A stretch of DNA of 64,000 bases, from positions 2,315,486 through 2,379,485 of the forward strand of contig NZ_CP019434.1 in the NCBI RefSeq assembly GCF_001975725.1, in the 5' to 3' direction. The translations under genes were made by a program, and so were the position numbers. This document shows positions 1 through 64,000 of the stretch, one piece after another; position 1 is the first letter of the stretch, and each line of letters begins with the position of its first letter. The notes beneath the pieces are model-generated. The model was not told the DNA's origin and made no database searches. It saw only the letters and a program-made list of their open reading frames with translations. Source of the stretch: Acidihalobacter ferrooxydans. GTDB lineage: Bacteria > Pseudomonadota > Gammaproteobacteria > DSM-5130 > Acidihalobacteraceae.

Positions 1-1
1 C

Positions 2-838
2 ACCTACGCCACGCCGGGCGCTGCGGCCCGTGTCGCCAAGCCCGGCGATACCATCAAGATCGCCCCCGGCATTTATCAAGACTGCGCTGTCTGGCGAAGT
101 AATGACATCACCATCGAGGGCACCGGGCCAGGCGTCGTACTGAGCGGCAAGACCTGCCAGGGTAAGGCGATTTTCGTCATCAACGCCAACCATGTCACCG
201 TCCGCGGGATCACCTTCCGCAATGCGCATGTGCCCGATGGCAACGGCGCGGGCATCCGCGCCGGGGGCCGCAACCTGTATGTCGTCGACGACCAGTTCCT
301 GGACAACCAGGAAGGCATACTGGCGGGCGCTATTCCCGGAGGCAGCCTGGTCATCGAACACAGTCGATTCATCCACAACGGTACATGCAGTTCGAAGCTG
401 GGCTGCGCCCACGGCGTTTATGTCGGTCATATCGCTGTGCTGAAAATCACCGATTCCGTCTTTTTTGATACCCAGGTTGGCCACGACATCAAATCGCGAG
501 CGCTCAAGACCGTGCTGATCGGCAATCGCATCGAGGACGGCCCTCACGGTACAGCCAGTTATGAGGTCGACATCCCGAATGGCGGAACACTGATCATGCG
601 CGACAACATCATCGAAAAAGGGCCGAACAGCGATAACCACGGCACCGCAATCATGCTCGGCGAGGCAGGTCGGTGGCAGCCGACGCAGAAAATACTCATC
701 GAAGGTAACACGTTCACCAACAACGGCCCGCCCACCGTATTCGTGCGCAACCTCACTCCGACACCGGCCCGCCTCATCGGCAACACGCTCAAAGGAAACA
801 CAACCACACCACTCACGGGCAAAGGCTCGGTGCAGTAA
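2..838 (+). CDS. right-handed parallel beta-helix repeat protein (5'-truncated)
   Basis: The reading frame is open from the left window edge, so the N-terminus is missing; 278 residues are visible. The protein is built of short repeated strands with the pattern xxVxxNxIxx (for example ITIEGTG, VTVRGITFRN, LVIEHSRFIHN, LKITDSVFFD, VLIGNRIED, LIMRDNIIE, ILIEGNTFTNN). This is the PbH1/NosD-like parallel beta-helix architecture of many surface or periplasmic polysaccharide-active proteins. The visible start (KPGDTIKIAPGIYQD) is the typical first coil after a signal peptide, so probably fewer than 100 residues are lost. No catalytic motif could be assigned. Substrate and function are unknown. Confidence 0.75.
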   Translation, partial: TYATPGAAARVAKPGDTIKIAPGIYQDCAVWRSNDITIEGTGPGVVLSGKTCQGKAIFVINANHVTVRGITFRNAHVPDGNGAGIRAGGRNLYVVDDQFLDNQEGILAGAIPGGSLVIEHSRFIHNGTCSSKLGCAHGVYVGHIAVLKITDSVFFDTQVGHDIKSRALKTVLIGNRIEDGPHGTASYEVDIPNGGTLIMRDNIIEKGPNSDNHGTAIMLGEAGRWQPTQKILIEGNTFTNNGPPTVFVRNLTPTPARLIGNTLKGNTTTPLTGKGSVQ

Positions 839-1082
839 CGCTCTGGAGGACGGTTCGGACACCCTCTGAGCGGCCCGGATCGATGTCCACGAACCGGCGC
901 ATCGCCTGTCTGTAGCGCGCAGCTTCGACAACCCGGCCATCTCTTCGGGTTCCGGGAAAAGACATTCGATGGCGCCGCATCAGAACAGAATCGAAAAACT
1001 CTGATGCGCCGCATGAGTCGAAAACAAAGCCTGTTACCATGCCGGGCAACGCCACGGAGCTTTCATAACGAATCGACAGACA

Positions 1083-3662
1083 ATGGGTACCGCAGACACT
1101 CTCTCAACACCAAAATCACACACTCCAATGATGCAGCAGTATCTGCGCATCAAGGCCGAACAGCCGGATCGCCTGCTCTTTTATCGCATGGGCGATTTCT
1201 ATGAATTGTTCTATGACGATGCACGTCGCGCCGCGCGACTGCTGGATTTGACATTGACCGCGCGCGGCCAGTCCGCCGGCGAACCGATCCCCATGGCCGG
1301 TGTTCCGGCCCATGCGGCCGACCAGTACCTGGCGCGCCTCGTCCGGTTGGGCGAATCGGTGGCGATCTGCGAGCAGATCGGCGACCCCGCAGCCAGCAAA
1401 GGCCCGGTGGAACGACAGGTCGTGCGCGTCGTGACGCCCGGTACAGTCACCGATGATGCCCTGCTCAACGAACGCCGGGACAATCTCATTGCCAGCGTCT
1501 ACCGAAGCAAAGACCCCGCCGGATACGGACTGTCCGTTCTTGATGTAAGCAGCGGGCGCCTCACCGTCAGCCAGTTACGCGACGACGAAAGCCTGCTGGG
1601 CGAACTCGAACGCCTGCACCCGACCGAACTGCTGTATCCCGATGACGCGCGGTTGCCCGGCGAAACGCAACCCGGTCAGGTTAGCTACCCGCCCTGGCAT
1701 TTCGATCTCGACGTGGCCACGCGCCTGCTCACCCGCCAGTTCGGCACGCGCGATCTGGCCGGCTTCGGTTGCGACGCATTACCGGCAGCGGTCACCGCGG
1801 CCGGAGCGCTTCTGCATTACGTCCAGGAGACGCAGCGCAGCGCGCTACCGCATATCACCGGACTGCGCGTGGAACGCCATGAGGAAACCGTCATTCTCGA
1901 CGCCGCCACGCGGCGTAATCTCGAACTCGAACGCAACCTGTCCGGCAGCGAAGAGCATACGCTGGCAAGCATTCTGGACCGGACCGCCACCTCGATGGGC
2001 GGGCGCTGCCTGCGCCGCTGGATCAACCGGCCTTTGCGCGACCACGAGGCACTGCGCGCACGCCAGGGCGCCATCGGCGCCTGCCTCCAGACCAGTGCGC
2101 ATCAGCCCTTGCACGACACACTGCGCAGCATCGGCGACGTCGAACGCATTCTCGCCCGCATCGCGCTGCGGTCGGCACGGCCGCGCGACCTGACCACCCT
2201 GCGCAACGCGCTTGCCAGCCTGCCCGCGCTGCATGCGTTGCTCGAACCGCTCGACACCCCGCGGCTTCACCAACTGCGCCAAGACCTGGGCGAACACCCC
2301 CGGACATTCGATTTGCTCCACGCTGCGCTCATCGACGAGCCCCCGGTATTGCTGCGCGACGGCGGAGTCATTGCGCCCGGCTACGACCACGAACTGGACG
2401 AGCTGCGCACGCTCTCAGAAAACGCCGACCAGTTCCTGGTCGACCTCGAAGCACACGAGCGCGAGCGCACCGGCATTGCCTCCTTGAAAGTGGCGTACAA
2501 CCGCGTCCACGGGTACTACATCGAACTGCCACGCAGCCAGGCCGCGCGGGCACCCGCCGACTACACCCGACGCCAGACACTCAAGGGTGTCGAGCGCTAC
2601 ATCACCCCGGAACTCAAGGAGTTCGAGGACAAGGTGCTCTCGGCGCGCGAACGCGCGCTGGCGCGTGAAAAGGCGCTCTACGACGACCTGCTCGAAAAAC
2701 TCCAGACAACGCTTCCGGCACTGCAACTGTGCGCTCAGGCTCTGGCCGAAATCGACGTGCTCGCGACCCTGGCGGAACGTGCCGACACCCTCGACTACGC
2801 ACCCCCGGAACTGAGCGATACACCGGGCATTCTCATCCGCGGTGGCCGTCACCCGGTCGTCGAACAGGTTCTCGAAGAGCCCTTCGTCGCCAACGACCTG
2901 AACCTCGACGAACAACACCGCATGCTCATCATCACCGGCCCCAACATGGGCGGCAAATCGACCTACATGCGCCAGACCGCACTCATCGTGCTGCTGGCCC
3001 ATATCGGCAGCTACGTGCCCGCCCGCAGCGCATGCATCGGCCCGATCGACCGTATCTTCACCCGTATCGGCGCCGCCGACGATCTCGCCTCGGGCCGCTC
3101 GACCTTCATGGTCGAAATGACCGAAGCGGCCAACATTCTCAACAACGCCACCCCCGACAGCCTCGTGCTCATGGATGAAATCGGCCGCGGCACCAGCACC
3201 TTCGACGGCCTTTCACTGGCCTGGGCGTGCGCAGAGCATCTGGCAACGACAACACGCGCATTCACCCTCTTCGCCACCCATTACTTCGAATTGACCACCT
3301 TGGCCGAAGAACACAGAGGCGTGGCCAACGCGCATACCGAAGCGATGGAACACAGCGAGGAAATCGTCTTCCTGCATCAAGTACGCGAAGGACCGGCGAG
3401 CCAGAGCTACGGCTTGCAGGTCGCACGCCTGGCAGGCGTTCCGGCCGCCGTGCTCGCGCGGGCTCGCAAGCGGCTGCATGAACTCGAACAGCGCGCCGCG
3501 GACGGCATTCACAGTCCGCAACTCGGCCTGTTCGATGCGCCTGCGCCTGAAACAACCCCGCTTCGACAACGCATCGATGACATCGAACCCGATGCGGTCA
3601 CGCCACGCACGGCGCTTGAACTGCTGTACGAACTCAAACAACTGCGCGAGGCCGAAAGTTGA
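1083..3662 (+). CDS. mutS: DNA mismatch repair protein MutS
   Basis: 859 residues, the usual length for bacterial MutS. The protein recognises mispaired bases as a dimer and recruits MutL. The mismatch-reading motif is at residues 37-41 (GDFYE, Phe39 stacking on the mismatch). The Walker A motif GPNMGGKS is at 619-626, the Walker B DE at 698-699, followed by GRGTST. The C-terminal tail ([15 protein letters not shown]) resembles the tetramerisation helix. The ATG at 1083 gives the N-terminal spacing known from E. coli (about 12 residues before HTPMMQQY); no strong Shine-Dalgarno is visible. Its partner mutL lies 24 kb away at 27073-28935. A degenerate repeat follows the stop codon. Confidence 0.98.
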
Positions 3663-3668
3663 TGTCAA

Positions 3669-3799
3669 GCGCCGGATATCGGTTCCGCGGAGGGCCTCAT
3701 AAGGAGCGGCGTATCAGCAATGACAGCCGACCGAAGAACGATCCCTTGCGGGATCCAGAGACCCGCAAGTTCGGTCGGTGTTGTGGACTATTCGGGGTC
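3669..3799 (+). repeat. family A dispersed repeat, copy A1 (left end lost)
   Basis: Matches copy A2 (24324-24485) from its CGCCGGATAT segment onward, including AAGGAGCGGCGTATC and GACCGAAG followed by ATCCCTTG, and ends in a GTTGTGGACTATTCGGGG variant of the right terminus. It carries internal inverted repeats: GATCCC/GGGATC around 3740-3755 and CCGACCGAA (3727-3735) with TTCGGTCGG (3771-3779). The RNA could fold into a strong double hairpin just behind mutS. Confidence 0.6.
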
Positions 3800-3831
3800 G
3801 ATGACCGACTGCCCCTGCGCCACTATCGCCC

Positions 3832-4503
3832 ATGAGCCTCGACATTCTGCGTAACTGCCCGCTATTTGCCGCACTGAACGCCGCGCAACTCGCCGCGGCC
3901 GCATCCGGACTGCGGCGCCAATCGCTCGCGGCGGGTACGGTACTGTTCCACCAGAACGACGCGGCAGCGCACTACTACATCGTCGAACACGGCCTCATCG
4001 AACTCGACCGGCTCTCGCCCGATGGCAGTGGCAAGGTCATTGAACTCATCGGGCCAGGCGAACTCTTCGCCGAAGCGGTCATGTTCATGAACCTCCCACG
4101 CTACCCCGTGACCGCACGAGCCGTCGACGACAGCGCCGTGCTGGTGCTCAGAAATATCGCGTTGCTCGACCTGCTGACCACCGACAATACCCTGGCGCTG
4201 CACATGCTCGGGCACCTTAGCATGCGCCTGCACCATTTGGTGCAGGAAATCGAAACGCTCACGCTGCACGATGCCCGATACCGCCTGGCGAACTATCTGC
4301 TTGGCGAATGCGAACGTCGCGACACGACCCGACTCACCCTGCCCGCACCCAAGCAGGTCATCGCCTCTCGCCTGGGCATCAAACCAGAAACTTTCTCGCG
4401 TCTGATGCACAGCCTGCGCAGCACCGGCGTGATCGACGTGCGCGGCGCGACACTGGTTGTCAATGACCTCGCCGTCCTGCGCAATCTGCTCGATTCAGGC
4501 TAG
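3832..4503 (+). CDS. Crp/Fnr-family transcriptional regulator, DNR-like
   Basis: 223 residues with an N-terminal cyclic-nucleotide-binding-like beta-barrel (about 15-125), a dimerisation helix (about 125-148) and a C-terminal winged helix (HTH at about 174-196, KQVIASRLGIKPETFSRLMH). The segments LFAEAVMFMNLPRYPVTA and IETLTL, together with the PETFSRLMH recognition helix, closely follow the Dnr subgroup, heme-dependent nitric-oxide sensors that control denitrification or NO detoxification. The four-Cys iron-sulfur cluster of Fnr is absent, so it is not an oxygen sensor of that kind. Target genes are not evident here. The TAG stop lies within the left end of a family C repeat. Confidence 0.85.
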   Translation: MSLDILRNCPLFAALNAAQLAAAASGLRRQSLAAGTVLFHQNDAAAHYYIVEHGLIELDRLSPDGSGKVIELIGPGELFAEAVMFMNLPRYPVTARAVDDSAVLVLRNIALLDLLTTDNTLALHMLGHLSMRLHHLVQEIETLTLHDARYRLANYLLGECERRDTTRLTLPAPKQVIASRLGIKPETFSRLMHSLRSTGVIDVRGATLVVNDLAVLRNLLDSG

Positions 4504-4564
4504 GAGTCTGTCGGAGCGGGAAAAATCGACTGCGGCGACCCTCCAAGTCCGACAGGCTTCTAGC
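4501..4564 (+). repeat. family C inverted-repeat element, copy C1 (internally deleted)
   Basis: The left terminus CTAGGAGTCTGTCGGA and the right terminus TCCGACAGGCTTCTAG are near-perfect inverted repeats. The core AAAAATCGACTGCGGCGA matches other copies, but the central part (GATGGGATAATGG to CTTCGATC) is deleted. It lies exactly between two convergent genes, and its ends supply both TAG stop codons (4501-4503 plus strand, 4562-4560 minus strand). It probably acts as a bidirectional terminator hairpin; that role is inferred. Confidence 0.8.
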
Positions 4565-5747
4565 GCACGGGCGACTGCACCGGCGAAATCCCTCGCACGC
4601 CGACGTACGCCACCACAGCGCCACCCGCGGCGAGCGCCGCACCCATCAGAAAAGTGGCCGCAGGCGACACGCCGCTCCAGACGTAGCCGCTCGCCAGCGC
4701 GCCCAGTGCGCCGCCCAGGCCGAAACTGACGCTGGAATACAGCGCCTGCCCCCGACCCTGCAATTGGCCCGGGAAATAACGGTAGATCAAATAAATCGCC
4801 GCAGCGTGATAGATGCCATAGCTCGCCGCGTGCAGCGTCTGGCTGAATACGAGCACGGGCAGGCTATCGACCAGCGTGGCAATCAGCACCCAACGCAGCA
4901 CGGTTGCGCTCAAGGCGAAAATCAACAGACGACGCGCACCAAAGCGCGGCAGCAGGCGCGGCATAAACACAAACACGACGATTTCCGCCAGCACGCCCAG
5001 CGCCCAGAGTTCGCCGGTGACGGCCGAACTGTAACCGTGGTCGCGCAGATACAGCGTAAAAAACACGTAGTACGGCCCGTGGCTGGTCTGAATCAGCAGA
5101 CAGGTGAGCAGCAGCGCGAGCACCGCCGGCTGGCGCAGCGCCGGGCCAATGCCGTGCTGCGGCGCATCTGTCCACGTCGGCACCGGTGGCCCGGGCACGG
5201 CCAGACTGCTGAGCCACAACGCCACCAGCAGCACGGCGATGACCGGCGCCAGCCAGGTCACGGACACGACGCCGAATGCCCACCCGAGCGCCACCACGCT
5301 GACCACGAAGCCAATCGAACCCCACAGCCGGATGCGGCTGTAATGATGATCGTGCGCGCCGAGATGCCCCAGTGTAGCGGCCTCGAACTGCGGTAGCGCG
5401 GCGTTCCAGAAAAAGCTGAATGCCCCAACCACGAGCGCCAGCCAGAGCGCATCGTGACCGAAAAAGATGCCCAGAAAACTGAGCGCGGCGAACCACGTAC
5501 CCAGACGGATGACCCGCATACGCTGACCGCTGCGATCGGCCAGCCAGCCCCACAGGAATGGCGCAACGATCTTGGTCGCCATCGGCACTGCGGTGAGTAC
5601 GCCGATGGCGACCGGGGCATAGCCGAAATGCCGCAGATACAGACTCCAGTACGGCACAAACGCACCGGTGACGGTAAAGTAGACGAAATAGAAGCCGGAC
5701 AGACGCCAGTACGGCGCGCCGCCGGGCCTTTGCGCTATCGTGCGCAC
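4560..5747 (-). CDS. MFS transporter, HcaT/3-phenylpropionate permease-like
   Basis: About 395 residues with 12 predicted membrane helices. The opening PYWRLSGFYFVYFTVTGAFVPYW is characteristic of the MFS_1-like/PPP (HcaT, YcaD-related) branch of inner-membrane secondary transporters. The substrate cannot be read from sequence; annotated relatives are named for 3-phenylpropionate, often without proof. I chose the GTG at 5747, one base after the rlmJ stop codon, because it places about 12 residues before the conserved PYWRLSG. A longer GTG start at 5804 is open but would overlap rlmJ by 56 bases. It is probably co-transcribed with rlmJ and aroC. Its stop codon is provided by repeat C1. Confidence 0.8.
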   Translation of the reverse strand: MRTIAQRPGGAPYWRLSGFYFVYFTVTGAFVPYWSLYLRHFGYAPVAIGVLTAVPMATKIVAPFLWGWLADRSGQRMRVIRLGTWFAALSFLGIFFGHDALWLALVVGAFSFFWNAALPQFEAATLGHLGAHDHHYSRIRLWGSIGFVVSVVALGWAFGVVSVTWLAPVIAVLLVALWLSSLAVPGPPVPTWTDAPQHGIGPALRQPAVLALLLTCLLIQTSHGPYYVFFTLYLRDHGYSSAVTGELWALGVLAEIVVFVFMPRLLPRFGARRLLIFALSATVLRWVLIATLVDSLPVLVFSQTLHAASYGIYHAAAIYLIYRYFPGQLQGRGQALYSSVSFGLGGALGALASGYVWSGVSPAATFLMGAALAAGGAVVAYVGVRGISPVQSPVR

Positions 5748-5748
5748 C

Positions 5749-6606
5749 TCAGCCGCGACGCCCCTGTTCGTCAACGAGAGTGGCCACCCGCCAATAACCG
5801 GCACCGTCGGCGGCCAGCCGCGCGTGCAGCAACGGCAATACTTCGCGCAGTTGCGGTTCCAGCCCCCACGGCGGATTGATCAGCAACATGCCGCTGCCAT
5901 ACAGCCCGCGCGCGGGGCTAGGCGCGGCGACGCTCAGTTCCGCGCGCAGGATGTCCGGTATGCCAAGCGCCGCCACCGCGTCGAGCCAGGGCTGCGCCGG
6001 CTTGTTCGGTAACAGCGGGTACCAGACGGCGACGATGCCCTGACGGAAACGCTTGTGGATCAGCGTCAACGCGGCATTCACGCGGGCGCTCTCGTCGCGC
6101 GACTCGTAACTCGGGTCGATCAGCACCAGCCCGCGGCCGCAGCCGGGCGGCAGATGGGCCTTGAGCGCGCGATAGCCGTCGCCGTGCTCGGCGCGCGCGC
6201 CGGGCAATCCGCGTAGGGCTTCGCACAGACGGGGAAATACCCCGGTGTGTCCTTCCACGGCAAGCAGCCGATCCTGCGCGCGCAGGCGGCGGGCGATCAG
6301 CCGCGGCGAGCCGGGGGAACGATGCAATTCGCCGTCCGGATTCTCCGCTGCCACCGCGTCGAGCAAAGCATCGATGCGCGGATGCAGCCCCCGGGTGGCC
6401 CACAGGCGAGCAATACCCTCGCGGTATTCTCCGAGTCTGGCTGCCTGCGGGCCGTCGAGCGCGTAGAGCCCGTCGCCACTGTGTGTGTCGAGCACAAAGA
6501 AGGGTTTATCCTTGCGCCTGAGTGCGTCGAGCAGCGCCAGCAGCACGCTGTGTTTGAGCACGTCGGCATGGTTGCCGGCGTGGAACCCGTGCTGATAGGA
6601 AAACAT
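5749..6606 (-). CDS. rlmJ: 23S rRNA (adenine-2030-N6)-methyltransferase RlmJ
   Basis: 285 residues. The N-terminus MxSYQHGFHAGNHADVLKH is the diagnostic RlmJ (YhiR) signature. The SAM-binding fold starts at LDTHSGDG (39-46). The catalytic motif is D164-P-S-Y167, aligned with D164-P-P-Y167 of the E. coli enzyme, so the second proline is serine here. The C-terminal ASGMI..NPPW motif of the family is present as GSGMLLINPPW. It methylates A2030 of 23S rRNA. It ends one base before the transporter start and begins 11 bases after aroC, so the genes form a tight minus-strand operon. Confidence 0.95.
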   Translation of the reverse strand: MFSYQHGFHAGNHADVLKHSVLLALLDALRRKDKPFFVLDTHSGDGLYALDGPQAARLGEYREGIARLWATRGLHPRIDALLDAVAAENPDGELHRSPGSPRLIARRLRAQDRLLAVEGHTGVFPRLCEALRGLPGARAEHGDGYRALKAHLPPGCGRGLVLIDPSYESRDESARVNAALTLIHKRFRQGIVAVWYPLLPNKPAQPWLDAVAALGIPDILRAELSVAAPSPARGLYGSGMLLINPPWGLEPQLREVLPLLHARLAADGAGYWRVATLVDEQGRRG

Positions 6607-6617
6607 CGGTGAAGGGG

Positions 6618-7715
6618 TTACGGATGCGCGGGGATATCGGGTAAATCCGTGCGCACATCGGCATTCTGCGCGCGCTGGCGCAGCATGTGATCCATCAGCA
6701 CGATGGCGAGCATGGCCTCGGCAATGGGCGTGGCGCGGATGCCGACACAGGGATCGTGACGCCCTTCGGTAATGACCTCGACCGGCGCGCCGGCCAGGTT
6801 CACCGAACGGCCCGGCAGGCGCAGGCTGGACGTCGGCTTGAGCGCAATGCTCACGGTAATCGCCTGCCCGCTGGAAATGCCGCCGAGCACGCCGCCGGCC
6901 TGATTACTCAGAAAACCTTCCGGCGTGATTTCGTCGCGGTGTTCGGTGCCTTTGTGCTCGATACTGGCGAAGCCGGCCCCAATCTCCACGCCCTTGACCG
7001 CGTTGATGCTCATCATGGCGTGGGCGATATCGGCGTCCAGACGGTCGAAAATCGGCTCGCCCCAGCCGGGCGGCACGCCTTCGGCGACCACATTGACCCG
7101 CGCTCCCACGGAGTCGCCCGATTTGCGCAGCCCGTCCATATAGGCTTCCAACTCAGCGACCTTGCCAGCGTCCGGGCAGAAGAACGGATTCTCCGCGACC
7201 GGCGCCCAGTCGAAGGCCTCGGCACGGATGGGGCCGAGCTGGGCGAGGTAGCCACGGATGGTGACGCCGCACCGTTCGGCAAGGTATTTCTTGGCGATGG
7301 CCCCGGCAGCCACGCGCATCGCCGTCTCGCGCGCCGAAGAGCGCCCGCCGCCACGGTAGTCGCGCAGACCGAATTTTTTGTAATAGGTGTAATCGGCGTG
7401 GCCCGGCCGAAAGCGGTCCATGATCTTGCCGTAGTCCTTGGAGCGCTGATCGACATTCTCGATCAGCAGGCCGATCGGCGTGCCGGTGGTGCGGCCCTCG
7501 AACACGCCGGAGAGGATGCGCACAGCGTCCGGCTCACGCCGCTGCGTGGTGTGGCGCGATTTGCCGGGGCGGCGGCGTTCCAGGTCGGCTTGCAGATCGG
7601 TTTCGCTCAGCGCCATTCCGGGCGGGCAGCCGTCAATCACGCAGCCGATGGCAGCACCGTGGCTTTCGCCAAAAGAGGTGATCGTGAAGAGCTTGCCGAT
7701 GCTGTTACCTGACAT
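6618..7715 (-). CDS. aroC: chorismate synthase
   Basis: 365 residues, full length. It converts 5-enolpyruvylshikimate-3-phosphate to chorismate, the last shikimate-pathway step, and needs reduced FMN. Visible signatures are SFGESHG (residues 14-20, His19 catalytic), [17 protein letters not shown], the [35 protein letters not shown] stretch (positions about 104-140) and the C-terminal [18 protein letters not shown]. The start ATG at 7715 fits the family exactly. Upstream, the gap to the ABC-transporter gene is filled by repeat B1, so either its promoter lies in or next to the repeat, or it depends on read-through. Confidence 0.98.
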
Positions 7716-7751
7716 GGAGCGGATTCCTGAAGATACGGATGGGGAAGCGTG

Positions 7752-7921
7752 AAATCATCCCGGATAGACCCTTAGACGAGTGGATAATTGCGCGGTGTTG
7801 GATTCACCGGTTGTTGCTTCAGCAAACGGCATCGCATGCGCCACGCCCGAGCGAAGAAGCAAGCCGTGGATTCCAAAGATCACGCAGGAACGCCTCTTCC
7901 AATGATTTCTCCGGGATCATA
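7752..7921 (+). repeat. family B dispersed repeat, copy B1
   Basis: About 170 bp with ends ATCATCCCGGAT and ATTTCTCCGGGATCAT forming an imperfect inverted repeat. The core CGAAGAAGCAA, GTGGATTC, CAAAGATCA and AACGCCTC is shared with B2, B3 and B4. The right terminus contributes the TGA stop codon (7919-7917) of the neighbouring ABC-transporter gene. No coding capacity is apparent. Confidence 0.8.
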
Positions 7922-9740
7922 TCAGAGGCGCGTCCGGCGCCGGCGCGGTTACGCCACTGCCCCCCGTGTCGGGCGGAACATGCGTCAACGGCAGTTCTTC
8001 CCAGCGGCCACCGCCGGACAGATGCAAACGGCGCTGATGGAAGGCGATCAGGGTACTGCGATGCCCTACGCTGATCATGGCGGTTTGCGGCAACAACTCG
8101 GTCAGCATCAAGTACAGCGCACGTTCCGAGGGTTCGTCCAACGCCGAGGTCGCCTCGTCGAGAAACACATAGCGCGGCTGTTGCAGGAGCACGCGGGCAA
8201 TGGCCACACGCTGCTGCTCACCCAGCGAAAGCATCTGCGACCAGGGTTCGACGTCACCAAGCTGCGCGATCAGATGCGCCAGGCCCACAGCATCGAGCAC
8301 GTCGAACAAGCGCGTGTCCGGCGTCGCCGGGCTACCGGAAGGATACAATAATGCGTTGCGCAAGCTCCCCATTGGCAAATAGGGTTTTTGAGGCAGAAAC
8401 AGCGATTTGCCGCTGTCCGGCAACTCGATGCGCCCCTTACCGAACGGCCAGATACCGGCCAGCACGCGCATCAAAGTGCTTTTACCCGTGCCGGACGGCC
8501 CGGTAACCAGCAATCGTTCGCCCGGCCCGACTTCCAGATTCAGTCCGCTGACGACGACCTGACCGCCCGGCAAACGGACATCCAGCGCGGCGACCTTGAG
8601 GCGACTTCCCGTATGCCGTTCGACCTGACTGGCGTCCAGTTGCAACGTCTCGACCGCTTCGATAATGCCCAGAAATCCACGCAGTCGGTCAACGACCGCA
8701 TGCCAGTTGGCGAAGCTGTCGTAACTTTGCGCGATATAGGCAAAGGCGCCCTGCACATTGCCGAAGGCGGAACTGATTTGCATCAGGAAACCCAGCGGCA
8801 CGGCCTTGGCGAAATATGCCGAGGCCGCCGCCAGAAACGGCAGGATGATCGCCACCTGACTGAAATAGCTGCTGAACCAGTTGAACCGCTTCTGCCGCAG
8901 AATAAGCCGCTTGTAGTTGCCGAAAACATGATCGAACCGGCGGTCGAAGTTGGCCCGCTCCTTGGCCTCGCCGCCATAGAGCGCCACCGCCTCGCTATTT
9001 TCGCGCAGACGCATGAGGCTGAAGCGGAAATCCGCTTGCAGGCGCTGCTGATGATAATTGAGGTGAATCAGTGGATTGCCGACACGCGCCGCCACCCAGG
9101 TCCAGGCAACCGCGTAAAGCAATGCCACCCAGACCAGAAAACCCGGTATGTGGTGCTCAACGCCACCCCAGGGCACGATGACCTTGGCCGACAGCACCCA
9201 CAGCAACCCGATAAAGGCGACGAGGTTGGCGATGGCGCTGAGCATGCCGCTGAACAGGCTGGAGGTGAGTTGCGCGAAGGACGACAGATCGTCGGCGATA
9301 CGCTGATCCGGGTTGTCCTGACCCCGTTTGAAGACCTCCATATGGTAATAGGTGCGCGCGCTCAGGTAGCGCGAGAGGAAAGTCCCGGTAAGCCATCGGC
9401 GCCAACGCAGGTCCAGCAACTGGGTCAGGTAGCTCTGGTACACGCTCAACACGATGTAGATCGACGCCAGCACGGCAAACACGCCCATCAAGCGCCAGAA
9501 ACCGGCCGAATCGTAGGTCTGCAGGGCGTTGTAAAAGCTGTTGTACCAGTTGGTGATTCGCAGACTGATATACACCTGCCCGACCGTGGTCAGAATGACC
9601 CCTGCAAGCAGCGCACGCGCCTGCCAGCGCTCACCGGATTCGGCGAAATAGGGTTTCGCCAGACGCCACACATCGCGAAAAAACGCACGATTGAAACGCT
9701 GATTGGCACTGACGCCGGCGTCAGTTCGGTAATGTTCCAT
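7917..9740 (-). CDS. ABC transporter, fused permease/ATPase of the SbmA/BacA-YddA type
   Basis: 607 residues. The N-terminal part (about 20-350) is an SbmA_BacA/ABC_membrane_2 domain with several membrane helices; the cytosolic motif NPDQRIADD (143-151) is typical of YddA-like and ABCD-type exporters. The C-terminal ATPase has Walker A GPSGTGKST (414-422), signature LSLGEQQR (504-511) and Walker B YVFLDE (524-529). Relatives move peptides, B12 or very-long-chain substrates; the substrate here is unknown. The ATG at 9740 is preceded by GAGGATAGG, a good ribosome site. The leader contains 16-bp tandem repeats (9757-9804). The stop codon overlaps repeat B1. Confidence 0.9.
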   Translation of the reverse strand: MEHYRTDAGVSANQRFNRAFFRDVWRLAKPYFAESGERWQARALLAGVILTTVGQVYISLRITNWYNSFYNALQTYDSAGFWRLMGVFAVLASIYIVLSVYQSYLTQLLDLRWRRWLTGTFLSRYLSARTYYHMEVFKRGQDNPDQRIADDLSSFAQLTSSLFSGMLSAIANLVAFIGLLWVLSAKVIVPWGGVEHHIPGFLVWVALLYAVAWTWVAARVGNPLIHLNYHQQRLQADFRFSLMRLRENSEAVALYGGEAKERANFDRRFDHVFGNYKRLILRQKRFNWFSSYFSQVAIILPFLAAASAYFAKAVPLGFLMQISSAFGNVQGAFAYIAQSYDSFANWHAVVDRLRGFLGIIEAVETLQLDASQVERHTGSRLKVAALDVRLPGGQVVVSGLNLEVGPGERLLVTGPSGTGKSTLMRVLAGIWPFGKGRIELPDSGKSLFLPQKPYLPMGSLRNALLYPSGSPATPDTRLFDVLDAVGLAHLIAQLGDVEPWSQMLSLGEQQRVAIARVLLQQPRYVFLDEATSALDEPSERALYLMLTELLPQTAMISVGHRSTLIAFHQRRLHLSGGGRWEELPLTHVPPDTGGSGVTAPAPDAPLI

Positions 9741-9756
9741 CCTATCCTCGATATAT

Positions 9757-9813
9757 GGTCTCGATGCAATACGGTCTCAGTGCAATACAGTCTCAGTGCA
9801 ACCCAGTCTCGAC
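9757..9813. repeat. 16-bp tandem repeat in the ABC-transporter leader
   Basis: Three head-to-tail units, GGTCTCGATGCAATAC, GGTCTCAGTGCAATAC and AGTCTCAGTGCAACCC, then a partial AGTCTCGAC. It lies 17 bases upstream of the ABC-transporter start on the minus strand, in the 261-bp gap shared with the divergent dsbG-like gene. It could be a regulator binding array; the function is unknown. Confidence 0.75.
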
Positions 9814-10001
9814 AAATGGCTTGCGGACGGCATCCTTCGCACGATGAAATGTCATCAGATCGCAGCGCTTTGACTGCGAACCTGCTTGCGTGTCCGATTG
9901 TACGCGACCCCGCCCCGGTCTTTCCTGCATCCATGCTTATGGTATACAGGCTCACAGGATGAAGTCCGCAGCCCGGCGGACACTCTACCGGAGACACCCG
10001 C

Positions 10002-10574
10002 ATGAAACATTCCCCGCTGATCAGACATTGGTTCGCCGCACTCGCATTATGTACGCTGCTGTTCGGCGCCATGCCCGCGCATGCCGACGAAACGGCCAAA
10101 ACGCTACTCAGCAAAATCGATCAGGCAACGTGGATCACCGAAGGCCACGGACCCCGCTTGCTTTACATTTTCTTCGACCCCAACTGCCCCTTTTGCCACA
10201 AGCTGTTCAAGGAACTGCGGCCACACGTCGAGGCCGGCAAGGTCGAAGTGCGCTGGATACCGGTCGGCATTCTGACCAGTTCGAGCCAGGGCAAAGCCGC
10301 CGCGATGCTAGAGGCCAAGGATCCGCTAAAAGCCTTGTACAAGAATGAACAGGGCTGGAATACCGGCCCCACGCCCGGAGGAGGGCTCACACCCGAACTG
10401 CATGCGTCACGGGCCGTTCTGATGAAACTGAACATCAACGCCGCACTGCTCTCGTCCAGCGGCGCGCCGGGCGTGCCCTTGACGGTTTTCCGGGCTGACA
10501 ACGGCAAAGACTACAGCTTCCCCGGCGCCCCAGATGCGCAGCAACTCGCCGCCATTCTCAAGCACGTCAAATAA
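10002..10574 (+). CDS. DsbG-like periplasmic thiol:disulfide protein, monomeric form
   Basis: 190 residues. Residues 1-28 form a classical Sec signal peptide ending PAHA-DE. The thioredoxin-fold active site is C62-P-F-C65 in FFDPNCPFC. The body follows the catalytic domain of DsbG (WITEG, VEVRWIPVGIL, AAAMLEAKDP). The N-terminal dimerisation domain of DsbC/DsbG is missing, so only about 30 mature residues precede the active-site strand. A lone catalytic domain would be expected to act as a monomeric reductant or oxidant instead of a V-shaped isomerase dimer; that is inference. The ATG at 10002 follows CCGGAGACACCCGC. Confidence 0.85.
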   Translation: MKHSPLIRHWFAALALCTLLFGAMPAHADETAKTLLSKIDQATWITEGHGPRLLYIFFDPNCPFCHKLFKELRPHVEAGKVEVRWIPVGILTSSSQGKAAAMLEAKDPLKALYKNEQGWNTGPTPGGGLTPELHASRAVLMKLNINAALLSSSGAPGVPLTVFRADNGKDYSFPGAPDAQQLAAILKHVK

Positions 10575-10694
10575 ACCCGGATAATCCCGCCTGACGACCC
10601 CCCGGGATCAATCGACCGGGCGCGGACTATCGCTCAATGCACAATTGAGTAGAATGCGGCATTTAGCCGTGGCCGTCTTCGGAGGGGGAGGATC

Positions 10695-11972
10695 GTGTTC
10701 GACCTGCAAAGTGCGCGCATCGGCATCATCGGGCTGGGCTATGTCGGCCTGCCTCTGGCTGCTGAATTCGGCAAAAAATACCCGACGTACGGCTTCGACA
10801 TCAATGCGCGGCGCATCAGCGAATTACGCGAGGGTCACGACTACACACTCGAACTCGACCGCGCCGAACTTTCCGCAGCCAGGCAATTGCACTTCACTGG
10901 CAACATCGAGGCGCTGAGTGAGTGCAACGTCTACATTGTGACCGTGCCGACCCCGGTGGATCGCGGCAACCGACCCGATCTGGGTCCACTGCAAGCCGCC
11001 AGCCACAGCGTCGGCCGCGTTCTTTGCGCAGGCGATGTAGTGATCTACGAGTCCACGGTCTATCCCGGCGCGACCGAGGAAATCTGCGTGCCCATTCTCG
11101 AAAGCACATCGGGGCTGCGCTTCAACGACGGTTTTTTCGTCGGCTACAGCCCGGAGCGGGTCAACCCCGGTGACAAGGAACACCGTATCCCGAACACGCT
11201 CAAGGTCACCTCCGGCTCGACCCCCGAGGCCGCACGACACATCGACGCGCTCTATCGGCAGATCGTGACCGCCGGCACCCACCCGGTCAGCAGTCTGCGG
11301 GTGGCCGAAGCGGCCAAGGTTATCGAAAACACGCAGCGCGACGTCAATATCGCGCTGGTCAATGAGCTGGCCATGCTGTTCCACCGCCTGGGCATCGACA
11401 CCCTGGAAGTGCTGCAAGCGGCCGGCACCAAATGGAACTTCCTGCCGTTCCGCCCCGGACTCGTCGGCGGTCACTGCATCGGAGTGGACCCCTACTACCT
11501 GACCCACAAGGCGCAGGAGATCGGCTACCATCCCGACATGATCCTTGCAGGTCGGCGCATCAACGACAACATGGGCGCGCACATTGCCGAACGCACGCTC
11601 AAACTCATGACGCAGCGACGTATCCACGTCGTCGGCTCACGCGTCTTGGTGCTGGGGCTGGCCTTCAAGGAAAACTGCCCCGATCTGCGCAACACCCGCG
11701 TCGTCGACGTCATCCGGGAGTTCACCGCGTACCACGCGAATGTTGACGTTTATGATCCCTGGGTGGAGTCCGCACACGCCGAGGAAGAATACGGCATCCG
11801 GCTGATCGACACCCTCGAAACCGGCACCTACGATGCGATCATCCTCGCTGTCGGGCACCGCCAGTTCCGCGAACTTGGCTCGAACGGCATCCGCGCGCTG
11901 GGAAAACCGGAATGCGTGCTGTTCGATGTCAAATCCCTGCTGCCTGCTGATGCCGTCGACGGACGCCTTTGA
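10695..11972 (+). CDS. tviB: UDP-N-acetylglucosamine 6-dehydrogenase (TviB/WbpO-type)
   Basis: 425 residues. The N-terminal NAD-binding motif is GLGYVG (13-18), and the active-site cysteine is Cys261 in [13 protein letters not shown]. Runs such as [39 protein letters not shown] and [14 protein letters not shown] agree closely with TviB of the Salmonella Vi locus, which oxidises UDP-GlcNAc to UDP-GlcNAcA, and less with plain UDP-glucose dehydrogenase. Translation starts at a GTG preceded by a strong GGAGGGGGAGG site. It is followed 30 bases later by a 4-epimerase, so the pair makes an acidic sugar nucleotide for surface polysaccharide. The exact substrate needs biochemistry. Confidence 0.9.
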
Positions 11973-12002
11973 CCGCGCTTTAGCCCTGGAGAACCCAAGA
12001 CC

Positions 12003-13010
12003 ATGCAAATACTCATCACCGGCAGCGCCGGTTTCATCGGCTCTGCCCTCGCACTGCGCCTGTTGGAGAACGGCGACACTGTCATCGGCGTCGACAACCT
12101 CAACGACTATTACGACGTCGAACTGAAAAAAGCCCGCCTAGAGCGGACGCTGAAGTACCCGAACTATATCGACGTGCGCGCCGACATCGCCGACCGTGGC
12201 ACAATGGAACAGCTCTTCGCAAAACACCGCCCACAGCGCGTCGTCAACCTTGCGGCGCAGGCAGGTGTGCGCTATTCGCTGGAAAACCCGCACTCCTATG
12301 TCGAAACCAACCTCGTCGGTTTCGCCAACATCCTCGAAGGCTGCCGGCATCACGGCGTCGAACACCTTGTATACGCCTCGTCCAGTTCGGTCTATGGCGC
12401 CAATACGCACATGCCGTTTTCAGTACACGACAATGTCGACCACCCGGTCAGCCTCTACGCCGCGAGCAAGAAGGCCAACGAGCTGATGGCCCACACCTAC
12501 AGCCATCTCTACGCCATACCGACAACCGGCCTGCGTTTTTTTACCGTCTATGGACCCTGGAGCCGGCCGGACATGGCCATGATCACGTTTGCGCGCAAAA
12601 TGCTCGCCGGCGAACCGATCGACGTCTTCAATTACGGCAAGCACCGGCGCGACTTCACCTACATTGACGACATCGTTGAAGGCATCATCCGCACACTGAA
12701 CCACGTCGCCCAACCAAACCCCGACTGGTCCGGCGACGCACCCGACTCGGCCACCAGTCGCGCACCCTATCGGCTCTACAACATCGGCAGCAATCAGCCA
12801 ATCGAGTTGATGCGCTATATCGAAGTGCTGGAGGACTGTCTCGGAGTCAAGGCGCAGAAAAACCTGCTCCCGCTACAGCCAGGCGACATGCCCGACACCT
12901 ATGCGGATGTCACGAATCTGGTTGCAGATGTCGGATATCAGCCTGCGACCACTCTCGAAGAGGGTATCGGCCGTTTCGCGCAATGGTACAAATCGTATTA
13001 CGCAGCTTAA
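12003..13010 (+). CDS. NAD-dependent nucleotide-sugar 4-epimerase (UDP-glucuronate epimerase-like)
   Basis: 335 residues of the extended short-chain dehydrogenase fold. The motif GSAGFIG (7-13) binds NAD; the catalytic set is Ser in YASSSSVYG (124-132) with Tyr152 and Lys156 (YAASK). Sequences DNLNDYYDVELKKARL and GLRFFTVYGPWGRPDMA-like TVYGPWSRPDMAM are typical of UDP-glucuronate 4-epimerases. With the upstream tviB-like dehydrogenase it may act on UDP-GlcNAcA or UDP-GlcA; sequence alone does not decide. Ribosome site GGAG lies 11 bases before the ATG. Its TAA stop codon is part of the inverted repeat of element A3. Confidence 0.88.
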   Translation: MQILITGSAGFIGSALALRLLENGDTVIGVDNLNDYYDVELKKARLERTLKYPNYIDVRADIADRGTMEQLFAKHRPQRVVNLAAQAGVRYSLENPHSYVETNLVGFANILEGCRHHGVEHLVYASSSSVYGANTHMPFSVHDNVDHPVSLYAASKKANELMAHTYSHLYAIPTTGLRFFTVYGPWSRPDMAMITFARKMLAGEPIDVFNYGKHRRDFTYIDDIVEGIIRTLNHVAQPNPDWSGDAPDSATSRAPYRLYNIGSNQPIELMRYIEVLEDCLGVKAQKNLLPLQPGDMPDTYADVTNLVADVGYQPATTLEEGIGRFAQWYKSYYAA

Positions 13011-13074
13011 CCCGGATATTTCACAGCCAGTGCTGATATCGTGCCGGTTATCCGTTGTGAAGCATCCGGGTTAA
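13007..13074. repeat. family A mini-repeat, copy A3 (palindromic)
   Basis: 68 bp. Left end TTAACCCGGATATTTCACAG and right end TGTGAAGCATCCGGGTTAA form a long inverted repeat of about 19 bp with few mismatches; the loop contains GCTGATATCGTGCCGG, the same as the inner left part of A2. This is a family A element without its centre. It separates the convergent epimerase and FHA genes and provides the epimerase stop codon TAA. It probably acts as a terminator hairpin. Confidence 0.8.
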
Positions 13075-13084
13075 TGCGGATCCA

Positions 13085-13546
13085 TCAGGCCATATCGAAA
13101 TAAACAATGTTTTGCTCGTAACCCTGCCCCGCAAAAACGCGCCCCATGAGCAGCATCCCGGGTGAACTCAAGACGAGTTCGCCCTGCTTGACATGGTGAA
13201 CCTGTTGCGAGCCATGAAATTGCACATACGTGCCATTGCGGCTGGTATCGGCAAGTACATACTGATCGCCCCGCCGTTCGATACGCACGTGCTCACGCGA
13301 AACGAGCGGGTCGGCAACCACGATGGCGCACTCACTCTGGCGCCCCAGCAGAATGCTCGTTTCCCGCATGATGAAATCGCGCCCCTGGAACCGCAAACGC
13401 AGTTCTTTTGCGCGCAGCTCCCGCCGCACACGACGCTCAACGGTACGTCGCCGGTTATGTGTAACCAGCTTGCCCTCGCAGTCAATTAACGGGAACGACG
13501 CGAGGCGATCCCATCGCCGACGTTCGATGCTGCGTTTATCCTTCAT
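13085..13546 (-). CDS. FHA-domain protein
   Basis: 153 residues. The C-terminal part (about 55-140) is a forkhead-associated domain with the canonical LGR, SREH and NGT motifs that bind phosphothreonine. The N-terminal 50 residues are very basic (ERRRWDRL, NRRRTVERRVRREL) and match no family I know. The ATG at 13546 is preceded by CAGAGG; an upstream TTG at 13564 is less likely. No Ser/Thr kinase is visible nearby, so its phosphorylated partner is unknown. It faces the sugar-nucleotide pair convergently and follows a glycosyltransferase on the same strand after a 182-bp gap without clear features. Confidence 0.85.
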   Translation of the reverse strand: MKDKRSIERRRWDRLASFPLIDCEGKLVTHNRRRTVERRVRRELRAKELRLRFQGRDFIMRETSILLGRQSECAIVVADPLVSREHVRIERRGDQYVLADTSRNGTYVQFHGSQQVHHVKQGELVLSSPGMLLMGRVFAGQGYEQNIVYFDMA

Positions 13547-13746
13547 GATTGATGCCTCTGTCAATCATCGCAAAAATGGCAACCTGAACTTCAGCAATAA
13601 CACTTCAATGAAAGTCATCCCCAATGAGCCGATACCACGCGTGCCTCATATCTTCATTGAACTCAGTATTCCATTAGTAAAGGCGCTCTTGCGTAAGCTT
13701 CAACTCGCCTGAAGCCAACGGCTGCTTTGACTTCAATCGACGACGA

Positions 13747-14889
13747 TCACTCCCGGATCAGAACGTCACGATATAAGCTTAACAAACGATCCGCCATCAG
13801 CGCCGCATTCCACCCCTCCAGCAGATTTCGTGCGGCGAAGCCTAATTTCTCACGCGCACGAGCATCCAGCAACTCGCGCATACGCCATGCCAGACCATCG
13901 ACATCGAGCGCATCGCAGACAAACCCGTTCTCTCCATCACGCAGCAGATCAACCGCGCCGCACTTGCGGCTTGTGATGACCGGCAGTGCGCAGGCCATCG
14001 CTTCTAGTATCACATTCGGGAACGGGTCATACAAAGTCGGCAGCACAAAGACATCCGCACATCCGTAGTAAGGCGTCGTATCGTCAACCGCGCCGACGAA
14101 ACGTACCCGCGCCTCAACCCCGATACGGCGAGCTAATTGTCGATAACGCCGTAGCCGGCGATCTTTGCCAACCACAACCAGATAGCAATGCAGCGGCATC
14201 TGGCTGAGCGCCCGCAGCGCCTGCGCAAGCCCCTTGCGGGCATATCCAGACCCAACGAACAGATACACCAGAGAACGCTCGGGAAGCTGTAATTCCGTGA
14301 GCATGCTCTGCCGGAATCGGCTGCGCAAAAGTGGCGAAAATCGTTCCAGATCCACTGCGTTGTAAACGATTTCAATGCGTGCGTCGATCTCGCCAAAGCG
14401 CTCAATGATTTCCTGCCGCACCATGTCCGAGTTGCAAATGACGGCACGCAATCGCCCGCTTGTGAACAGCGCCCGCTCAGCCTTGCGCACGTAACGATGA
14501 TAGGGACTCAGAAACTGCAGAACGCGTCCGATGGGGGACAATATGCGCGCCCGTTGCCGTAGCCATTCCGCGTGCACGCCATCCCCCGCCCGATAAATGT
14601 CGCAACACGTGAGCCGTTCATGCGACTGCACGAGATCGAATTCGCGCTGCGCTATCACGTTGCAAGCGGCCTTGGCGAAGGAGCGGTCGCGCCAAAGCCG
14701 CCCGATGTGAAACGGATCAACCTTGATAATCTCGACGCCCGGCTGGTGTTGCCAGGCGCGCGCCACGACAGCCAGACGGGCGCCGCGTTCGATGAGGGCT
14801 GCCAACGCAGCAGCCGCAAAACGTTCGGCCCCGCCAAAATTCGTGTATTTCTGCCGAATCAGCGCGATACGGGGTTTATGAGTGGACAT
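13747..14889 (-). CDS. family 4 glycosyltransferase, WaaG-like
   Basis: 380 residues with the two-Rossmann GT-B fold. Visible features are the N-terminal nucleophile-side loop FGGAERF (18-24), the FVGSGYARKGL segment that begins the second domain (about 216-226) and the donor-binding PFPNVILEAMACALPVIT stretch containing the EX7E-type motif. The order and spacing resemble lipopolysaccharide core glucosyltransferase I (WaaG) and related group 1 enzymes. It is likely to extend a lipopolysaccharide or exopolysaccharide, in line with the nearby nucleotide-sugar genes. The acceptor is unknown. It starts at ATG 14889; the 116 bp to the next gene hold nothing clear. Confidence 0.85.
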   Translation of the reverse strand: MSTHKPRIALIRQKYTNFGGAERFAAAALAALIERGARLAVVARAWQHQPGVEIIKVDPFHIGRLWRDRSFAKAACNVIAQREFDLVQSHERLTCCDIYRAGDGVHAEWLRQRARILSPIGRVLQFLSPYHRYVRKAERALFTSGRLRAVICNSDMVRQEIIERFGEIDARIEIVYNAVDLERFSPLLRSRFRQSMLTELQLPERSLVYLFVGSGYARKGLAQALRALSQMPLHCYLVVVGKDRRLRRYRQLARRIGVEARVRFVGAVDDTTPYYGCADVFVLPTLYDPFPNVILEAMACALPVITSRKCGAVDLLRDGENGFVCDALDVDGLAWRMRELLDARAREKLGFAARNLLEGWNAALMADRLLSLYRDVLIRE

Positions 14890-15005
14890 GATCTTGATCG
14901 CTCTACGAAAAGCGATCGAAGTCTATCAGCAAGCATCCACATCCGGCGCAATAAGCAGCAGAACCCTGATGATACAAAGGCTCCGTCCGCAGGAAACCAT
15001 ATCGA

Positions 15006-15698
15006 TTACCAGCCCAGGATTTCCAGCACATCATCGGCAGACATCACCTGACAGTAGATATTATTGATAATTGTCAGTTCATGATCATGCAATTGCTTGC
15101 TGATCGCTGCGCACCCGTCCTCGATCAACACCACGTCAAAGCTTTCGTCCGCCAGACTGCGCACTGTTGACGCCACACATTGATCGGTAAAAATACCGGC
15201 AACGACCACATGGTAGATACCCATGTTCTGCAGCACCAACCGCAGGTTGGTGCCGGTCAACGCTGAATCAGTGGTCTTGGTGACGACGATTTCACCCGCC
15301 GCCGGCGCCACTTGCGCCGCGATCTGTGAGGCGTAGTCATCCTTTGGCAGCATGATATTGTTGAAGCCGGGTCGGCGCTGACTCAGGGATCGATCACGGC
15401 CATCCGCGGTCAGGCAGGCGATGCGGGCATGCAGCACATCTCGCCCATGCTCGCGAAAACTGTCTTGCAATCGCCGCACGGTCGGCATTGCCACCTCGCG
15501 CATGCGCTTGTCGAACGACTGCCAACGCTCCCACTCGGCCATATCTGCAGCCGGCACGTCTTCCCGGTTTCGCGGCCGCTCGAAATACGTATTCTGAATA
15601 TCGATCACCAACAGTGCGGTACGCTCGGGATCGAGCTGAACGTCCGGGATATCCGCGTCAGCGTAGTACAGCGAACGATAGGCGTTTTTCCAATCCAT
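15006..15698 (-). CDS. isochorismatase-family cysteine hydrolase
   Basis: 230 residues of the isochorismatase-like alpha/beta fold. The catalytic triad can be placed as Asp33 (VIDIQN), Lys141 (VTKTTDSA) and Cys174 (GIFTDQCVAST), with the expected non-proline cis-peptide region before the cysteine. An intact Cys predicts hydrolase activity on an amide or vinyl-ether substrate (for example a biuret, nicotinamide or N-carbamoyl type). The long insertion after the first strand (RNREDVPAADMAEWERW) is seen in ureidoacrylate/peroxyureidoacrylate-like members, but I cannot fix the substrate. It stands alone; repeat B2 lies just upstream. Confidence 0.85.
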   Translation of the reverse strand: MDWKNAYRSLYYADADIPDVQLDPERTALLVIDIQNTYFERPRNREDVPAADMAEWERWQSFDKRMREVAMPTVRRLQDSFREHGRDVLHARIACLTADGRDRSLSQRRPGFNNIMLPKDDYASQIAAQVAPAAGEIVVTKTTDSALTGTNLRLVLQNMGIYHVVVAGIFTDQCVASTVRSLADESFDVVLIEDGCAAISKQLHDHELTIINNIYCQVMSADDVLEILGW

Positions 15699-15711
15699 TA
15701 GATCAGCATCC

Positions 15712-15858
15712 TTAATTCCGGATATTCCATTAGGCGAGGTGACGAGTGCGCAGAGATTCGATTCACAGGGGATTTTCTTATGCCCGAGCGAAGGAGATTT
15801 TCAAGTGGATTCAAAAATCAAGCAAGAGCGCCTCTCCCAATGAATTATCTGGGTTAAT
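15712..15858 (+). repeat. family B dispersed repeat, copy B2
   Basis: Ends TTAATTCCGGATATTCCATT and GAATTATCTGGGTTAA form an imperfect inverted repeat. The core GAGTGCGCAGAGATTCG, CCGAGCGAAGGAGAT, GTGGATTCAAAAATCAAGCA and GAGCGCCTC is shared with B1, B3 and B4. It lies upstream of the cysteine hydrolase. Confidence 0.8.
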
Positions 15859-16001
15859 ATCAGGTTGGTCAAATATCAGTGTCAATGCCACGGGCAAGAC
15901 ACCCTGCGTGATGACCTTGCGACTGCCAGCAGGGTGTAGCGCTAACGTAACATGCGCGACATTTGCTTGCGAAGCGTCGGCCTTCAGACCACATTGCCCC
16001 A

Positions 16002-16091
16002 TGAGTCTGTCGGCTTTGGAAAGAATCGGCAGCGGCGATGAGGTCTGTACCCACTCGCCTCACTTCGATCCTCCAGGTGCGACAGGCCTCA
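16002..16091 (+). repeat. family C inverted-repeat element, copy C4 (diverged)
   Basis: 90 bp from TGAGTCTGTCGG to CGACAGGCCTCA. The core GGAAAGAATCGGCAGCGGCGATGAG and CCACTCGCCTCACTTCGATC matches C2; part of the centre is diverged. It lies with B2 in the 525-bp gene-free gap before oxyR; the rest of that gap (15859-16001 and 16092-16179) shows nothing I can name. Confidence 0.75.
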
Positions 16092-16179
16092 GCACGCGCA
16101 ATCCACTGTAGGTTAACGAAACCACAACCTCTTCGTCAGCCACAGATGACCCCGAACAGAAACACCATCGACTTTGCTA

Positions 16180-16199
16180 ATCGATGTTTAGCATTCGAT
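16180..16199. promoter_or_regulatory. dyad upstream of oxyR, possible OxyR operator
   Basis: ATCGATGTTTAGCATTCGAT has the inverted arms ATCGA and TCGAT around a TA-containing centre, like the T-N11-A boxes bound by LysR-type regulators. A -10-like TATAAA lies at 16210, only 14 bases before the ATG. Autoregulation by OxyR is an inference. Confidence 0.4.
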
Positions 16200-16223
16200 A
16201 CCACATCACTATAAAATCAACGC

Positions 16224-17144
16224 ATGACGCTCAACGAACTCCGCTATATCGTCGCCCTCGCCCGCGAACGCCACTTTGGCCGAGCCGCCGAGACGGCCTT
16301 CATCAGCCAACCTACACTGAGCGTCGCAGTCAAAAAACTGGAAGACGAACTCGGCGTACACCTCTTCGAGCGCGCCAAACACGAAGTTACGCCTACCCCC
16401 GTCGGCGAACGCATCATTGAACAAGCGCAAGCAGTGCTCGAATCGGTCCAGCGTATCCGCGAAACCGCGCGTGGCGATTTCGATCAGTTGCACGGTCCGT
16501 TGCGCCTGGCCGCAATTTACACCATCGGCCCGTACCTGTTGCCGAACCTCATACCGGAACTGCATGACCGTGCGCCGGAAATGCCACTCATGATCGAAGA
16601 AGGCTACACACACGAACTGCGCCGTCGACTCAAGCAGGGCGAAGTCGATGCCATCCTGATTGCGTTGCCCTTCGAGGAACCAGGCGTGGTTACATTACCG
16701 CTGTACGACGAACCCTTCGTCGCCGTGCTGCCCACTACTCACCCCCTCGCACTACAGCAAGACGTCGCGCTCACCGAGCTGGCCGGCGCGGATTTTCTCA
16801 TGCTGGGCCAAGGCCATTGCTTCCGCGACCAAGTCATCGAATACTGCCCTGAATGCGGCCGCAGCGTATCCGCGGAAGGCCACGCCGCGCTCATCGGCAG
16901 TTCACTGGAGACCCTGCGTCACATGGTCGCTTCAGGCCTGGGCGTCACCGTGCTGCCCTGCACTGCCGTCGGGGCGGATCGTTATGCGCAACGTCTGCTG
17001 GCGGTGCGGCGTCTCAAATCACCGACGCCGAGTCGCCGCGTAGCGCTCGCCTGGCGCGTTAGTTTCCCCCGCCCCAAAGCCATCGAAGTTCTGCGTCAGG
17101 CTATTCACACCTGTCCGATGAGTTGCGTCACATCCGTTGAGTGA
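16224..17144 (+). CDS. oxyR: hydrogen peroxide-inducible regulator OxyR
   Basis: 306 residues, LysR type. The N-terminal winged helix (about 1-60) reads LRYIVALARERHFGRAAETAFISQPTLS. The redox cysteines are Cys199 (GQGHCFRDQV) and Cys208 (EYC), at the same numbers as in E. coli OxyR, so peroxide sensing by a C199-C208 disulfide is strongly predicted. It activates catalase, peroxiredoxin and related defence genes elsewhere in the cell. A palindromic box and a poor -10 precede the ATG. No antioxidant enzyme gene adjoins it here. Confidence 0.96.
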   Translation: MTLNELRYIVALARERHFGRAAETAFISQPTLSVAVKKLEDELGVHLFERAKHEVTPTPVGERIIEQAQAVLESVQRIRETARGDFDQLHGPLRLAAIYTIGPYLLPNLIPELHDRAPEMPLMIEEGYTHELRRRLKQGEVDAILIALPFEEPGVVTLPLYDEPFVAVLPTTHPLALQQDVALTELAGADFLMLGQGHCFRDQVIEYCPECGRSVSAEGHAALIGSSLETLRHMVASGLGVTVLPCTAVGADRYAQRLLAVRRLKSPTPSRRVALAWRVSFPRPKAIEVLRQAIHTCPMSCVTSVE

Positions 17145-17241
17145 ACATATTGCATGACATGGTCAAATACGCCCTGATGTGCAGTCGCGGCACTATGAGC
17201 TACGTACCGACATCGCGCTAACGATGCCGGGTAAAAGACGA

Positions 17242-17568
17242 TCAAGCGACTTCTGCGACATCGTCCGAGCTGGGGGGCAGCAGATGGCCGTCCAAACCGA
17301 ATACCTGCAAATGATTGCTGTGGATGAACCCCAGAACATGCTCGTAAGCTGCCGGCTGCGCACGCTGTAGCACATCGAAATCGACCTGCACGCAATGCCC
17401 GTACCGATCACTGTAAATCGGCCGGAGATAATCAGCGTATAACAATATTCGAGTGGAGAGGTTAAAAATGGCAACGCAATCACACAGCATTTCGGCCCAG
17501 GCCGAAGGCCGGAATTTAGTCGAACCGATATAGCCGGAAATAATCCCTTTTCCCGTGAAGCAATCCAT
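17242..17568 (-). CDS. DUF3579 family protein
   Basis: 108 residues. The motif KFRPSAWAEMLC (18-29), followed by LLYADYLRPIY, HCVQVDFDVLQ and YEHVLGFIHSNHLQVFG, matches the DUF3579 pattern (KFRPSDWAERLCG, SPYVRP, VVVD, FARDNDL). Members are small cytosolic proteins of unknown function in beta- and some gammaproteobacteria. The start ATG at 17568 is preceded by a short AAGG. It is isolated: oxyR ends 97 bp away on the other strand, and AT-rich, gene-free DNA lies upstream, probably holding its promoter. Confidence 0.65.
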   Translation of the reverse strand: MDCFTGKGIISGYIGSTKFRPSAWAEMLCDCVAIFNLSTRILLYADYLRPIYSDRYGHCVQVDFDVLQRAQPAAYEHVLGFIHSNHLQVFGLDGHLLPPSSDDVAEVA

Positions 17569-17868
17569 GCCTTGAAACTCCTACTATGCCTCTATGATGC
17601 TATTAATACACGGCATTTATATAGCAGATTATTTAACCAAGACACTCTATCAGAAGAGGCGCCATTGCTTTATCTTTGAATTCAAAGAATATTCTCATCG
17701 CTCAGGCATAACGCAACGATGCCGCCCGTAGAAGAATCTTCCCGGTGATGCCGAATCTCCGCGCAATCATCACCACGCGACTGCGGGAATAGTCATGCTG
17801 ATGTACGCTTTCACTCACTGCGGTATGTTTAGACAGACGACAAAACAGAGGTATGACCATGATCGGCA

Positions 17869-18014
17869 CTAACAGCGACTGTTGTTGTCCACTCATGCGG
17901 CACACCAGAGCGTCAAAATCGGGCTCTTGTGCTCATTTACGCGCTGTAAACTGCGCTTTTTCGCCCGACAATTCTTCTCTCGCACCCGTCTGAGCGGCAC
18001 CAACAGCCTATTAA
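17869..18014 (+). repeat. family D dispersed repeat, copy D1
   Basis: Shares with the reverse complement of D2 (21638-21793) the segments CTCATGCGGCA, GCGTCAAA, GCTCATTTACGCGCTGTAAAC, TTTTCG, CCGA and CTGAGCG. The ends contain CTGTTGTTG and CACCAACAGCC, which can pair. It looks like a non-autonomous, transposon-derived element; no open frame. Confidence 0.7.
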
Positions 18015-18090
18015 CCCGGACGGCCCAATCAATGAAGCAAGGTACGGCACGCTCATGGACACCACAAAGCTAATCGCTTCACGTATCCTC

Positions 18091-18189
18091 AGGCGCCTGT
18101 CGGACTTGGTGGATCGTGGCGAGGCGTGTGGGAGATGGATTCATTATCCCAGCGCAGAAGCCGATTTTTACCAAGTACGACAGGCGCCT
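18091..18189 (-). repeat. family C inverted-repeat element, copy C6 (reverse orientation)
   Basis: 99 bp with 20-bp ends AGGCGCCTGTCGGACTTGGT and ACCAAGTACGACAGGCGCCT, one mismatch when paired. Read on the minus strand, the interior matches C2 (AAAATCGGCTTCTGCGCTGG, GATAATGAATCCAT, CACGCCTCGCCACGATC). The outermost bases AGGCG differ from other copies, but both ends changed together. Confidence 0.85.
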
Positions 18190-18438
18190 GGCATCGGTAA
18201 ACGCCATCCTGGCCCCGGACGCAACAATGCGCGTATGTGATGGCAGCTGCCACCGGTTGCAACGAATATGTCAGCACCATGTCCGACATGCCCAACTCAT
18301 CGATACGCTTGAGGCACGGTCCGCCACTCTGAGCGCGCAAGGCGATACAGACACCGCGCACTTGCTGAACCAAGCCGCGGATGCGCTCAGAGAAACTGGA
18401 ATCGATTGCTGCAGCGAAGACGGTAAAGACACGCCGAC

Positions 18439-19101
18439 ATGAATCCATCACTGCCTGTTGATCTGCTGGCGGATGCCGGTATCGATGAAACACGTATCGC
18501 GATCGCGCCCGGCGCTGTGCTGCTACGCAAGTTTGCCGAGCACATGGCAACACCCATGCTCGCCGCTATCGGGCAAGTGATCACGCAGGCGCCAATGCGT
18601 CACATGTACACGCCGGGCGGTCGCCGCATGTCCGTTGCCATGAGCAATTGCGGCACCTACGGCTGGGTCACCGATCAGCGCGGCTATCGCTATACCCGAA
18701 CGGACCCCGTATCCGGAAAAGCCTGGCCACCCATGCCTGATGTATTTCGCGAAATGGCCAGAAAAGCCGCCGAGCAAGCCGGCTATAGCGATTTCAACCC
18801 GGATGCCTGCCTTATCAATCGCTACATGCCAGGCTCCCGGATGGCACTGCATCAGGACAAGGATGAGCACGATTTTTCCGCCCCCATCGTGTCAATGTCG
18901 TTCGGCCTCGACGCGACCTTTCTATTCGGTGGCCCACGGCGCACAGACCGCCCGCAACGCATTCCGCTGGGCCATGGCGACGTGCTCGTCTGGGGCGGCC
19001 CATCGCGCCTGCACTATCACGGCATTACCCCACTCGCAAGCGGCAACCACGCGTTGACCGGAGATAGGCGCATCAATCTGACCTTGCGGCGAGCCCGCTA
19101 A
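18439..19101 (+). CDS. alkB: alkylated DNA repair dioxygenase AlkB
   Basis: 220 residues. The Fe(II) ligands are His138 and Asp140 (LHQDKDE) and His194 (LHYHGI); the 2-oxoglutarate and substrate arginines are Arg211 and Arg217 in RRINLTLR. The nucleotide-recognition region PMRHMYTPGGRRMSVAMSNCGTYGW (about 52-76) and CLINRYMPGSRM also follow E. coli AlkB. It removes 1-methyladenine and 3-methylcytosine by oxidative demethylation. There is no ada gene next to it, so it is probably constitutive or regulated elsewhere. It converges with purA with only 9 bp between stop codons. Confidence 0.97.
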   Translation: MNPSLPVDLLADAGIDETRIAIAPGAVLLRKFAEHMATPMLAAIGQVITQAPMRHMYTPGGRRMSVAMSNCGTYGWVTDQRGYRYTRTDPVSGKAWPPMPDVFREMARKAAEQAGYSDFNPDACLINRYMPGSRMALHQDKDEHDFSAPIVSMSFGLDATFLFGGPRRTDRPQRIPLGHGDVLVWGGPSRLHYHGITPLASGNHALTGDRRINLTLRRAR

Positions 19102-19110
19102 CAAGGTCTG

Positions 19111-21611
<2,501 letters not shown>

Positions 21612-21637
21612 GCGGATTTTCTCCAGACGCGACGACG

Positions 21638-21793
21638 GTTAGCAAGATTGTTGTTGTCGCTCAGGCGCATGCGCACGCGCGAGAAGGAAAAATCGGACGA
21701 AAAGACATAGTTTACAGCGCGTAAATGAGCATTTTGAGCCTGAATTTGACGCACTGGCATGCCGCATGAGCAGAATTTCAACAGCCTGTTAGC
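21638..21793 (-). repeat. family D dispersed repeat, copy D2
   Basis: About 156 bp with ends GTTAGCAAGATTGTTG and CAACAGCCTGTTAGC, an imperfect terminal inverted repeat. Reverse complement matches D1 over most of its length (GCTCATTTACGCGCTGTAAAC is identical). It fills more than half of the 285-bp gap between DUF2065 and hisZ; the rest of that gap shows no feature. Confidence 0.75.
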
Positions 21794-21896
21794 GTTCATC
21801 GGCACTCTCATAAGGGATACGACACGAACTGATGTAACAGCGAGCAAAGTGTACAGACAGTCGCGCCAGACGTCGAAACGCCGACCGGCGCTCTGC

Positions 21897-22085
21897 TCAA
21901 CCATGCAGCACATACAGCATCACCAGCCCCAGCAGCATGCTGACCAGACCGATAATGCGCAGCACCTTATCCGGCAACTGCGCGGTCTGCAACATGGCAC
22001 GGCGCATGCCATGCGGCGTCAGAAACGGCAGGATACCTTCCAATACGAACAACAGCCCGAGGGCTGTCAGCAAATGCAACCACAT
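21897..22085 (-). CDS. DUF2065 (YjeT-like) membrane protein
   Basis: 62 residues with two hydrophobic helices (about 3-22 and 42-60) joined by a short basic loop (MRRAMLQTAQLPDKVLR). The LEGILPFLTP motif and the position directly behind hflC identify the DUF2065/YjeT family, small inner-membrane proteins of unknown role that are linked to the HflKC locus in many gammaproteobacteria. Starts at ATG 22085. Confidence 0.9.
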   Translation of the reverse strand: MWLHLLTALGLLFVLEGILPFLTPHGMRRAMLQTAQLPDKVLRIIGLVSMLLGLVMLYVLHG

Positions 22086-22152
22086 GCGACATGTCTCGTC
22101 CGGCCATGCGCCCGCAGGCGCACGGCATCAGTGTGGAAAACGTCAGGAGCGA

Positions 22153-23031
22153 CTATTTGGCCGGCACCGACCCGCCCTGGGCGTTATTGAAGTAGCGGAA
22201 GAACTGCGAATTGGGTTCCAGAACCAACACGTCGTTCTTGCCATTGAAAGTCTTCTTGTACGCTTCCAGGCTCCGGTAAAACGCGTAGAACGATGGATCC
22301 TTCTGATACGCCTTGGCATAAATTTCCGCCGCCTTGGCATCACCCTCGCCGCGCAGGATCTGCGCCTGCCGGTAGGCGTTCGCGAGAATCACCGTACGCT
22401 CACGGTCCGCATTCGCACGAATCCGCTCGGCGGCTTCCTTGCCGCGCGCACGGAAGTCCGCCGCGACACGGGCACGTTCGGCCTCCATCCGCTGATAGAC
22501 CGAATGAGCCACTTCGGATGGCAAGTCGATGCGTTTCAAACGCACGTCCACCACCTGAATGCCAAGCTCCTTGGCCGCCTTGTTGGCTTCGATCTCCAGC
22601 GGACCGAGGATCTTGCTGCGCTGACCCGAAACCGCCTGCTGGATGGTCAGCTTGCCAAACTCGCTGCGCAGACCGTCTTTCATAATCTGCGACAGTCGCA
22701 TCAGCGCGCGCTGCTCATCACCACGGGTGGAGCGATAGTACTGGTCAAGATTGTCGATACGCCACTTCACGAAGAAGTCGACCATGACATTCTTCTTCTC
22801 ACTGGTGAGAAAACGCTCCGGCTGAGAGTCCAGCGTCAACAGACGAGTGTCGAACGTCCGTACGGTCTCGACCAGCGGCAATTTGAAATGCAGGCCGGGT
22901 TTGATGTCGGTCTTTTTGATTTCACCCAGCTTAAGCAGGATGGCCCGGTGACCCTCGCGCACGGTGTACATCGACAGATAACCGAGCAACGCAACAAGCG
23001 CCACAATAACGGCAGCGATTTTAAGTTTCAT
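22153..23031 (-). CDS. hflC: HflC, SPFH/prohibitin subunit of the FtsH-regulating complex
   Basis: 292 residues. A single N-terminal membrane anchor (about 4-22) is followed by the SPFH/band 7 domain (YTVREGHRAILLKLGEI, VDFFVKWRIDNLDQYY) and a coiled-coil rich in Ala, Arg and Glu (about 180-240). With HflK it forms the large periplasmic-side cage around the FtsH protease. I chose ATG 23031, two bases after the hflK stop; an in-frame TTG at 23037 would overlap hflK. Confidence 0.97.
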   Translation of the reverse strand: MKLKIAAVIVALVALLGYLSMYTVREGHRAILLKLGEIKKTDIKPGLHFKLPLVETVRTFDTRLLTLDSQPERFLTSEKKNVMVDFFVKWRIDNLDQYYRSTRGDEQRALMRLSQIMKDGLRSEFGKLTIQQAVSGQRSKILGPLEIEANKAAKELGIQVVDVRLKRIDLPSEVAHSVYQRMEAERARVAADFRARGKEAAERIRANADRERTVILANAYRQAQILRGEGDAKAAEIYAKAYQKDPSFYAFYRSLEAYKKTFNGKNDVLVLEPNSQFFRYFNNAQGGSVPAK

Positions 23032-23033
23032 GA

Positions 23034-24215
23034 TCAATTCGCTCCCCGCGTACGCTGATCGCGACGCAAACGTTCGGCTTCCATTGCCGCGCCGGCCGTG
23101 CCAGGAGCCGGCGCCCCACTAAGCACGCTCCCCGTCGCGCCGGAACGGCCGTCCGCCCCGCCATTCGAGGCGCTCTGACCCAATTTGTCCAGCGGCAGAT
23201 AGAGGAGACTGTTGCCCTTGCCCTGAGTGTCGATCAGAACTTTGGAGCTACTGCTCAGCACACCCTGCATGGTATCGAGATACAAGCGTTCGCGCGTCAC
23301 CTTCGGCGCCTTGAGATATTCTTTCAACAAGGCATCGAAGCGCGATGCGTCACCCTCGGCGCGCGCTACAACCTGCTCCTTGTATGCCTGGGCCTGTTCG
23401 TCCAGCCGCGCCGCTTCACCTCGCGCTTGCGGCAGAATCGAGTTGGCGTAGGCCTCGGCCTCGTTGCGATAACGCACTTCATCCTCACGCGCCTTGATGG
23501 CGTCGGCGAACGCGCCTTGCACCTGCTCCGGCGGCTGCGCATCCTGCAAATTGACCTTAATCACCTGCAGACCAGCCTTATAGCTGTCCAGTGTCTTCTG
23601 CATGATTTGCTGCGTGCGCAGGGCAATATCCGCACGACCCTCGCCCACCACGTAATCCATCTTGCTCTGCCCGACCACTTCGCGGATCGCACTGATCATC
23701 GCTTCGCGCAGGGTTTTGTTCGGACTGCGCAGATCGAACAAATACCTTTCCGCATTGCGCACGCGATACTGCGCCGACACGTCCACGTCGACAATATTTT
23801 CATCCTTTGTGAGCATCACGGACTTGCTCTGCGCACTGCGAATCTGGCCGGTATCGACCACATCGACCGTGGCTATCGGGTACGGCAGATGCCAGTGCGG
23901 TCCGGGCATCGTCTCGCCGGCGAATGCGCCGAAACGCAACACCACGCCACGCTCGCCGGGGCCGACAATATAGAAACCCGTCGCGAGCCAGGCAAAAGCC
24001 AGCACCACCACCAGCAACACGATGCTTGCACTGGAAAATCCAAAACCGGACGGACCATCCCCATCGCCCTGCGGGCGCTTGCCACCGAGTCGATCCAGCC
24101 ACTGACGTAACCAGCGCTCCAGATCGAAATTTCCCGATCCGCCTCCGCCGCGCTGCCCCCCGCCCCACGGGTCCTTGTTACCTGAATTGTCCTTCCCCGG
24201 TTCGTTCCAAGGCAT
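23034..24215 (-). CDS. hflK: HflK, SPFH/prohibitin subunit of the FtsH-regulating complex
   Basis: 393 residues. A Gly- and Asn-rich cytosolic N-terminus (MPWNEPGKDNSGNKDPWGGG-type start, about 1-60) precedes one membrane helix (SIVLLVVVLAFAWLATGFYIV) and the SPFH domain (GERGVVLRFGAF; VDVSAQYRVRN). The C-terminus has an Ala/Gly-rich tail. Partner of HflC, translationally linked to it. Its upstream gap to hflX contains repeat A2, which is unusual because these genes are normally close together. Confidence 0.97.
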   Translation of the reverse strand: MPWNEPGKDNSGNKDPWGGGQRGGGGSGNFDLERWLRQWLDRLGGKRPQGDGDGPSGFGFSSASIVLLVVVLAFAWLATGFYIVGPGERGVVLRFGAFAGETMPGPHWHLPYPIATVDVVDTGQIRSAQSKSVMLTKDENIVDVDVSAQYRVRNAERYLFDLRSPNKTLREAMISAIREVVGQSKMDYVVGEGRADIALRTQQIMQKTLDSYKAGLQVIKVNLQDAQPPEQVQGAFADAIKAREDEVRYRNEAEAYANSILPQARGEAARLDEQAQAYKEQVVARAEGDASRFDALLKEYLKAPKVTRERLYLDTMQGVLSSSSKVLIDTQGKGNSLLYLPLDKLGQSASNGGADGRSGATGSVLSGAPAPGTAGAAMEAERLRRDQRTRGAN

Positions 24216-24323
24216 CAGCCTTTACTCCACAATGAAATAAATTTGTTGTCGCGGGTCGCACCCTTATCCGGCAACCGCTTGCCCCATGTGTGCGGCGCCG
24301 AATCTCAATCACATGTCGCATTC

Positions 24324-24485
24324 TAACCCGGATGTTTCATAACGAGGGCTGATATCGCGCCGGATATTGCTTCCACAGGAATTTCGAAAGGAGCGGCGTA
24401 TCGTTGATGACGACCGACCGAAGCGATATCCCTTGTGGCACTAAAAAACCAGTGAAATCAGTTGTCGTTGTGAAATATCCGGGCC
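24324..24485 (+). repeat. family A dispersed repeat, copy A2 (reference copy)
   Basis: 162 bp. Left end CTAACCCGGATGTTTCATAA and right end TTGTGAAATATCCGGGCC form a terminal inverted repeat. The interior holds GCTGATATCGCGCCGGATAT, AAGGAGCGGCGTATCGTTGA and GACCGACCGAAGCGATATCC. It occupies the hflX-hflK gap inside the operon, so it may tune or interrupt transcription of hflKC, hisZ and purA. Confidence 0.8.
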
Positions 24486-24513
24486 AAAGCAGCGCCCCAC
24501 CTTTAGTAATCCA

Positions 24514-25797
24514 TCATGCCGGGCGCAGCCCTGCTTCGGCGCGACGGGTGCTTGCCAGCGCCACATCCAGCTCGCGCTGCGGCAGCCTGACTTCCAACTC
24601 CCAGGCCCCGTAGTCATCGATCCGTTCGTCGAGCACCGCACCCAGGCCAAATAACCGTGCTCGCAGGCGCCCCTCGCCCGGTTCCAGATGCATCCAGCCA
24701 TGTACCATGTCCGGCACGAAATACTGCGCCAGCACCTGGCGTAGCAGGTCAATGCCGCGCCCGTCATGTGCCGACACCCAGACACGTTCGACATCGCCCT
24801 CAGGGTTGCGGTCGACATGCGGCGTATCGTCCAGCAGATCGAGCTTGTTGTAGACCTGAATCACCGTTTGTTCGCCCGCCCCGATGTCGCGTAAGACACT
24901 TTCGACCTGCGACATCGTCTGCAGGCGTTCAGGATCGGCCGCATCGACTACGTGCAGCAACAGATCGGCATCGCGGGTTTCCTGCAGGGTGGCGTGAAAT
25001 GCCTCTACCAGTTCGTGCGGCAGATCGCGCACGAAGCCCACCGTATCGGCCATTACCGCCACCGTGCCCGGCGCCAGTTCGATGCGCCGCAGCGTCGGGT
25101 CCAATGTGGCGAACAACTGATTCGCCGCACGCACGCGCGCATCGCACAAACGATTGAACAACGTCGACTTGCCCGCGTTGGTATAGCCTACCAGCGCAAT
25201 TGTGGGCAGTTCCGCCTTGCGCCGTGCCTGTCGGCCCTGCTCGCGTTGGCTGCGCACGCGCTCCAGCTTGCGGTTGATCTGTTTGATCCGCCCACCGAGC
25301 AGGCGCCGGTCCGTTTCCAGCTGTGTTTCACCCGGCCCCCGCAGACCGATACCGCCCTTCTGACGCTCAAGGTGAGTCCAGCCGCGAACCAGCCGGGTCG
25401 CCAGGTGATTGAGTTGCGCGAGTTCGACTTGCAGCTTGCCTTCGTGCGAACGCGCGCGCTGCGCGAAGATGTCGAGAATCAGGCCGGTGCGATCAAGCAC
25501 CCGCGTTTTGAACAAAGCCTCCAGATTGCGTTCCTGGCTGGGGCTCAGCCCATGATTGAAAATCACCAGCTGCGCACCGCTGGCGACGACCGCAGCGGCG
25601 ATTTCCTCCGCTTTGCCGCTGCCAACGAAATACTTGGAGTCAGGCGCACGACGGCGCAGGCGCACGATTTCCTGCACCTGCGCCCCGGCGGAGCGCGCCA
25701 GCTCGGCAAACTCGTCGAGCTCTCGGTTATCGGCTAGTTCGGCAAAATCGATATGAACCAATACTGCCGTTTCACCGCTTTGTGGTCGTTCGAACAA
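24514..25797 (-). CDS. hflX: ribosome-associated GTPase HflX
   Basis: 427 residues. N-terminal HflX domain (about 1-190) with KYFVGSGKAEEIA and the hallmark GGIGLRGPGETQLETDRR (148-165), then the GTPase domain with G1 GYTNAGKS (204-211), G3 DTVGF and G4 NKLD. It splits stalled or hibernating 70S ribosomes. The start is TTG 25797 (MFERPQSGE), which matches the N-terminus of E. coli HflX; AGGTTA precedes it. A TTG start suggests low translation compared with hfq, 17 bases upstream. Confidence 0.97.
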   Translation of the reverse strand: MFERPQSGETAVLVHIDFAELADNRELDEFAELARSAGAQVQEIVRLRRRAPDSKYFVGSGKAEEIAAAVVASGAQLVIFNHGLSPSQERNLEALFKTRVLDRTGLILDIFAQRARSHEGKLQVELAQLNHLATRLVRGWTHLERQKGGIGLRGPGETQLETDRRLLGGRIKQINRKLERVRSQREQGRQARRKAELPTIALVGYTNAGKSTLFNRLCDARVRAANQLFATLDPTLRRIELAPGTVAVMADTVGFVRDLPHELVEAFHATLQETRDADLLLHVVDAADPERLQTMSQVESVLRDIGAGEQTVIQVYNKLDLLDDTPHVDRNPEGDVERVWVSAHDGRGIDLLRQVLAQYFVPDMVHGWMHLEPGEGRLRARLFGLGAVLDERIDDYGAWELEVRLPQRELDVALASTRRAEAGLRPA

Positions 25798-25814
25798 GGG
25801 TAACCTGGATGTGC

Positions 25815-26057
25815 TTACTCGGCGGCCTCATCGTCGTCTACCAGTGGCACCTTGACCGGGCGCGACGGCACAATCGTGGATATGGCGTGCTTGTAGACCA
25901 TCTGGCTGACTGCGTTCTTGAGCAGCACGACGAATTGATCGAACGATTCGATCTGCCCCTGCAGCTTGATGCCGTTGACCAGGAAAATGGCGACCGGCAC
26001 GCGCTCTTTGCGCAGGACATTAAGGAAGGGCTCTTGTAGCGTATGTCCCTTAGACAT
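25815..26057 (-). CDS. hfq: RNA chaperone Hfq
   Basis: 80 residues, one Sm fold. Sm1 ([23 protein letters not shown]) and Sm2 ([10 protein letters not shown], with the YKHA variant of the KH motif) are complete. The N-terminal [19 protein letters not shown] is nearly invariant in the family. It lacks the long disordered tail of enterobacterial Hfq and ends in a short acidic tip (DDDEAAE). Hexamer, pairs small RNAs with mRNAs. Lies between miaA and hflX as usual. Confidence 0.99.
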
Positions 26058-26125
26058 TCAGCGAACTCCTGTTGTTAGTGCTGCAGCCTTGGCTTCCAAA
26101 GCATATGCTGCGGCTTGTCATGTTA

Positions 26126-27076
26126 TCACGCGCGCCCGAGGTAATTCTCGACCTGCGCACAAACTGTAGACACCTGGATTGCGTCCGCGTTCAGCGTCAT
26201 CAAATCCGCATCGCTACGTAACCACGTCATCTGACGTTTGGCGAGCTGTCGCGTGGCGACGACAGCTCGCCGAATCATTTCTTCCCGCCCATACTCACCG
26301 GCCAGATGACGCCAGACCTGCCGATAGCCGACTGCGCGCATGGACGGATACGACAAGTCCAGATCGTCTCTCCCATATAAGTGCGAGACCTCGTTTATCA
26401 AGCCTTCTTTAAGCATCTTTACAAAACGTTCGGCAATGCGCGCATGCAGCCGTTCTCGATCAACCGGTAGCAAGGCCATACGCAAGGGTCGATAGGGAAA
26501 GACATGCCTGTCGCGGCGTTGTTGGAGCGTGCTCAGCGGCACGCCGCTGATCCGGTAGACCTCCAGCGCACGTTGCAGGCGCTGCGGATCATTGGGATGG
26601 ATACGCGCAGCGGCGACCGGGTCGATCCGCGCCAGTTCATCGTGCAATGCGCGCCAGCCACGCCGGCGAGCTTCGTCTTCAAGCGCGGCGCGCACGGCCG
26701 TGTTCGCCTGCGGCAACTCCGAGAGCCCCCGCTCCAACGCGCGGAAATACAACATCGTACCCCCGACCAGCAAAGGCACCTGGCCTGCAGCAGTGATCTG
26801 CGCCATCTCGCGCAGTGCATCGGCACGAAACTGCGCTGCCGAATAGCTCTCAGCCGGATCGCGGATGTCGATCAGGCGATGCGGCGCCTCGGCCAGCACA
26901 GCCGCCTGAGGCTTGGCCGTACCGATATCCATTCCGCGATAGATCAGCGCGGAGTCCACGCTGACAATTGCCACCGGGAAACGGCGCGCCAGCTCCACTG
27001 CCAGATCGGTCTTGCCGCTGGCAGTCGGCCCCATCAGCAGCAATGCCGGTGGATGCGTGCAGTCCGTAACGCTCAC
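26126..27076 (-). CDS. miaA: tRNA dimethylallyltransferase
   Basis: 316 residues. Transfers a dimethylallyl group to A37 of tRNAs reading UNN codons. P-loop GPTASGKT at 16-23, then [35 protein letters not shown] and [16 protein letters not shown]. The C-terminal [13 protein letters not shown] and [13 protein letters not shown] are standard. I chose GTG 27076, which overlaps the mutL stop as GTGA; a longer ATG start at 27148 would overlap mutL by 76 bases and add residues the family lacks. Confidence 0.97.
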
Positions 27077-28935
27077 CGGCCGCGCAGAAACAAACGGTCC
27101 AATTCGCCCAGACCGAGCTGAATCCAGGTCGGACGACCGTGGTTGCACTGCCCGCTGCGCTCGGTACGCTCCATGTCACGTAACAAACTGTTCATCTCAT
27201 CCACAGTTAAACGCCGGTTGGCGCGCACCGAGCCGTGACAGGCCATGGTCGAAAGCAGTTCGTTCATATGCTCGTCGATGCGCTCGCTGACGCCGTATTC
27301 CTGCAAATCACCCAGCACATCGCGCAGTAACTGTGTCGCATCGGCCCCTTGCAGCATTGCCGGCAGACAGCGCACGCGCACGCGCTCCGGCCCGACCCGG
27401 TCGACCTCCAGACCCAACTTGAGCAGCAATTCACGGTGACGCTCGGCGCAATCCGCCTCGCGCGCGCTGACCGCGACAGTCGGCGGCAGCAAGAGAGGCT
27501 GGGCGTGCACCCGTGCCGCACCCCATGCGTCTTTCATACGCTCGTAGGTAATCCGCTCGTGCGCCGCGTGCATATCGACCAATACCAGACCCGCCGCGTT
27601 CTCCGCCAGAATGTAAATGCCCTTGAGTTGGGCCAGAGCGAAACCGAGCGGTGGCACATCGGTGGCCGGGGAGCCGGCCTGCGGAGCGGCTCCCGACCGA
27701 ATTTCCGACCGATTGTCGGGTCGGTTGTCTTGCTGATTGCCCGACCCGTTGCCATACAGGGCCGCATACCCTGCCAACTGCTCGCGCACGGCACTGCCGG
27801 ACGGCGCACGCGACACACCACCACCGGCAATGGGCACATCGAACGCAAGTGCCGGGCCCGGACGCGGCTCGGCAGAGCGACCCGACGGCGCGGCGGCCTG
27901 CCCGGCCGCTGGCGCCGGCTGAGTGACATCGCCGGGTCGCACCCGGGCAAGCGCATCCTTCAGCGTGTGGTGCAGGAAATCATGCACCAGCCGGCTTTCG
28001 CGCCAGCGCACTTCGGCCTTGGTCGGATGGGCGTTGACATCGACCGCTGTCGGGTCCATTTCCAGAAACAGCACAAAGGCCGGCTGCCGCCCGTGGTAGA
28101 GCACATCCTGATAGGCCAGGCGTACCGCATGCGACAACACCTTGTCGCGCACCATGCGCCCGTTGACATAAAAATACTGCTGGTCTGTCTGCGCACGCGA
28201 ATAGGTCGGCGCCCCCAACCAGCCATGCAGATGCAAACCGGCAGCCGCGTGTTCGACGTGAATCGCCTGCTCCAAGAACGCGGTTCCGACACCCTGCGCC
28301 ACCCGCCGCTCGCGCGCCGCAGGGTCCGCAGCCGCACGCCAGTCGGCCTGCACGCGACCGTTGTGCGACAGCGTCAGACTCAGTTCGAAGCGACTCAACG
28401 CGATGCGCCGCACAACTTCGTCGATATGGTGGTATTCGGTGCGCTCGGCACGCAAAAACTTACGCCGTGCCGGTACATTGAAAAACAGGTCGCGGACCTC
28501 GACCGTAGTCCCTTGCGGATGCGCTGCCGGCTCCGGTTGGCCGAAGGTTTCGCGCCCATCGCCCTGCAGACGCCAGCCCGCCATCGCGCCCGGCTGACAG
28601 GTGGTCAGCGTCAGGCGCGATACCGAAGCGATGCTGGGCAACGCCTCGCCACGGAACCCGAGGCTCGCGACGCACTCCAGATCGTCCAGCGAAGCCACCT
28701 TGCTGATCGCATGACGCGACAGGGCCAGCGCAAGTTCATCGCGCGCAATGCCGCTGCCGTTGTCGCGCACGCGCATCAGGCGCGAACCACCCTGTTCGAT
28801 ATCGACATCGATCCGCGTAGCGCCCGCATCAAGGCTGTTTTCGAGCAACTCCTTAATCACCGAGGCCGGCCGGTCGATAACCTCGCCGGCAGCGATCTGG
28901 TTCACGAGTTGAGGCGGTAATCGGCGGATTGGCAT
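27073..28935 (-). CDS. mutL: DNA mismatch repair protein MutL, with endonuclease motifs
   Basis: 620 residues. The N-terminal GHKL ATPase has [18 protein letters not shown] and LGFRGEAL. A proline- and Gly-rich linker (about 335-420) joins the dimerisation domain. That domain contains [12 protein letters not shown], fitting DxHAxxExxxxE, plus [11 protein letters not shown] and CNHGRPTW. These are the metal-binding endonuclease motifs of MutL from bacteria without MutH and are missing in E. coli MutL. This MutL is therefore predicted to nick DNA itself. I chose ATG 28935 ([19 protein letters not shown]); the frame is open to 28980. Confidence 0.97.
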
Positions 28936-29102
28936 GGCGAATCGGCATAGCGGATATGGGCAGAAGCAATCAAGGCGCATTATCCCAGATAATCCATTAA
29001 GAATCGCCCCGGCATCCCGCCACCGCAGCGGTTCTTCCTGCCGCGAATCTGCACGACTGAATCGAGAAAATTGAATCGGGGAGAAAAATCAGGCGTGCGC
29101 CA

Positions 29103-30329
29103 TCAGGACAGCGCTCGCACCGCCCGATGCCGCGCGGCCAGGAGCGTGCCGGATGGCGCATAGCGGTTGAAGTAATCGGCCACCCCGGCGTGCAGCGCAA
29201 CTGCCATGCGCTGCTGGAAAACCGGTGTGCGCAGCAGGCGCTCTTCGGATGGATTGGAAATAAATGCGGTTTCCACCAGCGCCGACGGGATATCCGGCGA
29301 CTTGAGCACGACAAATGCCGCGCGTTCGACCGAACGCGAATGCAGCCTGATGACGCGATTGATATTCGCGGTCAGATGCTCGCCCAACTTGAAACTCGAC
29401 TCGCGCGTCGCGGTCTGCGCCAGATCGACCAGCACCGAGGCGACAAGATTATCCTTGGTGGACAGATTGACGCCCGCCACGCGGTCGACCTCATTCTGCC
29501 GCTGCGCCAACAGACGCGCCGCCTCGGATGAGGCACCGCGCTCGGACAGCACATAGACCGTCGATCCCTTGGGATAACGATACGGTGAGGCATCGGCATG
29601 AATCGAGATAAACAGATCCGCCTTTTTCGCGCGCGCCTTGCGCAAACGCTCACGCAGGCTGACATATTGATCGCCACGCCGAATCAGGTACGGCTGCATG
29701 CCGGGGGTTTTTTTGATCAAGGCTTCCAGACGCCGGGCGATTGCCAACACGACGTTCTTCTCGTAAGTGCCGCGCTTACCGACAGCGCCCGGATCAACAC
29801 CGCCATGCCCTGGATCGATCGCCACGACCACATCGCGCAGCCGGGTTGTCGACTGCGCTGCCGCAGCGGTCATGACCGGCGCGGGCGTCGCGGCGGAAAG
29901 CGCCGCCAGATCGACCACCAGGCGGTATCCGTCACCGCCCTGCGGTTTGAGCAGGCGGCTACTGGGCCTGCTGCCTTTATCCAAATCCAGAACCACGCGC
30001 AAGTCGTTCAGACCCCGACGGGCATAGCGCAATCCATGCACCGGCGCAGACGGTTTGACACGCATGCCGCCGGCCACTTGTGCGTTCTTGAAATCGATGA
30101 CCACACGCTCCGGCTTGGAAAGCGCGAACAGACTATGCTCGACCGGGCCGCTGAGGTCGAAAATCACCTGCGTAACGCCGTTGTGCCGTGCCAGACGGAC
30201 ATGCTTGACCGTAATGCGTGTCCCGGCCAGCGCGCGCGGGCTCAGGAGTGTCACCGCCGCCGCGCCCGAGACGCCGAGCAGGCGACGCAGGAACAAACGC
30301 CGGTCGGTACTCTCATTGTCTGGATTCAT
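29103..30329 (-). CDS. amiC: N-acetylmuramoyl-L-alanine amidase AmiC-type (AMIN + Amidase_3)
   Basis: 408 residues. The N-terminus has a twin-arginine-like signal (DRRLFLRRLL then GVSGAAAVTLLSPRALA), as in E. coli AmiC. An AMIN domain (about 35-130) targets the septum. The C-terminal Amidase_3 domain has the zinc ligands His (DPGHGG), Glu (TYEKN) and His (SIHAD), with the catalytic Glu in VETAF. It cleaves septal peptidoglycan for cell separation. No LysM domain follows. ATG 30329 has GAGAGG in front; the frame opens further to 30368 without a better site. Co-transcribed with tsaE and mutL. Confidence 0.95.
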   Translation of the reverse strand: MNPDNESTDRRLFLRRLLGVSGAAAVTLLSPRALAGTRITVKHVRLARHNGVTQVIFDLSGPVEHSLFALSKPERVVIDFKNAQVAGGMRVKPSAPVHGLRYARRGLNDLRVVLDLDKGSRPSSRLLKPQGGDGYRLVVDLAALSAATPAPVMTAAAAQSTTRLRDVVVAIDPGHGGVDPGAVGKRGTYEKNVVLAIARRLEALIKKTPGMQPYLIRRGDQYVSLRERLRKARAKKADLFISIHADASPYRYPKGSTVYVLSERGASSEAARLLAQRQNEVDRVAGVNLSTKDNLVASVLVDLAQTATRESSFKLGEHLTANINRVIRLHSRSVERAAFVVLKSPDIPSALVETAFISNPSEERLLRTPVFQQRMAVALHAGVADYFNRYAPSGTLLAARHRAVRALS

Positions 30330-30455
30330 GTGAACCTCTCCCGCCAACACTCCGCACGACTGCAACAAGCCGGTTCGTAATGATTTGCCATCGTCAGCAG
30401 GATTGCAAGGTCAAAAATGATATTTTTTATATAGATAGAGAAAGTATCTGCGCAT

Positions 30456-30926
30456 TTACTTGATGTGTAGCGCCGCAAGCGCTCTCGCGCCCTCTCCGAC
30501 CCCACCCCGCAATCGGGCCACACGCCCTCGGCCGGATAGACGCAACTCGACGTTTACGGTAGCCTCCGGCAGCAGGCCCGCGGCGCGTTCCGGCCACTCG
30601 ATCAGGCACACGGCATCGTCGGTAATGAAATCTCGAATCCCAATGAACTCAAGCTCTTCCGGGTCCGCAAGCCGATATAAATCAAAATGGTGCGCGGTAA
30701 AACGGCTCAGCGCATATGACTCGACCAAGGCGTACGTGGGGCTGCGCACCGGGCCGACATGACCGAGCGCGTGCAACAATCCACGTACCAGGGTCGTTTT
30801 CCCCGCGCCAAGCTGACCGTTGAGATACACCCGCATACCGGGGCTCAGCACATCTGCAAGCGCTGCGCCCAGCGCTTCGGTAGCCGCCTCGTCGGCCAGG
30901 GCAATCTCCAGCATCGGGCCGCTCAC
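30456..30926 (-). CDS. tsaE: tRNA threonylcarbamoyladenosine biosynthesis ATPase TsaE
   Basis: 156 residues. Walker A GQLGAGKTT at 37-45; RSPTYALVESY and HFDLYRLADPEELEFIG are family hallmarks; the WPE of CLIEWPERA is conserved. Works with TsaB, TsaC and TsaD to make t6A37 in tRNA. The GTG start at 30926 overlaps the nnr stop (GTGA), indicating translational coupling; an internal ATG at 30914 is an alternative. Confidence 0.96.
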   Translation of the reverse strand: MSGPMLEIALADEAATEALGAALADVLSPGMRVYLNGQLGAGKTTLVRGLLHALGHVGPVRSPTYALVESYALSRFTAHHFDLYRLADPEELEFIGIRDFITDDAVCLIEWPERAAGLLPEATVNVELRLSGRGRVARLRGGVGEGARALAALHIK

Positions 30927-32383
30927 GCTGCGTTCACCAGACGGCGTAGCTGATCGATCACGTCTGCGGCCAACAGGCCACGCTCACCGTCGCGCGCGGC
31001 CATGTCACCTGCCGCCGCATGCAGACAAACGCCATCGCAAACGGCAACATCCAGTGCCAATCCCTGCGCCGCGAGGCCGGCAATCACCCCGGTCAACACG
31101 TCACCCATGCCCCCACTGGCCATGCCCGGATTACCTGCCGCGCAGACGAACGGGACGCCAGACGTCTGCACCAGTGAACCGGCTCCCTTCAACACGCAGG
31201 TGCCGCCATAGCGATGCACCAGCTCGGCTACGGCGGCAAAGCGGTCGCTCTGCACCCGAGCCACTGTGCACCCCAATAAACGCCCGGCTTCGCCGGGGTG
31301 TGGCGTCAACACCCAGTGCTCGCGCCGGACGGGGTTTTGGGCCAACAGGTTGAGCGCATCGGCATCGACCACCAGGGGAAGACGGGTGCCGAGCACCTGC
31401 GACCACAGGCTGCGCCCCCAAGCATCGCTGCCAAGCCCTGGCCCGACCGCCACGATATCCGCGCTGGCCAGCAAGGGCGCGAGTTCGGCCGGATCGCGCA
31501 CGCCACGCACCATCAGTTCCCAGCGCCCGACGTTCAAGGTCGCCGCATGCGCCGGATGGGTCGCAACCGTCACCAGACCGGCGCCGACCCGCAACGCCGC
31601 CTCGCCGGCCAGGCGCGCAGCCCCGGACATGCCCGGCGCGCCGCCGACGATCAGCACACGCCCGTGATCGCCCTTGTGCGAGGAGCGGCTGCGACGCGCC
31701 AGTGGGTGCGGCGCCTGACGCAGCATGGCCTGCGGTTCGATGCCCGCGAACGCCGCCGGCGGAACATCCAGGCCGGCGAAGATGCGTTCACCAGCGCACT
31801 CCGGCCCAACGCCAGTATAGAGTCCGCGCTTGCGGACGATAAAACTGATCGTCGCCTGCGCCCGTACCACGGTGCCCGGCGCATGTCCGTGATCGGCATC
31901 GAGGCCCGAAGGCACGTCCAGCGCGAGCACTTCGCGGCCGGCCAGCGCGTCGATCGCGGCCGACCAACGTCCTTCCGGGGCGCGCGTCAGACCCGTGCCG
32001 AACAATGCGTCGAGGTAGACATCCGCAGGCGGCAAGGCGCCGCCGAACGGCTCGACCTCGCCGCCGCTCGCGCGCCAATCCGCCAGCGCCTGTGCCGCTT
32101 CGCCGCCGGCACGCGGTCCGTCGCCCAGCATCATTACGCGGACGTTCCAGCCCGCCTGCCGGGCCAGGCTTGCGACGACCAATCCATCGCCACCATTGTT
32201 GCCACTACCGCACACCGCGCACAGGCTGCGCGCCTGCGGCCAGCGCGCCCGCAAAGTCTCGAAGGCGGCCGCGCCGGCGCGGCGCATCAGCGTATAGCCG
32301 GGAATGCCGAGTTCGTCGATAGCCCGGCGATCCACAGCGCGGGCCTGGGCGGCAACGTAGAGCGGAAGCGGACTGTCTGTCAT
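30923..32383 (-). CDS. nnr: bifunctional NAD(P)H-hydrate epimerase / ADP-dependent dehydratase
   Basis: 486 residues, two domains. The N-terminal YjeF_N epimerase (about 1-210) has GSGNNGGDGLVVA and DALFGTGL. The C-terminal YjeF_C/ribokinase-like dehydratase has KGDHGRVLIVGGAPGMSGAARLA, GPGLG, VDADALNLL, TPHPGEAGRLLG, KGAGSLV and NPGMASGGMGDVLTGVIAG. It repairs hydrated NADH and NADPH. I chose ATG 32383; a GTG at 32422 would overlap the cupin gene. First gene of the tsaE-amiC-mutL-miaA-hfq block. Confidence 0.96.
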   Translation of the reverse strand: MTDSPLPLYVAAQARAVDRRAIDELGIPGYTLMRRAGAAAFETLRARWPQARSLCAVCGSGNNGGDGLVVASLARQAGWNVRVMMLGDGPRAGGEAAQALADWRASGGEVEPFGGALPPADVYLDALFGTGLTRAPEGRWSAAIDALAGREVLALDVPSGLDADHGHAPGTVVRAQATISFIVRKRGLYTGVGPECAGERIFAGLDVPPAAFAGIEPQAMLRQAPHPLARRSRSSHKGDHGRVLIVGGAPGMSGAARLAGEAALRVGAGLVTVATHPAHAATLNVGRWELMVRGVRDPAELAPLLASADIVAVGPGLGSDAWGRSLWSQVLGTRLPLVVDADALNLLAQNPVRREHWVLTPHPGEAGRLLGCTVARVQSDRFAAVAELVHRYGGTCVLKGAGSLVQTSGVPFVCAAGNPGMASGGMGDVLTGVIAGLAAQGLALDVAVCDGVCLHAAAGDMAARDGERGLLAADVIDQLRRLVNAA

Positions 32384-32414
32384 ACGGAAAGTATAAGCCG
32401 TCTGCGCGAGCGCC

Positions 32415-33284
32415 TCAGACACCGCTCCGACGAAGACGTCGGTTGGTACCCTCTACGGCACGGCGCTCGTTGCGCGCAACCCAACGCTGGCCGTACAGCT
32501 TGCGCATACCGCGCTCAATCGTTCGCACGAACAGCAGGTTGTGGAGCATGCGCAGCACGTTGCCGGGGCGTCGCGGCAATGCACGCAGCGACACGGAGAA
32601 CCCCGGTTCCTCGTAGACAATGTAATGCCAGTAACCCGACGGAATATACAGTACGTCGCCGTGGCCGAGTTCGGCCGTGTAGCCCTCAAGCCTGCGCAGC
32701 GCGGGGAACCGCGTGTAGTCGGGCTGATCGTAATCGACTTCGCGCAGGCTGCTGAAGGAAAACGGCACGCGGTAGATATGACGCGTCTGCGCCGGCGGAA
32801 ACAGCATGACCCGTTTCCTGCCGCCGAAATGACAGAGCAGCAGTTCCGGAACGTCGATGTCGAAATGCATCTGCACCCTGGCGCCACGACCGCCGGCGAA
32901 CAAAAACGCCACTTTGTCGAACAGCTTCAAACCCATATCGGGGAAACTGAAATCGCGCGCCAGCGTCGGCATCGCCGATAGAATATTGAAGGAGAAAACG
33001 CGTAAATCGCTTTCGCCGGCTTCGAGCCGGTCGAGGTAGTCGCGCAGCGGCATTTCAGCGGCATGCGCATACTGGTAGTTGTGTGCATCACGCTGGCGGT
33101 TGGCGTAAAGCGGAACCACCGTATCGCCGGCAACCTCTCTCAGATAGTCGAAATTCCACTTTCCCCGAGCCGGCCAGTCCGCCGTCAGTTGCGCGAGCAC
33201 CACCGGACGTTGCGCCCTGCGATACGCACTCAGAAATTCAGCGCGGGAAAGATGCTCCTCGCGCACGACCGGCTGCAATTTCAT
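32415..33284 (-). CDS. cupin-like (JmjC/Cupin_8) Fe(II)/2-oxoglutarate-type protein
   Basis: 289 residues. A cupin_8/JmjC-like barrel (about 20-240) carries a putative metal-binding HxD in QMHFDIDVPELLLC and a distal histidine in IPSGYWHYI. The N-terminal RAEFLSAYRRAQRPVVLAQLTADWPARGKW is the common entry of this family. Members include protein and RNA hydroxylases, but the target of this one is unknown. The C-terminus is basic (RRAVEGTNRRLRRSG). It lies 20 bp behind sspB on the same strand and may be co-transcribed. Confidence 0.8.
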   Translation of the reverse strand: MKLQPVVREEHLSRAEFLSAYRRAQRPVVLAQLTADWPARGKWNFDYLREVAGDTVVPLYANRQRDAHNYQYAHAAEMPLRDYLDRLEAGESDLRVFSFNILSAMPTLARDFSFPDMGLKLFDKVAFLFAGGRGARVQMHFDIDVPELLLCHFGGRKRVMLFPPAQTRHIYRVPFSFSSLREVDYDQPDYTRFPALRRLEGYTAELGHGDVLYIPSGYWHYIVYEEPGFSVSLRALPRRPGNVLRMLHNLLFVRTIERGMRKLYGQRWVARNERRAVEGTNRRLRRSGV

Positions 33285-33304
33285 CGCGACTACGCCAGTA
33301 GACG

Positions 33305-33739
33305 CTATTTGACGACTTTCAGTGTCGGTCGCTGGGGGCCACCGGCAGGTCGATCAGGCGGCGAGGTTTCGCCGTCACCTCCTGGCCCGGATGTCGGCGG
33401 CGGATCGTCGTCTTCAGTGAACATCATGCCCTGCCCGTTTTCGCGCGCGTATACCGCCATAACCCGCTGCACCGGCACGAACACCTCCTGCGGCGATCCG
33501 CCAAAACGTGCGCTGAAACTGATGTATTCATTGCCAAGATCCAGCGCAGCGACCGCACTGGGCGATACGTTCAGGACGATGCGTCCGTCCTGAACGTATT
33601 CATGCGGCACTTGAACGCTTGCGTCATTGGCATCGACCAGCAGATAGGGTGTCTGAGAATTATCGACCACCCATTCATAGATGGCCCGGATGAGGTAAGG
33701 ACGGCTTGATGTCATGGGAATTGCTGGCATCGGACTCAT
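33305..33739 (-). CDS. sspB: ClpXP specificity-enhancing factor SspB
   Basis: 144 residues. The substrate-binding domain reads SSRPYLIRAIYEWVVDNSQTPYLLVDA, QVPHEYVQDGRIVLNVSP and the ISFSARFGGSPQEVFVPVQRVMAVYARENGQGMMF stretch (about 73-107). A flexible acidic and Pro-rich linker follows, and the chain ends in LKVVK, the ClpX-binding XB tail (LRVVK in E. coli). It delivers ssrA-tagged proteins to ClpXP. It is separated from sspA by repeat B3. Confidence 0.97.
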   Translation of the reverse strand: MSPMPAIPMTSSRPYLIRAIYEWVVDNSQTPYLLVDANDASVQVPHEYVQDGRIVLNVSPSAVAALDLGNEYISFSARFGGSPQEVFVPVQRVMAVYARENGQGMMFTEDDDPPPTSGPGGDGETSPPDRPAGGPQRPTLKVVK

Positions 33740-33767
33740 GAAATTGGATTAGCTAAAATAAACTGAG

Positions 33768-33935
33768 TTTCAATCCTGATAGTTCATCAGGCAAGGTGCT
33801 GCTTGCACAGAGATCCGGATTCAAAGGTTGTTTCTTCAGCGAACGGCATCGTTGCGCGATGTCCGAACGAAGAAGCAATCAGTGGATTCAAAGATCAAGC
33901 AAGGATACCGCTCCTAATGGATTATCCGGGTTCAA
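33768..33935 (+). repeat. family B dispersed repeat, copy B3
   Basis: 168 bp; ends TTCAATCCTGATAGTTCATC and GATTATCCGGGTTCAAA pair imperfectly. Core CAGCGAACGGCATCGTTG, CCGAACGAAGAAGCAATCA and GTGGATTCAAAGATCAAGCA is close to B1 and B4. It lies inside the sspA-sspB operon and supplies the TGA stop of sspA (33934-33932). Confidence 0.85.
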
Positions 33936-34561
33936 ACGTACATGTCACGCTCGACTTCGCTGAGGCTGCTGCGCACGGCGGGCCGGGCGAACATGCGGCG
34001 AGCATAATCGGTAATCGCCGATGCAGCAGGTGGCAACTGAACCCCGTAATGCTCCAGCCGCCACAACACCGGTATGACCGAACAATCCACCAGACTGAAC
34101 TCTTCGCCGAACAGATAGGGTCGAGCCTCCATGAACAGTGGCGTGCTGGTCAGCAGACTTTCGCGCAGTCGCTTGCGCAGTTTCGTCTGTGTCTTCTTGT
34201 CGGCGCCGGAAAACTGTCGTATCAACGTATACCAATCGCGCTCGATACGATACATCAGCAACTTGGTCTTCGCCCGCGAGACCGGGTCGACCGGCATCAG
34301 CGGCGGATGCGGAAACCGCTCATCCAGATATTCGATGATCAGCCGCGGATCGTAGAGCACCAGATCACGGTCGACCAGGGTAGGCACGGAATTATAGGGA
34401 TTGAGATCAGTAAGATCCTCCGAGGATTCCGCCGGATCCAGCGCGATGATGTCGGCGGCAATATCCTTCTCGGCCACTACGATGCGCGCTCGATGACTGT
34501 CAGGGCAGTCGGGGGCGGCAAACAGGGTCATGACCGACCGGCGGTTAGCGAGCAGACTCAT
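33932..34561 (-). CDS. sspA: stringent starvation protein A
   Basis: 209 residues, glutathione-S-transferase fold without expected GST activity. VMTLFAAPDCPDSHRARIVVAEKDI opens the thioredoxin-like domain; LNPYNSVPTLVDRDLVLYDPRLIIEYLDERFPHPPLMPVDP (about 52-92) is the classical SspA stretch. It binds RNA polymerase under starvation and acid stress. I chose ATG 34561 with GGGGAAG upstream; the frame is open to 34618. Partner of sspB, as in other gammaproteobacteria, though here the upstream petABC/ribosomal genes are absent. Confidence 0.93.
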   Translation of the reverse strand: MSLLANRRSVMTLFAAPDCPDSHRARIVVAEKDIAADIIALDPAESSEDLTDLNPYNSVPTLVDRDLVLYDPRLIIEYLDERFPHPPLMPVDPVSRAKTKLLMYRIERDWYTLIRQFSGADKKTQTKLRKRLRESLLTSTPLFMEARPYLFGEEFSLVDCSVIPVLWRLEHYGVQLPPAASAITDYARRMFARPAVRSSLSEVERDMYV

Positions 34562-34876
34562 TCTTTTTTCTTCCCCGTCATCTTTTTGGACACCTCTAGG
34601 GTGCGTCTGGCCGATCATCGCGAACTTGTCTCGGCAAACGGCCGAGCCATCGGCTAGCGTTAACGTGTCGCTAAAAACCCAGATATTCCGGCAACATCAA
34701 TCATAGTACCAGCTTGTACCGATTGTGGGGGCGAACCCACAACATACGCGAACCTGAGACCAGGTTAGCGTCCCGCACGGCGTACCTACATTGCCGACCG
34801 TGATCTTGACCGGTTTCCCGCGTACCACAATCCCGGATGCCAGGCCGACGATCAGGCACTCAATCGTGAGACAGAC

Positions 34877-34949
34877 AGCCGTGGCGATGGGAGAATGGAC
34901 TCATTTCTCACTCGCCTCGCTACGATCATCCAGGCCCGACAGGCTTGCT
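34877..34949 (+). repeat. family C element, copy C5 (left end lost)
   Basis: Begins in the core (GCCGTGGCGATGGGAGAATG, ACTCATTTCTCACTCGCCTC, GCTACGATCATCC) and ends with the intact right terminus CCCGACAGGCTTGC, most like that of C3. The left terminal repeat is missing. Confidence 0.75.
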
Positions 34950-34989
34950 CTGATACTCCATAACTACCACCGACCTCGCGGGTCTTTTG

Positions 34990-35139
34990 ATTCAATCCGG
35001 ATAATCCATCGGGCGGATTCAACAAGGAATAGTGCTTCAGTCGACGGTAATCACCGATGCGCTGCTCCTTCTGAAATCCCCTTGTGAAAACACGATCCGG
35101 CGCGATACCCGCACTCCTCATGAAACCTCCGGGCTAACA
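34990..35139 (-). repeat. family A repeat, copy A4 (reverse; hybrid end)
   Basis: The right part (GATGCGCTGCTCCTTCTGAA, GATCCGGCGCGATACC, CTCATGAAACCTCCGGGCTA) is the reverse complement of the left part of A2. Its other end (TCAATCCGGATAATCCATCG) looks like a family B terminus, so A and B may be one superfamily. Confidence 0.7.
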
Positions 35140-35187
35140 CATACGACGCTCGTACCAGATGCCTATGCGTCCTGGACCGTTGCGCGC

Positions 35188-36999
35188 TCAGTCGCGCGAC
35201 GCCTTCGTCTGAGTCTCGTTCTCATCGGTCAGCGCCACCGGCCAGGCAGCACTGTGCAGCAGATCCTCGGGGCCGAGGATGCCCAGCACCGACTCCACAT
35301 CCGGAACGGCGGTCGAAGTCAGCACGGCAAGCGCGGCCTGCTCCCGGCGCAACCGGCCAATGACATCGAATACCGGCGCGTCGGGACGCACAGCCAACCA
35401 ACGGGCTTGCGCGAGCTGGCCCACCCGCGCTTCCAGCGCGGCTTCAAGCAGGACGCGCGCCTCCACCACGCCGGCAATACCGCCATCCGGCTGCGTCAGC
35501 AGCAGGTGGGGTACGCGGTCGCCGCTGCGCAGCGGCTGGCGTACTGTCGCCACCGACGTCTCCGGCGCGACCCGCATGAACGGCGTGTGCAGAAAACTCG
35601 CCGCATCGCGCAGCAGTTGCAGGTGGTTGCGGAGCGAGACCGGGATCCGCTCGCCGCGACGACTGAGCTTGCGCAGGAAAATATTATCGGCAAGCAGCAG
35701 ACGGCGCAGGCCATAGGCCAGCGACACCGCAATAATGAGCGGGATGATGACGTGAAAATCGCGGGTCATCTCGAACACCATGACCACGGCAGTCACCGCA
35801 GCGCCGGTCGATGCGCCGACCATGCAGGCCATGCCGATCACCGCCGCACCGCTGACGCTCACGCCAAGCCCCGGCATCCAATGGTGCGCGAGCAGCCCGA
35901 AGGCGCCGCCCAGCGTCGCCCCCATGTACAGCGCGGGAGAAATCACGCCGCCGACACCGCCCGAGCCCAGCGTCAGACAGGTCGCCAGAAGCTTGAGCAC
36001 CCCCAGCGCGAGCAGCAGGCCAATGACGAAATCAGACCCATTGAGTATGTCCTGGATCGTGGCGAAGCCGATGCCCTGGACATAGTAATGACCGAACAGA
36101 CGAAAGCTGGCATAGAGCAGCACGCCGAGCAGCAACATCCCGACAAGATGGCGCGTCAGCAGGCCGCCGGGCAGGCGTGCGAACAGGTCGATGGATGCGT
36201 ACAGCGTGCGGATATAAACGGTTGCAACCAGGCCCATACACACACCGAGCACCGCGTAGGCGAGGTAAACCTCCGGCGGCGCGGCCTGTACGCCGCTCAG
36301 ATTCAGCGAGGGGATCGGGAACAGCGCCTGCGCACCGAGCACGGAGCGGCTGACGAACATTGCCGCGCCGGTGGCGAGCATGACCGGGATCAGCGTGCGT
36401 CCGCTGATCTCCAGCAGAATCAGCTCCACGGCAAACAAAATGCCCCCGGCCGGCACGTTGAAGGTGGCGCCAATGGCGCCGCCCGCGCCGCAGGCGACCA
36501 GCGTCAGACGCTCCCATTCAGGCAGGCGCAGACGCCCGCTCAAGCCGGACGCGAGCGCCGAACTGAACTGAATGATAGGCCCCTCGTGACCCCCTGAACC
36601 ACCGGAGCCGAGCGTCACCGCCGCAGCCAGATAGCGCACGGCAACCGATCGCGTAAGCATCGCGCCGCGCTCGAAATGCACCGCATGGATAATCTCGGAG
36701 ATGCCGGGGCCAGGCTCGTCGTGTTTGCCGGATGCATAGTGACGCAGCAACCAGGTCGTGAGCAGCGCGCCCGCGGCCGGCAGCAGCATCACGCCGATAC
36801 CCAGCGTGGCCGGCAGCGAATGGTGCATCAGATCATACGTCGGGTCGATACGCCCGAAGTAGAGCAAATTATGCGCCAGCGCCAGCAGATAACCGAAGCC
36901 GAGAGCGCACAGACCGGCCAACCCGCCAACCACCAGAGCAAGGCCATTCAGACGCAAATAGAGACGTTCGCGGCGGCGGTGCGGAACGTGGCCGGGCAT
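35188..36999 (-). CDS. ClC-family chloride channel/transporter (second of a tandem pair)
   Basis: 603 residues; voltage-gated ClC core (about 15-430) plus a C-terminal CBS-pair region. Selectivity-filter motifs are GPGIS (for GSGIP), GSGGSGGHEGP with the gating Glu in HEGP, and GGVISPALYMG (for GxFxP). The inner proton glutamate of the E. coli exchanger (Glu203) aligns with Leu in LFAVELILLE. That favours channel-like or uncoupled chloride transport; this is an inference. Starts 21 bp after the stop of the upstream paralogue and is surely co-transcribed with it. Confidence 0.92.
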   Translation of the reverse strand: MPGHVPHRRRERLYLRLNGLALVVGGLAGLCALGFGYLLALAHNLLYFGRIDPTYDLMHHSLPATLGIGVMLLPAAGALLTTWLLRHYASGKHDEPGPGISEIIHAVHFERGAMLTRSVAVRYLAAAVTLGSGGSGGHEGPIIQFSSALASGLSGRLRLPEWERLTLVACGAGGAIGATFNVPAGGILFAVELILLEISGRTLIPVMLATGAAMFVSRSVLGAQALFPIPSLNLSGVQAAPPEVYLAYAVLGVCMGLVATVYIRTLYASIDLFARLPGGLLTRHLVGMLLLGVLLYASFRLFGHYYVQGIGFATIQDILNGSDFVIGLLLALGVLKLLATCLTLGSGGVGGVISPALYMGATLGGAFGLLAHHWMPGLGVSVSGAAVIGMACMVGASTGAAVTAVVMVFEMTRDFHVIIPLIIAVSLAYGLRRLLLADNIFLRKLSRRGERIPVSLRNHLQLLRDAASFLHTPFMRVAPETSVATVRQPLRSGDRVPHLLLTQPDGGIAGVVEARVLLEAALEARVGQLAQARWLAVRPDAPVFDVIGRLRREQAALAVLTSTAVPDVESVLGILGPEDLLHSAAWPVALTDENETQTKASRD

Positions 37000-37020
37000 G
37001 GCGCGTCAGACGGATCGTAT

Positions 37021-38859
37021 CTAAAGTGTGCGGCGCAGGGTGAGCATGCGCGGCAGATTGGTGAATTCGATCACATCGTCGTGCGAAATCACGCCGATGA
37101 TGTCCTCGCAGGCCTGGCAGTCGCCATCAGCGGTCAGCACGGCATTGCGTTTTTCCAGCCGGCGCATGTCGGCGATCAGATCGAACACCGGCACATGTTC
37201 GTCGGTGACGAGATAGCCCGTGTCGGCAAGTTCGCGCAGCGGTGTGTCGTCGGGCAGGCGCTTGAGCGCGGCGCGCAAGCGCTGCCCGGAGAGCACACCG
37301 AGCGGCGGACGCGTGATGTCGCCATGCTCGGTGAGCACGACATGCGGCACCGGTCGGCGCGGCTTGGTCAGCGCTCGCGCCTCACCCAGCGTTTCGCTCG
37401 CCGGCAAACGCACGACCGGTCGCCGGATCAGTTCCAGGGCACTGCGCATCATATACATCGGACTGTGCAGTGACACCGGCAGATGGTCGCCCCGGCGGCT
37501 GAGCTTGAGCGTGTAAATGGTTTCATTGAGCAACAAGCGACGCATGCCATAGGCCAAGGATACGGCAATAATGAGCGGTATGATGACATGGATATCGCGG
37601 GTCATCTCGAAGATCATCACCACTGCGGTGACCGCCGCGCCGGTGGATGCCCCGACCATGCAGGCCATGCCGATCACCGCCGCCCCGACCGGACCGAGTG
37701 GCATATCCGGCGCCACGTGCTGCACCAGCAGCGCGAAGCCCGCGCCCGCACCGGCGCCGATGAACAGCGAAGGCGAGAAGATGCCGCCCGAGGCGCCCGA
37801 CCCCAGGGTGAGCGATGTCGCCAACAATTTGAGACCGACCAGAATCAGCAGCAACCAGACAATATTCAGATTCCCGTCGAACAGACTCTGGATCGTGGAG
37901 TAACCGACCCCTTCGATGTAATAGTGGCCGGTAAACAGCATCATCAGGTACATAATGATGCCGACCAGCGCCATGCCGAAGACATGGCGCGTGTAGTAAT
38001 TGCCGGGCATGGCCTCGAACCAGTCTTCGAACAAGTACACCGACCGCGTGAACACGGTCGCCAGCACGCCCATCAGTACGCCGAGCACGGCCGCCTCCAG
38101 ATACACCGAGGTCGGCTCCAGCGTCAGCGCACCCAACTGTGACTGAGGAATGATGAAGGACGGGTGGCCACCGAAGAACAAACTGCCGATAAACGTGGCT
38201 GTGCCAGTGGCGATCATGACTGGAATCAGCGTACGCGCGCTGATCTCGACCATCATCAACTCGATTGCAAACACAATGCCGCCGATCGGCGTGTTGAAGG
38301 TCGCCGCGATACCGCCGCCGGCGCCGGCGGCAATCAGCGCCAGGCGCTCCCACTCATGTACCCGCGTCCACTGCGCGAGCACCGAGCCGAAGGCCGCACC
38401 GATCTGAATGATCGGGCCCTCGCGGCCGATCGCGCCGCCGGAGCCGATCGAGATCGACGAAGCCAAGGATTTTACCAGTGCCACCTGCGGGCGAATAATG
38501 CCGCGTTTGTAGTAAATCGCGTACATCACTTCGGGCACGCCATGCCCTTTGGCTTCCGGCGCGAAGGTTTTGACCAGATACGCCACGGCAAGTGCACCGA
38601 TCATGGGCACCAGAATGATGCCGATGCCCCACGGACTGGCTGCGGTATGAACCAGCGCGTCATACTCCACGCTGATGCGGCCAAAGAACAGCAGATTGTG
38701 GAAAAAAGCAATCAGGTCACGAAAAATCACCGCGCCGAGCCCGGCAATGATCCCGACCAGCAGCGCCATTGCATTGACCCGCAGATTGAGCCGTTCCGTG
38801 TATGAATGTTGCGTATCAGTATCGGTCTCGGTCGGATTCCCGGGCGGCGTATTAGCCAT
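37021..38859 (-). CDS. ClC-family chloride channel/transporter with CBS pair (first of a tandem pair)
   Basis: 612 residues; ClC core (about 25-440) and CBS-pair C-terminus. Motifs are GHGVP, GSGGAIGREGP with gating Glu intact, and GGIFSPSLFIG, all closer to consensus than in the downstream copy. Leu also replaces the inner proton Glu here (VFAIELMMVE). The two proteins share long stretches (VIGMACMVGASTGAAVTAVVM and the following EMTRD..HVIIPLI), so they arose by duplication. I chose ATG 38859, because TAAGG abuts the other ATG (38868) too closely to serve it. In acidophiles chloride uptake is delicate, so two such genes are notable. Confidence 0.92.
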   Translation of the reverse strand: MANTPPGNPTETDTDTQHSYTERLNLRVNAMALLVGIIAGLGAVIFRDLIAFFHNLLFFGRISVEYDALVHTAASPWGIGIILVPMIGALAVAYLVKTFAPEAKGHGVPEVMYAIYYKRGIIRPQVALVKSLASSISIGSGGAIGREGPIIQIGAAFGSVLAQWTRVHEWERLALIAAGAGGGIAATFNTPIGGIVFAIELMMVEISARTLIPVMIATGTATFIGSLFFGGHPSFIIPQSQLGALTLEPTSVYLEAAVLGVLMGVLATVFTRSVYLFEDWFEAMPGNYYTRHVFGMALVGIIMYLMMLFTGHYYIEGVGYSTIQSLFDGNLNIVWLLLILVGLKLLATSLTLGSGASGGIFSPSLFIGAGAGAGFALLVQHVAPDMPLGPVGAAVIGMACMVGASTGAAVTAVVMIFEMTRDIHVIIPLIIAVSLAYGMRRLLLNETIYTLKLSRRGDHLPVSLHSPMYMMRSALELIRRPVVRLPASETLGEARALTKPRRPVPHVVLTEHGDITRPPLGVLSGQRLRAALKRLPDDTPLRELADTGYLVTDEHVPVFDLIADMRRLEKRNAVLTADGDCQACEDIIGVISHDDVIEFTNLPRMLTLRRTL

Positions 38860-38890
38860 GCAAACCATCCTTAAGTCAATTGAGTTCTCG

Positions 38891-39193
38891 TTATTTGCGA
38901 GGGATCATGCTCGGCAACGCGCAGGGCGCCACGATCTCGACCTCCTTCACACGGCCATGTTCACCACGGCGTATCAGAATACGACTCTTGGGAACGTGAA
39001 AAAGATCCGCAAGCAATGCAACCAATGCCGCATTGGCCTTCCCGTCGACTGGAGGCGCATTGAGATATAACTTTAGTTGATCGCCCTGCGCTTCGCCGAG
39101 CCCGGTGCGACTGGCGCGCGGCCGCACACGCAAGCGCAGGCAGAGCGTATCGCCTTTCCAGCGGCACCAGGTGTGTTCACTAGCCGAGCACAC
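38891..39193 (-). CDS. yggU: DUF167 (YggU-like) protein
   Basis: 100 residues. The DUF167 pattern LRVRPRASRTGLGEAQGDQLKLYLNAPPVDGKANAALVALLADLFHVPKSRILIRRGEHGRVKEVEI (about 20-87) is complete. The function is unknown; the family is widely conserved. The GTG start at 39193 overlaps the yggT 3' end by 14 bases; no better start exists, and this coupling is typical of yggT-yggU. Confidence 0.9.
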   Translation of the reverse strand: MCSASEHTWCRWKGDTLCLRLRVRPRASRTGLGEAQGDQLKLYLNAPPVDGKANAALVALLADLFHVPKSRILIRRGEHGRVKEVEIVAPCALPSMIPRK

Positions 39194-39734
39194 TGCGCAC
39201 CAGAATCAGCGCGGCATTAAGCGCAAGCAGTGCGATCAGCGGCGAAAGATCGACCATGCCGATCAAGGGCACCACTTTGCGGATCGGGGCCAACAGCGGG
39301 CGGGTCAGGGTATCGAGCAACGCCGCGATGGGATTGTACCCTCCCCCCGCCATGCTGACCCAACTCAGCAGCGCCATGACAATGATCGCCCCGATGTACA
39401 GGTAAATCAGAAGAGACAGCAACTCGCGCACGCCGAGGATCAGCACTGCCAGCAGCGGCGGGACAATTCCCTGCAAGGCGCCCAGCAGATAAATTTCGAC
39501 GACCTGCAGGACAACGATCAGTACCACGGACGCAGTGTCGAGCCGACCGATCGCCGGAACGAAACGGCGCAGCACGCGCAACGGTGGATTGGTCAGCGTA
39601 ACCACGAACTGTGAAACCGGGTTATAAAAATCCGCGTGCAGCAGCGCAAACAACAGCCGCAACATGACCACCACGATGTAGAACGAAAACAGCGCGTTCA
39701 CCAGCATCAGCCCGATCTGGGTTCCCGGATTCAT
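39180..39734 (-). CDS. yggT: YggT family membrane protein
   Basis: 184 residues with two YGGT repeats (about 5-85 and 100-180), each with hydrophobic hairpins and the NPPLRVLRRFVPAIG / TRPLLAPIRKVVPLIG motif. Inner-membrane protein implicated in osmotic tolerance in some bacteria; the mechanism is unknown. Lies between proC and yggU, two bases behind proC. Confidence 0.93.
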   Translation of the reverse strand: MNPGTQIGLMLVNALFSFYIVVVMLRLLFALLHADFYNPVSQFVVTLTNPPLRVLRRFVPAIGRLDTASVVLIVVLQVVEIYLLGALQGIVPPLLAVLILGVRELLSLLIYLYIGAIIVMALLSWVSMAGGGYNPIAALLDTLTRPLLAPIRKVVPLIGMVDLSPLIALLALNAALILVRSVLG

Positions 39735-39736
39735 AC

Positions 39737-40552
39737 TCAGTCTCCGGCCAGTTCGCGCGCGCGCTGCGCGGCGGCCTGCATGGCGCGCGACACGAGTTCG
39801 CGCAGCTCACCGTCTTCAAAAACCTGCAGCGCCGCCTGCGTCGTGCCGCCGGGCGATGTCACCCGCTCACGCAGCGTCGCCGGCGAGTCGTCGCTCTCCA
39901 GCGCCAGCTTGGCCGCGCCGAAAACGGTCTGCAACGCGAGCACCCGCGCAACCTCGGGCGCCAGGCCCAGCGTTGCCCCCCCTGTCTCCAACGCCTCCAT
40001 CAGCAGAAACACATACGCCGGCCCACTACCAGACAGCGCGGTCACCGCATCGAGCTGGCTTTCGACATCGAACCACTGCACCAGGCCCACGCTGCGCATG
40101 ATGCGCTCGGCGATCCCGCGCTGGCGTTCGTCGACCCGCGCGTTGGCAAACAGCCCCGTGGCACCGCTGCCGACCAATGCCGGCGTGTTAGGCATCGCCC
40201 GCACGACCGGTTGTACGCCGCCCAGCCAGGCGTCCAGCCGCGCGACCGTCACACCGGCGGCGATGGACAAGATCAAGGGCTTGCGAGCCAACGCGGGGCG
40301 CAAACCTTCCGCGACGACCTGCATAACCTGTGGCTTCACGGCGAGGACTACCACGTCCGCCTCGGCAGCGGCCAGCGCATTGTCCGCCACGATTTGCGCT
40401 GCGGGAAACAGCCTCGCCAGGCGCTCGCGCTGCTCGGCTTTCGGCTCGGAGATAATCACGCGCGGCGATGCCGCATCGCCCGACACGCCTCCTGCCAGAC
40501 TGACGGTCATGTTACCGCCGCCGATGAAGGCTACGGTGATTGCTTGTGTCAT
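39737..40552 (-). CDS. proC: pyrroline-5-carboxylate reductase
   Basis: 271 residues. N-terminal nucleotide-binding motif FIGGGNMTVSLAGG (about 10-23); AVKPQVM, SIAAGVTV, RAMPNTPALVGSGATGLFAN, and the signature VTALSGSGPAYVFLLMEALETGG. It makes proline from P5C with NAD(P)H. I chose ATG 40552 with GAGG upstream. The open frame runs on to 40639 but only through a GGAAAC microsatellite, which gives an implausible RFRFRF peptide. No yggS-like gene precedes it. Confidence 0.96.
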   Translation of the reverse strand: MTQAITVAFIGGGNMTVSLAGGVSGDAASPRVIISEPKAEQRERLARLFPAAQIVADNALAAAEADVVVLAVKPQVMQVVAEGLRPALARKPLILSIAAGVTVARLDAWLGGVQPVVRAMPNTPALVGSGATGLFANARVDERQRGIAERIMRSVGLVQWFDVESQLDAVTALSGSGPAYVFLLMEALETGGATLGLAPEVARVLALQTVFGAAKLALESDDSPATLRERVTSPGGTTQAALQVFEDGELRELVSRAMQAAAQRARELAGD

Positions 40553-40597
40553 GCGCGAATAACCTCGACTGCATCGACGCACCTTCGCGGCACGCCA

Positions 40598-40625
40598 ACG
40601 GAAACGGAAACGGAAACGGAAACGG
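40598..40625. repeat. hexanucleotide (ACGGAA)n microsatellite
   Basis: About four and a half perfect units of ACGGAA followed by CGGAT, 46 bp upstream of proC. A length-variable site could alter proC expression; no evidence beyond its position. The remainder of the 347-bp gap (40553-40899) holds a GC-rich hairpin (GCCCGG/CCGGGC near 40690) and nothing else clear. Confidence 0.8.
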
Positions 40626-40899
40626 ATAATAACAGCCAAACACTAGCGGAGCGAAGGGCCCGGCGGAAAACCGCGGACCCCGCCCGGAGCCGGGCGCGCT
40701 TACGCCGATTTACGCGTCCGCGATACAGCTTCACACGCCGGCGAGGCACAATCGCTTCACAAGGATCGCCTGCCGGATGCGCCACAATGACAAATAACGT
40801 CAGCGCGCCGCTGCGGACCTGTCGAACGGGCCGCGCTGGCACACGCACCACACGAGCACGGTTTGGCACCTTTCACATATTGGACACAGGGGGATCACC

Positions 40900-41538
40900 A
40901 TGAACAGACGGGATTTCATCCGCCGCGGCATCGTGTTCGCGACCATCACCGCGACCGGCGCCGGCTTCGCGCTGCGCGGCGCGGCCGCCGCAACGCTCGG
41001 CCACGAGGCCACCGACGAACTGCGCTTCATGCGCCAGGAAGAGAAGCTCGCGCGCGACATCTACCAGCAGGCCTACGCGCGCTGGCACCTGCCTGTGTTC
41101 GCCAATGTCGCACAGGCCGAACAACGCCATATGGACGCGATATGGCGGATGCTCGCACGCTACGGCATCGCCGATTCGCTGCGCGACCCGCAGGCCCAGG
41201 GCGGCTTCACCGATCCGCGCCTGGCGAAGCTGTATAGCGAACTCCAGGTTCGCATCGAACGCAGTGCCGACGAAGCGCTGCTGGCCGCCGGACTGATCGA
41301 GGAAGTCGACATTCTCGACCTGCGCAAGGCGGCCAAGACCGCGCCGGACCAGAGTCTGCGCCGTGTCTACGCAAATCTCGAACGCGGTTCGCGCAACCAC
41401 CTGCGCAGTTTCGCCAGCGCGTGGATGCAGCGCACCGGCAAACACTACGTGGCACAAGCCATGCCGCAGGCGCAAGTAGACGACATCCTCGCGAGCCCGC
41501 TCGAACGCGGCGGCAACGGGATGGGCATGGGACACTAA
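40900..41538 (+). CDS. DUF2202 ferritin-like protein, exported
   Basis: 212 residues. The N-terminus MNRRDFIRRG followed by a hydrophobic stretch to about residue 31 (GAAAA) is a twin-arginine-like signal, which would fit export of a folded, metal-loaded protein. The mature part is a four-helix ferritin-like domain (DUF2202): EEKLARD (about 47-53), AEQRHMD, EEVDILDL and ERGSRNHLRSF carry the Glu/His pairs suited to a di-metal site. The chain ends in a Gly- and Met-rich tail (GGNGMGMGH) with a possible metal-binding character. GGGGG lies at good distance from the ATG. Function unknown. Confidence 0.85.
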   Translation: MNRRDFIRRGIVFATITATGAGFALRGAAAATLGHEATDELRFMRQEEKLARDIYQQAYARWHLPVFANVAQAEQRHMDAIWRMLARYGIADSLRDPQAQGGFTDPRLAKLYSELQVRIERSADEALLAAGLIEEVDILDLRKAAKTAPDQSLRRVYANLERGSRNHLRSFASAWMQRTGKHYVAQAMPQAQVDDILASPLERGGNGMGMGH

Positions 41539-41553
41539 GTGTACTGCGTCGCC

Positions 41554-41656
41554 CTAGGAGCCTGTCGGACCAGGAAAGAATCGGCTGCGGCGATGGGATA
41601 ATGGACTCATTCCCCACTCGCCTCGCTTCGATCATCCAAGTCCGACAGGCTCCTAG
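41554..41656 (+). repeat. family C inverted-repeat element, copy C2 (reference copy)
   Basis: 103 bp with perfect 16-bp ends CTAGGAGCCTGTCGGA / TCCGACAGGCTCCTAG. The interior reads AGGAAAGAATCGGCTGCGGC, GATGGGATAATGG, ACTCATTCCCCACTCGCCTC, GCTTCGATCATCCAAG; GGGATAATG and CATTCCC can form an inner stem. It lies between the DUF2202 gene and the 3' end of priA. The remaining gap to 41812 shows no feature. Confidence 0.9.
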
Positions 41657-41812
41657 CGCCCATTCAGCGCGTCGCTGGCCAGTCAGACGCAAGGCGTGTC
41701 CGCGCCGCAACGGCCTCCTTGCAAGCGGGCGCACGCCGCAGATGGCCGGCCAGCGACGCGTTCGAAACCCCATCCCGAACGGGTCCCCAAGAGGGACGAA
41801 GTACACCAGCCC

Positions 41813-44029
41813 TCAGTACAGATCCACCGGATCGACGTCCAGTGACCAGCGCGCCCGCCGCGCCTCGGGCAGCGCATCCAGCTCGGGCAAAGTGCGCGCG
41901 AGCAGCGCGTGCAACGCGCCACGGTCACCCGAGCGCAGCAGCAATTGCGCTCGATAGCGTCCGGCACGGCGTTCCATCGGTGCAGGCACTGGCCCGAGCA
42001 CATCGACCACATCCCGTCGCAATCCATCCAACACCTTTCGCGCCGCGTTCAGGAAGGCCAGCGCCGCCGTCTGCTGAGCCGCCTCCGCGCGCAGCAATGC
42101 CAACCAGGTGAAGGGCGGCATAGCGGCGGCTTCGCGTTCGCTCAGCAAGGTGTCCGCAGCAGCGCGATAACCGCCGGCCAACAAGGTGTGCAGCAAAGGA
42201 TGCTCCGGCTGGTGGGTCTGGATGATGACTTCGCCGGGACGCTGCGCACGCCCGGCACGCCCGGCCACCTGAACCAGCAGCTGTGCCAGACGCTCGTGGG
42301 CGCGGTAATCCGCGCTGAACAGCCCTTGATCGGCATCGATCACACCGACCAGGGTCACGTTTGGCAGATGATGCCCCTTGGTCAGCATCTGCGTCCCCAG
42401 CAGGAGCGGAAACCGTCCGCTGTGAGCGTCTTCCAGCGTCGCATCCAGGGCGCCGCGCCGGCGCGTGGTGTCGCGGTCGATGCGCAGAATACCGACATCG
42501 GGGAACTGCGCGGCCAGCGCCTGCTCGACGCGTTCCGTACCCTGCCCGATCGGCCGCGGGTCGGGCGCGGCGCACTCCGGACACGCCGGCGGCGCCGGGG
42601 TCTCGTGTCCGCAGTGATGGCAGCGCAGCCGATTCGACGCCGCGTGGTAGGTCATATGCGCGTCGCAGCGCGGACATTGCGCAGCCCAGCCGCATTCGTG
42701 GCAGATCAGCACCGGCGCAAAACCGCGCCGGTTCAGAAACAGCAGCACCTGTTCGTTGCGCTCCAGTCGTTCGCGCACCGCGCTCAGCAACTGCGCGGAC
42801 AGGCCGGCTTCCAGCTTGCCGTGGCGGATGTCGAGAATGCGCAGCAACGGCGCACGGGCACCGCCGGCCCGGGTCGCCAGACGATGACGGGCGTAGTGCC
42901 CGCGGCGAGCATGTTGCAGCGTTTCCAATGCCGGCGTCGCCGAGCCGAGCACGATGGGCACGCCCTGCCGCCGCGCACGCCACACGGCCAGGTCGCGGCC
43001 GTGATAGCGCAAGCCCTCCTGCTGCTTGAACGACGCATCGTGCTCTTCGTCGACCACAATGAGACCGAGCCGGGGCAACGGCGTGAACACCGCCGAGCGT
43101 GTGCCGACCACAATATCCGCCTCGCCGCTGCGCGCGGCCAGCCAGCCATCGCGGCGCGGCGCATCAGCCAATCCCGAATGCAGCGCGGCGAGGGGCACGG
43201 CGAAGCGACGGCGCAGACGCGCGAGCAGCTGCGGCGTGAGACCAATCTCGGGCACCAGCAGCAGTGTTTGTCGCCCTGCGGCCAGCGCCCGTGCGATCAG
43301 CGTCATGTAAACTTCCGTTTTGCCGCTGCCGGTCACGCCTTCCAGCACATGCGTGGCATAGCCCGGCGCAGCGGCCGACGGCCACACCGCATCGACCGCC
43401 GCGCGCTGCTCGGCATGCAGCGCGGGTGGCAGTTCGCCGCCGGGTGCCGGGGCCAACGCGCTTTCGCGTACCCGCTCGACCAGCCCCTTGGCCAGCAATT
43501 CACGCAGCAACACACCGACGCCCGCGCCGAACGCCGTCAGCGATTGCGTATCCAGCGGCGCCGCATCCGCGCCCTGCTCCAGCAGGTAACTCACCAATGC
43601 ACGTTGCCGCGGCGCGCGCGCCAGCGCGGCATGTTCCGGCGTGGCCTGCGGTGTGAGCCGCCAGCGCACGATGGCCGCAGCCTGCGCCTCGCCGCCGTTG
43701 CGCAGGCGCTCCGGCAAAGCCGCTGCCGCCACTTCGCCGATCGGATAGTGGTAATAATCCGCCGCGAAGCGGATCAGCTCGCGCGTCGCATCATCCAGCA
43801 ACGGCTCGGCATCGAGCACCGCCTCGATCGGTCGCAACCGATTGCGCGGCAGTGCGCTGCGCACGCCGGTTGCGACCACCAGACCGATCAACCGGCGCCG
43901 CCCGACCCGCACGCGCACCCGCATACCGGGCTGCAGCGGCCATTCGACGACCACCGGCGGCAGGTAATCGAGCGCCTCTCGCAAGGGCACCGGCACAGCC
44001 ACCCGCACGCAGTCGTCAACCAGGGTCAC
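41813..44029 (-). CDS. priA: primosomal replication restart helicase PriA
   Basis: 738 residues. N-terminal 3'-end-binding domain (about 1-110), then helicase motifs: Walker A EGVTGSGKTEVY, DEEHD (motif II), GSATPALET. The zinc cluster is complete: CHECGWAAQCPRCDAHMTYH then CHHCG and CPECAAPDP. GTERVEQAL, DRDT, GTQMLTKGHH and AGRAGRAQRPGEV follow. Reloads DnaB at stalled forks. Start GTG 44029 with GAGGAG upstream. It is transcribed away from the DnaA-box-like region at 44.1 kb. Confidence 0.97.
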   Translation of the reverse strand: MTLVDDCVRVAVPVPLREALDYLPPVVVEWPLQPGMRVRVRVGRRRLIGLVVATGVRSALPRNRLRPIEAVLDAEPLLDDATRELIRFAADYYHYPIGEVAAAALPERLRNGGEAQAAAIVRWRLTPQATPEHAALARAPRQRALVSYLLEQGADAAPLDTQSLTAFGAGVGVLLRELLAKGLVERVRESALAPAPGGELPPALHAEQRAAVDAVWPSAAAPGYATHVLEGVTGSGKTEVYMTLIARALAAGRQTLLLVPEIGLTPQLLARLRRRFAVPLAALHSGLADAPRRDGWLAARSGEADIVVGTRSAVFTPLPRLGLIVVDEEHDASFKQQEGLRYHGRDLAVWRARRQGVPIVLGSATPALETLQHARRGHYARHRLATRAGGARAPLLRILDIRHGKLEAGLSAQLLSAVRERLERNEQVLLFLNRRGFAPVLICHECGWAAQCPRCDAHMTYHAASNRLRCHHCGHETPAPPACPECAAPDPRPIGQGTERVEQALAAQFPDVGILRIDRDTTRRRGALDATLEDAHSGRFPLLLGTQMLTKGHHLPNVTLVGVIDADQGLFSADYRAHERLAQLLVQVAGRAGRAQRPGEVIIQTHQPEHPLLHTLLAGGYRAAADTLLSEREAAAMPPFTWLALLRAEAAQQTAALAFLNAARKVLDGLRRDVVDVLGPVPAPMERRAGRYRAQLLLRSGDRGALHALLARTLPELDALPEARRARWSLDVDPVDLY

Positions 44030-44099
44030 TTAGCGCCAACTCCTCACACGTTTCGTCACTATTTGGTCTAACTCGATGCACCGCAAACGATTTTTTCCG

Positions 44100-44134
44100 A
44101 TATCCACACATCCTGTGGATAACTTTGTGGATAG
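44100..44134. promoter_or_regulatory. cluster of three DnaA-box-like sites
   Basis: ATATCCACA (44100-44108), TGTGGATAA (44114-44122, a perfect TTATCCACA on the minus strand) and TGTGGATAG (44126-44134) lie within 35 bp; the first two form the inverted repeat TATCCACA-N5-TGTGGATA. An AT-rich stretch follows (about 44165-44260). This may be a DnaA-controlled promoter of priA or a minor DnaA-binding region; a replication origin is possible but unproven. Confidence 0.55.
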
Positions 44135-44159
44135 CTTGCGAACACCGGCGGCGCAACCG

Positions 44160-44280
44160 CGTCATTACTACAGTTTTATTAAACTGCACAAAATTTAATC
44201 AATAAAAAATATTCATAATTATCAGACAACTAAAATATATCTGGAAATAACCAAACGCTTATGGACATAGCATCCACGAT
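44160..44280. other. AT-rich segment between priA and pntB
   Basis: Sharp local drop in GC with runs such as AATTTAATCAATAAAAAATA and ATAATTATCAG. No gene, terminator T-tract or promoter pair could be assigned. It could unwind easily beside the DnaA-box-like cluster. Confidence 0.5.
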
Positions 44281-44407
44281 TTGTTAGGCGCCGCGACGTC
44301 ATGTGCATAATCGCCAACGATGTAGTGCTTCTGCACCTGATTTCCCCCCTCCGGCGAGAACGGACCCATGCCGCGAGGAAGGGATCGGAAGAGGCCGCGC
44401 GGTGCGC

Positions 44408-44450
44408 AAGAGAAACGGCCATGGCAACGGCAAACCGCTGCCATGGCCGT
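44408..44450 (-). terminator. rho-independent terminator of the pnt operon
   Basis: Downstream of pntB on the minus strand: perfect 12-bp stem ACGGCCATGGCA/TGCCATGGCCGT (44415-44450), whose loop can extend the stem by CGG/CCG, followed by TTTCTCTT on the transcript. Strong hairpin with a weak U-tract, five bases after the stop codon. Confidence 0.75.
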
Positions 44451-44454
44451 GCGC

Positions 44455-45840
44455 TCACAGAGACTTGACCGTCTGGATCAACTCGCCGGCAACCTTCTGT
44501 CCGTCGCCGTAGAGCATGCGAGTATTGTCTTCGAAGAACAGCGCGTTTTCGACACCGGAGAAGCCGGTGCCCTGACCGCGCTTGATAACAATGACATTCT
44601 GCGCCTTATCGGCATTAAGAATCGGCATGCCGTAAATCGGACTGTCGGGGTTGGTCCGCGCAACCGGATTGACCACGTCATTGGCACCGATGACCAGCGC
44701 CACGTCCGCGGATGCGAACTCATTGTTGATTTCATCGAGGTCGAAAATCATGTCGTAAGGCACGCCCGCCTCAGCGAGCAGCACGTTCATGTGCCCCGGC
44801 ATGCGGCCCGCCACCGGATGGATGGCGAACTTGACGGTCACACCGCGCTCGCCGAGCAACTCAGTCAGCTCCCAGATTTTGTGCTGCGCCTGCGCCACAG
44901 CCATGCCGTAGCCGGGTACGATAATGACCTTGTTGGCGTAGGCCATCATGACGCCGGCGTCGGACGCTTCAATGGGCTTGAGGCTGCCGGAAACTTCGCC
45001 AGCCTGCACCGCTGCGCCGCCACTGCCGAAGTTGCTGAACAGCACATTCGCCAGCGAGCGGTTCATCGCTTTGGCCATCAGCTGCGTCAGCAGCGTGCCG
45101 GCCGAACCGACCACGATGCCGGCGATCATCATCGCCGGATTGCCCAGCACAAACCCCTCGAAACCCACCGCGAGGCCGGTCAGCGCGTTGTACAGCGAGA
45201 TCACCACCGGCATGTCCGCGCCACCGATCGGCACCGTCATCATCACGCCGAAGCTGAGCGCGAGCAGGAAAAATACAAACAGCAGCCCCCCTGAATAGCC
45301 CGTACCGGACAGGCCGATAATGAGGCCGAACAAGACGGCGACGGCGAATACCGCCATGTTGACGAATTTCTGATTCGGGAAACGGATGGTCTTGCGCTGC
45401 AGGCCCTGCAGCTTGGCGAAGGCGATCAGCGAACCGGAGAACGCCACGGTGCCGATCAACGCGCCGAGCACGGCGATCAACTGCACGGTGAGCGTCATCG
45501 GCTCATGCCTGACCAGTTCGACTCCGGCAATCGCCGCCGCCGCACCGCCGCCCATGCCGTTATACAGCGCGATCATCTGCGGCATGTCAGTCATCGCCAC
45601 ACGCTTGCCCGACACCCAGGCCACGCCACCGCCGATCACGATGGCAATGAACATCAGCAGATAGTTGCCGACCCCGTGCAGCCCCGGCTGGAAGAACGTC
45701 ACCAGCACCGCGACCAGCATGCCGACGCCGGCCCACACGATGCCGCGGCGCGCCGTGACCGGCGAGCTCATTTTCTTGAGCCCGTAAATAAACAGGACGG
45801 CCGCGACGAAGTACGCAACCTCAATCACAAAGCCCATCAT
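44455..45840 (-). CDS. pntB: NAD(P) transhydrogenase subunit beta
   Basis: 461 residues. An N-terminal membrane domain (about 1-265, nine or so helices; GNYLLMFIAIVIGGGVAWVSGKRVAMTDMPQMIALYNGMGGGAAA-type core) carries the proton path. The C-terminal NADP-binding dIII domain (about 285-461) has VPGYGMAVAQAQHKIWEL, HPVAGRMPGHMNVLLAEAGVPYD and VIGANDVVNPVAR. It drives NADPH formation with the proton gradient. ATG 45840 overlaps the pntA2 stop. Confidence 0.98.
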   Translation of the reverse strand: MMGFVIEVAYFVAAVLFIYGLKKMSSPVTARRGIVWAGVGMLVAVLVTFFQPGLHGVGNYLLMFIAIVIGGGVAWVSGKRVAMTDMPQMIALYNGMGGGAAAAIAGVELVRHEPMTLTVQLIAVLGALIGTVAFSGSLIAFAKLQGLQRKTIRFPNQKFVNMAVFAVAVLFGLIIGLSGTGYSGGLLFVFFLLALSFGVMMTVPIGGADMPVVISLYNALTGLAVGFEGFVLGNPAMMIAGIVVGSAGTLLTQLMAKAMNRSLANVLFSNFGSGGAAVQAGEVSGSLKPIEASDAGVMMAYANKVIIVPGYGMAVAQAQHKIWELTELLGERGVTVKFAIHPVAGRMPGHMNVLLAEAGVPYDMIFDLDEINNEFASADVALVIGANDVVNPVARTNPDSPIYGMPILNADKAQNVIVIKRGQGTGFSGVENALFFEDNTRMLYGDGQKVAGELIQTVKSL

Positions 45841-46130
45841 TGACCCCCTTTGCCGCTGGACTTGAACATCTCCAGCATGCGCTCGGTCACCACGTAGCCC
45901 CCCACCGCGTTACCGGCCGCCAGCAGCACTCCGACAAAACCGATCAACTGCTCCAGTGGAGTCTGCGCATGCCCCAACGCCACCATCGCACCGACCAGCA
46001 CGATGCCATGGACGAAATTGGAGCCTGACATCAGTGGCGTGTGCAGAATCACCGGTACCTTGGAGATGACTTCGTAACCGGTAAATGCCGCCAGCATGAA
46101 AATGTACAACGCAACGAAACCTTCGATCAT
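45837..46130 (-). CDS. pntA2: NAD(P) transhydrogenase subunit alpha part 2 (membrane)
   Basis: 97 residues with three membrane helices (MIEGFVALYIFMLAAFTGYEVI; NFVHGIVLVGAMVALGH; LIGFVGVLLAAGNAVGGYVV). It corresponds to the C-terminal membrane part of the fused PntA of E. coli. Separate pntA1/pntA2 genes are the usual arrangement in alphaproteobacteria and many chemolithotrophs. Overlaps both neighbours by four bases (ATGA). Confidence 0.95.
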   Translation of the reverse strand: MIEGFVALYIFMLAAFTGYEVISKVPVILHTPLMSGSNFVHGIVLVGAMVALGHAQTPLEQLIGFVGVLLAAGNAVGGYVVTERMLEMFKSSGKGGQ

Positions 46131-47269
46131 GATGCTGCTCCTTCCACCGCTTCGCGGGTGGGTTCATGGACAATCACGCCATCGCGCGTGAGCAAGCTCC
46201 TGGCGATCACCTCGTCTGCATAATCGGGCGCGAAGTCGCCGCCGTCCGTCAGCATCGGCTGCAGGAAATTGAACAGATTCTTGGCGTACATCTCGCTGGC
46301 ATGCAATGACACCTGGCTCGGGATATTGAGTGGGCCGTGGACGATAACGCCGTTGTGCTCGATCGTTTTGCCCGGCTCGGTCAGCACGCAGTTACCGCCG
46401 CCCTCGGCGGCCAGATCAACGATCACCGCTCCCGGCTTCATGCCCGCGACCATGCCCTCGCTGATGATCTTCGGCGACGCTCGGCCAGGGATTGCCGCAG
46501 TCGTGATCAGCACATCGACCTTGGCGATATAGGCGGCCAGTTCCTCGGCCTGCTGCGCCTTCTCCTCGTCGGTCAACTCACGCGCATAACCGCCCTCGCC
46601 CTCAGCCTTGATCGACAGCTGAATGAACTTCGCGCCCAACGATTCGACCTGCTCCTTCGTGGCGGAGCGCACATCGTAACCTTGCACGATGGCGCCAAGA
46701 CGGCGCGCCGTGGCAATGGCCTGCAAACCGGCCACGCCGGCGCCAATCACCAACACCGTCGCCGGACGGATGGTGCCGGCCGCCGTCGTCAGCATCGGGA
46801 AAAAGCGGCAGGACAGATCCGCGCCCATGATCGCCGCCTTGTATCCGGCGATCGCCGCCTGCGAGGACAACACGTCCATCGACTGGGCGCGCGAAATACG
46901 TGGAATCAACTCCATGGCGAAACACGTGAGCTTGCGGTCGCGCAATTGCGCGACCAACTCCGGCGTACGATGACCATGCACCGTGGCGATGACCACCGCG
47001 CCCTCACGCAGCGCCTTGATTTCCTTGGCGGTCGGCCCCTGCACCTTGAGCAGCAGGTCAGCCTCCTTGAGCAGCGTGGCGGCCGTGCCGACGATCCGCG
47101 CGCCGCCCTCCTCGAACACCGCATCCGGGAAATGCGCCTTGTCGCCCGCACCCTTCTGCACCAGCACCTCGACGCCCAGCTGCGTCAGGCGCTTGACGGT
47201 ACCAGGCTCCATGGCAACACGCCGTTCTCCCGAGGCTGACTCCTTGGGTATGGCCAGTTTAATCGGCAT
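46127..47269 (-). CDS. pntA1: NAD(P) transhydrogenase subunit alpha part 1 (NAD-binding)
   Basis: 380 residues, soluble dI domain. KLAIPKESASGERRVAMEPGTVKRL opens it; the Rossmann motif is GAGVAGLQAIATARRLGA; RSATKEQVESLGAKF, TTAAIPGRASPKII and VIVDLAAEGGGNC are hallmarks of PntA. Binds NADH. ATG 47269 is preceded by GAGGAGAAG, a strong site. First gene of the pntA1-pntA2-pntB operon; the promoter lies in the 232-bp gap behind it, which shows no other feature. Confidence 0.97.
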   Translation of the reverse strand: MPIKLAIPKESASGERRVAMEPGTVKRLTQLGVEVLVQKGAGDKAHFPDAVFEEGGARIVGTAATLLKEADLLLKVQGPTAKEIKALREGAVVIATVHGHRTPELVAQLRDRKLTCFAMELIPRISRAQSMDVLSSQAAIAGYKAAIMGADLSCRFFPMLTTAAGTIRPATVLVIGAGVAGLQAIATARRLGAIVQGYDVRSATKEQVESLGAKFIQLSIKAEGEGGYARELTDEEKAQQAEELAAYIAKVDVLITTAAIPGRASPKIISEGMVAGMKPGAVIVDLAAEGGGNCVLTEPGKTIEHNGVIVHGPLNIPSQVSLHASEMYAKNLFNFLQPMLTDGGDFAPDYADEVIARSLLTRDGVIVHEPTREAVEGAAS

Positions 47270-47501
47270 CTTCTCCTCTCTCCCCTACGCTGACAGCGTT
47301 TATTCGCGGTTTAAAATCAGATCGCGCCCTATCCTAGCCCATTCCTCCACGCAACAAAAAACGAGCGTACGAAATGCACCATCGAGCCGCAACAAAATAC
47401 ACCCATGCAGGGAACCACCTGTCATGGAACCGTGCATTGCGTATTGCTTGCAGGCATGTCTTAATGCTCGCGATATCCGAATGAGGAGGCCTTGAGCGGA
47501 C

Positions 47502-48080
47502 ATGGACTTCGGTCAGATGGTGCTGCGTGCCGACGCTGCCGGCATGCCGCTTGAATGGATCGACTATCAGCACGCGGCGCGGCTGCATCATGCCGGCCAG
47601 GTCGCCTACACCTGCGGCTCCCGGCTCTACACGCTGCATGGTGGCATCAATGCCCTCACCGGTCGGCGCACCCGCATCGACATCAACTCCATCATCGCAA
47701 CCTACGGCACGCGTCGCCGGGGCCTGTTCGACTACACCCCGCCACTCAACAACACCGCCCTGTTCCGCCGCGACGGGCACCTCTGCATGTACTGCGGCGA
47801 GCGCTTCCACGCCCGCGACCTATCTCGCGATCATATCCGTCCGGTCAGCCAGGGCGGCGCGGACGAATGGAGCAACGTCATCACCGCCTGCAAGCGCTGC
47901 AACCACCACAAGGCAGGTCGCACCCCGGAACAGGCCGGCATGGAACTGCTCGCGGTGCCGTTCAAACCGACCCACGCCGAATACGTCTACCTGCAAGGCC
48001 GGCGCGTACTCTCCGACCAGATGGACTTTTTGCGCGCACACTTCCCGCGTACCAGCCCACTGCGCCTGCGTGACATGTAA
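47502..48080 (+). CDS. HNH endonuclease domain protein
   Basis: 192 residues. The C-terminal half carries a zinc-stabilised HNH motif: CMYCG (about 89-93), the catalytic DHIRPVSQGG with Asp-His, W.N in DEWSNVITACKRCNHHKAG. The N-terminal 85 residues resemble no family I know. Members occur as free-standing chromosomal genes in many proteobacteria and cyanobacteria; most have no known role, and no restriction, phage or intron context is visible here. The ATG lies 13 bases behind GAGGAGG, a rather long spacing. Confidence 0.85.
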   Translation: MDFGQMVLRADAAGMPLEWIDYQHAARLHHAGQVAYTCGSRLYTLHGGINALTGRRTRIDINSIIATYGTRRRGLFDYTPPLNNTALFRRDGHLCMYCGERFHARDLSRDHIRPVSQGGADEWSNVITACKRCNHHKAGRTPEQAGMELLAVPFKPTHAEYVYLQGRRVLSDQMDFLRAHFPRTSPLRLRDM

Positions 48081-48157
48081 GTAAACGCCCCACGTTTACG
48101 CCCGACACACACGGCCCGCACAATGCAAACACACCCTCCTCTTGAGGATCTCGCCAC

Positions 48158-49270
48158 ATGCGCTACACCGCCAAGGCCCACCACGAGCACGGTCGGACCG
48201 GCCGGCTCGGCATCCTGCTCGCCAACCTCGGCACCCCCGACGCACCCACACCCGAAGCCCTGCGCCGTTATCTGCGCGAATTTCTCTGGGACCCCCGCGT
48301 CGTGGAGTTTCCCCGCCCGCTGTGGTGGCTGATCCTCAACGGCATCATCCTCAACATACGTCCGCGCCGCTCGGCCGCCGCCTACGCCAAGGTCTGGACA
48401 AAAGCCGGCTCCCCCCTGCTCGTGCACAGCCGCGCCCAGGCCGACGCCCTGCAGCCGCGTCTCGACACCGCCTTCAACGGCCCGGTCCGCATCGCGTTGG
48501 GCATGCGCTATGGCACGCCGTCGATTGCCTCCGCACTGGCGGAACTGCGCGAAGCCGACGCCGCACGGCTCATCGTATTGCCTCTCTATCCGCAGTACTC
48601 CGGCTCCACCACTGCCGCGATTTTCGATGCCGTCGCCGACGTGCTGAAAACCTGGCGCTGCGTACCCGAAGTGCGATTCATAAACCACTATCACGACGAT
48701 CCGGCCTATATCGCCGCCATGGCCGCACGCATCCGCGCACACTGGGCCGCGCACGGCCGCGGCAAACATCTGCTGCTTTCTTTCCATGGCGTGCCGCGCC
48801 GCTACCTGCTCGCCGGCGACCCCTATTACTGCCACTGCCAGAAAACCGCGCGCCTGCTGGCCGAAGCCCTGGAACTGAGTGAGGATGACTGGACACTCGG
48901 CTTCCAATCTCGCTTCGGCCGTGAGGAATGGCTAAAACCATACGTCGACAAACTGCTCAAGAGCTGGCCCAAAGCAGGCCACCGCGACATCGACGTATTC
49001 TGCCCCGGTTTTGCCGCCGATTGCCTGGAAACGCTGGAAGAAATTGCCATGCAGGATCGCGACATCTTCATGGCTGCGGGCGGCGAACGCTACACCTACA
49101 TCCCTGCGCTCAACGACCAGGCCGAACACATCGACGCCTTGACCGCCCTGCTGCTTCGCCACGCCGCCGGCTGGCCGGACACGGACCCGAGTTACGACGT
49201 CGAGGCACTGGCAAAAGCCGCCCAGACCAGCCGCGAACGCGCTGCTCAGCTCGGTGCCGAAGCGCGCTGA
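48158..49270 (+). CDS. hemH: ferrochelatase
   Basis: 370 residues. It inserts Fe(II) into protoporphyrin IX, the last heme step. GILLANLGTPDAPTPEALRRYLREFLWDPRVVE, YPQYSGSTTAA, LSFHGVPRRYL (catalytic His) and CPGFAADCLETLEEI are diagnostic. The C-terminal extension after NDQAEHIDALTALL is short. It follows the HNH gene by 77 bp and may have its own promoter. Confidence 0.98.
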   Translation: MRYTAKAHHEHGRTGRLGILLANLGTPDAPTPEALRRYLREFLWDPRVVEFPRPLWWLILNGIILNIRPRRSAAAYAKVWTKAGSPLLVHSRAQADALQPRLDTAFNGPVRIALGMRYGTPSIASALAELREADAARLIVLPLYPQYSGSTTAAIFDAVADVLKTWRCVPEVRFINHYHDDPAYIAAMAARIRAHWAAHGRGKHLLLSFHGVPRRYLLAGDPYYCHCQKTARLLAEALELSEDDWTLGFQSRFGREEWLKPYVDKLLKSWPKAGHRDIDVFCPGFAADCLETLEEIAMQDRDIFMAAGGERYTYIPALNDQAEHIDALTALLLRHAAGWPDTDPSYDVEALAKAAQTSRERAAQLGAEAR

Positions 49271-49558
49271 TTCCTGCGCCTGCCTTCAACCCGGTGGCCC
49301 CCTCGGGTGGAGTGTGGATAACCGACGGCTTTGCATGATAAGGAACGTTAACCAAGCAAGCGGCACCCTTGCGCGACGCCTGAACATGGATCATCCGGAA
49401 CGGTGCCTTGGCACCGCTCGCGCAGCGGACATCCCGGCAAGGCAACCGCCGCAGCCTCATCCCGTCACTGAACCGAAGGCGACGGTCCGACGGCGCGAAT
49501 ACGAATAGCCACCGGCCAAATGCGTGACAGTCGCCGCTCACCACAGGACAATACGCGC

Positions 49559-50332
49559 ATGACGACCCCCATCATCCAAATCGACGACCTGCACTTTCAC
49601 TATGCCGATACGCCAGTACTCAGCGACGTGCGCCTGAGCATCAATCAGGGCGATTTCATCGCCATCGTAGGGCCTAACGGAGGCGGCAAAACCACCCTGC
49701 TCAGACTGATTCTCGGCCTGCTAAAACCCGATCGCGGCAGCGTGCGCATCTTCGGCAAGGCGCCGGGTTCGGAGCCCGCACGCATCGGCTACGTGCCACA
49801 ACACGGCAACCTCGCGCCCGGCTTCCCGGCCACTGCGGAAGAAGTCGTGCTCATGGGCCTACCGCACGGTCGCCGCCACGGCCCGCGTTTTTGGCGTAAC
49901 GAACGCGCACGTGCGCGCGACGCGATGCGCCGTGCCGGTGTCGAGAATCTCGCCGAAAAACGCCTGCCCGACCTCTCCGGCGGTCAGCGCCAGCGGGTAC
50001 TCATCGCCCGCGCGCTGATCACCCGCCCGGAATTGCTGCTACTCGACGAGCCGCTGTCGAATATCGACCCCTACGGCCGTCAATGCATCGTCGAGACACT
50101 CACCGGCCTCGGCCGCGAAACCACCATTGTCATGGTCAGCCACGACCTGGGCATCACCACCAACGCCGTCACCGGCCTCGCGGCGGTTAACCGCTATCTG
50201 CTCTACGCCGACGGCGCATACCCGACACAGGCCATGCTGGAGCTCATGTACGGCGTGCACGAGGTCGGCTGTCCGGTGCATGAACACATCCACAACCTGA
50301 CCCACCCGGCCGACGAGGACATGCGCGCATGA
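49559..50332 (+). CDS. zinc/manganese-type ABC transporter ATPase
   Basis: 257 residues. Walker A GPNGGGKT at 38-45, signature LSGGQRQRV, Walker B LLLLDEPLSNID, H-loop VSHD. PQHGNLAPGFPATAEEVVLMG and the closing EVGCPVHEHIHNL are typical of ZnuC/MntA-type ATPases. I chose ATG 49559 (MTTPIIQIDDLHF); an ATG at 49520 adds 13 unrelated residues. The gene overlaps the permease by four bases. No metal-binding periplasmic protein gene is adjacent, so it must lie elsewhere. No Zur or Fur box was recognised in the 288-bp gap upstream. Confidence 0.9.
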   Translation: MTTPIIQIDDLHFHYADTPVLSDVRLSINQGDFIAIVGPNGGGKTTLLRLILGLLKPDRGSVRIFGKAPGSEPARIGYVPQHGNLAPGFPATAEEVVLMGLPHGRRHGPRFWRNERARARDAMRRAGVENLAEKRLPDLSGGQRQRVLIARALITRPELLLLDEPLSNIDPYGRQCIVETLTGLGRETTIVMVSHDLGITTNAVTGLAAVNRYLLYADGAYPTQAMLELMYGVHEVGCPVHEHIHNLTHPADEDMRA

Positions 50333-51162
50333 CGCTGGCTCAACTGCTCGCTCAAACCTTCGTGCAGCACGCACTGCTCGCCGCGCTGCTGGTCAGCATC
50401 GCTTGCGGCGCGATCGGCGCGCTGGTGGTGGTCAACCGTCTGGTATTCATGGCAGGAGGCATTGCCCATTCAGCCTACGGAGGCGTGGGACTGGCGTTCT
50501 ACGCCGGGTGGCCGGTACTGCCCACGACCGGCCTGTTCACCGGTACCGCCGCGCTGCTGCTCGGCACCATCACCCGTCGCCGCCGCGAGCGCACCGACAC
50601 CTTGATCGGCGTCATCTGGGCCGGGGGTATGGCCTTCGGCGTCATCATGCTCAACCTCACGCCAGGCTACAACACAAACCTGATGAGCTACCTGTTCGGC
50701 AGCATACTCACCGTCTCGACCCTCGATCTATGGCTCATGCTGGGTGTCGACGCGATCATCCTCGCGCTTCTGCTCTACTACTTCCGCGACATCCTCTCAC
50801 TCTCGTTCGATCCCGATTTCGCGCGCTCGCGCGGCATCCCGGTCGACGGATTGCACCTCATGCTAATGGTGCTTGTGGCGGAGACCGTGGTGATGATGTT
50901 GCAGGTGGTCGGCTTAATCCTGGTCATCGCGTTACTGACCATCCCACCCTATCTGGCCGAGCGTCACACCCGCAGCCTCGCCGGCATGATGTTCGCCGCG
51001 AGCCTGTGGAGTTTGGCGTTCTGCATCGGCGGGCTGTGGGTCGCCTACCAGGCCAATATCAGTTCCGGCGCGAGCATTGTCGCCACTGCCTGCGCGACCT
51101 ATCTCGTCTTCGTCGGCGCGCAGACAGGATGGCGACGACTGCGCGCACGACCCGCGATATAA
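50329..51162 (+). CDS. zinc/manganese-type ABC transporter permease
   Basis: 277 residues with eight or nine membrane helices; ABC-3 family. GALVVVNRLVFMAGGIAHSAYGGVGLAFY and the RSRGIPVDGLHLMLMVLVAETVVMMLQVVGLILVIALLTIPPYLA stretch (about 166-210) fit ZnuB/MntB permeases. Overlaps the ATPase gene (ATGA). The metal cannot be told from sequence. Confidence 0.92.
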   Translation: MTLAQLLAQTFVQHALLAALLVSIACGAIGALVVVNRLVFMAGGIAHSAYGGVGLAFYAGWPVLPTTGLFTGTAALLLGTITRRRRERTDTLIGVIWAGGMAFGVIMLNLTPGYNTNLMSYLFGSILTVSTLDLWLMLGVDAIILALLLYYFRDILSLSFDPDFARSRGIPVDGLHLMLMVLVAETVVMMLQVVGLILVIALLTIPPYLAERHTRSLAGMMFAASLWSLAFCIGGLWVAYQANISSGASIVATACATYLVFVGAQTGWRRLRARPAI

Positions 51163-51366
51163 GCCGGATGTGTAACTACTCACCTCCCATCTGCCCTTGA
51201 GGCTCTAATGGGATTGGGTCAAACCATATTTCGCACAAAACGGAGAATCATAGCGCGGGGAATCATCGTGCGGAGAACCAGGCCGCGCACAGATGTCTTT
51301 CTCGCAAAGAATCGCCTTTTCAGCGTTATACTCACCCCCATCGTTTCAAACCTTTGAGAACCGACC

Positions 51367-52011
51367 GTGTCCGACGCGTTTCCCAATCTGCACATCCTCG
51401 ATCACCCGTTAATCCAGCACAAGCTCACGCTGGCACGTCAGACCGGCATTTCGACGAATCAGTTCCGCCGACTGCTCAAGGAAATTGCCTTGCTCATGGG
51501 CTATGAAATCACCCGCGAACTGCCCATCGAGCATCAGACTATCGAAACCCCGCTGGCACAGATGGACGCGCCGGTAATCCTGGGCAAGAAGGTCGCCATC
51601 GTCTCGATCCTGCGCGCCGGGCTTGGCATGGCGAGCGGCCTGCAGGAGCTCATGCCCTCGGCCCGCGAAGGCCACATCGGCCTGTACCGCGACCATGACA
51701 CCAAGCGGCCGGTCGAATACCTGATCAAACTACCGGAACCCGAGGGGCGGCTGTTCATTCTGGTCGATCCGATGGTGGCCACCGGCCATTCCGCCGTACA
51801 TGGCGTGGACGTTCTCAACCGCCACGGCGTGCCCGACGCGAACATCCGTTTCATGGCCCTGGTCGCCGCACCGGAAGGCGTCGAAGTATTTCAGGCGGCC
51901 CACCCTGATGTGCCGCTGTACGCAGCCGCGCTGGATGACCGTCTGAACGAACAGGCTTACATCGTGCCAGGTCTGGGCGACGCGGGCGACCGGCTTTTCG
52001 GAACCAAATGA
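51367..52011 (+). CDS. upp: uracil phosphoribosyltransferase
   Basis: 214 residues. Salvages uracil to UMP using PRPP. PRPP-binding loop [15 protein letters not shown] (133-147), uracil site [14 protein letters not shown] at the C-terminus, and [12 protein letters not shown] (81-92) are present. The PRPP loop has His141 where many homologues have Gly (ATGGSA). Start is GTG 51367 behind TTGAGAACC. No uraA permease adjoins it. Confidence 0.95.
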
Positions 52012-52026
52012 AATCCGGAGCGACGC

Positions 52027-52082
52027 GAATATCCGATCATAAGTATCCGATCATGAATACCCGATCATGAATATCGGGTCGT
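52027..52082. repeat. 14-bp tandem repeat behind upp
   Basis: Four consecutive units: GAATATCCGATCAT, AAGTATCCGATCAT, GAATACCCGATCAT, GAATATCGGGTCGT. Each contains a GATC-like core; it starts 15 bp after the upp stop. Function unknown. Confidence 0.8.
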
Positions 52083-52162
52083 GAAAACCGTCACCGGGCC
52101 CGTGCGCGGGCTTGATCATTACACGCATGTATCGCCAACCGTGCGACACTTCGATCACGCAT

Positions 52163-52330
52163 CTGTTGAATCCGGATATTCCAGCAGGCGAAGCGATGAG
52201 TGCGCAGAAATCTGGATTGACTGGAAATTTTCTTCAGCGAGAGCATCGTTGCACCGTATCGGAGCGAAGAAGCAATCTGTGAAGGCAAAGATCAAGCAAG
52301 GGTAGCCTCCTGATGAAGCGCGGGTTGAAA
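52163..52330 (+). repeat. family B dispersed repeat, copy B4
   Basis: 168 bp; ends TTGAATCCGGATATTCC and GAAGCGCGGGTTGAAA. Core GAGTGCGCAGAAATCTGGATT, TCTTCAGCGAGAGCATCGTT, GGAGCGAAGAAGCAATCTGT and AAAGATCAAGCAAGG matches B2 and B3. With the 14-bp tandem repeat it fills most of the 385-bp gap between upp and the methyltransferase gene. Confidence 0.8.
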
Positions 52331-52396
52331 GGTCCTTCGCGCTGCCGTGGATCGCAGTGACGACGCAATGACGCCCTCCCTATCATTTTCTCTCTC

Positions 52397-52924
52397 ATGC
52401 GCAACCGACAACTGAATCACGACGCCCACCGGGGCGCCCTGAAAAAACATTCCGTGTGCCTGCTGGCCAACGACATCGGCCACGCCACGAATGTCGGCAG
52501 CCTGTTCAGGATTGCCGATGCTCTTGGCGTCGAACACATTTTCCTGACCGGGAGCACCCCGCGTCCACCACATCCTAAAATCCGCAAGACCTCCCGCGCC
52601 ACCGAGAAACATGTCCCGTACAGCCACGCCAGCCGCGCCGTAGATGCGGTCGCAGCGCTCAAGACACAGGGCTACCGGATCATCAGTCTGGAACTCACCT
52701 CATGCAGCATCGACATCGACAAGCTGCATGTCGTGCCCGGTGAAAAAATCTGCCTGATTCTCGGCGAGGAAAATGCCGGCGTCGCCCAGGAACTGCTCGA
52801 CCTCAGCGACGACACGGTGCACATTCCGATGCTGGGCATCCAGTCCTCGATGAACGTCGCGGTCGCCTGCGCCATCGCCACCCACGCCATCACCCGACGC
52901 ATGGCCTCTGCCGCCCCGCCCTGA
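52397..52924 (+). CDS. TrmH/SpoU-family RNA 2'-O-methyltransferase
   Basis: 175 residues of the SPOUT knot fold. Motif 1 NVGSLFRIADALG (about 34-46), motif 2 LILGEENAGV and motif 3 IPMLGIQSSMNVAVA are all present, the last forming the SAM-binding knot. It lacks the N-terminal substrate-binding domain of RlmB, so it is a short TrmH-like enzyme that probably acts on a tRNA or rRNA ribose. The target site is not predictable. Confidence 0.88.
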   Translation: MRNRQLNHDAHRGALKKHSVCLLANDIGHATNVGSLFRIADALGVEHIFLTGSTPRPPHPKIRKTSRATEKHVPYSHASRAVDAVAALKTQGYRIISLELTSCSIDIDKLHVVPGEKICLILGEENAGVAQELLDLSDDTVHIPMLGIQSSMNVAVACAIATHAITRRMASAAPP

Positions 52925-53083
52925 CAACCGGCCCTTGCGCAGCGCCACCCGAGGCGGCCAAAAGCCACGCAGTCTGGCAAAATCGCCCCAAGGTCACTTA
53001 GCCCCCGGACACGCCAACATGTTCAACATATCGCCCACCATGCCGACCACCCTGTCGCACGCTCTCGGCCGGAACCCACGCCA

Positions 53084-53584
53084 ATGATCCGCCCTGTCCA
53101 TGACGCCGATGCCAGCGCCATCGCCGACATCTACAACCACTACATCCGCGACACCGTCATCAGCTTCGAGGAAACCGAAATCGATACCGCACAAATTCGC
53201 GCGCGCCTCGGTAAAATCGCCGATGCCGGGCTGCCCTGGCTGGTCGCCGAAGACAATAGCAAGCTGCTCGGCTATGCCTACGCCGCCCCCTGGCATGCCC
53301 GGTCGGCCTATCGCTTCGCCGTGGAAGTCACCGTCTATCTCGCCGCTGACGCCGGCGGGCGCGGCCTCGGCACCGCGCTCTACAGGGCATTATTCCGTGA
53401 GCTTGAACTGCGCGGCATCCACACCGCCATCGGCTGTATCGCCCTGCCCAACCCCGCCAGCGTGGCGCTGCACGAAAAGCTTGGCATGCGCAAAATCGGG
53501 CACTTCGCCGAAGTCGGCTACAAGTTCGGCCAATGGCTCGACGTGGGATACTGGCAAATCATCCTCCAACCGCGCACGCCATAG
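53084..53584 (+). CDS. GNAT N-acetyltransferase, phosphinothricin/MnaT-like
   Basis: 166 residues. IRPVHDADASAIADIYNHYIRDTVISFEE is the usual entry of the PAT/YncA branch; the acetyl-CoA site is GGRGLGTALY (about 92-101); VALHEKLGM and DVGYWQIIL end the domain. Relatives acetylate methionine sulfoximine or phosphinothricin and similar toxic amino acids. It lies 6 bp before an AraC-type regulator, in line with a detoxification module. Confidence 0.9.
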   Translation: MIRPVHDADASAIADIYNHYIRDTVISFEETEIDTAQIRARLGKIADAGLPWLVAEDNSKLLGYAYAAPWHARSAYRFAVEVTVYLAADAGGRGLGTALYRALFRELELRGIHTAIGCIALPNPASVALHEKLGMRKIGHFAEVGYKFGQWLDVGYWQIILQPRTP

Positions 53585-53590
53585 TCCCTG

Positions 53591-54469
53591 ATGTCGCCAA
53601 GCGCCAACAATCGCCTGCACGCGCTGGACTGGCTGCCCGGTCTCGAATTTCTCGACGCCGATTTCGGCGGCCAGCCCTTCGGGCGGCATTGCCACGACGC
53701 GTTCGCCATCGGCGCGATCCATGCCGGCGTCGGCGGCTATCAGTGCCGCGGCAGCCGCTACGCCCTGCCCCGGCGGACCCTCTCGCTGATGAATCCCGGA
53801 GAAGTACACACGGGCTACGCCTTGAGTCCGCGGCTGCGCTACCGGATGCTCTACGCCACCGAAGACAGCGTGGCCGTACTGCTCGACGAACGCCACCCGC
53901 GTGGATTTAACGACATCACCGCTGAAGACCGTGACGGCGAGACCGCGCGGCTGCTGGCGAATGCGCATGCGTACTTTGAAGCCCCGCACGATGCCGGCTG
54001 GAAACTCGGCCTTGAAACCGCACTGACCGAACTCCTGCGCCACAGCCTCACGCACCACGCCGGTCTCCGCGTCCGCGCACCGGGCCATGAAAGCGCGGCT
54101 GTGCGTGTAACGCGCGAATGGCTCGACGCCCTCGCCGCAACGCCTGATGAGACTACCGCCGTCTCCCTGCGCGAACTGGCCGCGCGCGTACAACTGCATC
54201 CCAACTACTTGCTGCAATGCTTTACGCGCCAGATCGGCATCCCGCCCTATGCCTACTGGCAATACCGACGCATCGAGCGCGCCAAGCAGTTGTTGCTGGC
54301 CGGCCTCAGCGCCGCCGACACCACCTATCGTCTTGGCTTCCACGACCAGGCCCATTTCCTGCGCAGCTTCCGGCGCATCACCGGTGTCACGCCGGGCGCT
54401 TATCGGATACATCGCGGTGGCAAACACCTCAACCCGAATATTTCACCCGGACGCTGGAAAACGCGATAA
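53591..54469 (+). CDS. AraC-family transcriptional regulator
   Basis: 292 residues. N-terminal AraC_binding cupin (about 10-150: FGRHCHDAFAIGAIHAG, LSLMNPGEVHTGYAL) and C-terminal double helix-turn-helix (about 175-280: SLRELAARVQLHPNYLLQCFTRQIGIPPYAYWQYRRIERAKQLL and AADTTYRLGFHDQAHFLRSFRRITGVTPGAYR). It probably controls the flanking GNAT, DUF2000 and LysE genes in response to an amino-acid-like ligand; inference from context only. Confidence 0.92.
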   Translation: MSPSANNRLHALDWLPGLEFLDADFGGQPFGRHCHDAFAIGAIHAGVGGYQCRGSRYALPRRTLSLMNPGEVHTGYALSPRLRYRMLYATEDSVAVLLDERHPRGFNDITAEDRDGETARLLANAHAYFEAPHDAGWKLGLETALTELLRHSLTHHAGLRVRAPGHESAAVRVTREWLDALAATPDETTAVSLRELAARVQLHPNYLLQCFTRQIGIPPYAYWQYRRIERAKQLLLAGLSAADTTYRLGFHDQAHFLRSFRRITGVTPGAYRIHRGGKHLNPNISPGRWKTR

Positions 54470-54546
54470 ATCACCGATCAAAATACGAATTGTGCGTATA
54501 TCAGCAGGTAACGAACGGTTACCGGGCGAACGCTGGACCGCTCTCG

Positions 54547-54585
54547 CGCTCGCTTGAGCGACAACAACAGACTTGTTAATTTCAT
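54547..54585. repeat. family D fragment D3
   Basis: TTGAGCGACAACAACAGACT followed by TGTTAAT matches the CTGAGCGACAACAACAATCT-TGCTAAC end of D2 read on the minus strand. Only one terminus is left, in the 182-bp gap before the DUF2000 gene. Confidence 0.6.
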
Positions 54586-54651
54586 ACAATACGCCGCATG
54601 ACGCTTCGCCTACGGTAGACCACAAAATCGTACCCTGCAGCGAGGATCGTC

Positions 54652-55095
54652 ATGGAACGCAAAGCCGTCGTCGTCGTCGACCGCGCCCTGCCGCGCGGCC
54701 TGCAAGCCAATGTGGCTGCCGTGCTGGCAATGAGCTTTGGCAGCGCACACCCCGAACTCATCGGCCACGAAACCTGCACCGCAGACGGTGTTCGGCAAGT
54801 CGGCCTGCCCACTCTGCCGCTGCCCATTCTGCAGGCCGATGAGATCGATCTGCGCCACCTCGCCGCTGCGTCCCTGCCGACGCTGGACTGGCTGGCCGTC
54901 TACACCGCCGCCGCGCTCGCGAGCAAGACGTACGCCGTCTACACCGCCGCCGCGCTCGCGAGCAAGACGTACGCCGTCTATACCGAAACACTGGCCAGCG
55001 CACGCGCGGATGAACTGGCCGTCCACGCCGTCGCGCTCTTCGGCGAACGCCGGCGCATCAACCGGCTCACCGGCGGCTTCGCGCTGCTGCGCTGA
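54652..55095 (+). CDS. DUF2000 family protein with an internal 13-residue tandem duplication
   Basis: 147 residues. ERKAVVVVDRALPRGLQANVAAVLAMSFG is the standard DUF2000 N-terminus, and ELAVHAVALFGERRRINRLTGGFALLR its C-terminus. Residues 82-107 contain AVYTAAALASKTY twice, from an exact 39-bp tandem duplication (54895-54972). Without the extra copy the protein would be 134 residues, near the normal family length. The copy is in frame and could disturb packing. DUF2000 members lie beside AraC regulators and LysE exporters and have no known function. Confidence 0.88.
   Translation: MERKAVVVVDRALPRGLQANVAAVLAMSFGSAHPELIGHETCTADGVRQVGLPTLPLPILQADEIDLRHLAAASLPTLDWLAVYTAAALASKTYAVYTAAALASKTYAVYTETLASARADELAVHAVALFGERRRINRLTGGFALLR
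54895..54972 (+). repeat. 39-bp perfect tandem duplication inside the DUF2000 gene
   Basis: Two identical 39-bp units (54895-54933 and 54934-54972), each starting GCCGTCTACACCGCC and ending AGCAAGACGTAC, followed by the start of a third (GCCGTCTA). No base difference between the two units, so the duplication is recent or is maintained by slippage. Confidence 0.95.
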
Positions 55096-55105
55096 ACGAG
55101 CCACG

Positions 55106-55708
55106 ATGAGTGATCCGCTGAATCTGCTACCCTTGCTCGGCTTTGCCGTGGCCACGGCCGCGACGCCCGGCCCCGTCAACACCCTCGCGGCCATGTCTGG
55201 CGCGCGCTACGGTCTCGGGCGCAGCCTGGCCTACGTCATGGGCGCAGCGAGCGGTTTCACTGCATTGCTGGCGCTGACCGGTCTCGGTCTGGCCGGTATC
55301 GCAGCCGCCGCGCCCTGGGTCACGCGAGCCATGACGCTGGCCGGCGCTGCATACATGCTTTATCTGGCTGCGCGCATTACGGTCACGCGCGCTCAGGAGA
55401 ACGGCGCGGCTCCACAGCGGCCACCGGGCTACCTCAATGGCGTCGTCGCCCAATGGCTGAACCCCAAGGCCTGGATCGTCGCCGTCTCGGCCGTTTCGAT
55501 CTTCGTGACACCACACACGGATCAGGCCATGGCCCTGAGCCTTTTCTGCGCGACGTATTTCGTCGTCTGCCTGTTGGCGGTGGGGCTGTGGGCGAGTCTG
55601 GGACGATTCGCCTCCGGCCTGCTCGGAGATGCAGGCCGCTTCAATCAGGCGATGGCGGTATTGATGGTCGCCTCGATCCTGTATCTGGTATTCGCGGGCT
55701 TTGCGTGA
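55106..55708 (+). CDS. LysE/RhtB-family amino acid exporter
   Basis: 200 residues with five or six membrane helices. LLPLLGFAVATAATPGPVNTLAAMSGARYGLGRSLAYVMGAASGF is the LysE signature region (A-ATPGP-N), and VAQWLNPKAWIVAVSAVSIFV follows. It exports an amino acid or analogue. It starts 10 bp after the DUF2000 stop; ATG 55106 fits the family. The frame is open upstream as an overlap with the DUF2000 gene but is not coding there. Confidence 0.9.
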   Translation: MSDPLNLLPLLGFAVATAATPGPVNTLAAMSGARYGLGRSLAYVMGAASGFTALLALTGLGLAGIAAAAPWVTRAMTLAGAAYMLYLAARITVTRAQENGAAPQRPPGYLNGVVAQWLNPKAWIVAVSAVSIFVTPHTDQAMALSLFCATYFVVCLLAVGLWASLGRFASGLLGDAGRFNQAMAVLMVASILYLVFAGFA

Positions 55709-55786
55709 TGCCGGCGAGAAAGCAACCGGCCGGAAATCGCAACAGCGCGGTGAGCATGCCTACCTGACCCGCCACCGCGGCCATGC

Positions 55787-57298
55787 TCAAGACAGGAACA
55801 GGCGATAGGCCGGATTCTCCGTCTCCTCCCGGTACGGATAGCCCATTTCCTCCAGGAATTGCCTGAACGCCGGTTGATCCCCCTTCGGCACCTGCATGCC
55901 GACCAGCACCCGGCCATAGTCCATGCCGTGGCTACGGTAGTGGAACAGACTGATGTTCCACGCCTCGGCCATGTGCGACAGAAACTGGAGCAAGGCACCG
56001 GGGCGCTCGGGAAACTCGAAGTGGTAGACGATTTCGTTGTCGCTCGGCGGGGCGGCGCCGCCGACCATGTAGCGCATGTGCAGCTTGGCCATCTCGTTGT
56101 CGGACATATCCAGCACGTCGTAACCCTTGCCGGTAAGGCGTTCGATAATGGCATCGCGCTCGGCATCGCCGTCGTTGAGCCGCACGCCGACGAACACATG
56201 TGCCTGACTGCTGTCGGCATAACGGTAATTGAACTCGGTGATCGGGCGCTTGCCCAGGGTGCGACACAGACGCTTGAAACTGCCCGGCTGCTCGGGAATG
56301 GTGACCGCGATCACCGCCTCGCGGCGTTCGCCGATCTCCGCGCGCTCGGCAACGTGGCGCAAACGGTCGAAATTCATGTTGGCGCCGCTGTTGATCGCCA
56401 CAAGCGTCCTGTCCCGCGCGTCCTCGCGCGCGACCCATTTCTTCATGCCCGCCACGCCGAGCGCACCGGACGGCTCGACGATCGCGCGCGTGTCGTCGAA
56501 AATATCCTTGATCGCCGCGCAGATTTCGTCCGTGCTGACCAGCAGCACTTCGTCCACGTACTTGCGCGCGAGGCGAAACGGCTCCTTGCCGATCTGCCGC
56601 ACCGCCGTGCCGTCGGCGAAGATGCCGACTTCCTTGAGCCGCACGCGCCGACCGTGCGCCAGAGCCTCGGACAAGGTCGGGGCCTCATCCGCCTCGACCC
56701 CGATCACGCGGGTCTGCGGCGACAGTGCTTTCACATAAACGGCGATACCGGCGATCAGGCCACCCCCGCCAACCGGCACGAACACGGCGTCCAGCGGCCC
56801 GGTGTGCTGGCGTAACACCTCCATCGCCACCGTCCCCTGTCCGGCGATGACCAGTGGATCGTCGAAGGGCGGCACGAAGACCATCCCCTCCGACTCGACC
56901 AGAGTCATTGCGTGGGCGAACGCTTCGTCGAAATTATCGCCTTCCAGCACGGCCTTGGCGCCCAGCGCACGCACCGCGTCGACCTTGATCGCCGGCGTCG
57001 TGCGCGGCATCACGATCACAGCCCGCACGCCCAGCTTGCGCGCGGCGAGCGCGACGCCCTGCGCATGATTGCCGGCCGAGGCCGTAATCACGCCTTTCGA
57101 GCGCTCGGCCTCGGTCAGCGCGGCAACGCGGTTGTACGCGCCGCGCAGCTTGAAGGAAAAAACCGGCTGCAGGTCTTCCCGTTTGAGCAGCACCTGATTG
57201 CCGAGGCGCCGGCTGAGTGAGCGGGCCGGGTCGAGCGGCGTTTCCTGCGCCACGTCGTACACCTGCGCGGTGAGTATGCGTCTTACGTAATCGTCCAT
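55787..57298 (-). CDS. ilvA: threonine ammonia-lyase, biosynthetic (IlvA)
   Basis: 503 residues. Deaminates threonine to 2-oxobutyrate for isoleucine. The PLP lysine is Lys50 in SFKLRGAYN; the phosphate loop is VGGGGLIAG. The C-terminus holds two ACT-like regulatory domains ([35 protein letters not shown]; the [17 protein letters not shown] region), so it should be feedback-inhibited by isoleucine. ATG 57298 ([17 protein letters not shown]) matches the family; the frame is open to 57334. Divergent from rpiA. Confidence 0.97.
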
Positions 57299-57425
57299 CG
57301 CGCGACGATACAGGGCCTGTGCGCCATGCCGCAAGCGCTGGCCGGCGCTTTTCGCAGCGCTCTTTCTGCAATGGCCGGGGTACGGTTATCATGCCGCTCA
57401 CCACATATTAAAAAAGGATCAGAGC

Positions 57426-58082
57426 ATGGATCAGGACGCAATGAAGAAAGCGGCCGCCGAAGCGGCGCTGAGCTATATCGAGAACGGCATGATCGTCGGG
57501 ATCGGCACCGGCTCCACCGCCAATCACTTCATCGACCTGCTGGCCGGCATCAAGGCCCGCATCGACGGCACCGTCGCCAGCTCCGAGGCAAGCGCGCAGC
57601 GCCTGCGCGGCCACGGCATCCCGGTGCTCGACCTCAACTCGGTCGGGCAATTGCCGCTCTACGTGGACGGCGCCGACGAGGCCACCCGTCAACTGTATCT
57701 GATCAAGGGCGGCGGCGGCGCGCTCACGCGTGAGAAGATTCTTGCCGGGGCGTCGGATCGCTTCGTCTGCGTCGCCGACGGCAGCAAGCTGGTCAACTAT
57801 CTGGGCAAATTCCCGCTGCCGCTGGAAGTCATCCCCATGGCGCGCAGCTTCGTCGCCCGAGAGCTGGTCAAGCGCGGTGCCAGGCCCGTGCTGCGCGACG
57901 GTTTCACCACCGACAACGGCAATGTGATTCTCGATGTACACAACCTGGAAATCATGGAGCCGGTGGCGCTGGAAACCGAACTCAACATGATCCCCGGCGT
58001 CGTCACCGTCGGGATTTTCGCCGCGCGCCCGGCGGATGTGCTGATCCTCGGCACTGCGGAAGGCGTCAAGACCCTCAGCTGA
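57426..58082 (+). CDS. rpiA: ribose-5-phosphate isomerase A
   Basis: 218 residues. [69 protein letters not shown] and [14 protein letters not shown] are all standard; the catalytic Glu is in LTREKI. It interconverts ribulose- and ribose-5-phosphate in the pentose phosphate and Calvin routes. The ATG follows AAAAGGATCAGAGC. The ilvA-rpiA gap of 127 bp must hold both promoters. Confidence 0.98.
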
Positions 58083-58183
58083 CGGACAGTCTGTGACGAC
58101 AGCGCCGCACCCTTCGCGTCGTCACTCGATGGCCTTTGGGTCAGGCGCGCCGCCGTACGGACCACCCGCCGGCGGCGCGACCC

Positions 58184-60589
58184 TCAGGCGTTGCCGGCAG
58201 GCGCTGGCGGATTCGTATTGGATGGTTCATCAGGTGACACATCAGGTGACGCTGCGGGCGGCGACTCCAGACGCAGGGCCGCGGCCGGCGCCTTGCCATC
58301 CTTGCCCTCGCCAAACCACACGGTCTGCTGCGGGAACGGTATTTCGATGCCGGCACGGTCGAAATGGATTTTCACCAGTCGGTTCATCGCGCGCTGGACA
58401 CCCCATTGGGTGCCGGGTTTGACCTTGATCGAAACACGGATATCCACCGAACTGTTGTTCAACGCCACGACGCCATGCACGACCATCGGTTCGAGTATGT
58501 TGTCCTTGACCGCCTCGTCGGTCATCAGATCGTCGAAAGCTTCATGCAGTTTTTGTGTCGCCTCGTCGATATCCTCGCGGTAGGCAATGCCGTACACGCC
58601 GATGCAGTTGGCAAAACCGTGCGAAAAATTGGACACCTCGTTCACCGAGGAATACGGAATGATGTGGTAGGTGCCATATACGTCGCGCAGCCGTACCGAG
58701 CGGATCGACACCATCTCGGCAGTGCCGGTAATGTTGCCCGCAGTGACGACATCACCCACGTTGATGGCATTTTCGACCTGGATGAACACGCCGTTGATGA
58801 TGTCCTGCACCAGTTTCTGCGAGCCAAAACCCACCGCCAGCCCCAGCACACTGGCGCCGGCCAGCAGCGGGCCGATATTCATGCCCAGCGCCGACAACAG
58901 CATCATGCTGCCGATCACCGCGATCACGATGCCGAAGACGAGCCGAAACAGACTAAGCAGCGTTTTGGCGCGTGCCGAAGGGATGCGGTCGCCGCCGGCC
59001 TGCAAACGTGCCTCGACGAGGCTGTCGACCAACGCCCAGATCACCAGTATCACGCCGGCGATAACCGCGGCAACGATCACCCGACCCAGCACCAACTGAC
59101 CGGTCGGGCTGCCCAGCCAGGCCAGCACGTTGACGATACGCCAGACTTCGGCCAGCGCGGCAAACAGCACCACGGCGATGACCGTATGCGCACTCGCCAG
59201 CACATAAGGGCGCAACTGGTTGACGCGCCGCTCCAGCGAAGGCAGTCGGCGCGTCACGCTGGCGGGCACATGCAACGCCGCGCCAAGCCACTGCCCCATG
59301 AATTTCGAGATCAGCAGCGCGAGCAGGATATAGACCAGGCTGAGCACCGAAGCGTGGGCGATGAACGGCAGCACGTCACCCGGCCGCAACAGCAGAGCGC
59401 CCAGCAACACCGTGATATACAGCACTGCCAGGAGCAGCCAGACCCGGGCCAGCACCCGCAGCACCCAGGCCATCGTGCCCTCGCCACGGCGCTGTGCGGC
59501 TGCCTGCAATGCCTGCGTAAACGCCTCGCGGCGCGCCAGCAGCGCACGCACCGCATCGACGTAGGCCAACACCCCGATCAGCCAGATCAGGGCATGCGCC
59601 AGCGGCTGACCGACCCAGTGAGCGGTCATCGGCACGATAAAAACCAGTCCGTACCCGAGCAGCATCACCAGGCGCGTCAAGGGCGCGCGCAGGCGGCGCG
59701 TAACCCTGGCGCCGCGCCCCAGCAGCACACTGACGGAAAAACGCTCGCTGAGCAGCAGCAGTACGACCAGATGCAACCCCTCGACCAAAAGAAATGCGTG
59801 CAACCAGGCCGCGAACAATATCCGCAGCGACGCGTTGCTCCCGCTCAGCCACGCCGCCGCCACGCCGCCGATACTCCAGGCGATGCCGATGACGACCACA
59901 CCCGCCACGCCCTGAATCACCACCATCAGCAGCCCGCGCAACAGCCGCGACCGATCACTGCCGCGCGCCGCCCAGTTGAACAGCATGCCCAAGGGCACGC
60001 GCAGCGGCAGGCGTAGACCCCATAACACCGCGTACATCAGCAGCGCAAGCGCGGCAACCGGCCAGGCCAGATGTGCGATACCGCGCCAATGGCTCGTCGC
60101 CTGAGGCGAATCCACCAGAGAATTGCGCAGGGATTGCAATGCATTGAGCGCGCCGACGGATTGCGCAGTCAGGGCATTGATAGAGCCTAGAAGAATGTCG
60201 GTCAAGGTGTGCGTCGACGGTGCGGCAGCGGTCTTGCTCGCGGTCTTCGTCGTGGTCTGCGCCGCGGTTTTTGCAGTCCCCGTCTGCTCCGCCGCCAGCT
60301 TCTGCAGCGTTGCGATCAGCGCCGCGCGTGCCTTCGGGTTCTGAAGCATGCGCTCCAGCGCGCGGTAATCCTCGGCCGTGGTCGTCGGCGACGGGTTCGC
60401 CTGCGCCGCGCTGGCGTGCGACGTGCTTGCCGCCGGTTTCGACGCCTGGGCGAAGGAGAGACCGGGCAATGCGAAGCCGGCGGCGTGGGCGGACCATGGC
60501 AGCGCACACCCGAGCAGAATCAGCCCAATGGCGAACAGCTTCGATAAGGAAAAATCCGCGCGACCGGACCGCGCCAATGCGAACAACAT
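58184..60589 (-). CDS. ybiO: MscS-family mechanosensitive channel, YbiO-like
   Basis: 801 residues. A signal peptide (about 1-34) and an Ala/Thr-rich periplasmic part (35-130) precede about ten membrane helices; the MscS core is at roughly 550-735 (ASVLGLAVGFGSQKLVQDIINGVFIQVENAINVGDVV, TGTAEMVSIRSVRLRDVYGTYHIIPYSSV). The motif LVQDIINGVFIQVEN and the C-terminus KIHFDRAGIEIPFPQQTV follow E. coli YbiO. Chosen ATG 60589 has GGAGG eight bases upstream; an open TTG at 60610 would begin inside repeat C3. It probably releases solutes in osmotic downshock. Confidence 0.92.
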   Translation of the reverse strand: MLFALARSGRADFSLSKLFAIGLILLGCALPWSAHAAGFALPGLSFAQASKPAASTSHASAAQANPSPTTTAEDYRALERMLQNPKARAALIATLQKLAAEQTGTAKTAAQTTTKTASKTAAAPSTHTLTDILLGSINALTAQSVGALNALQSLRNSLVDSPQATSHWRGIAHLAWPVAALALLMYAVLWGLRLPLRVPLGMLFNWAARGSDRSRLLRGLLMVVIQGVAGVVVIGIAWSIGGVAAAWLSGSNASLRILFAAWLHAFLLVEGLHLVVLLLLSERFSVSVLLGRGARVTRRLRAPLTRLVMLLGYGLVFIVPMTAHWVGQPLAHALIWLIGVLAYVDAVRALLARREAFTQALQAAAQRRGEGTMAWVLRVLARVWLLLAVLYITVLLGALLLRPGDVLPFIAHASVLSLVYILLALLISKFMGQWLGAALHVPASVTRRLPSLERRVNQLRPYVLASAHTVIAVVLFAALAEVWRIVNVLAWLGSPTGQLVLGRVIVAAVIAGVILVIWALVDSLVEARLQAGGDRIPSARAKTLLSLFRLVFGIVIAVIGSMMLLSALGMNIGPLLAGASVLGLAVGFGSQKLVQDIINGVFIQVENAINVGDVVTAGNITGTAEMVSIRSVRLRDVYGTYHIIPYSSVNEVSNFSHGFANCIGVYGIAYREDIDEATQKLHEAFDDLMTDEAVKDNILEPMVVHGVVALNNSSVDIRVSIKVKPGTQWGVQRAMNRLVKIHFDRAGIEIPFPQQTVWFGEGKDGKAPAAALRLESPPAASPDVSPDEPSNTNPPAPAGNA

Positions 60590-60606
60590 GAAAAGCCCCT
60601 CCAGGA

Positions 60607-60706
60607 GCAAGCCTGTCGGACCAGAGAAGAATCGGCTGCGACGATGGGATAATGGGACCTATTCCACACTCGCCTCGCTACGATCCTCCCAGTCCGACAG
60701 GCTTGC
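60607..60706 (+). repeat. family C inverted-repeat element, copy C3
   Basis: 100 bp; ends GCAAGCCTGTCGGA / TCCGACAGGCTTGC are perfect inverted repeats. Interior AGAGAAGAATCGGCTGCGAC, GATGGGATAATGG, ACTCGCCTCGCTACGATCCT matches C2. The outer GCAAG differs from CTAGGAG of C2 but both ends agree with each other. It lies 17 bp upstream of the ybiO start, so it is in that gene's leader or promoter. The rest of the 394-bp gap (60707-60983) shows nothing I can name. Confidence 0.88.
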
Positions 60707-60983
60707 GTTATAAATAACGATGCGCGCTGCGTGATGCGCGGCCACGCGTCGGGCGGACATGGTACACAACCGGCGCCTGCCCCCGTCAAATGACGCCTGA
60801 TGCAGACACCCGCAGGCAGGTACGCAAGCCAGCACACCGGGCCGCTTGATGGCATACCGAACCCGCAGAAGCACCGCACGTAGCGTGCAACAGTCGCTAC
60901 CTGCCATCACCACCAGTGATGTTTCCTACCCCGACTGTTGCATGAAATTGTGCGGGTATCGCGCCGTATATGCGCAATCACCT

Positions 60984-63392
60984 CTATTGCGCGATCACCT
61001 CGACCGCGAAATCCTCCCCTTGCCACTGCCCGTCTGCCGACCAGCGAAAGGTGAAATCGATCCGTGAGCCCACGGCCAGTCGGCCGGTCGGCAGACACGC
61101 CAGATGGCCCAATGCCCAGTCCTCGGTTGGCGTATCGCGCACATCCTGCCAACCGTCCACGCCCCAGTGCACCGTGGCCGGCGCGCGCAGCAGAACACGC
61201 AACTCCTGGCCCTGACGCAGGGTGCGCGGCCGTTGACGGAAACGCCACAGGACGTAATCCAGCGTCGGCCGCTGTCCGCCGTAGCGCGCCCAGGTGCGTG
61301 GCGGCGCATCGACCGGTCGTCCCTGCTCCAGGCTCAGACACAGCTTGACGAACTCGCTGTGCGCCCAGACCAGCGGCATCGCGGCGCCAGTCGGCGCACC
61401 GGGTTCGAGGTCGTGTTCAGGAATCGGCGCCGCGTCCCACACCTGCTCAGGCAGCAGTCCGCCGCGCCCGGTCATCGCCGCCATCGAGCGCAGGTACGGC
61501 CCCACGTCCTCACCGGCGAGCAATGCGTAATGACCGCGCTCGCCGATGAGCAGCGGCCAGCCGCGCCCGCGTCCGGTGCCGTCGAACGGCGTGCCGTCCG
61601 GATGCTCGCCGTAGCCGTCACCGTTGTAACGATGCCAGACCGGGCCATGCGGCGTGTCGTGGCGCAGCAGGCGGTCGACCACTTTGAGACTGGACACGAC
61701 GCAGGGATCGTGCGCATCGCGCAGGCCGTAACGCACCAGTTGCAGGAAATCGGTGGAAATCTGCTCGTCGGCCGGGCGGTCGTAGTCGTGCGCGCGGTTC
61801 TTGATGAACAGATGCTCGGCCTTCGCGCCCTCGCACATCAGCACATGCACCGGCGCCGCGCGCAGGTAATAGCCGGACACCCCCGCCTCGCGCGCCAGCG
61901 CCGTGTCCTGCGCCCAGCACCAGCTTTCGATGTTTGCGTTCCAATAGTCGGCCACCATGAGCGCCAGTTCGGCCGCGCGGCCATGGAGAAACTGCGCGCC
62001 TTCGACCAGCGCCCCAATGGCGATGGCGAGGGTAAAGGTGTTGATGCCGGGGTCTTCCTCCCAGCGATCCTGGCCGGTACACGGCCCTTCGGCGAGGATG
62101 AAGCGCAGCGCCAGCTCGACCATACCCGTCACCGGTATCGCCCCGAGTTCGCCATGGGCGGCAAGCAATCCGGCCAGCAGCACGGGGAACGCCGTCTCGT
62201 CGAGCTGGATGCCCTGCCAGAACGGCTTGCCGCCGAGCCACTGGTTCTGCAACCAATGGCCGTCCGCCTGCTGCGTGGCATGCAGGTAGGCCAACACATC
62301 ACGCGCCGTATCGTAGGCGCCGAGCGCGACCAGTGCGCCGGCCGATTCGACCAGATCCCGCGACCACACCAGATGATAACCGCCACGGCTCTCGTTGGCC
62401 TCACCCCAGGGCACCGCCAGACTCGCCACCAGCGCACCGGGATAGGTGCGATCCTCGTGAATCTTCAGGACGTTGAGCGAGCGCCGGAACAGACCCGCCA
62501 CGGCTGCATCCAGCCGCGGCAGGCGGGGACAGGCGCAAACCTCGCGCCAGTGTCGCCAACCGTCGGCATAGGCATCCCACACCGACTCGAAACCCAGCGC
62601 CAGCGTGCTCCAGGCCAGCGTGTCCGCCGCCTCGCGGCTGCCCGCAAAGCCCACCGCGAGCGTGCAGCGGCGCGGCAGTCTGGCGCCGAGAGCCACTTCG
62701 CCCGGCCCCGCCTCGGCATAGTGCCAGCGCATTGCGCCGTGGCGGGCAAAGTCCTCGCGCAAATCGCTGGCGCCGACCTCGCCGACCGAACGCGCGTCCA
62801 GCGCCGGCCTGCCTTCGACATCGCAGCATTGCAGCGCCAAAGCAAACGGGCCCTGGTCCGCCCAGAGCGTACGTCGACCGTCCCACTCGCCGGTCGCGGC
62901 GAGATTGCCTTCGGCATCGCCGCCCAGCCGCGCAGCGAGTAAAGCGTAAGGACGCAGTGTCTCGTCGCCATCGAGCGTGACCTCCAGCAGCAGTACGTCG
63001 CGGTGCGGATCGACGCACACCCGCAGCCGCAGCTCGAAGCGAGGATGACGATGAACCAGCATTGCAAGCGGCAGATCGTCTTCGAGCCGCTCGACGCTAT
63101 AGGCGTCCTGTCCCTTGAGCGCGACCCAAAAATCCACGCCATCGGCAACGACAAAATCAAGTTCGCGCAACTGAGGAATGTCGATGCGCGGATAATAGAC
63201 CTCACTGACGATGCCGCGCGCGAGCGTAAACCAGACCCGGCTCGCGCCCAGCGCCGTGCCCACCATCTCCTTGCGTGCGCTGCTCCAGACCGCCTTTCTC
63301 GTTTCTGCAACCGGCGCCTTGCCGCATGGCGGATGCATGGAAAACCCGGATGTTTCGGACATGATCCCAACCCCACAAAGACCGACATTCAT
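60984..63392 (-). CDS. glycoside hydrolase family 15 (glucoamylase-type) protein
   Basis: About 802 residues. N-terminal bacterial glucoamylase beta-domain (about 30-290: VWSSARKEMVGTALGASRVWFTLARGIVSEVYYPRID) and C-terminal (alpha/alpha)6 barrel. TGQDRWEEDPG matches the GH15 active-site pattern, with Glu445 as general acid; LPEQVWD carries the likely general base. SRGGYHLVWSRDL is also typical. It releases glucose from alpha-1,4-glucans, perhaps trehalose or glycogen turnover. No signal peptide is certain. Several ATGs are possible (63392, 63362, 63338); 63392 has AGGGG upstream. Confidence 0.9.
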   Translation of the reverse strand: MNVGLCGVGIMSETSGFSMHPPCGKAPVAETRKAVWSSARKEMVGTALGASRVWFTLARGIVSEVYYPRIDIPQLRELDFVVADGVDFWVALKGQDAYSVERLEDDLPLAMLVHRHPRFELRLRVCVDPHRDVLLLEVTLDGDETLRPYALLAARLGGDAEGNLAATGEWDGRRTLWADQGPFALALQCCDVEGRPALDARSVGEVGASDLREDFARHGAMRWHYAEAGPGEVALGARLPRRCTLAVGFAGSREAADTLAWSTLALGFESVWDAYADGWRHWREVCACPRLPRLDAAVAGLFRRSLNVLKIHEDRTYPGALVASLAVPWGEANESRGGYHLVWSRDLVESAGALVALGAYDTARDVLAYLHATQQADGHWLQNQWLGGKPFWQGIQLDETAFPVLLAGLLAAHGELGAIPVTGMVELALRFILAEGPCTGQDRWEEDPGINTFTLAIAIGALVEGAQFLHGRAAELALMVADYWNANIESWCWAQDTALAREAGVSGYYLRAAPVHVLMCEGAKAEHLFIKNRAHDYDRPADEQISTDFLQLVRYGLRDAHDPCVVSSLKVVDRLLRHDTPHGPVWHRYNGDGYGEHPDGTPFDGTGRGRGWPLLIGERGHYALLAGEDVGPYLRSMAAMTGRGGLLPEQVWDAAPIPEHDLEPGAPTGAAMPLVWAHSEFVKLCLSLEQGRPVDAPPRTWARYGGQRPTLDYVLWRFRQRPRTLRQGQELRVLLRAPATVHWGVDGWQDVRDTPTEDWALGHLACLPTGRLAVGSRIDFTFRWSADGQWQGEDFAVEVIAQ

Positions 63393-63683
63393 GATGCCCC
63401 TATGCGGTCTGAACGCACCGCGAACCGCTAAGTTCCCCAGGTTCGTCTGGCATCTACTAAACAACCGCAAAAACAGCGCATCAGAGATATTTATTGCAGA
63501 AACATGACAGCTTCATAAGACTCATAAAAAACTAAAAATATAGACTGAAAAAACATAAAAACAAAACTTAAATTACATTACTTTACCCCCAGTATTTGAA
63601 CCAACAGAAAATTTTCAGGTCTTACTCCGTGAATGCCAAACGCATTCGTCCATTCGAACGCGAAGAAGCAAGGAGAAGAATTA
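63393..63683. promoter_or_regulatory. divergent, AT-rich promoter region of the GH15 and SOR genes
   Basis: From about 63470 to 63650 the sequence turns strongly AT-rich (runs such as ATAAAAAACTAAAAATATAG and AACAAAACTTAAATTACATT), unlike the coding DNA around it. It must hold the promoter of the SOR gene. No convincing -35/-10 pair was found; TTGAAC at 63596 is the best -35-like hexamer but lacks a good partner. Confidence 0.45.
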
Positions 63684-64000
63684 ATGACAGATTCAAATCC
63701 GATTATCGCCATCAACCAAACCAGGGTTGCTAATCGCCCGGAAACCTATGCAACCATGATGAAAGTCGGCCCCAAGGTGTGTATCACCACTGCCTCGCAC
63801 CCCGGATTCCTCGGTTTCGAACAACTTATTCAGACCGGTATTCATCCGATGGCCGGCCGTTTTGGCGGCGGCGCGGTGGACATGCGCAAAACGCTCAACC
63901 CCATGGGCATGTACCAGTACACCGTATGGAAAGACGTGCATTCGCACGAAGAAATGCACCACGACAATTTCAAGGAAATCTACGAACTCTGTGGCGCCTG
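63684..64000 (+). CDS. sor: sulfur oxygenase reductase (SOR), 3'-truncated by window end
   Basis: The first 105 codons are visible. SOR disproportionates elemental sulfur with oxygen to sulfite, thiosulfate and sulfide, using a mononuclear non-heme iron and a persulfidated cysteine in a 24-mer shell. MKVGPKVCITTASHPGFLGFE contains the catalytic cysteine (Cys33, aligned with Cys31 of Acidianus ambivalens), and SHEEMHHDNF carries the first two iron ligands as His88 and His92 (His86 and His90 there). Cys103 and the next, partly seen TG- codon 106 fit the Cys-x-x-Cys of the archaeal enzyme. The iron ligand Glu lies beyond the window. AAGGAGAAG precedes the ATG by six bases. Confidence 0.93.
   Translation, partial: MTDSNPIIAINQTRVANRPETYATMMKVGPKVCITTASHPGFLGFEQLIQTGIHPMAGRFGGGAVDMRKTLNPMGMYQYTVWKDVHSHEEMHHDNFKEIYELCGA

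What the first reader, a model, noticed from the sequence alone, without database searches (positions are those of the whole stretch)
63684..64000. Bacterial sulfur oxygenase reductase at the right edge
SOR is best known from thermoacidophilic archaea and few bacteria. The visible N-terminus has the persulfide Cys and both His iron ligands at the spacing of Acidianus ambivalens SOR. In a gammaproteobacterium with ordinary housekeeping genes it implies a cytoplasmic sulfur-oxidation step. It has its own AT-rich upstream region and a strong ribosome site, which suggests high expression or recent acquisition.
Basis: partly seen in the sequence, partly recalled or inferred. Interest (0 to 1): 0.72.

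Follow-up and report, generated by a model that had tools for sequence, protein, structure and literature searches.

The report
Known bacterial sulfur oxygenase reductase gene
The window's right edge holds the start of an intact gene for sulfur oxygenase reductase, an enzyme that splits elemental sulfur into sulfite and sulfide; the genome is that of a known sulfur- and iron-oxidizing acidophile in which such genes were already reported, so the find is correct but ordinary.

Summary
The open frame at 63684 is the N-terminal third of an intact 312-aa sulfur oxygenase reductase (PF07682, 473 bits). Beyond the edge it keeps the third iron ligand (E116) as well as C33, H88, H92, C103 and C106; all six are invariant in 38 aligned SORs. 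It is 83% identical to a solved SOR (6qpa) and falls in a clade of proteobacterial SORs. The genome length, 3,448,835 bp, equals that published for Acidihalobacter ferrooxidans V8, a sulfur- and iron-oxidizing acidophile whose genome paper already reports SOR genes and missing sox genes. So the gene is known and expected. "Recent acquisition" is not supported: a family relative has the same sor-to-gadB block, another has a decayed sor at that place, and common descent within the family is not rejected (AU p 0.17). What I add is context. The next gene encodes a sulfide:quinone reductase-like protein closest to the Acidianus ambivalens enzyme, followed by a DUF1641 protein. This sor/sqr linkage recurs in 11 of 27 related loci. 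A strong terminator-like hairpin separates sor from sqr. Most likely SOR disproportionates cytoplasmic sulfur and the SQR-like enzyme re-oxidizes the sulfide. Activity was not testable here.

The parts
63684..64000 (+). sor, sulfur oxygenase reductase, codons 1-105 and part of 106 (gene continues 622 bases past the window to G000:C1:2380107; 312 aa in all)
   Evidence: PF07682 473 bits; C33 at 63780, H88 at 63945, H92 at 63957, C103 at 63990; E116 lies beyond the edge and is present
63670..63675 (+). AAGGAG ribosome-binding site, 8 nt before the ATG
   Evidence: read directly
63471..63640 (+). AT-rich leader upstream of sor (30.6% GC, window mean 62.1%), presumed promoter region; no sigma-70-like match on the sor strand

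Best explanation
This is an intact, canonical bacterial sulfur oxygenase reductase of the sulfur-oxidizing acidophile Acidihalobacter ferrooxidans V8. Shown here: full-length frame, family membership, all catalytic residues, phylogenetic place, and linkage to a gene for an SQR-like flavoprotein and a DUF1641 protein. Inferred: the enzyme forms the usual hollow 24-mer with a mononuclear non-heme iron (H88, H92, E116) and a sulfur-binding Cys (C33), and disproportionates cytoplasmic elemental sulfur or polysulfide with O2 to sulfite and sulfide, with thiosulfate forming non-enzymatically. The neighbouring SQR-like enzyme would re-oxidize the sulfide to sulfur or polysulfide, passing electrons to quinone and returning substrate to SOR. 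Thiosulfate could go to DoxDA, and persulfide sulfur to the sHdr/lipoate-binding-protein system encoded elsewhere in the genome. This SOR/sHdr route fits the lack of soxB.
For: Intact frame and PF07682 473 bits. Six of six catalytic residues, invariant in 38 SORs. 83% identity to solved SOR 6qpa; H. neapolitanus and T. paradoxus SORs are characterized enzymes. Genome length equals CP019434.1, whose paper reports SOR and no SoxAX/B/YZ; soxB absent in G000 but present in four relatives. The next gene, 66 bases downstream, is most like the A. ambivalens SQR-type structure 3h8i/3h8l (184.8 bits), with C189 and C364 aligned to C178 and C350 and conserved in every relative that covers them. sor/sqr linked in 11 of 27 main-clade loci. 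sHdr-like cluster with HdrB/HdrC-type proteins, two GcvH-like proteins and DsrE, plus a DoxDA fusion, are present. The SOR/SQR cycle is described for Sulfolobales (PMC11143483).
Against: No activity or expression data. SOR activity could not be detected in seven At. caldus strains despite sor genes (PMC5023260), and acidithiobacillar sor has been called a possible molecular fossil (PMC9592645). A decayed sor in a family relative (G003) shows the gene can be dispensable. A terminator-like hairpin between sor and sqr means co-transcription cannot be assumed. 16 of 27 main-clade sor loci show no close SQR within the DNA held (several contigs are short). NCBIfam's SulOxRed equivalog cut-off (400 bits) is not reached (287.6), probably because that model leans to archaeal sequences.
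Confidence: 0.9

Rival explanations
1. The gene is a relic or poorly used copy: intact, but contributing little to sulfur oxidation, which runs through sHdr and DoxDA/TetH-type steps.
For: A family relative has a decayed sor at the same place; two other relatives lack it; SOR activity not measurable in seven At. caldus strains; sHdr-like cluster and DoxDA present.
Against: Frame intact with all catalytic residues and a strong ribosome site; conserved across many genera; sox missing in this species, leaving fewer alternatives.
Confidence: 0.15
2. Recent horizontal acquisition in this strain.
For: sor has the lowest GC of 47 gene-like ORFs compared (54.4% against 62.8 +/- 3.2); in one tree it groups with a Halothiobacillus SOR and 6qpa (87/82) rather than with its family relative; the family-held tree is 9.6 log units lower.
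Against: The relative G002 holds the same block in the same order (sor-sqr-DUF1641-gltS-like-poxB-gadC-gadB) at 82-89% identity for most genes; G003 has sor and gadC remnants beside gadB. Holding the two family SORs together is not rejected (AU p 0.17). G002's sor is also low in GC against its locus (56.0 against 65.5%). GC3 is within the window's range. No tRNA in the 17 kb around it.
Confidence: 0.12
3. A SOR with changed chemistry, for example mainly an oxygenase with little reductase activity, as the title of the T. paradoxus SOR paper reports.
For: Closest solved relative is a bacterial SOR (6qpa, 83%); the T. paradoxus enzyme is reported with atypically low reductase activity (title cited in PMC7398979).
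Against: No active-site change separates this protein from canonical SORs; which organism 6qpa comes from was not established here.
Confidence: 0.15

Closest known systems
SOR of PDB entry 6qpa, and characterized mesophilic bacterial SORs (Halothiobacillus neapolitanus, Thioalkalivibrio paradoxus)
   Same: Full-length alignment, 83% identity to 6qpa, all catalytic residues, same clade
   Different: No feature found that sets the query apart; a 2-residue deletion near residue 219
Acidianus ambivalens SOR (2cb2 and mutants)
   Same: 40% identity over the whole length; C31, H86, H90, C101, C104, E114 all matched
   Different: Archaeal, thermophilic branch; separated from the proteobacterial clade with full support
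Acidianus ambivalens SQR (3h8i/3h8l, deposited as NADH oxidase; SQR identity and organism from general knowledge)
   Same: Nearest solved relative of the protein encoded next to sor; two of three cysteines matched
   Different: Belongs to the neighbouring gene; third Cys (C129) is Ser in the query
Acidithiobacillus SORs
   Same: 70-80% identity, same family; some also linked to the SQR-like gene
   Different: Separate subclades; in two loci (At. sulfurivorans and, outside the genus, Thiomonas) the order is sqr-DUF1641-sor

Membership tests
Sulfur oxygenase reductase (PF07682, EC 1.13.11.55) | Full-length match to the family profile | tested here: met
   473.5 bits against a cut-off of 25, profile 2-300 of 300
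Sulfur oxygenase reductase (PF07682, EC 1.13.11.55) | Iron ligands His86, His90, Glu114 | tested here: met
   H88, H92, E116; invariant in 38 rows; essential in S. tokodaii SOR (PMC7398979)
Sulfur oxygenase reductase (PF07682, EC 1.13.11.55) | Essential Cys31 plus Cys101 and Cys104 in the pocket | tested here: met
   C33, C103, C106
Sulfur oxygenase reductase (PF07682, EC 1.13.11.55) | Tree position inside SORs | tested here: met
   Inside the proteobacterial SOR clade; archaeal SORs outside
Sulfur oxygenase reductase (PF07682, EC 1.13.11.55) | NCBIfam SulOxRed NF047630 equivalog cut-off | tested here: not met
   287.6 bits against 400; an annotation threshold, not a biological defining feature; relatives such as 6qpa were not scored against it
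Sulfur oxygenase reductase (PF07682, EC 1.13.11.55) | Hollow 24-mer and O2-dependent sulfur disproportionation | not testable with these tools
   Needs purified protein
Sulfide:quinone oxidoreductase (neighbouring gene) | Two redox-active cysteines and the FAD fold | tested here: met
   C189 and C364 match 3h8l C178 and C350; Pyr_redox_2 55 bits
Sulfide:quinone oxidoreductase (neighbouring gene) | Sulfide-dependent quinone reduction | not testable with these tools
   Needs an assay

The most novel reading that the evidence does not exclude
In Proteobacteria, sor, an Acidianus-type SQR gene and a DUF1641 gene form a recurring module: a dedicated cytoplasmic unit in which SOR makes sulfide, the SQR captures it, and the DUF1641 protein is the SQR's partner. 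The papers searched here do not describe this linkage.
Probability: 0.35. Interest if true: 0.4.

Novelty: already known. Interest (0 to 1): 0.15.

Why it matters
It confirms a published genome annotation and adds the catalytic-residue check, the gene's place in the SOR tree and its neighbourhood. The linked SQR-like gene gives a simple, testable account of how the cell could gain energy from SOR, which conserves none itself. The species is useful in that its soxB is missing while its relatives keep theirs, so the weight of SOR in a bacterium can be tested.

Tried and rejected
Relatives on viral contigs: none. Paper search for SOR with DUF1641: none; DUF1641 with sulfide gave two papers that do not concern this linkage by title and abstract. 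First relative search failed on wrong coordinates and was repeated. Considered and rejected: chance frame (473 bits), pseudogene in this genome (no stop, all residues), the longer start at 63633. Plural 'reductases' in the genome paper: only one SOR found in the genome.

Full report
What was checked. The reported gene starts at ATG 63684, after AAGGAG at 63670-63675. The genome search places the window at G000:C1:2315486-2379485 of a single 3,448,835-bp contig. DNA past the edge (L002) shows the frame running to a stop at L002:5108, i.e. 312 aa. PF07682 matches end to end at 473.5 bits. It is the only SOR in the genome.

Residues and tree. In an alignment of 38 SORs, A. ambivalens C31, H86, H90, C101, C104 and E114 correspond to C33, H88, H92, C103, C106 and E116, with no exception in any row. 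The query is 84% identical to Halothiobacillus and Rhodanobacteraceae MAG sequences, 83% to PDB 6qpa, 82% to a family relative (G002), 70-80% to Acidithiobacillus and 40% to A. ambivalens. The proteobacterial clade is separated from archaeal SORs with full support in the trimmed set; deeper branches in the larger set involve long branches and are not relied on.

Organism and prior report. The contig length equals exactly that of Acidihalobacter ferrooxidans DSM 14175 (V8), CP019434.1. [quoted passage not shown] SoxB is indeed absent here and present in all four family relatives searched.

Acquisition. sor has lower GC (54.4%) than any of the 47 gene-like ORFs of the window used for comparison (mean 62.8, sd 3.2), though its GC3 (68%) is above that of six of them. 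G002's sor is similarly low against its own locus (56.0 against 65.5%), so composition is at least partly a property of the gene. G002 holds sor-sqr-DUF1641-gltS-like-poxB-gadC-gadB in the same order; G003 keeps gadB beside decayed gadC and sor pieces and lacks the genes between; G001 and G004 show no SOR. The AU test does not reject query and G002 as sisters (p 0.172). Presence in the family ancestor with later losses, or transfer of a block between family members, both fit; a recent single-strain acquisition is the weaker reading.

Neighbourhood. Downstream on the same strand lie: an FAD protein (L002:5175-6467) whose best solved relative is 3h8i/3h8l, with two of its three cysteines kept; a DUF1641 protein at the cut-off (21.1 against 21 bits); a 106-aa protein with a sub-threshold DsrE match (E 0.008); a peroxiredoxin; then glutamate-synthase-like, pyruvate-oxidase-like, GadC-like and glutamate decarboxylase genes. 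The SQR-like gene is linked to sor in 11 of 27 main-clade loci: nine with sor first, two with sqr-DUF1641 first; in two of the nine the contig ends inside sqr. In 369 genomes of the class only eight have a close copy of this SQR (68% identity or more), and four of those lie next to sor. The linkage is therefore not chance, though it is not universal. Between sor and sqr a hairpin with a T-run folds at -23 kcal/mol for the 53-nt stretch (z -3.6), typical of an intrinsic terminator, so sor may be transcribed largely alone.

Mechanism. SOR disproportionates sulfur without conserving energy; sulfide goes to SQR, whose product returns to SOR, as described for Sulfolobales (PMC11143483). The genome also has an sHdr-like cluster (HdrB- and HdrC-type proteins, FAD protein, two GcvH-like proteins, DsrE) and a DoxDA fusion (DoxDA also noted in PMC6397845). 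All biochemical steps for this species are inference.

Verdict. Observation confirmed; gene ordinary for its clade and already reported for this genome. The only part that may be unreported is the recurring sor/sqr/DUF1641 linkage; only open-licence papers were searched, so absence of a description is weak evidence.

Noticed in passing
L031:9441-9960 (G003:C1 about 909440-909960): Decayed sor (pieces in several frames, a TGA) at the place corresponding to the intact sor block of G002, next to a decayed gadC and a gadB that reads through.
   Followed up: partly
L045, L046, L047, L048: A divergent SOR clade in the class (about 31% identity to the query) groups with PDB 9rdn and keeps all six catalytic residues; not linked to the SQR-like gene.
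   Followed up: partly
L002:7469-7789: 106-aa protein with a sub-threshold DsrE match, found in the query locus but not at the relatives' sor loci.
   Followed up: partly
L009/L011 and L012/L013: Acidithiobacillus sulfurivorans RW2 and Acidithiobacillus sp. HP-2 each carry two sor copies on different contigs.
   Followed up: no
L026:7001-7951 and L044:8236-9144: Two SORs at 47-50% identity to the query on long branches; their position in the tree is unsettled.
   Followed up: no
L066:2876-9990: sHdr-like cluster with two GcvH-like (lipoate-binding type) proteins and a DsrE protein in the same genome.
   Followed up: partly
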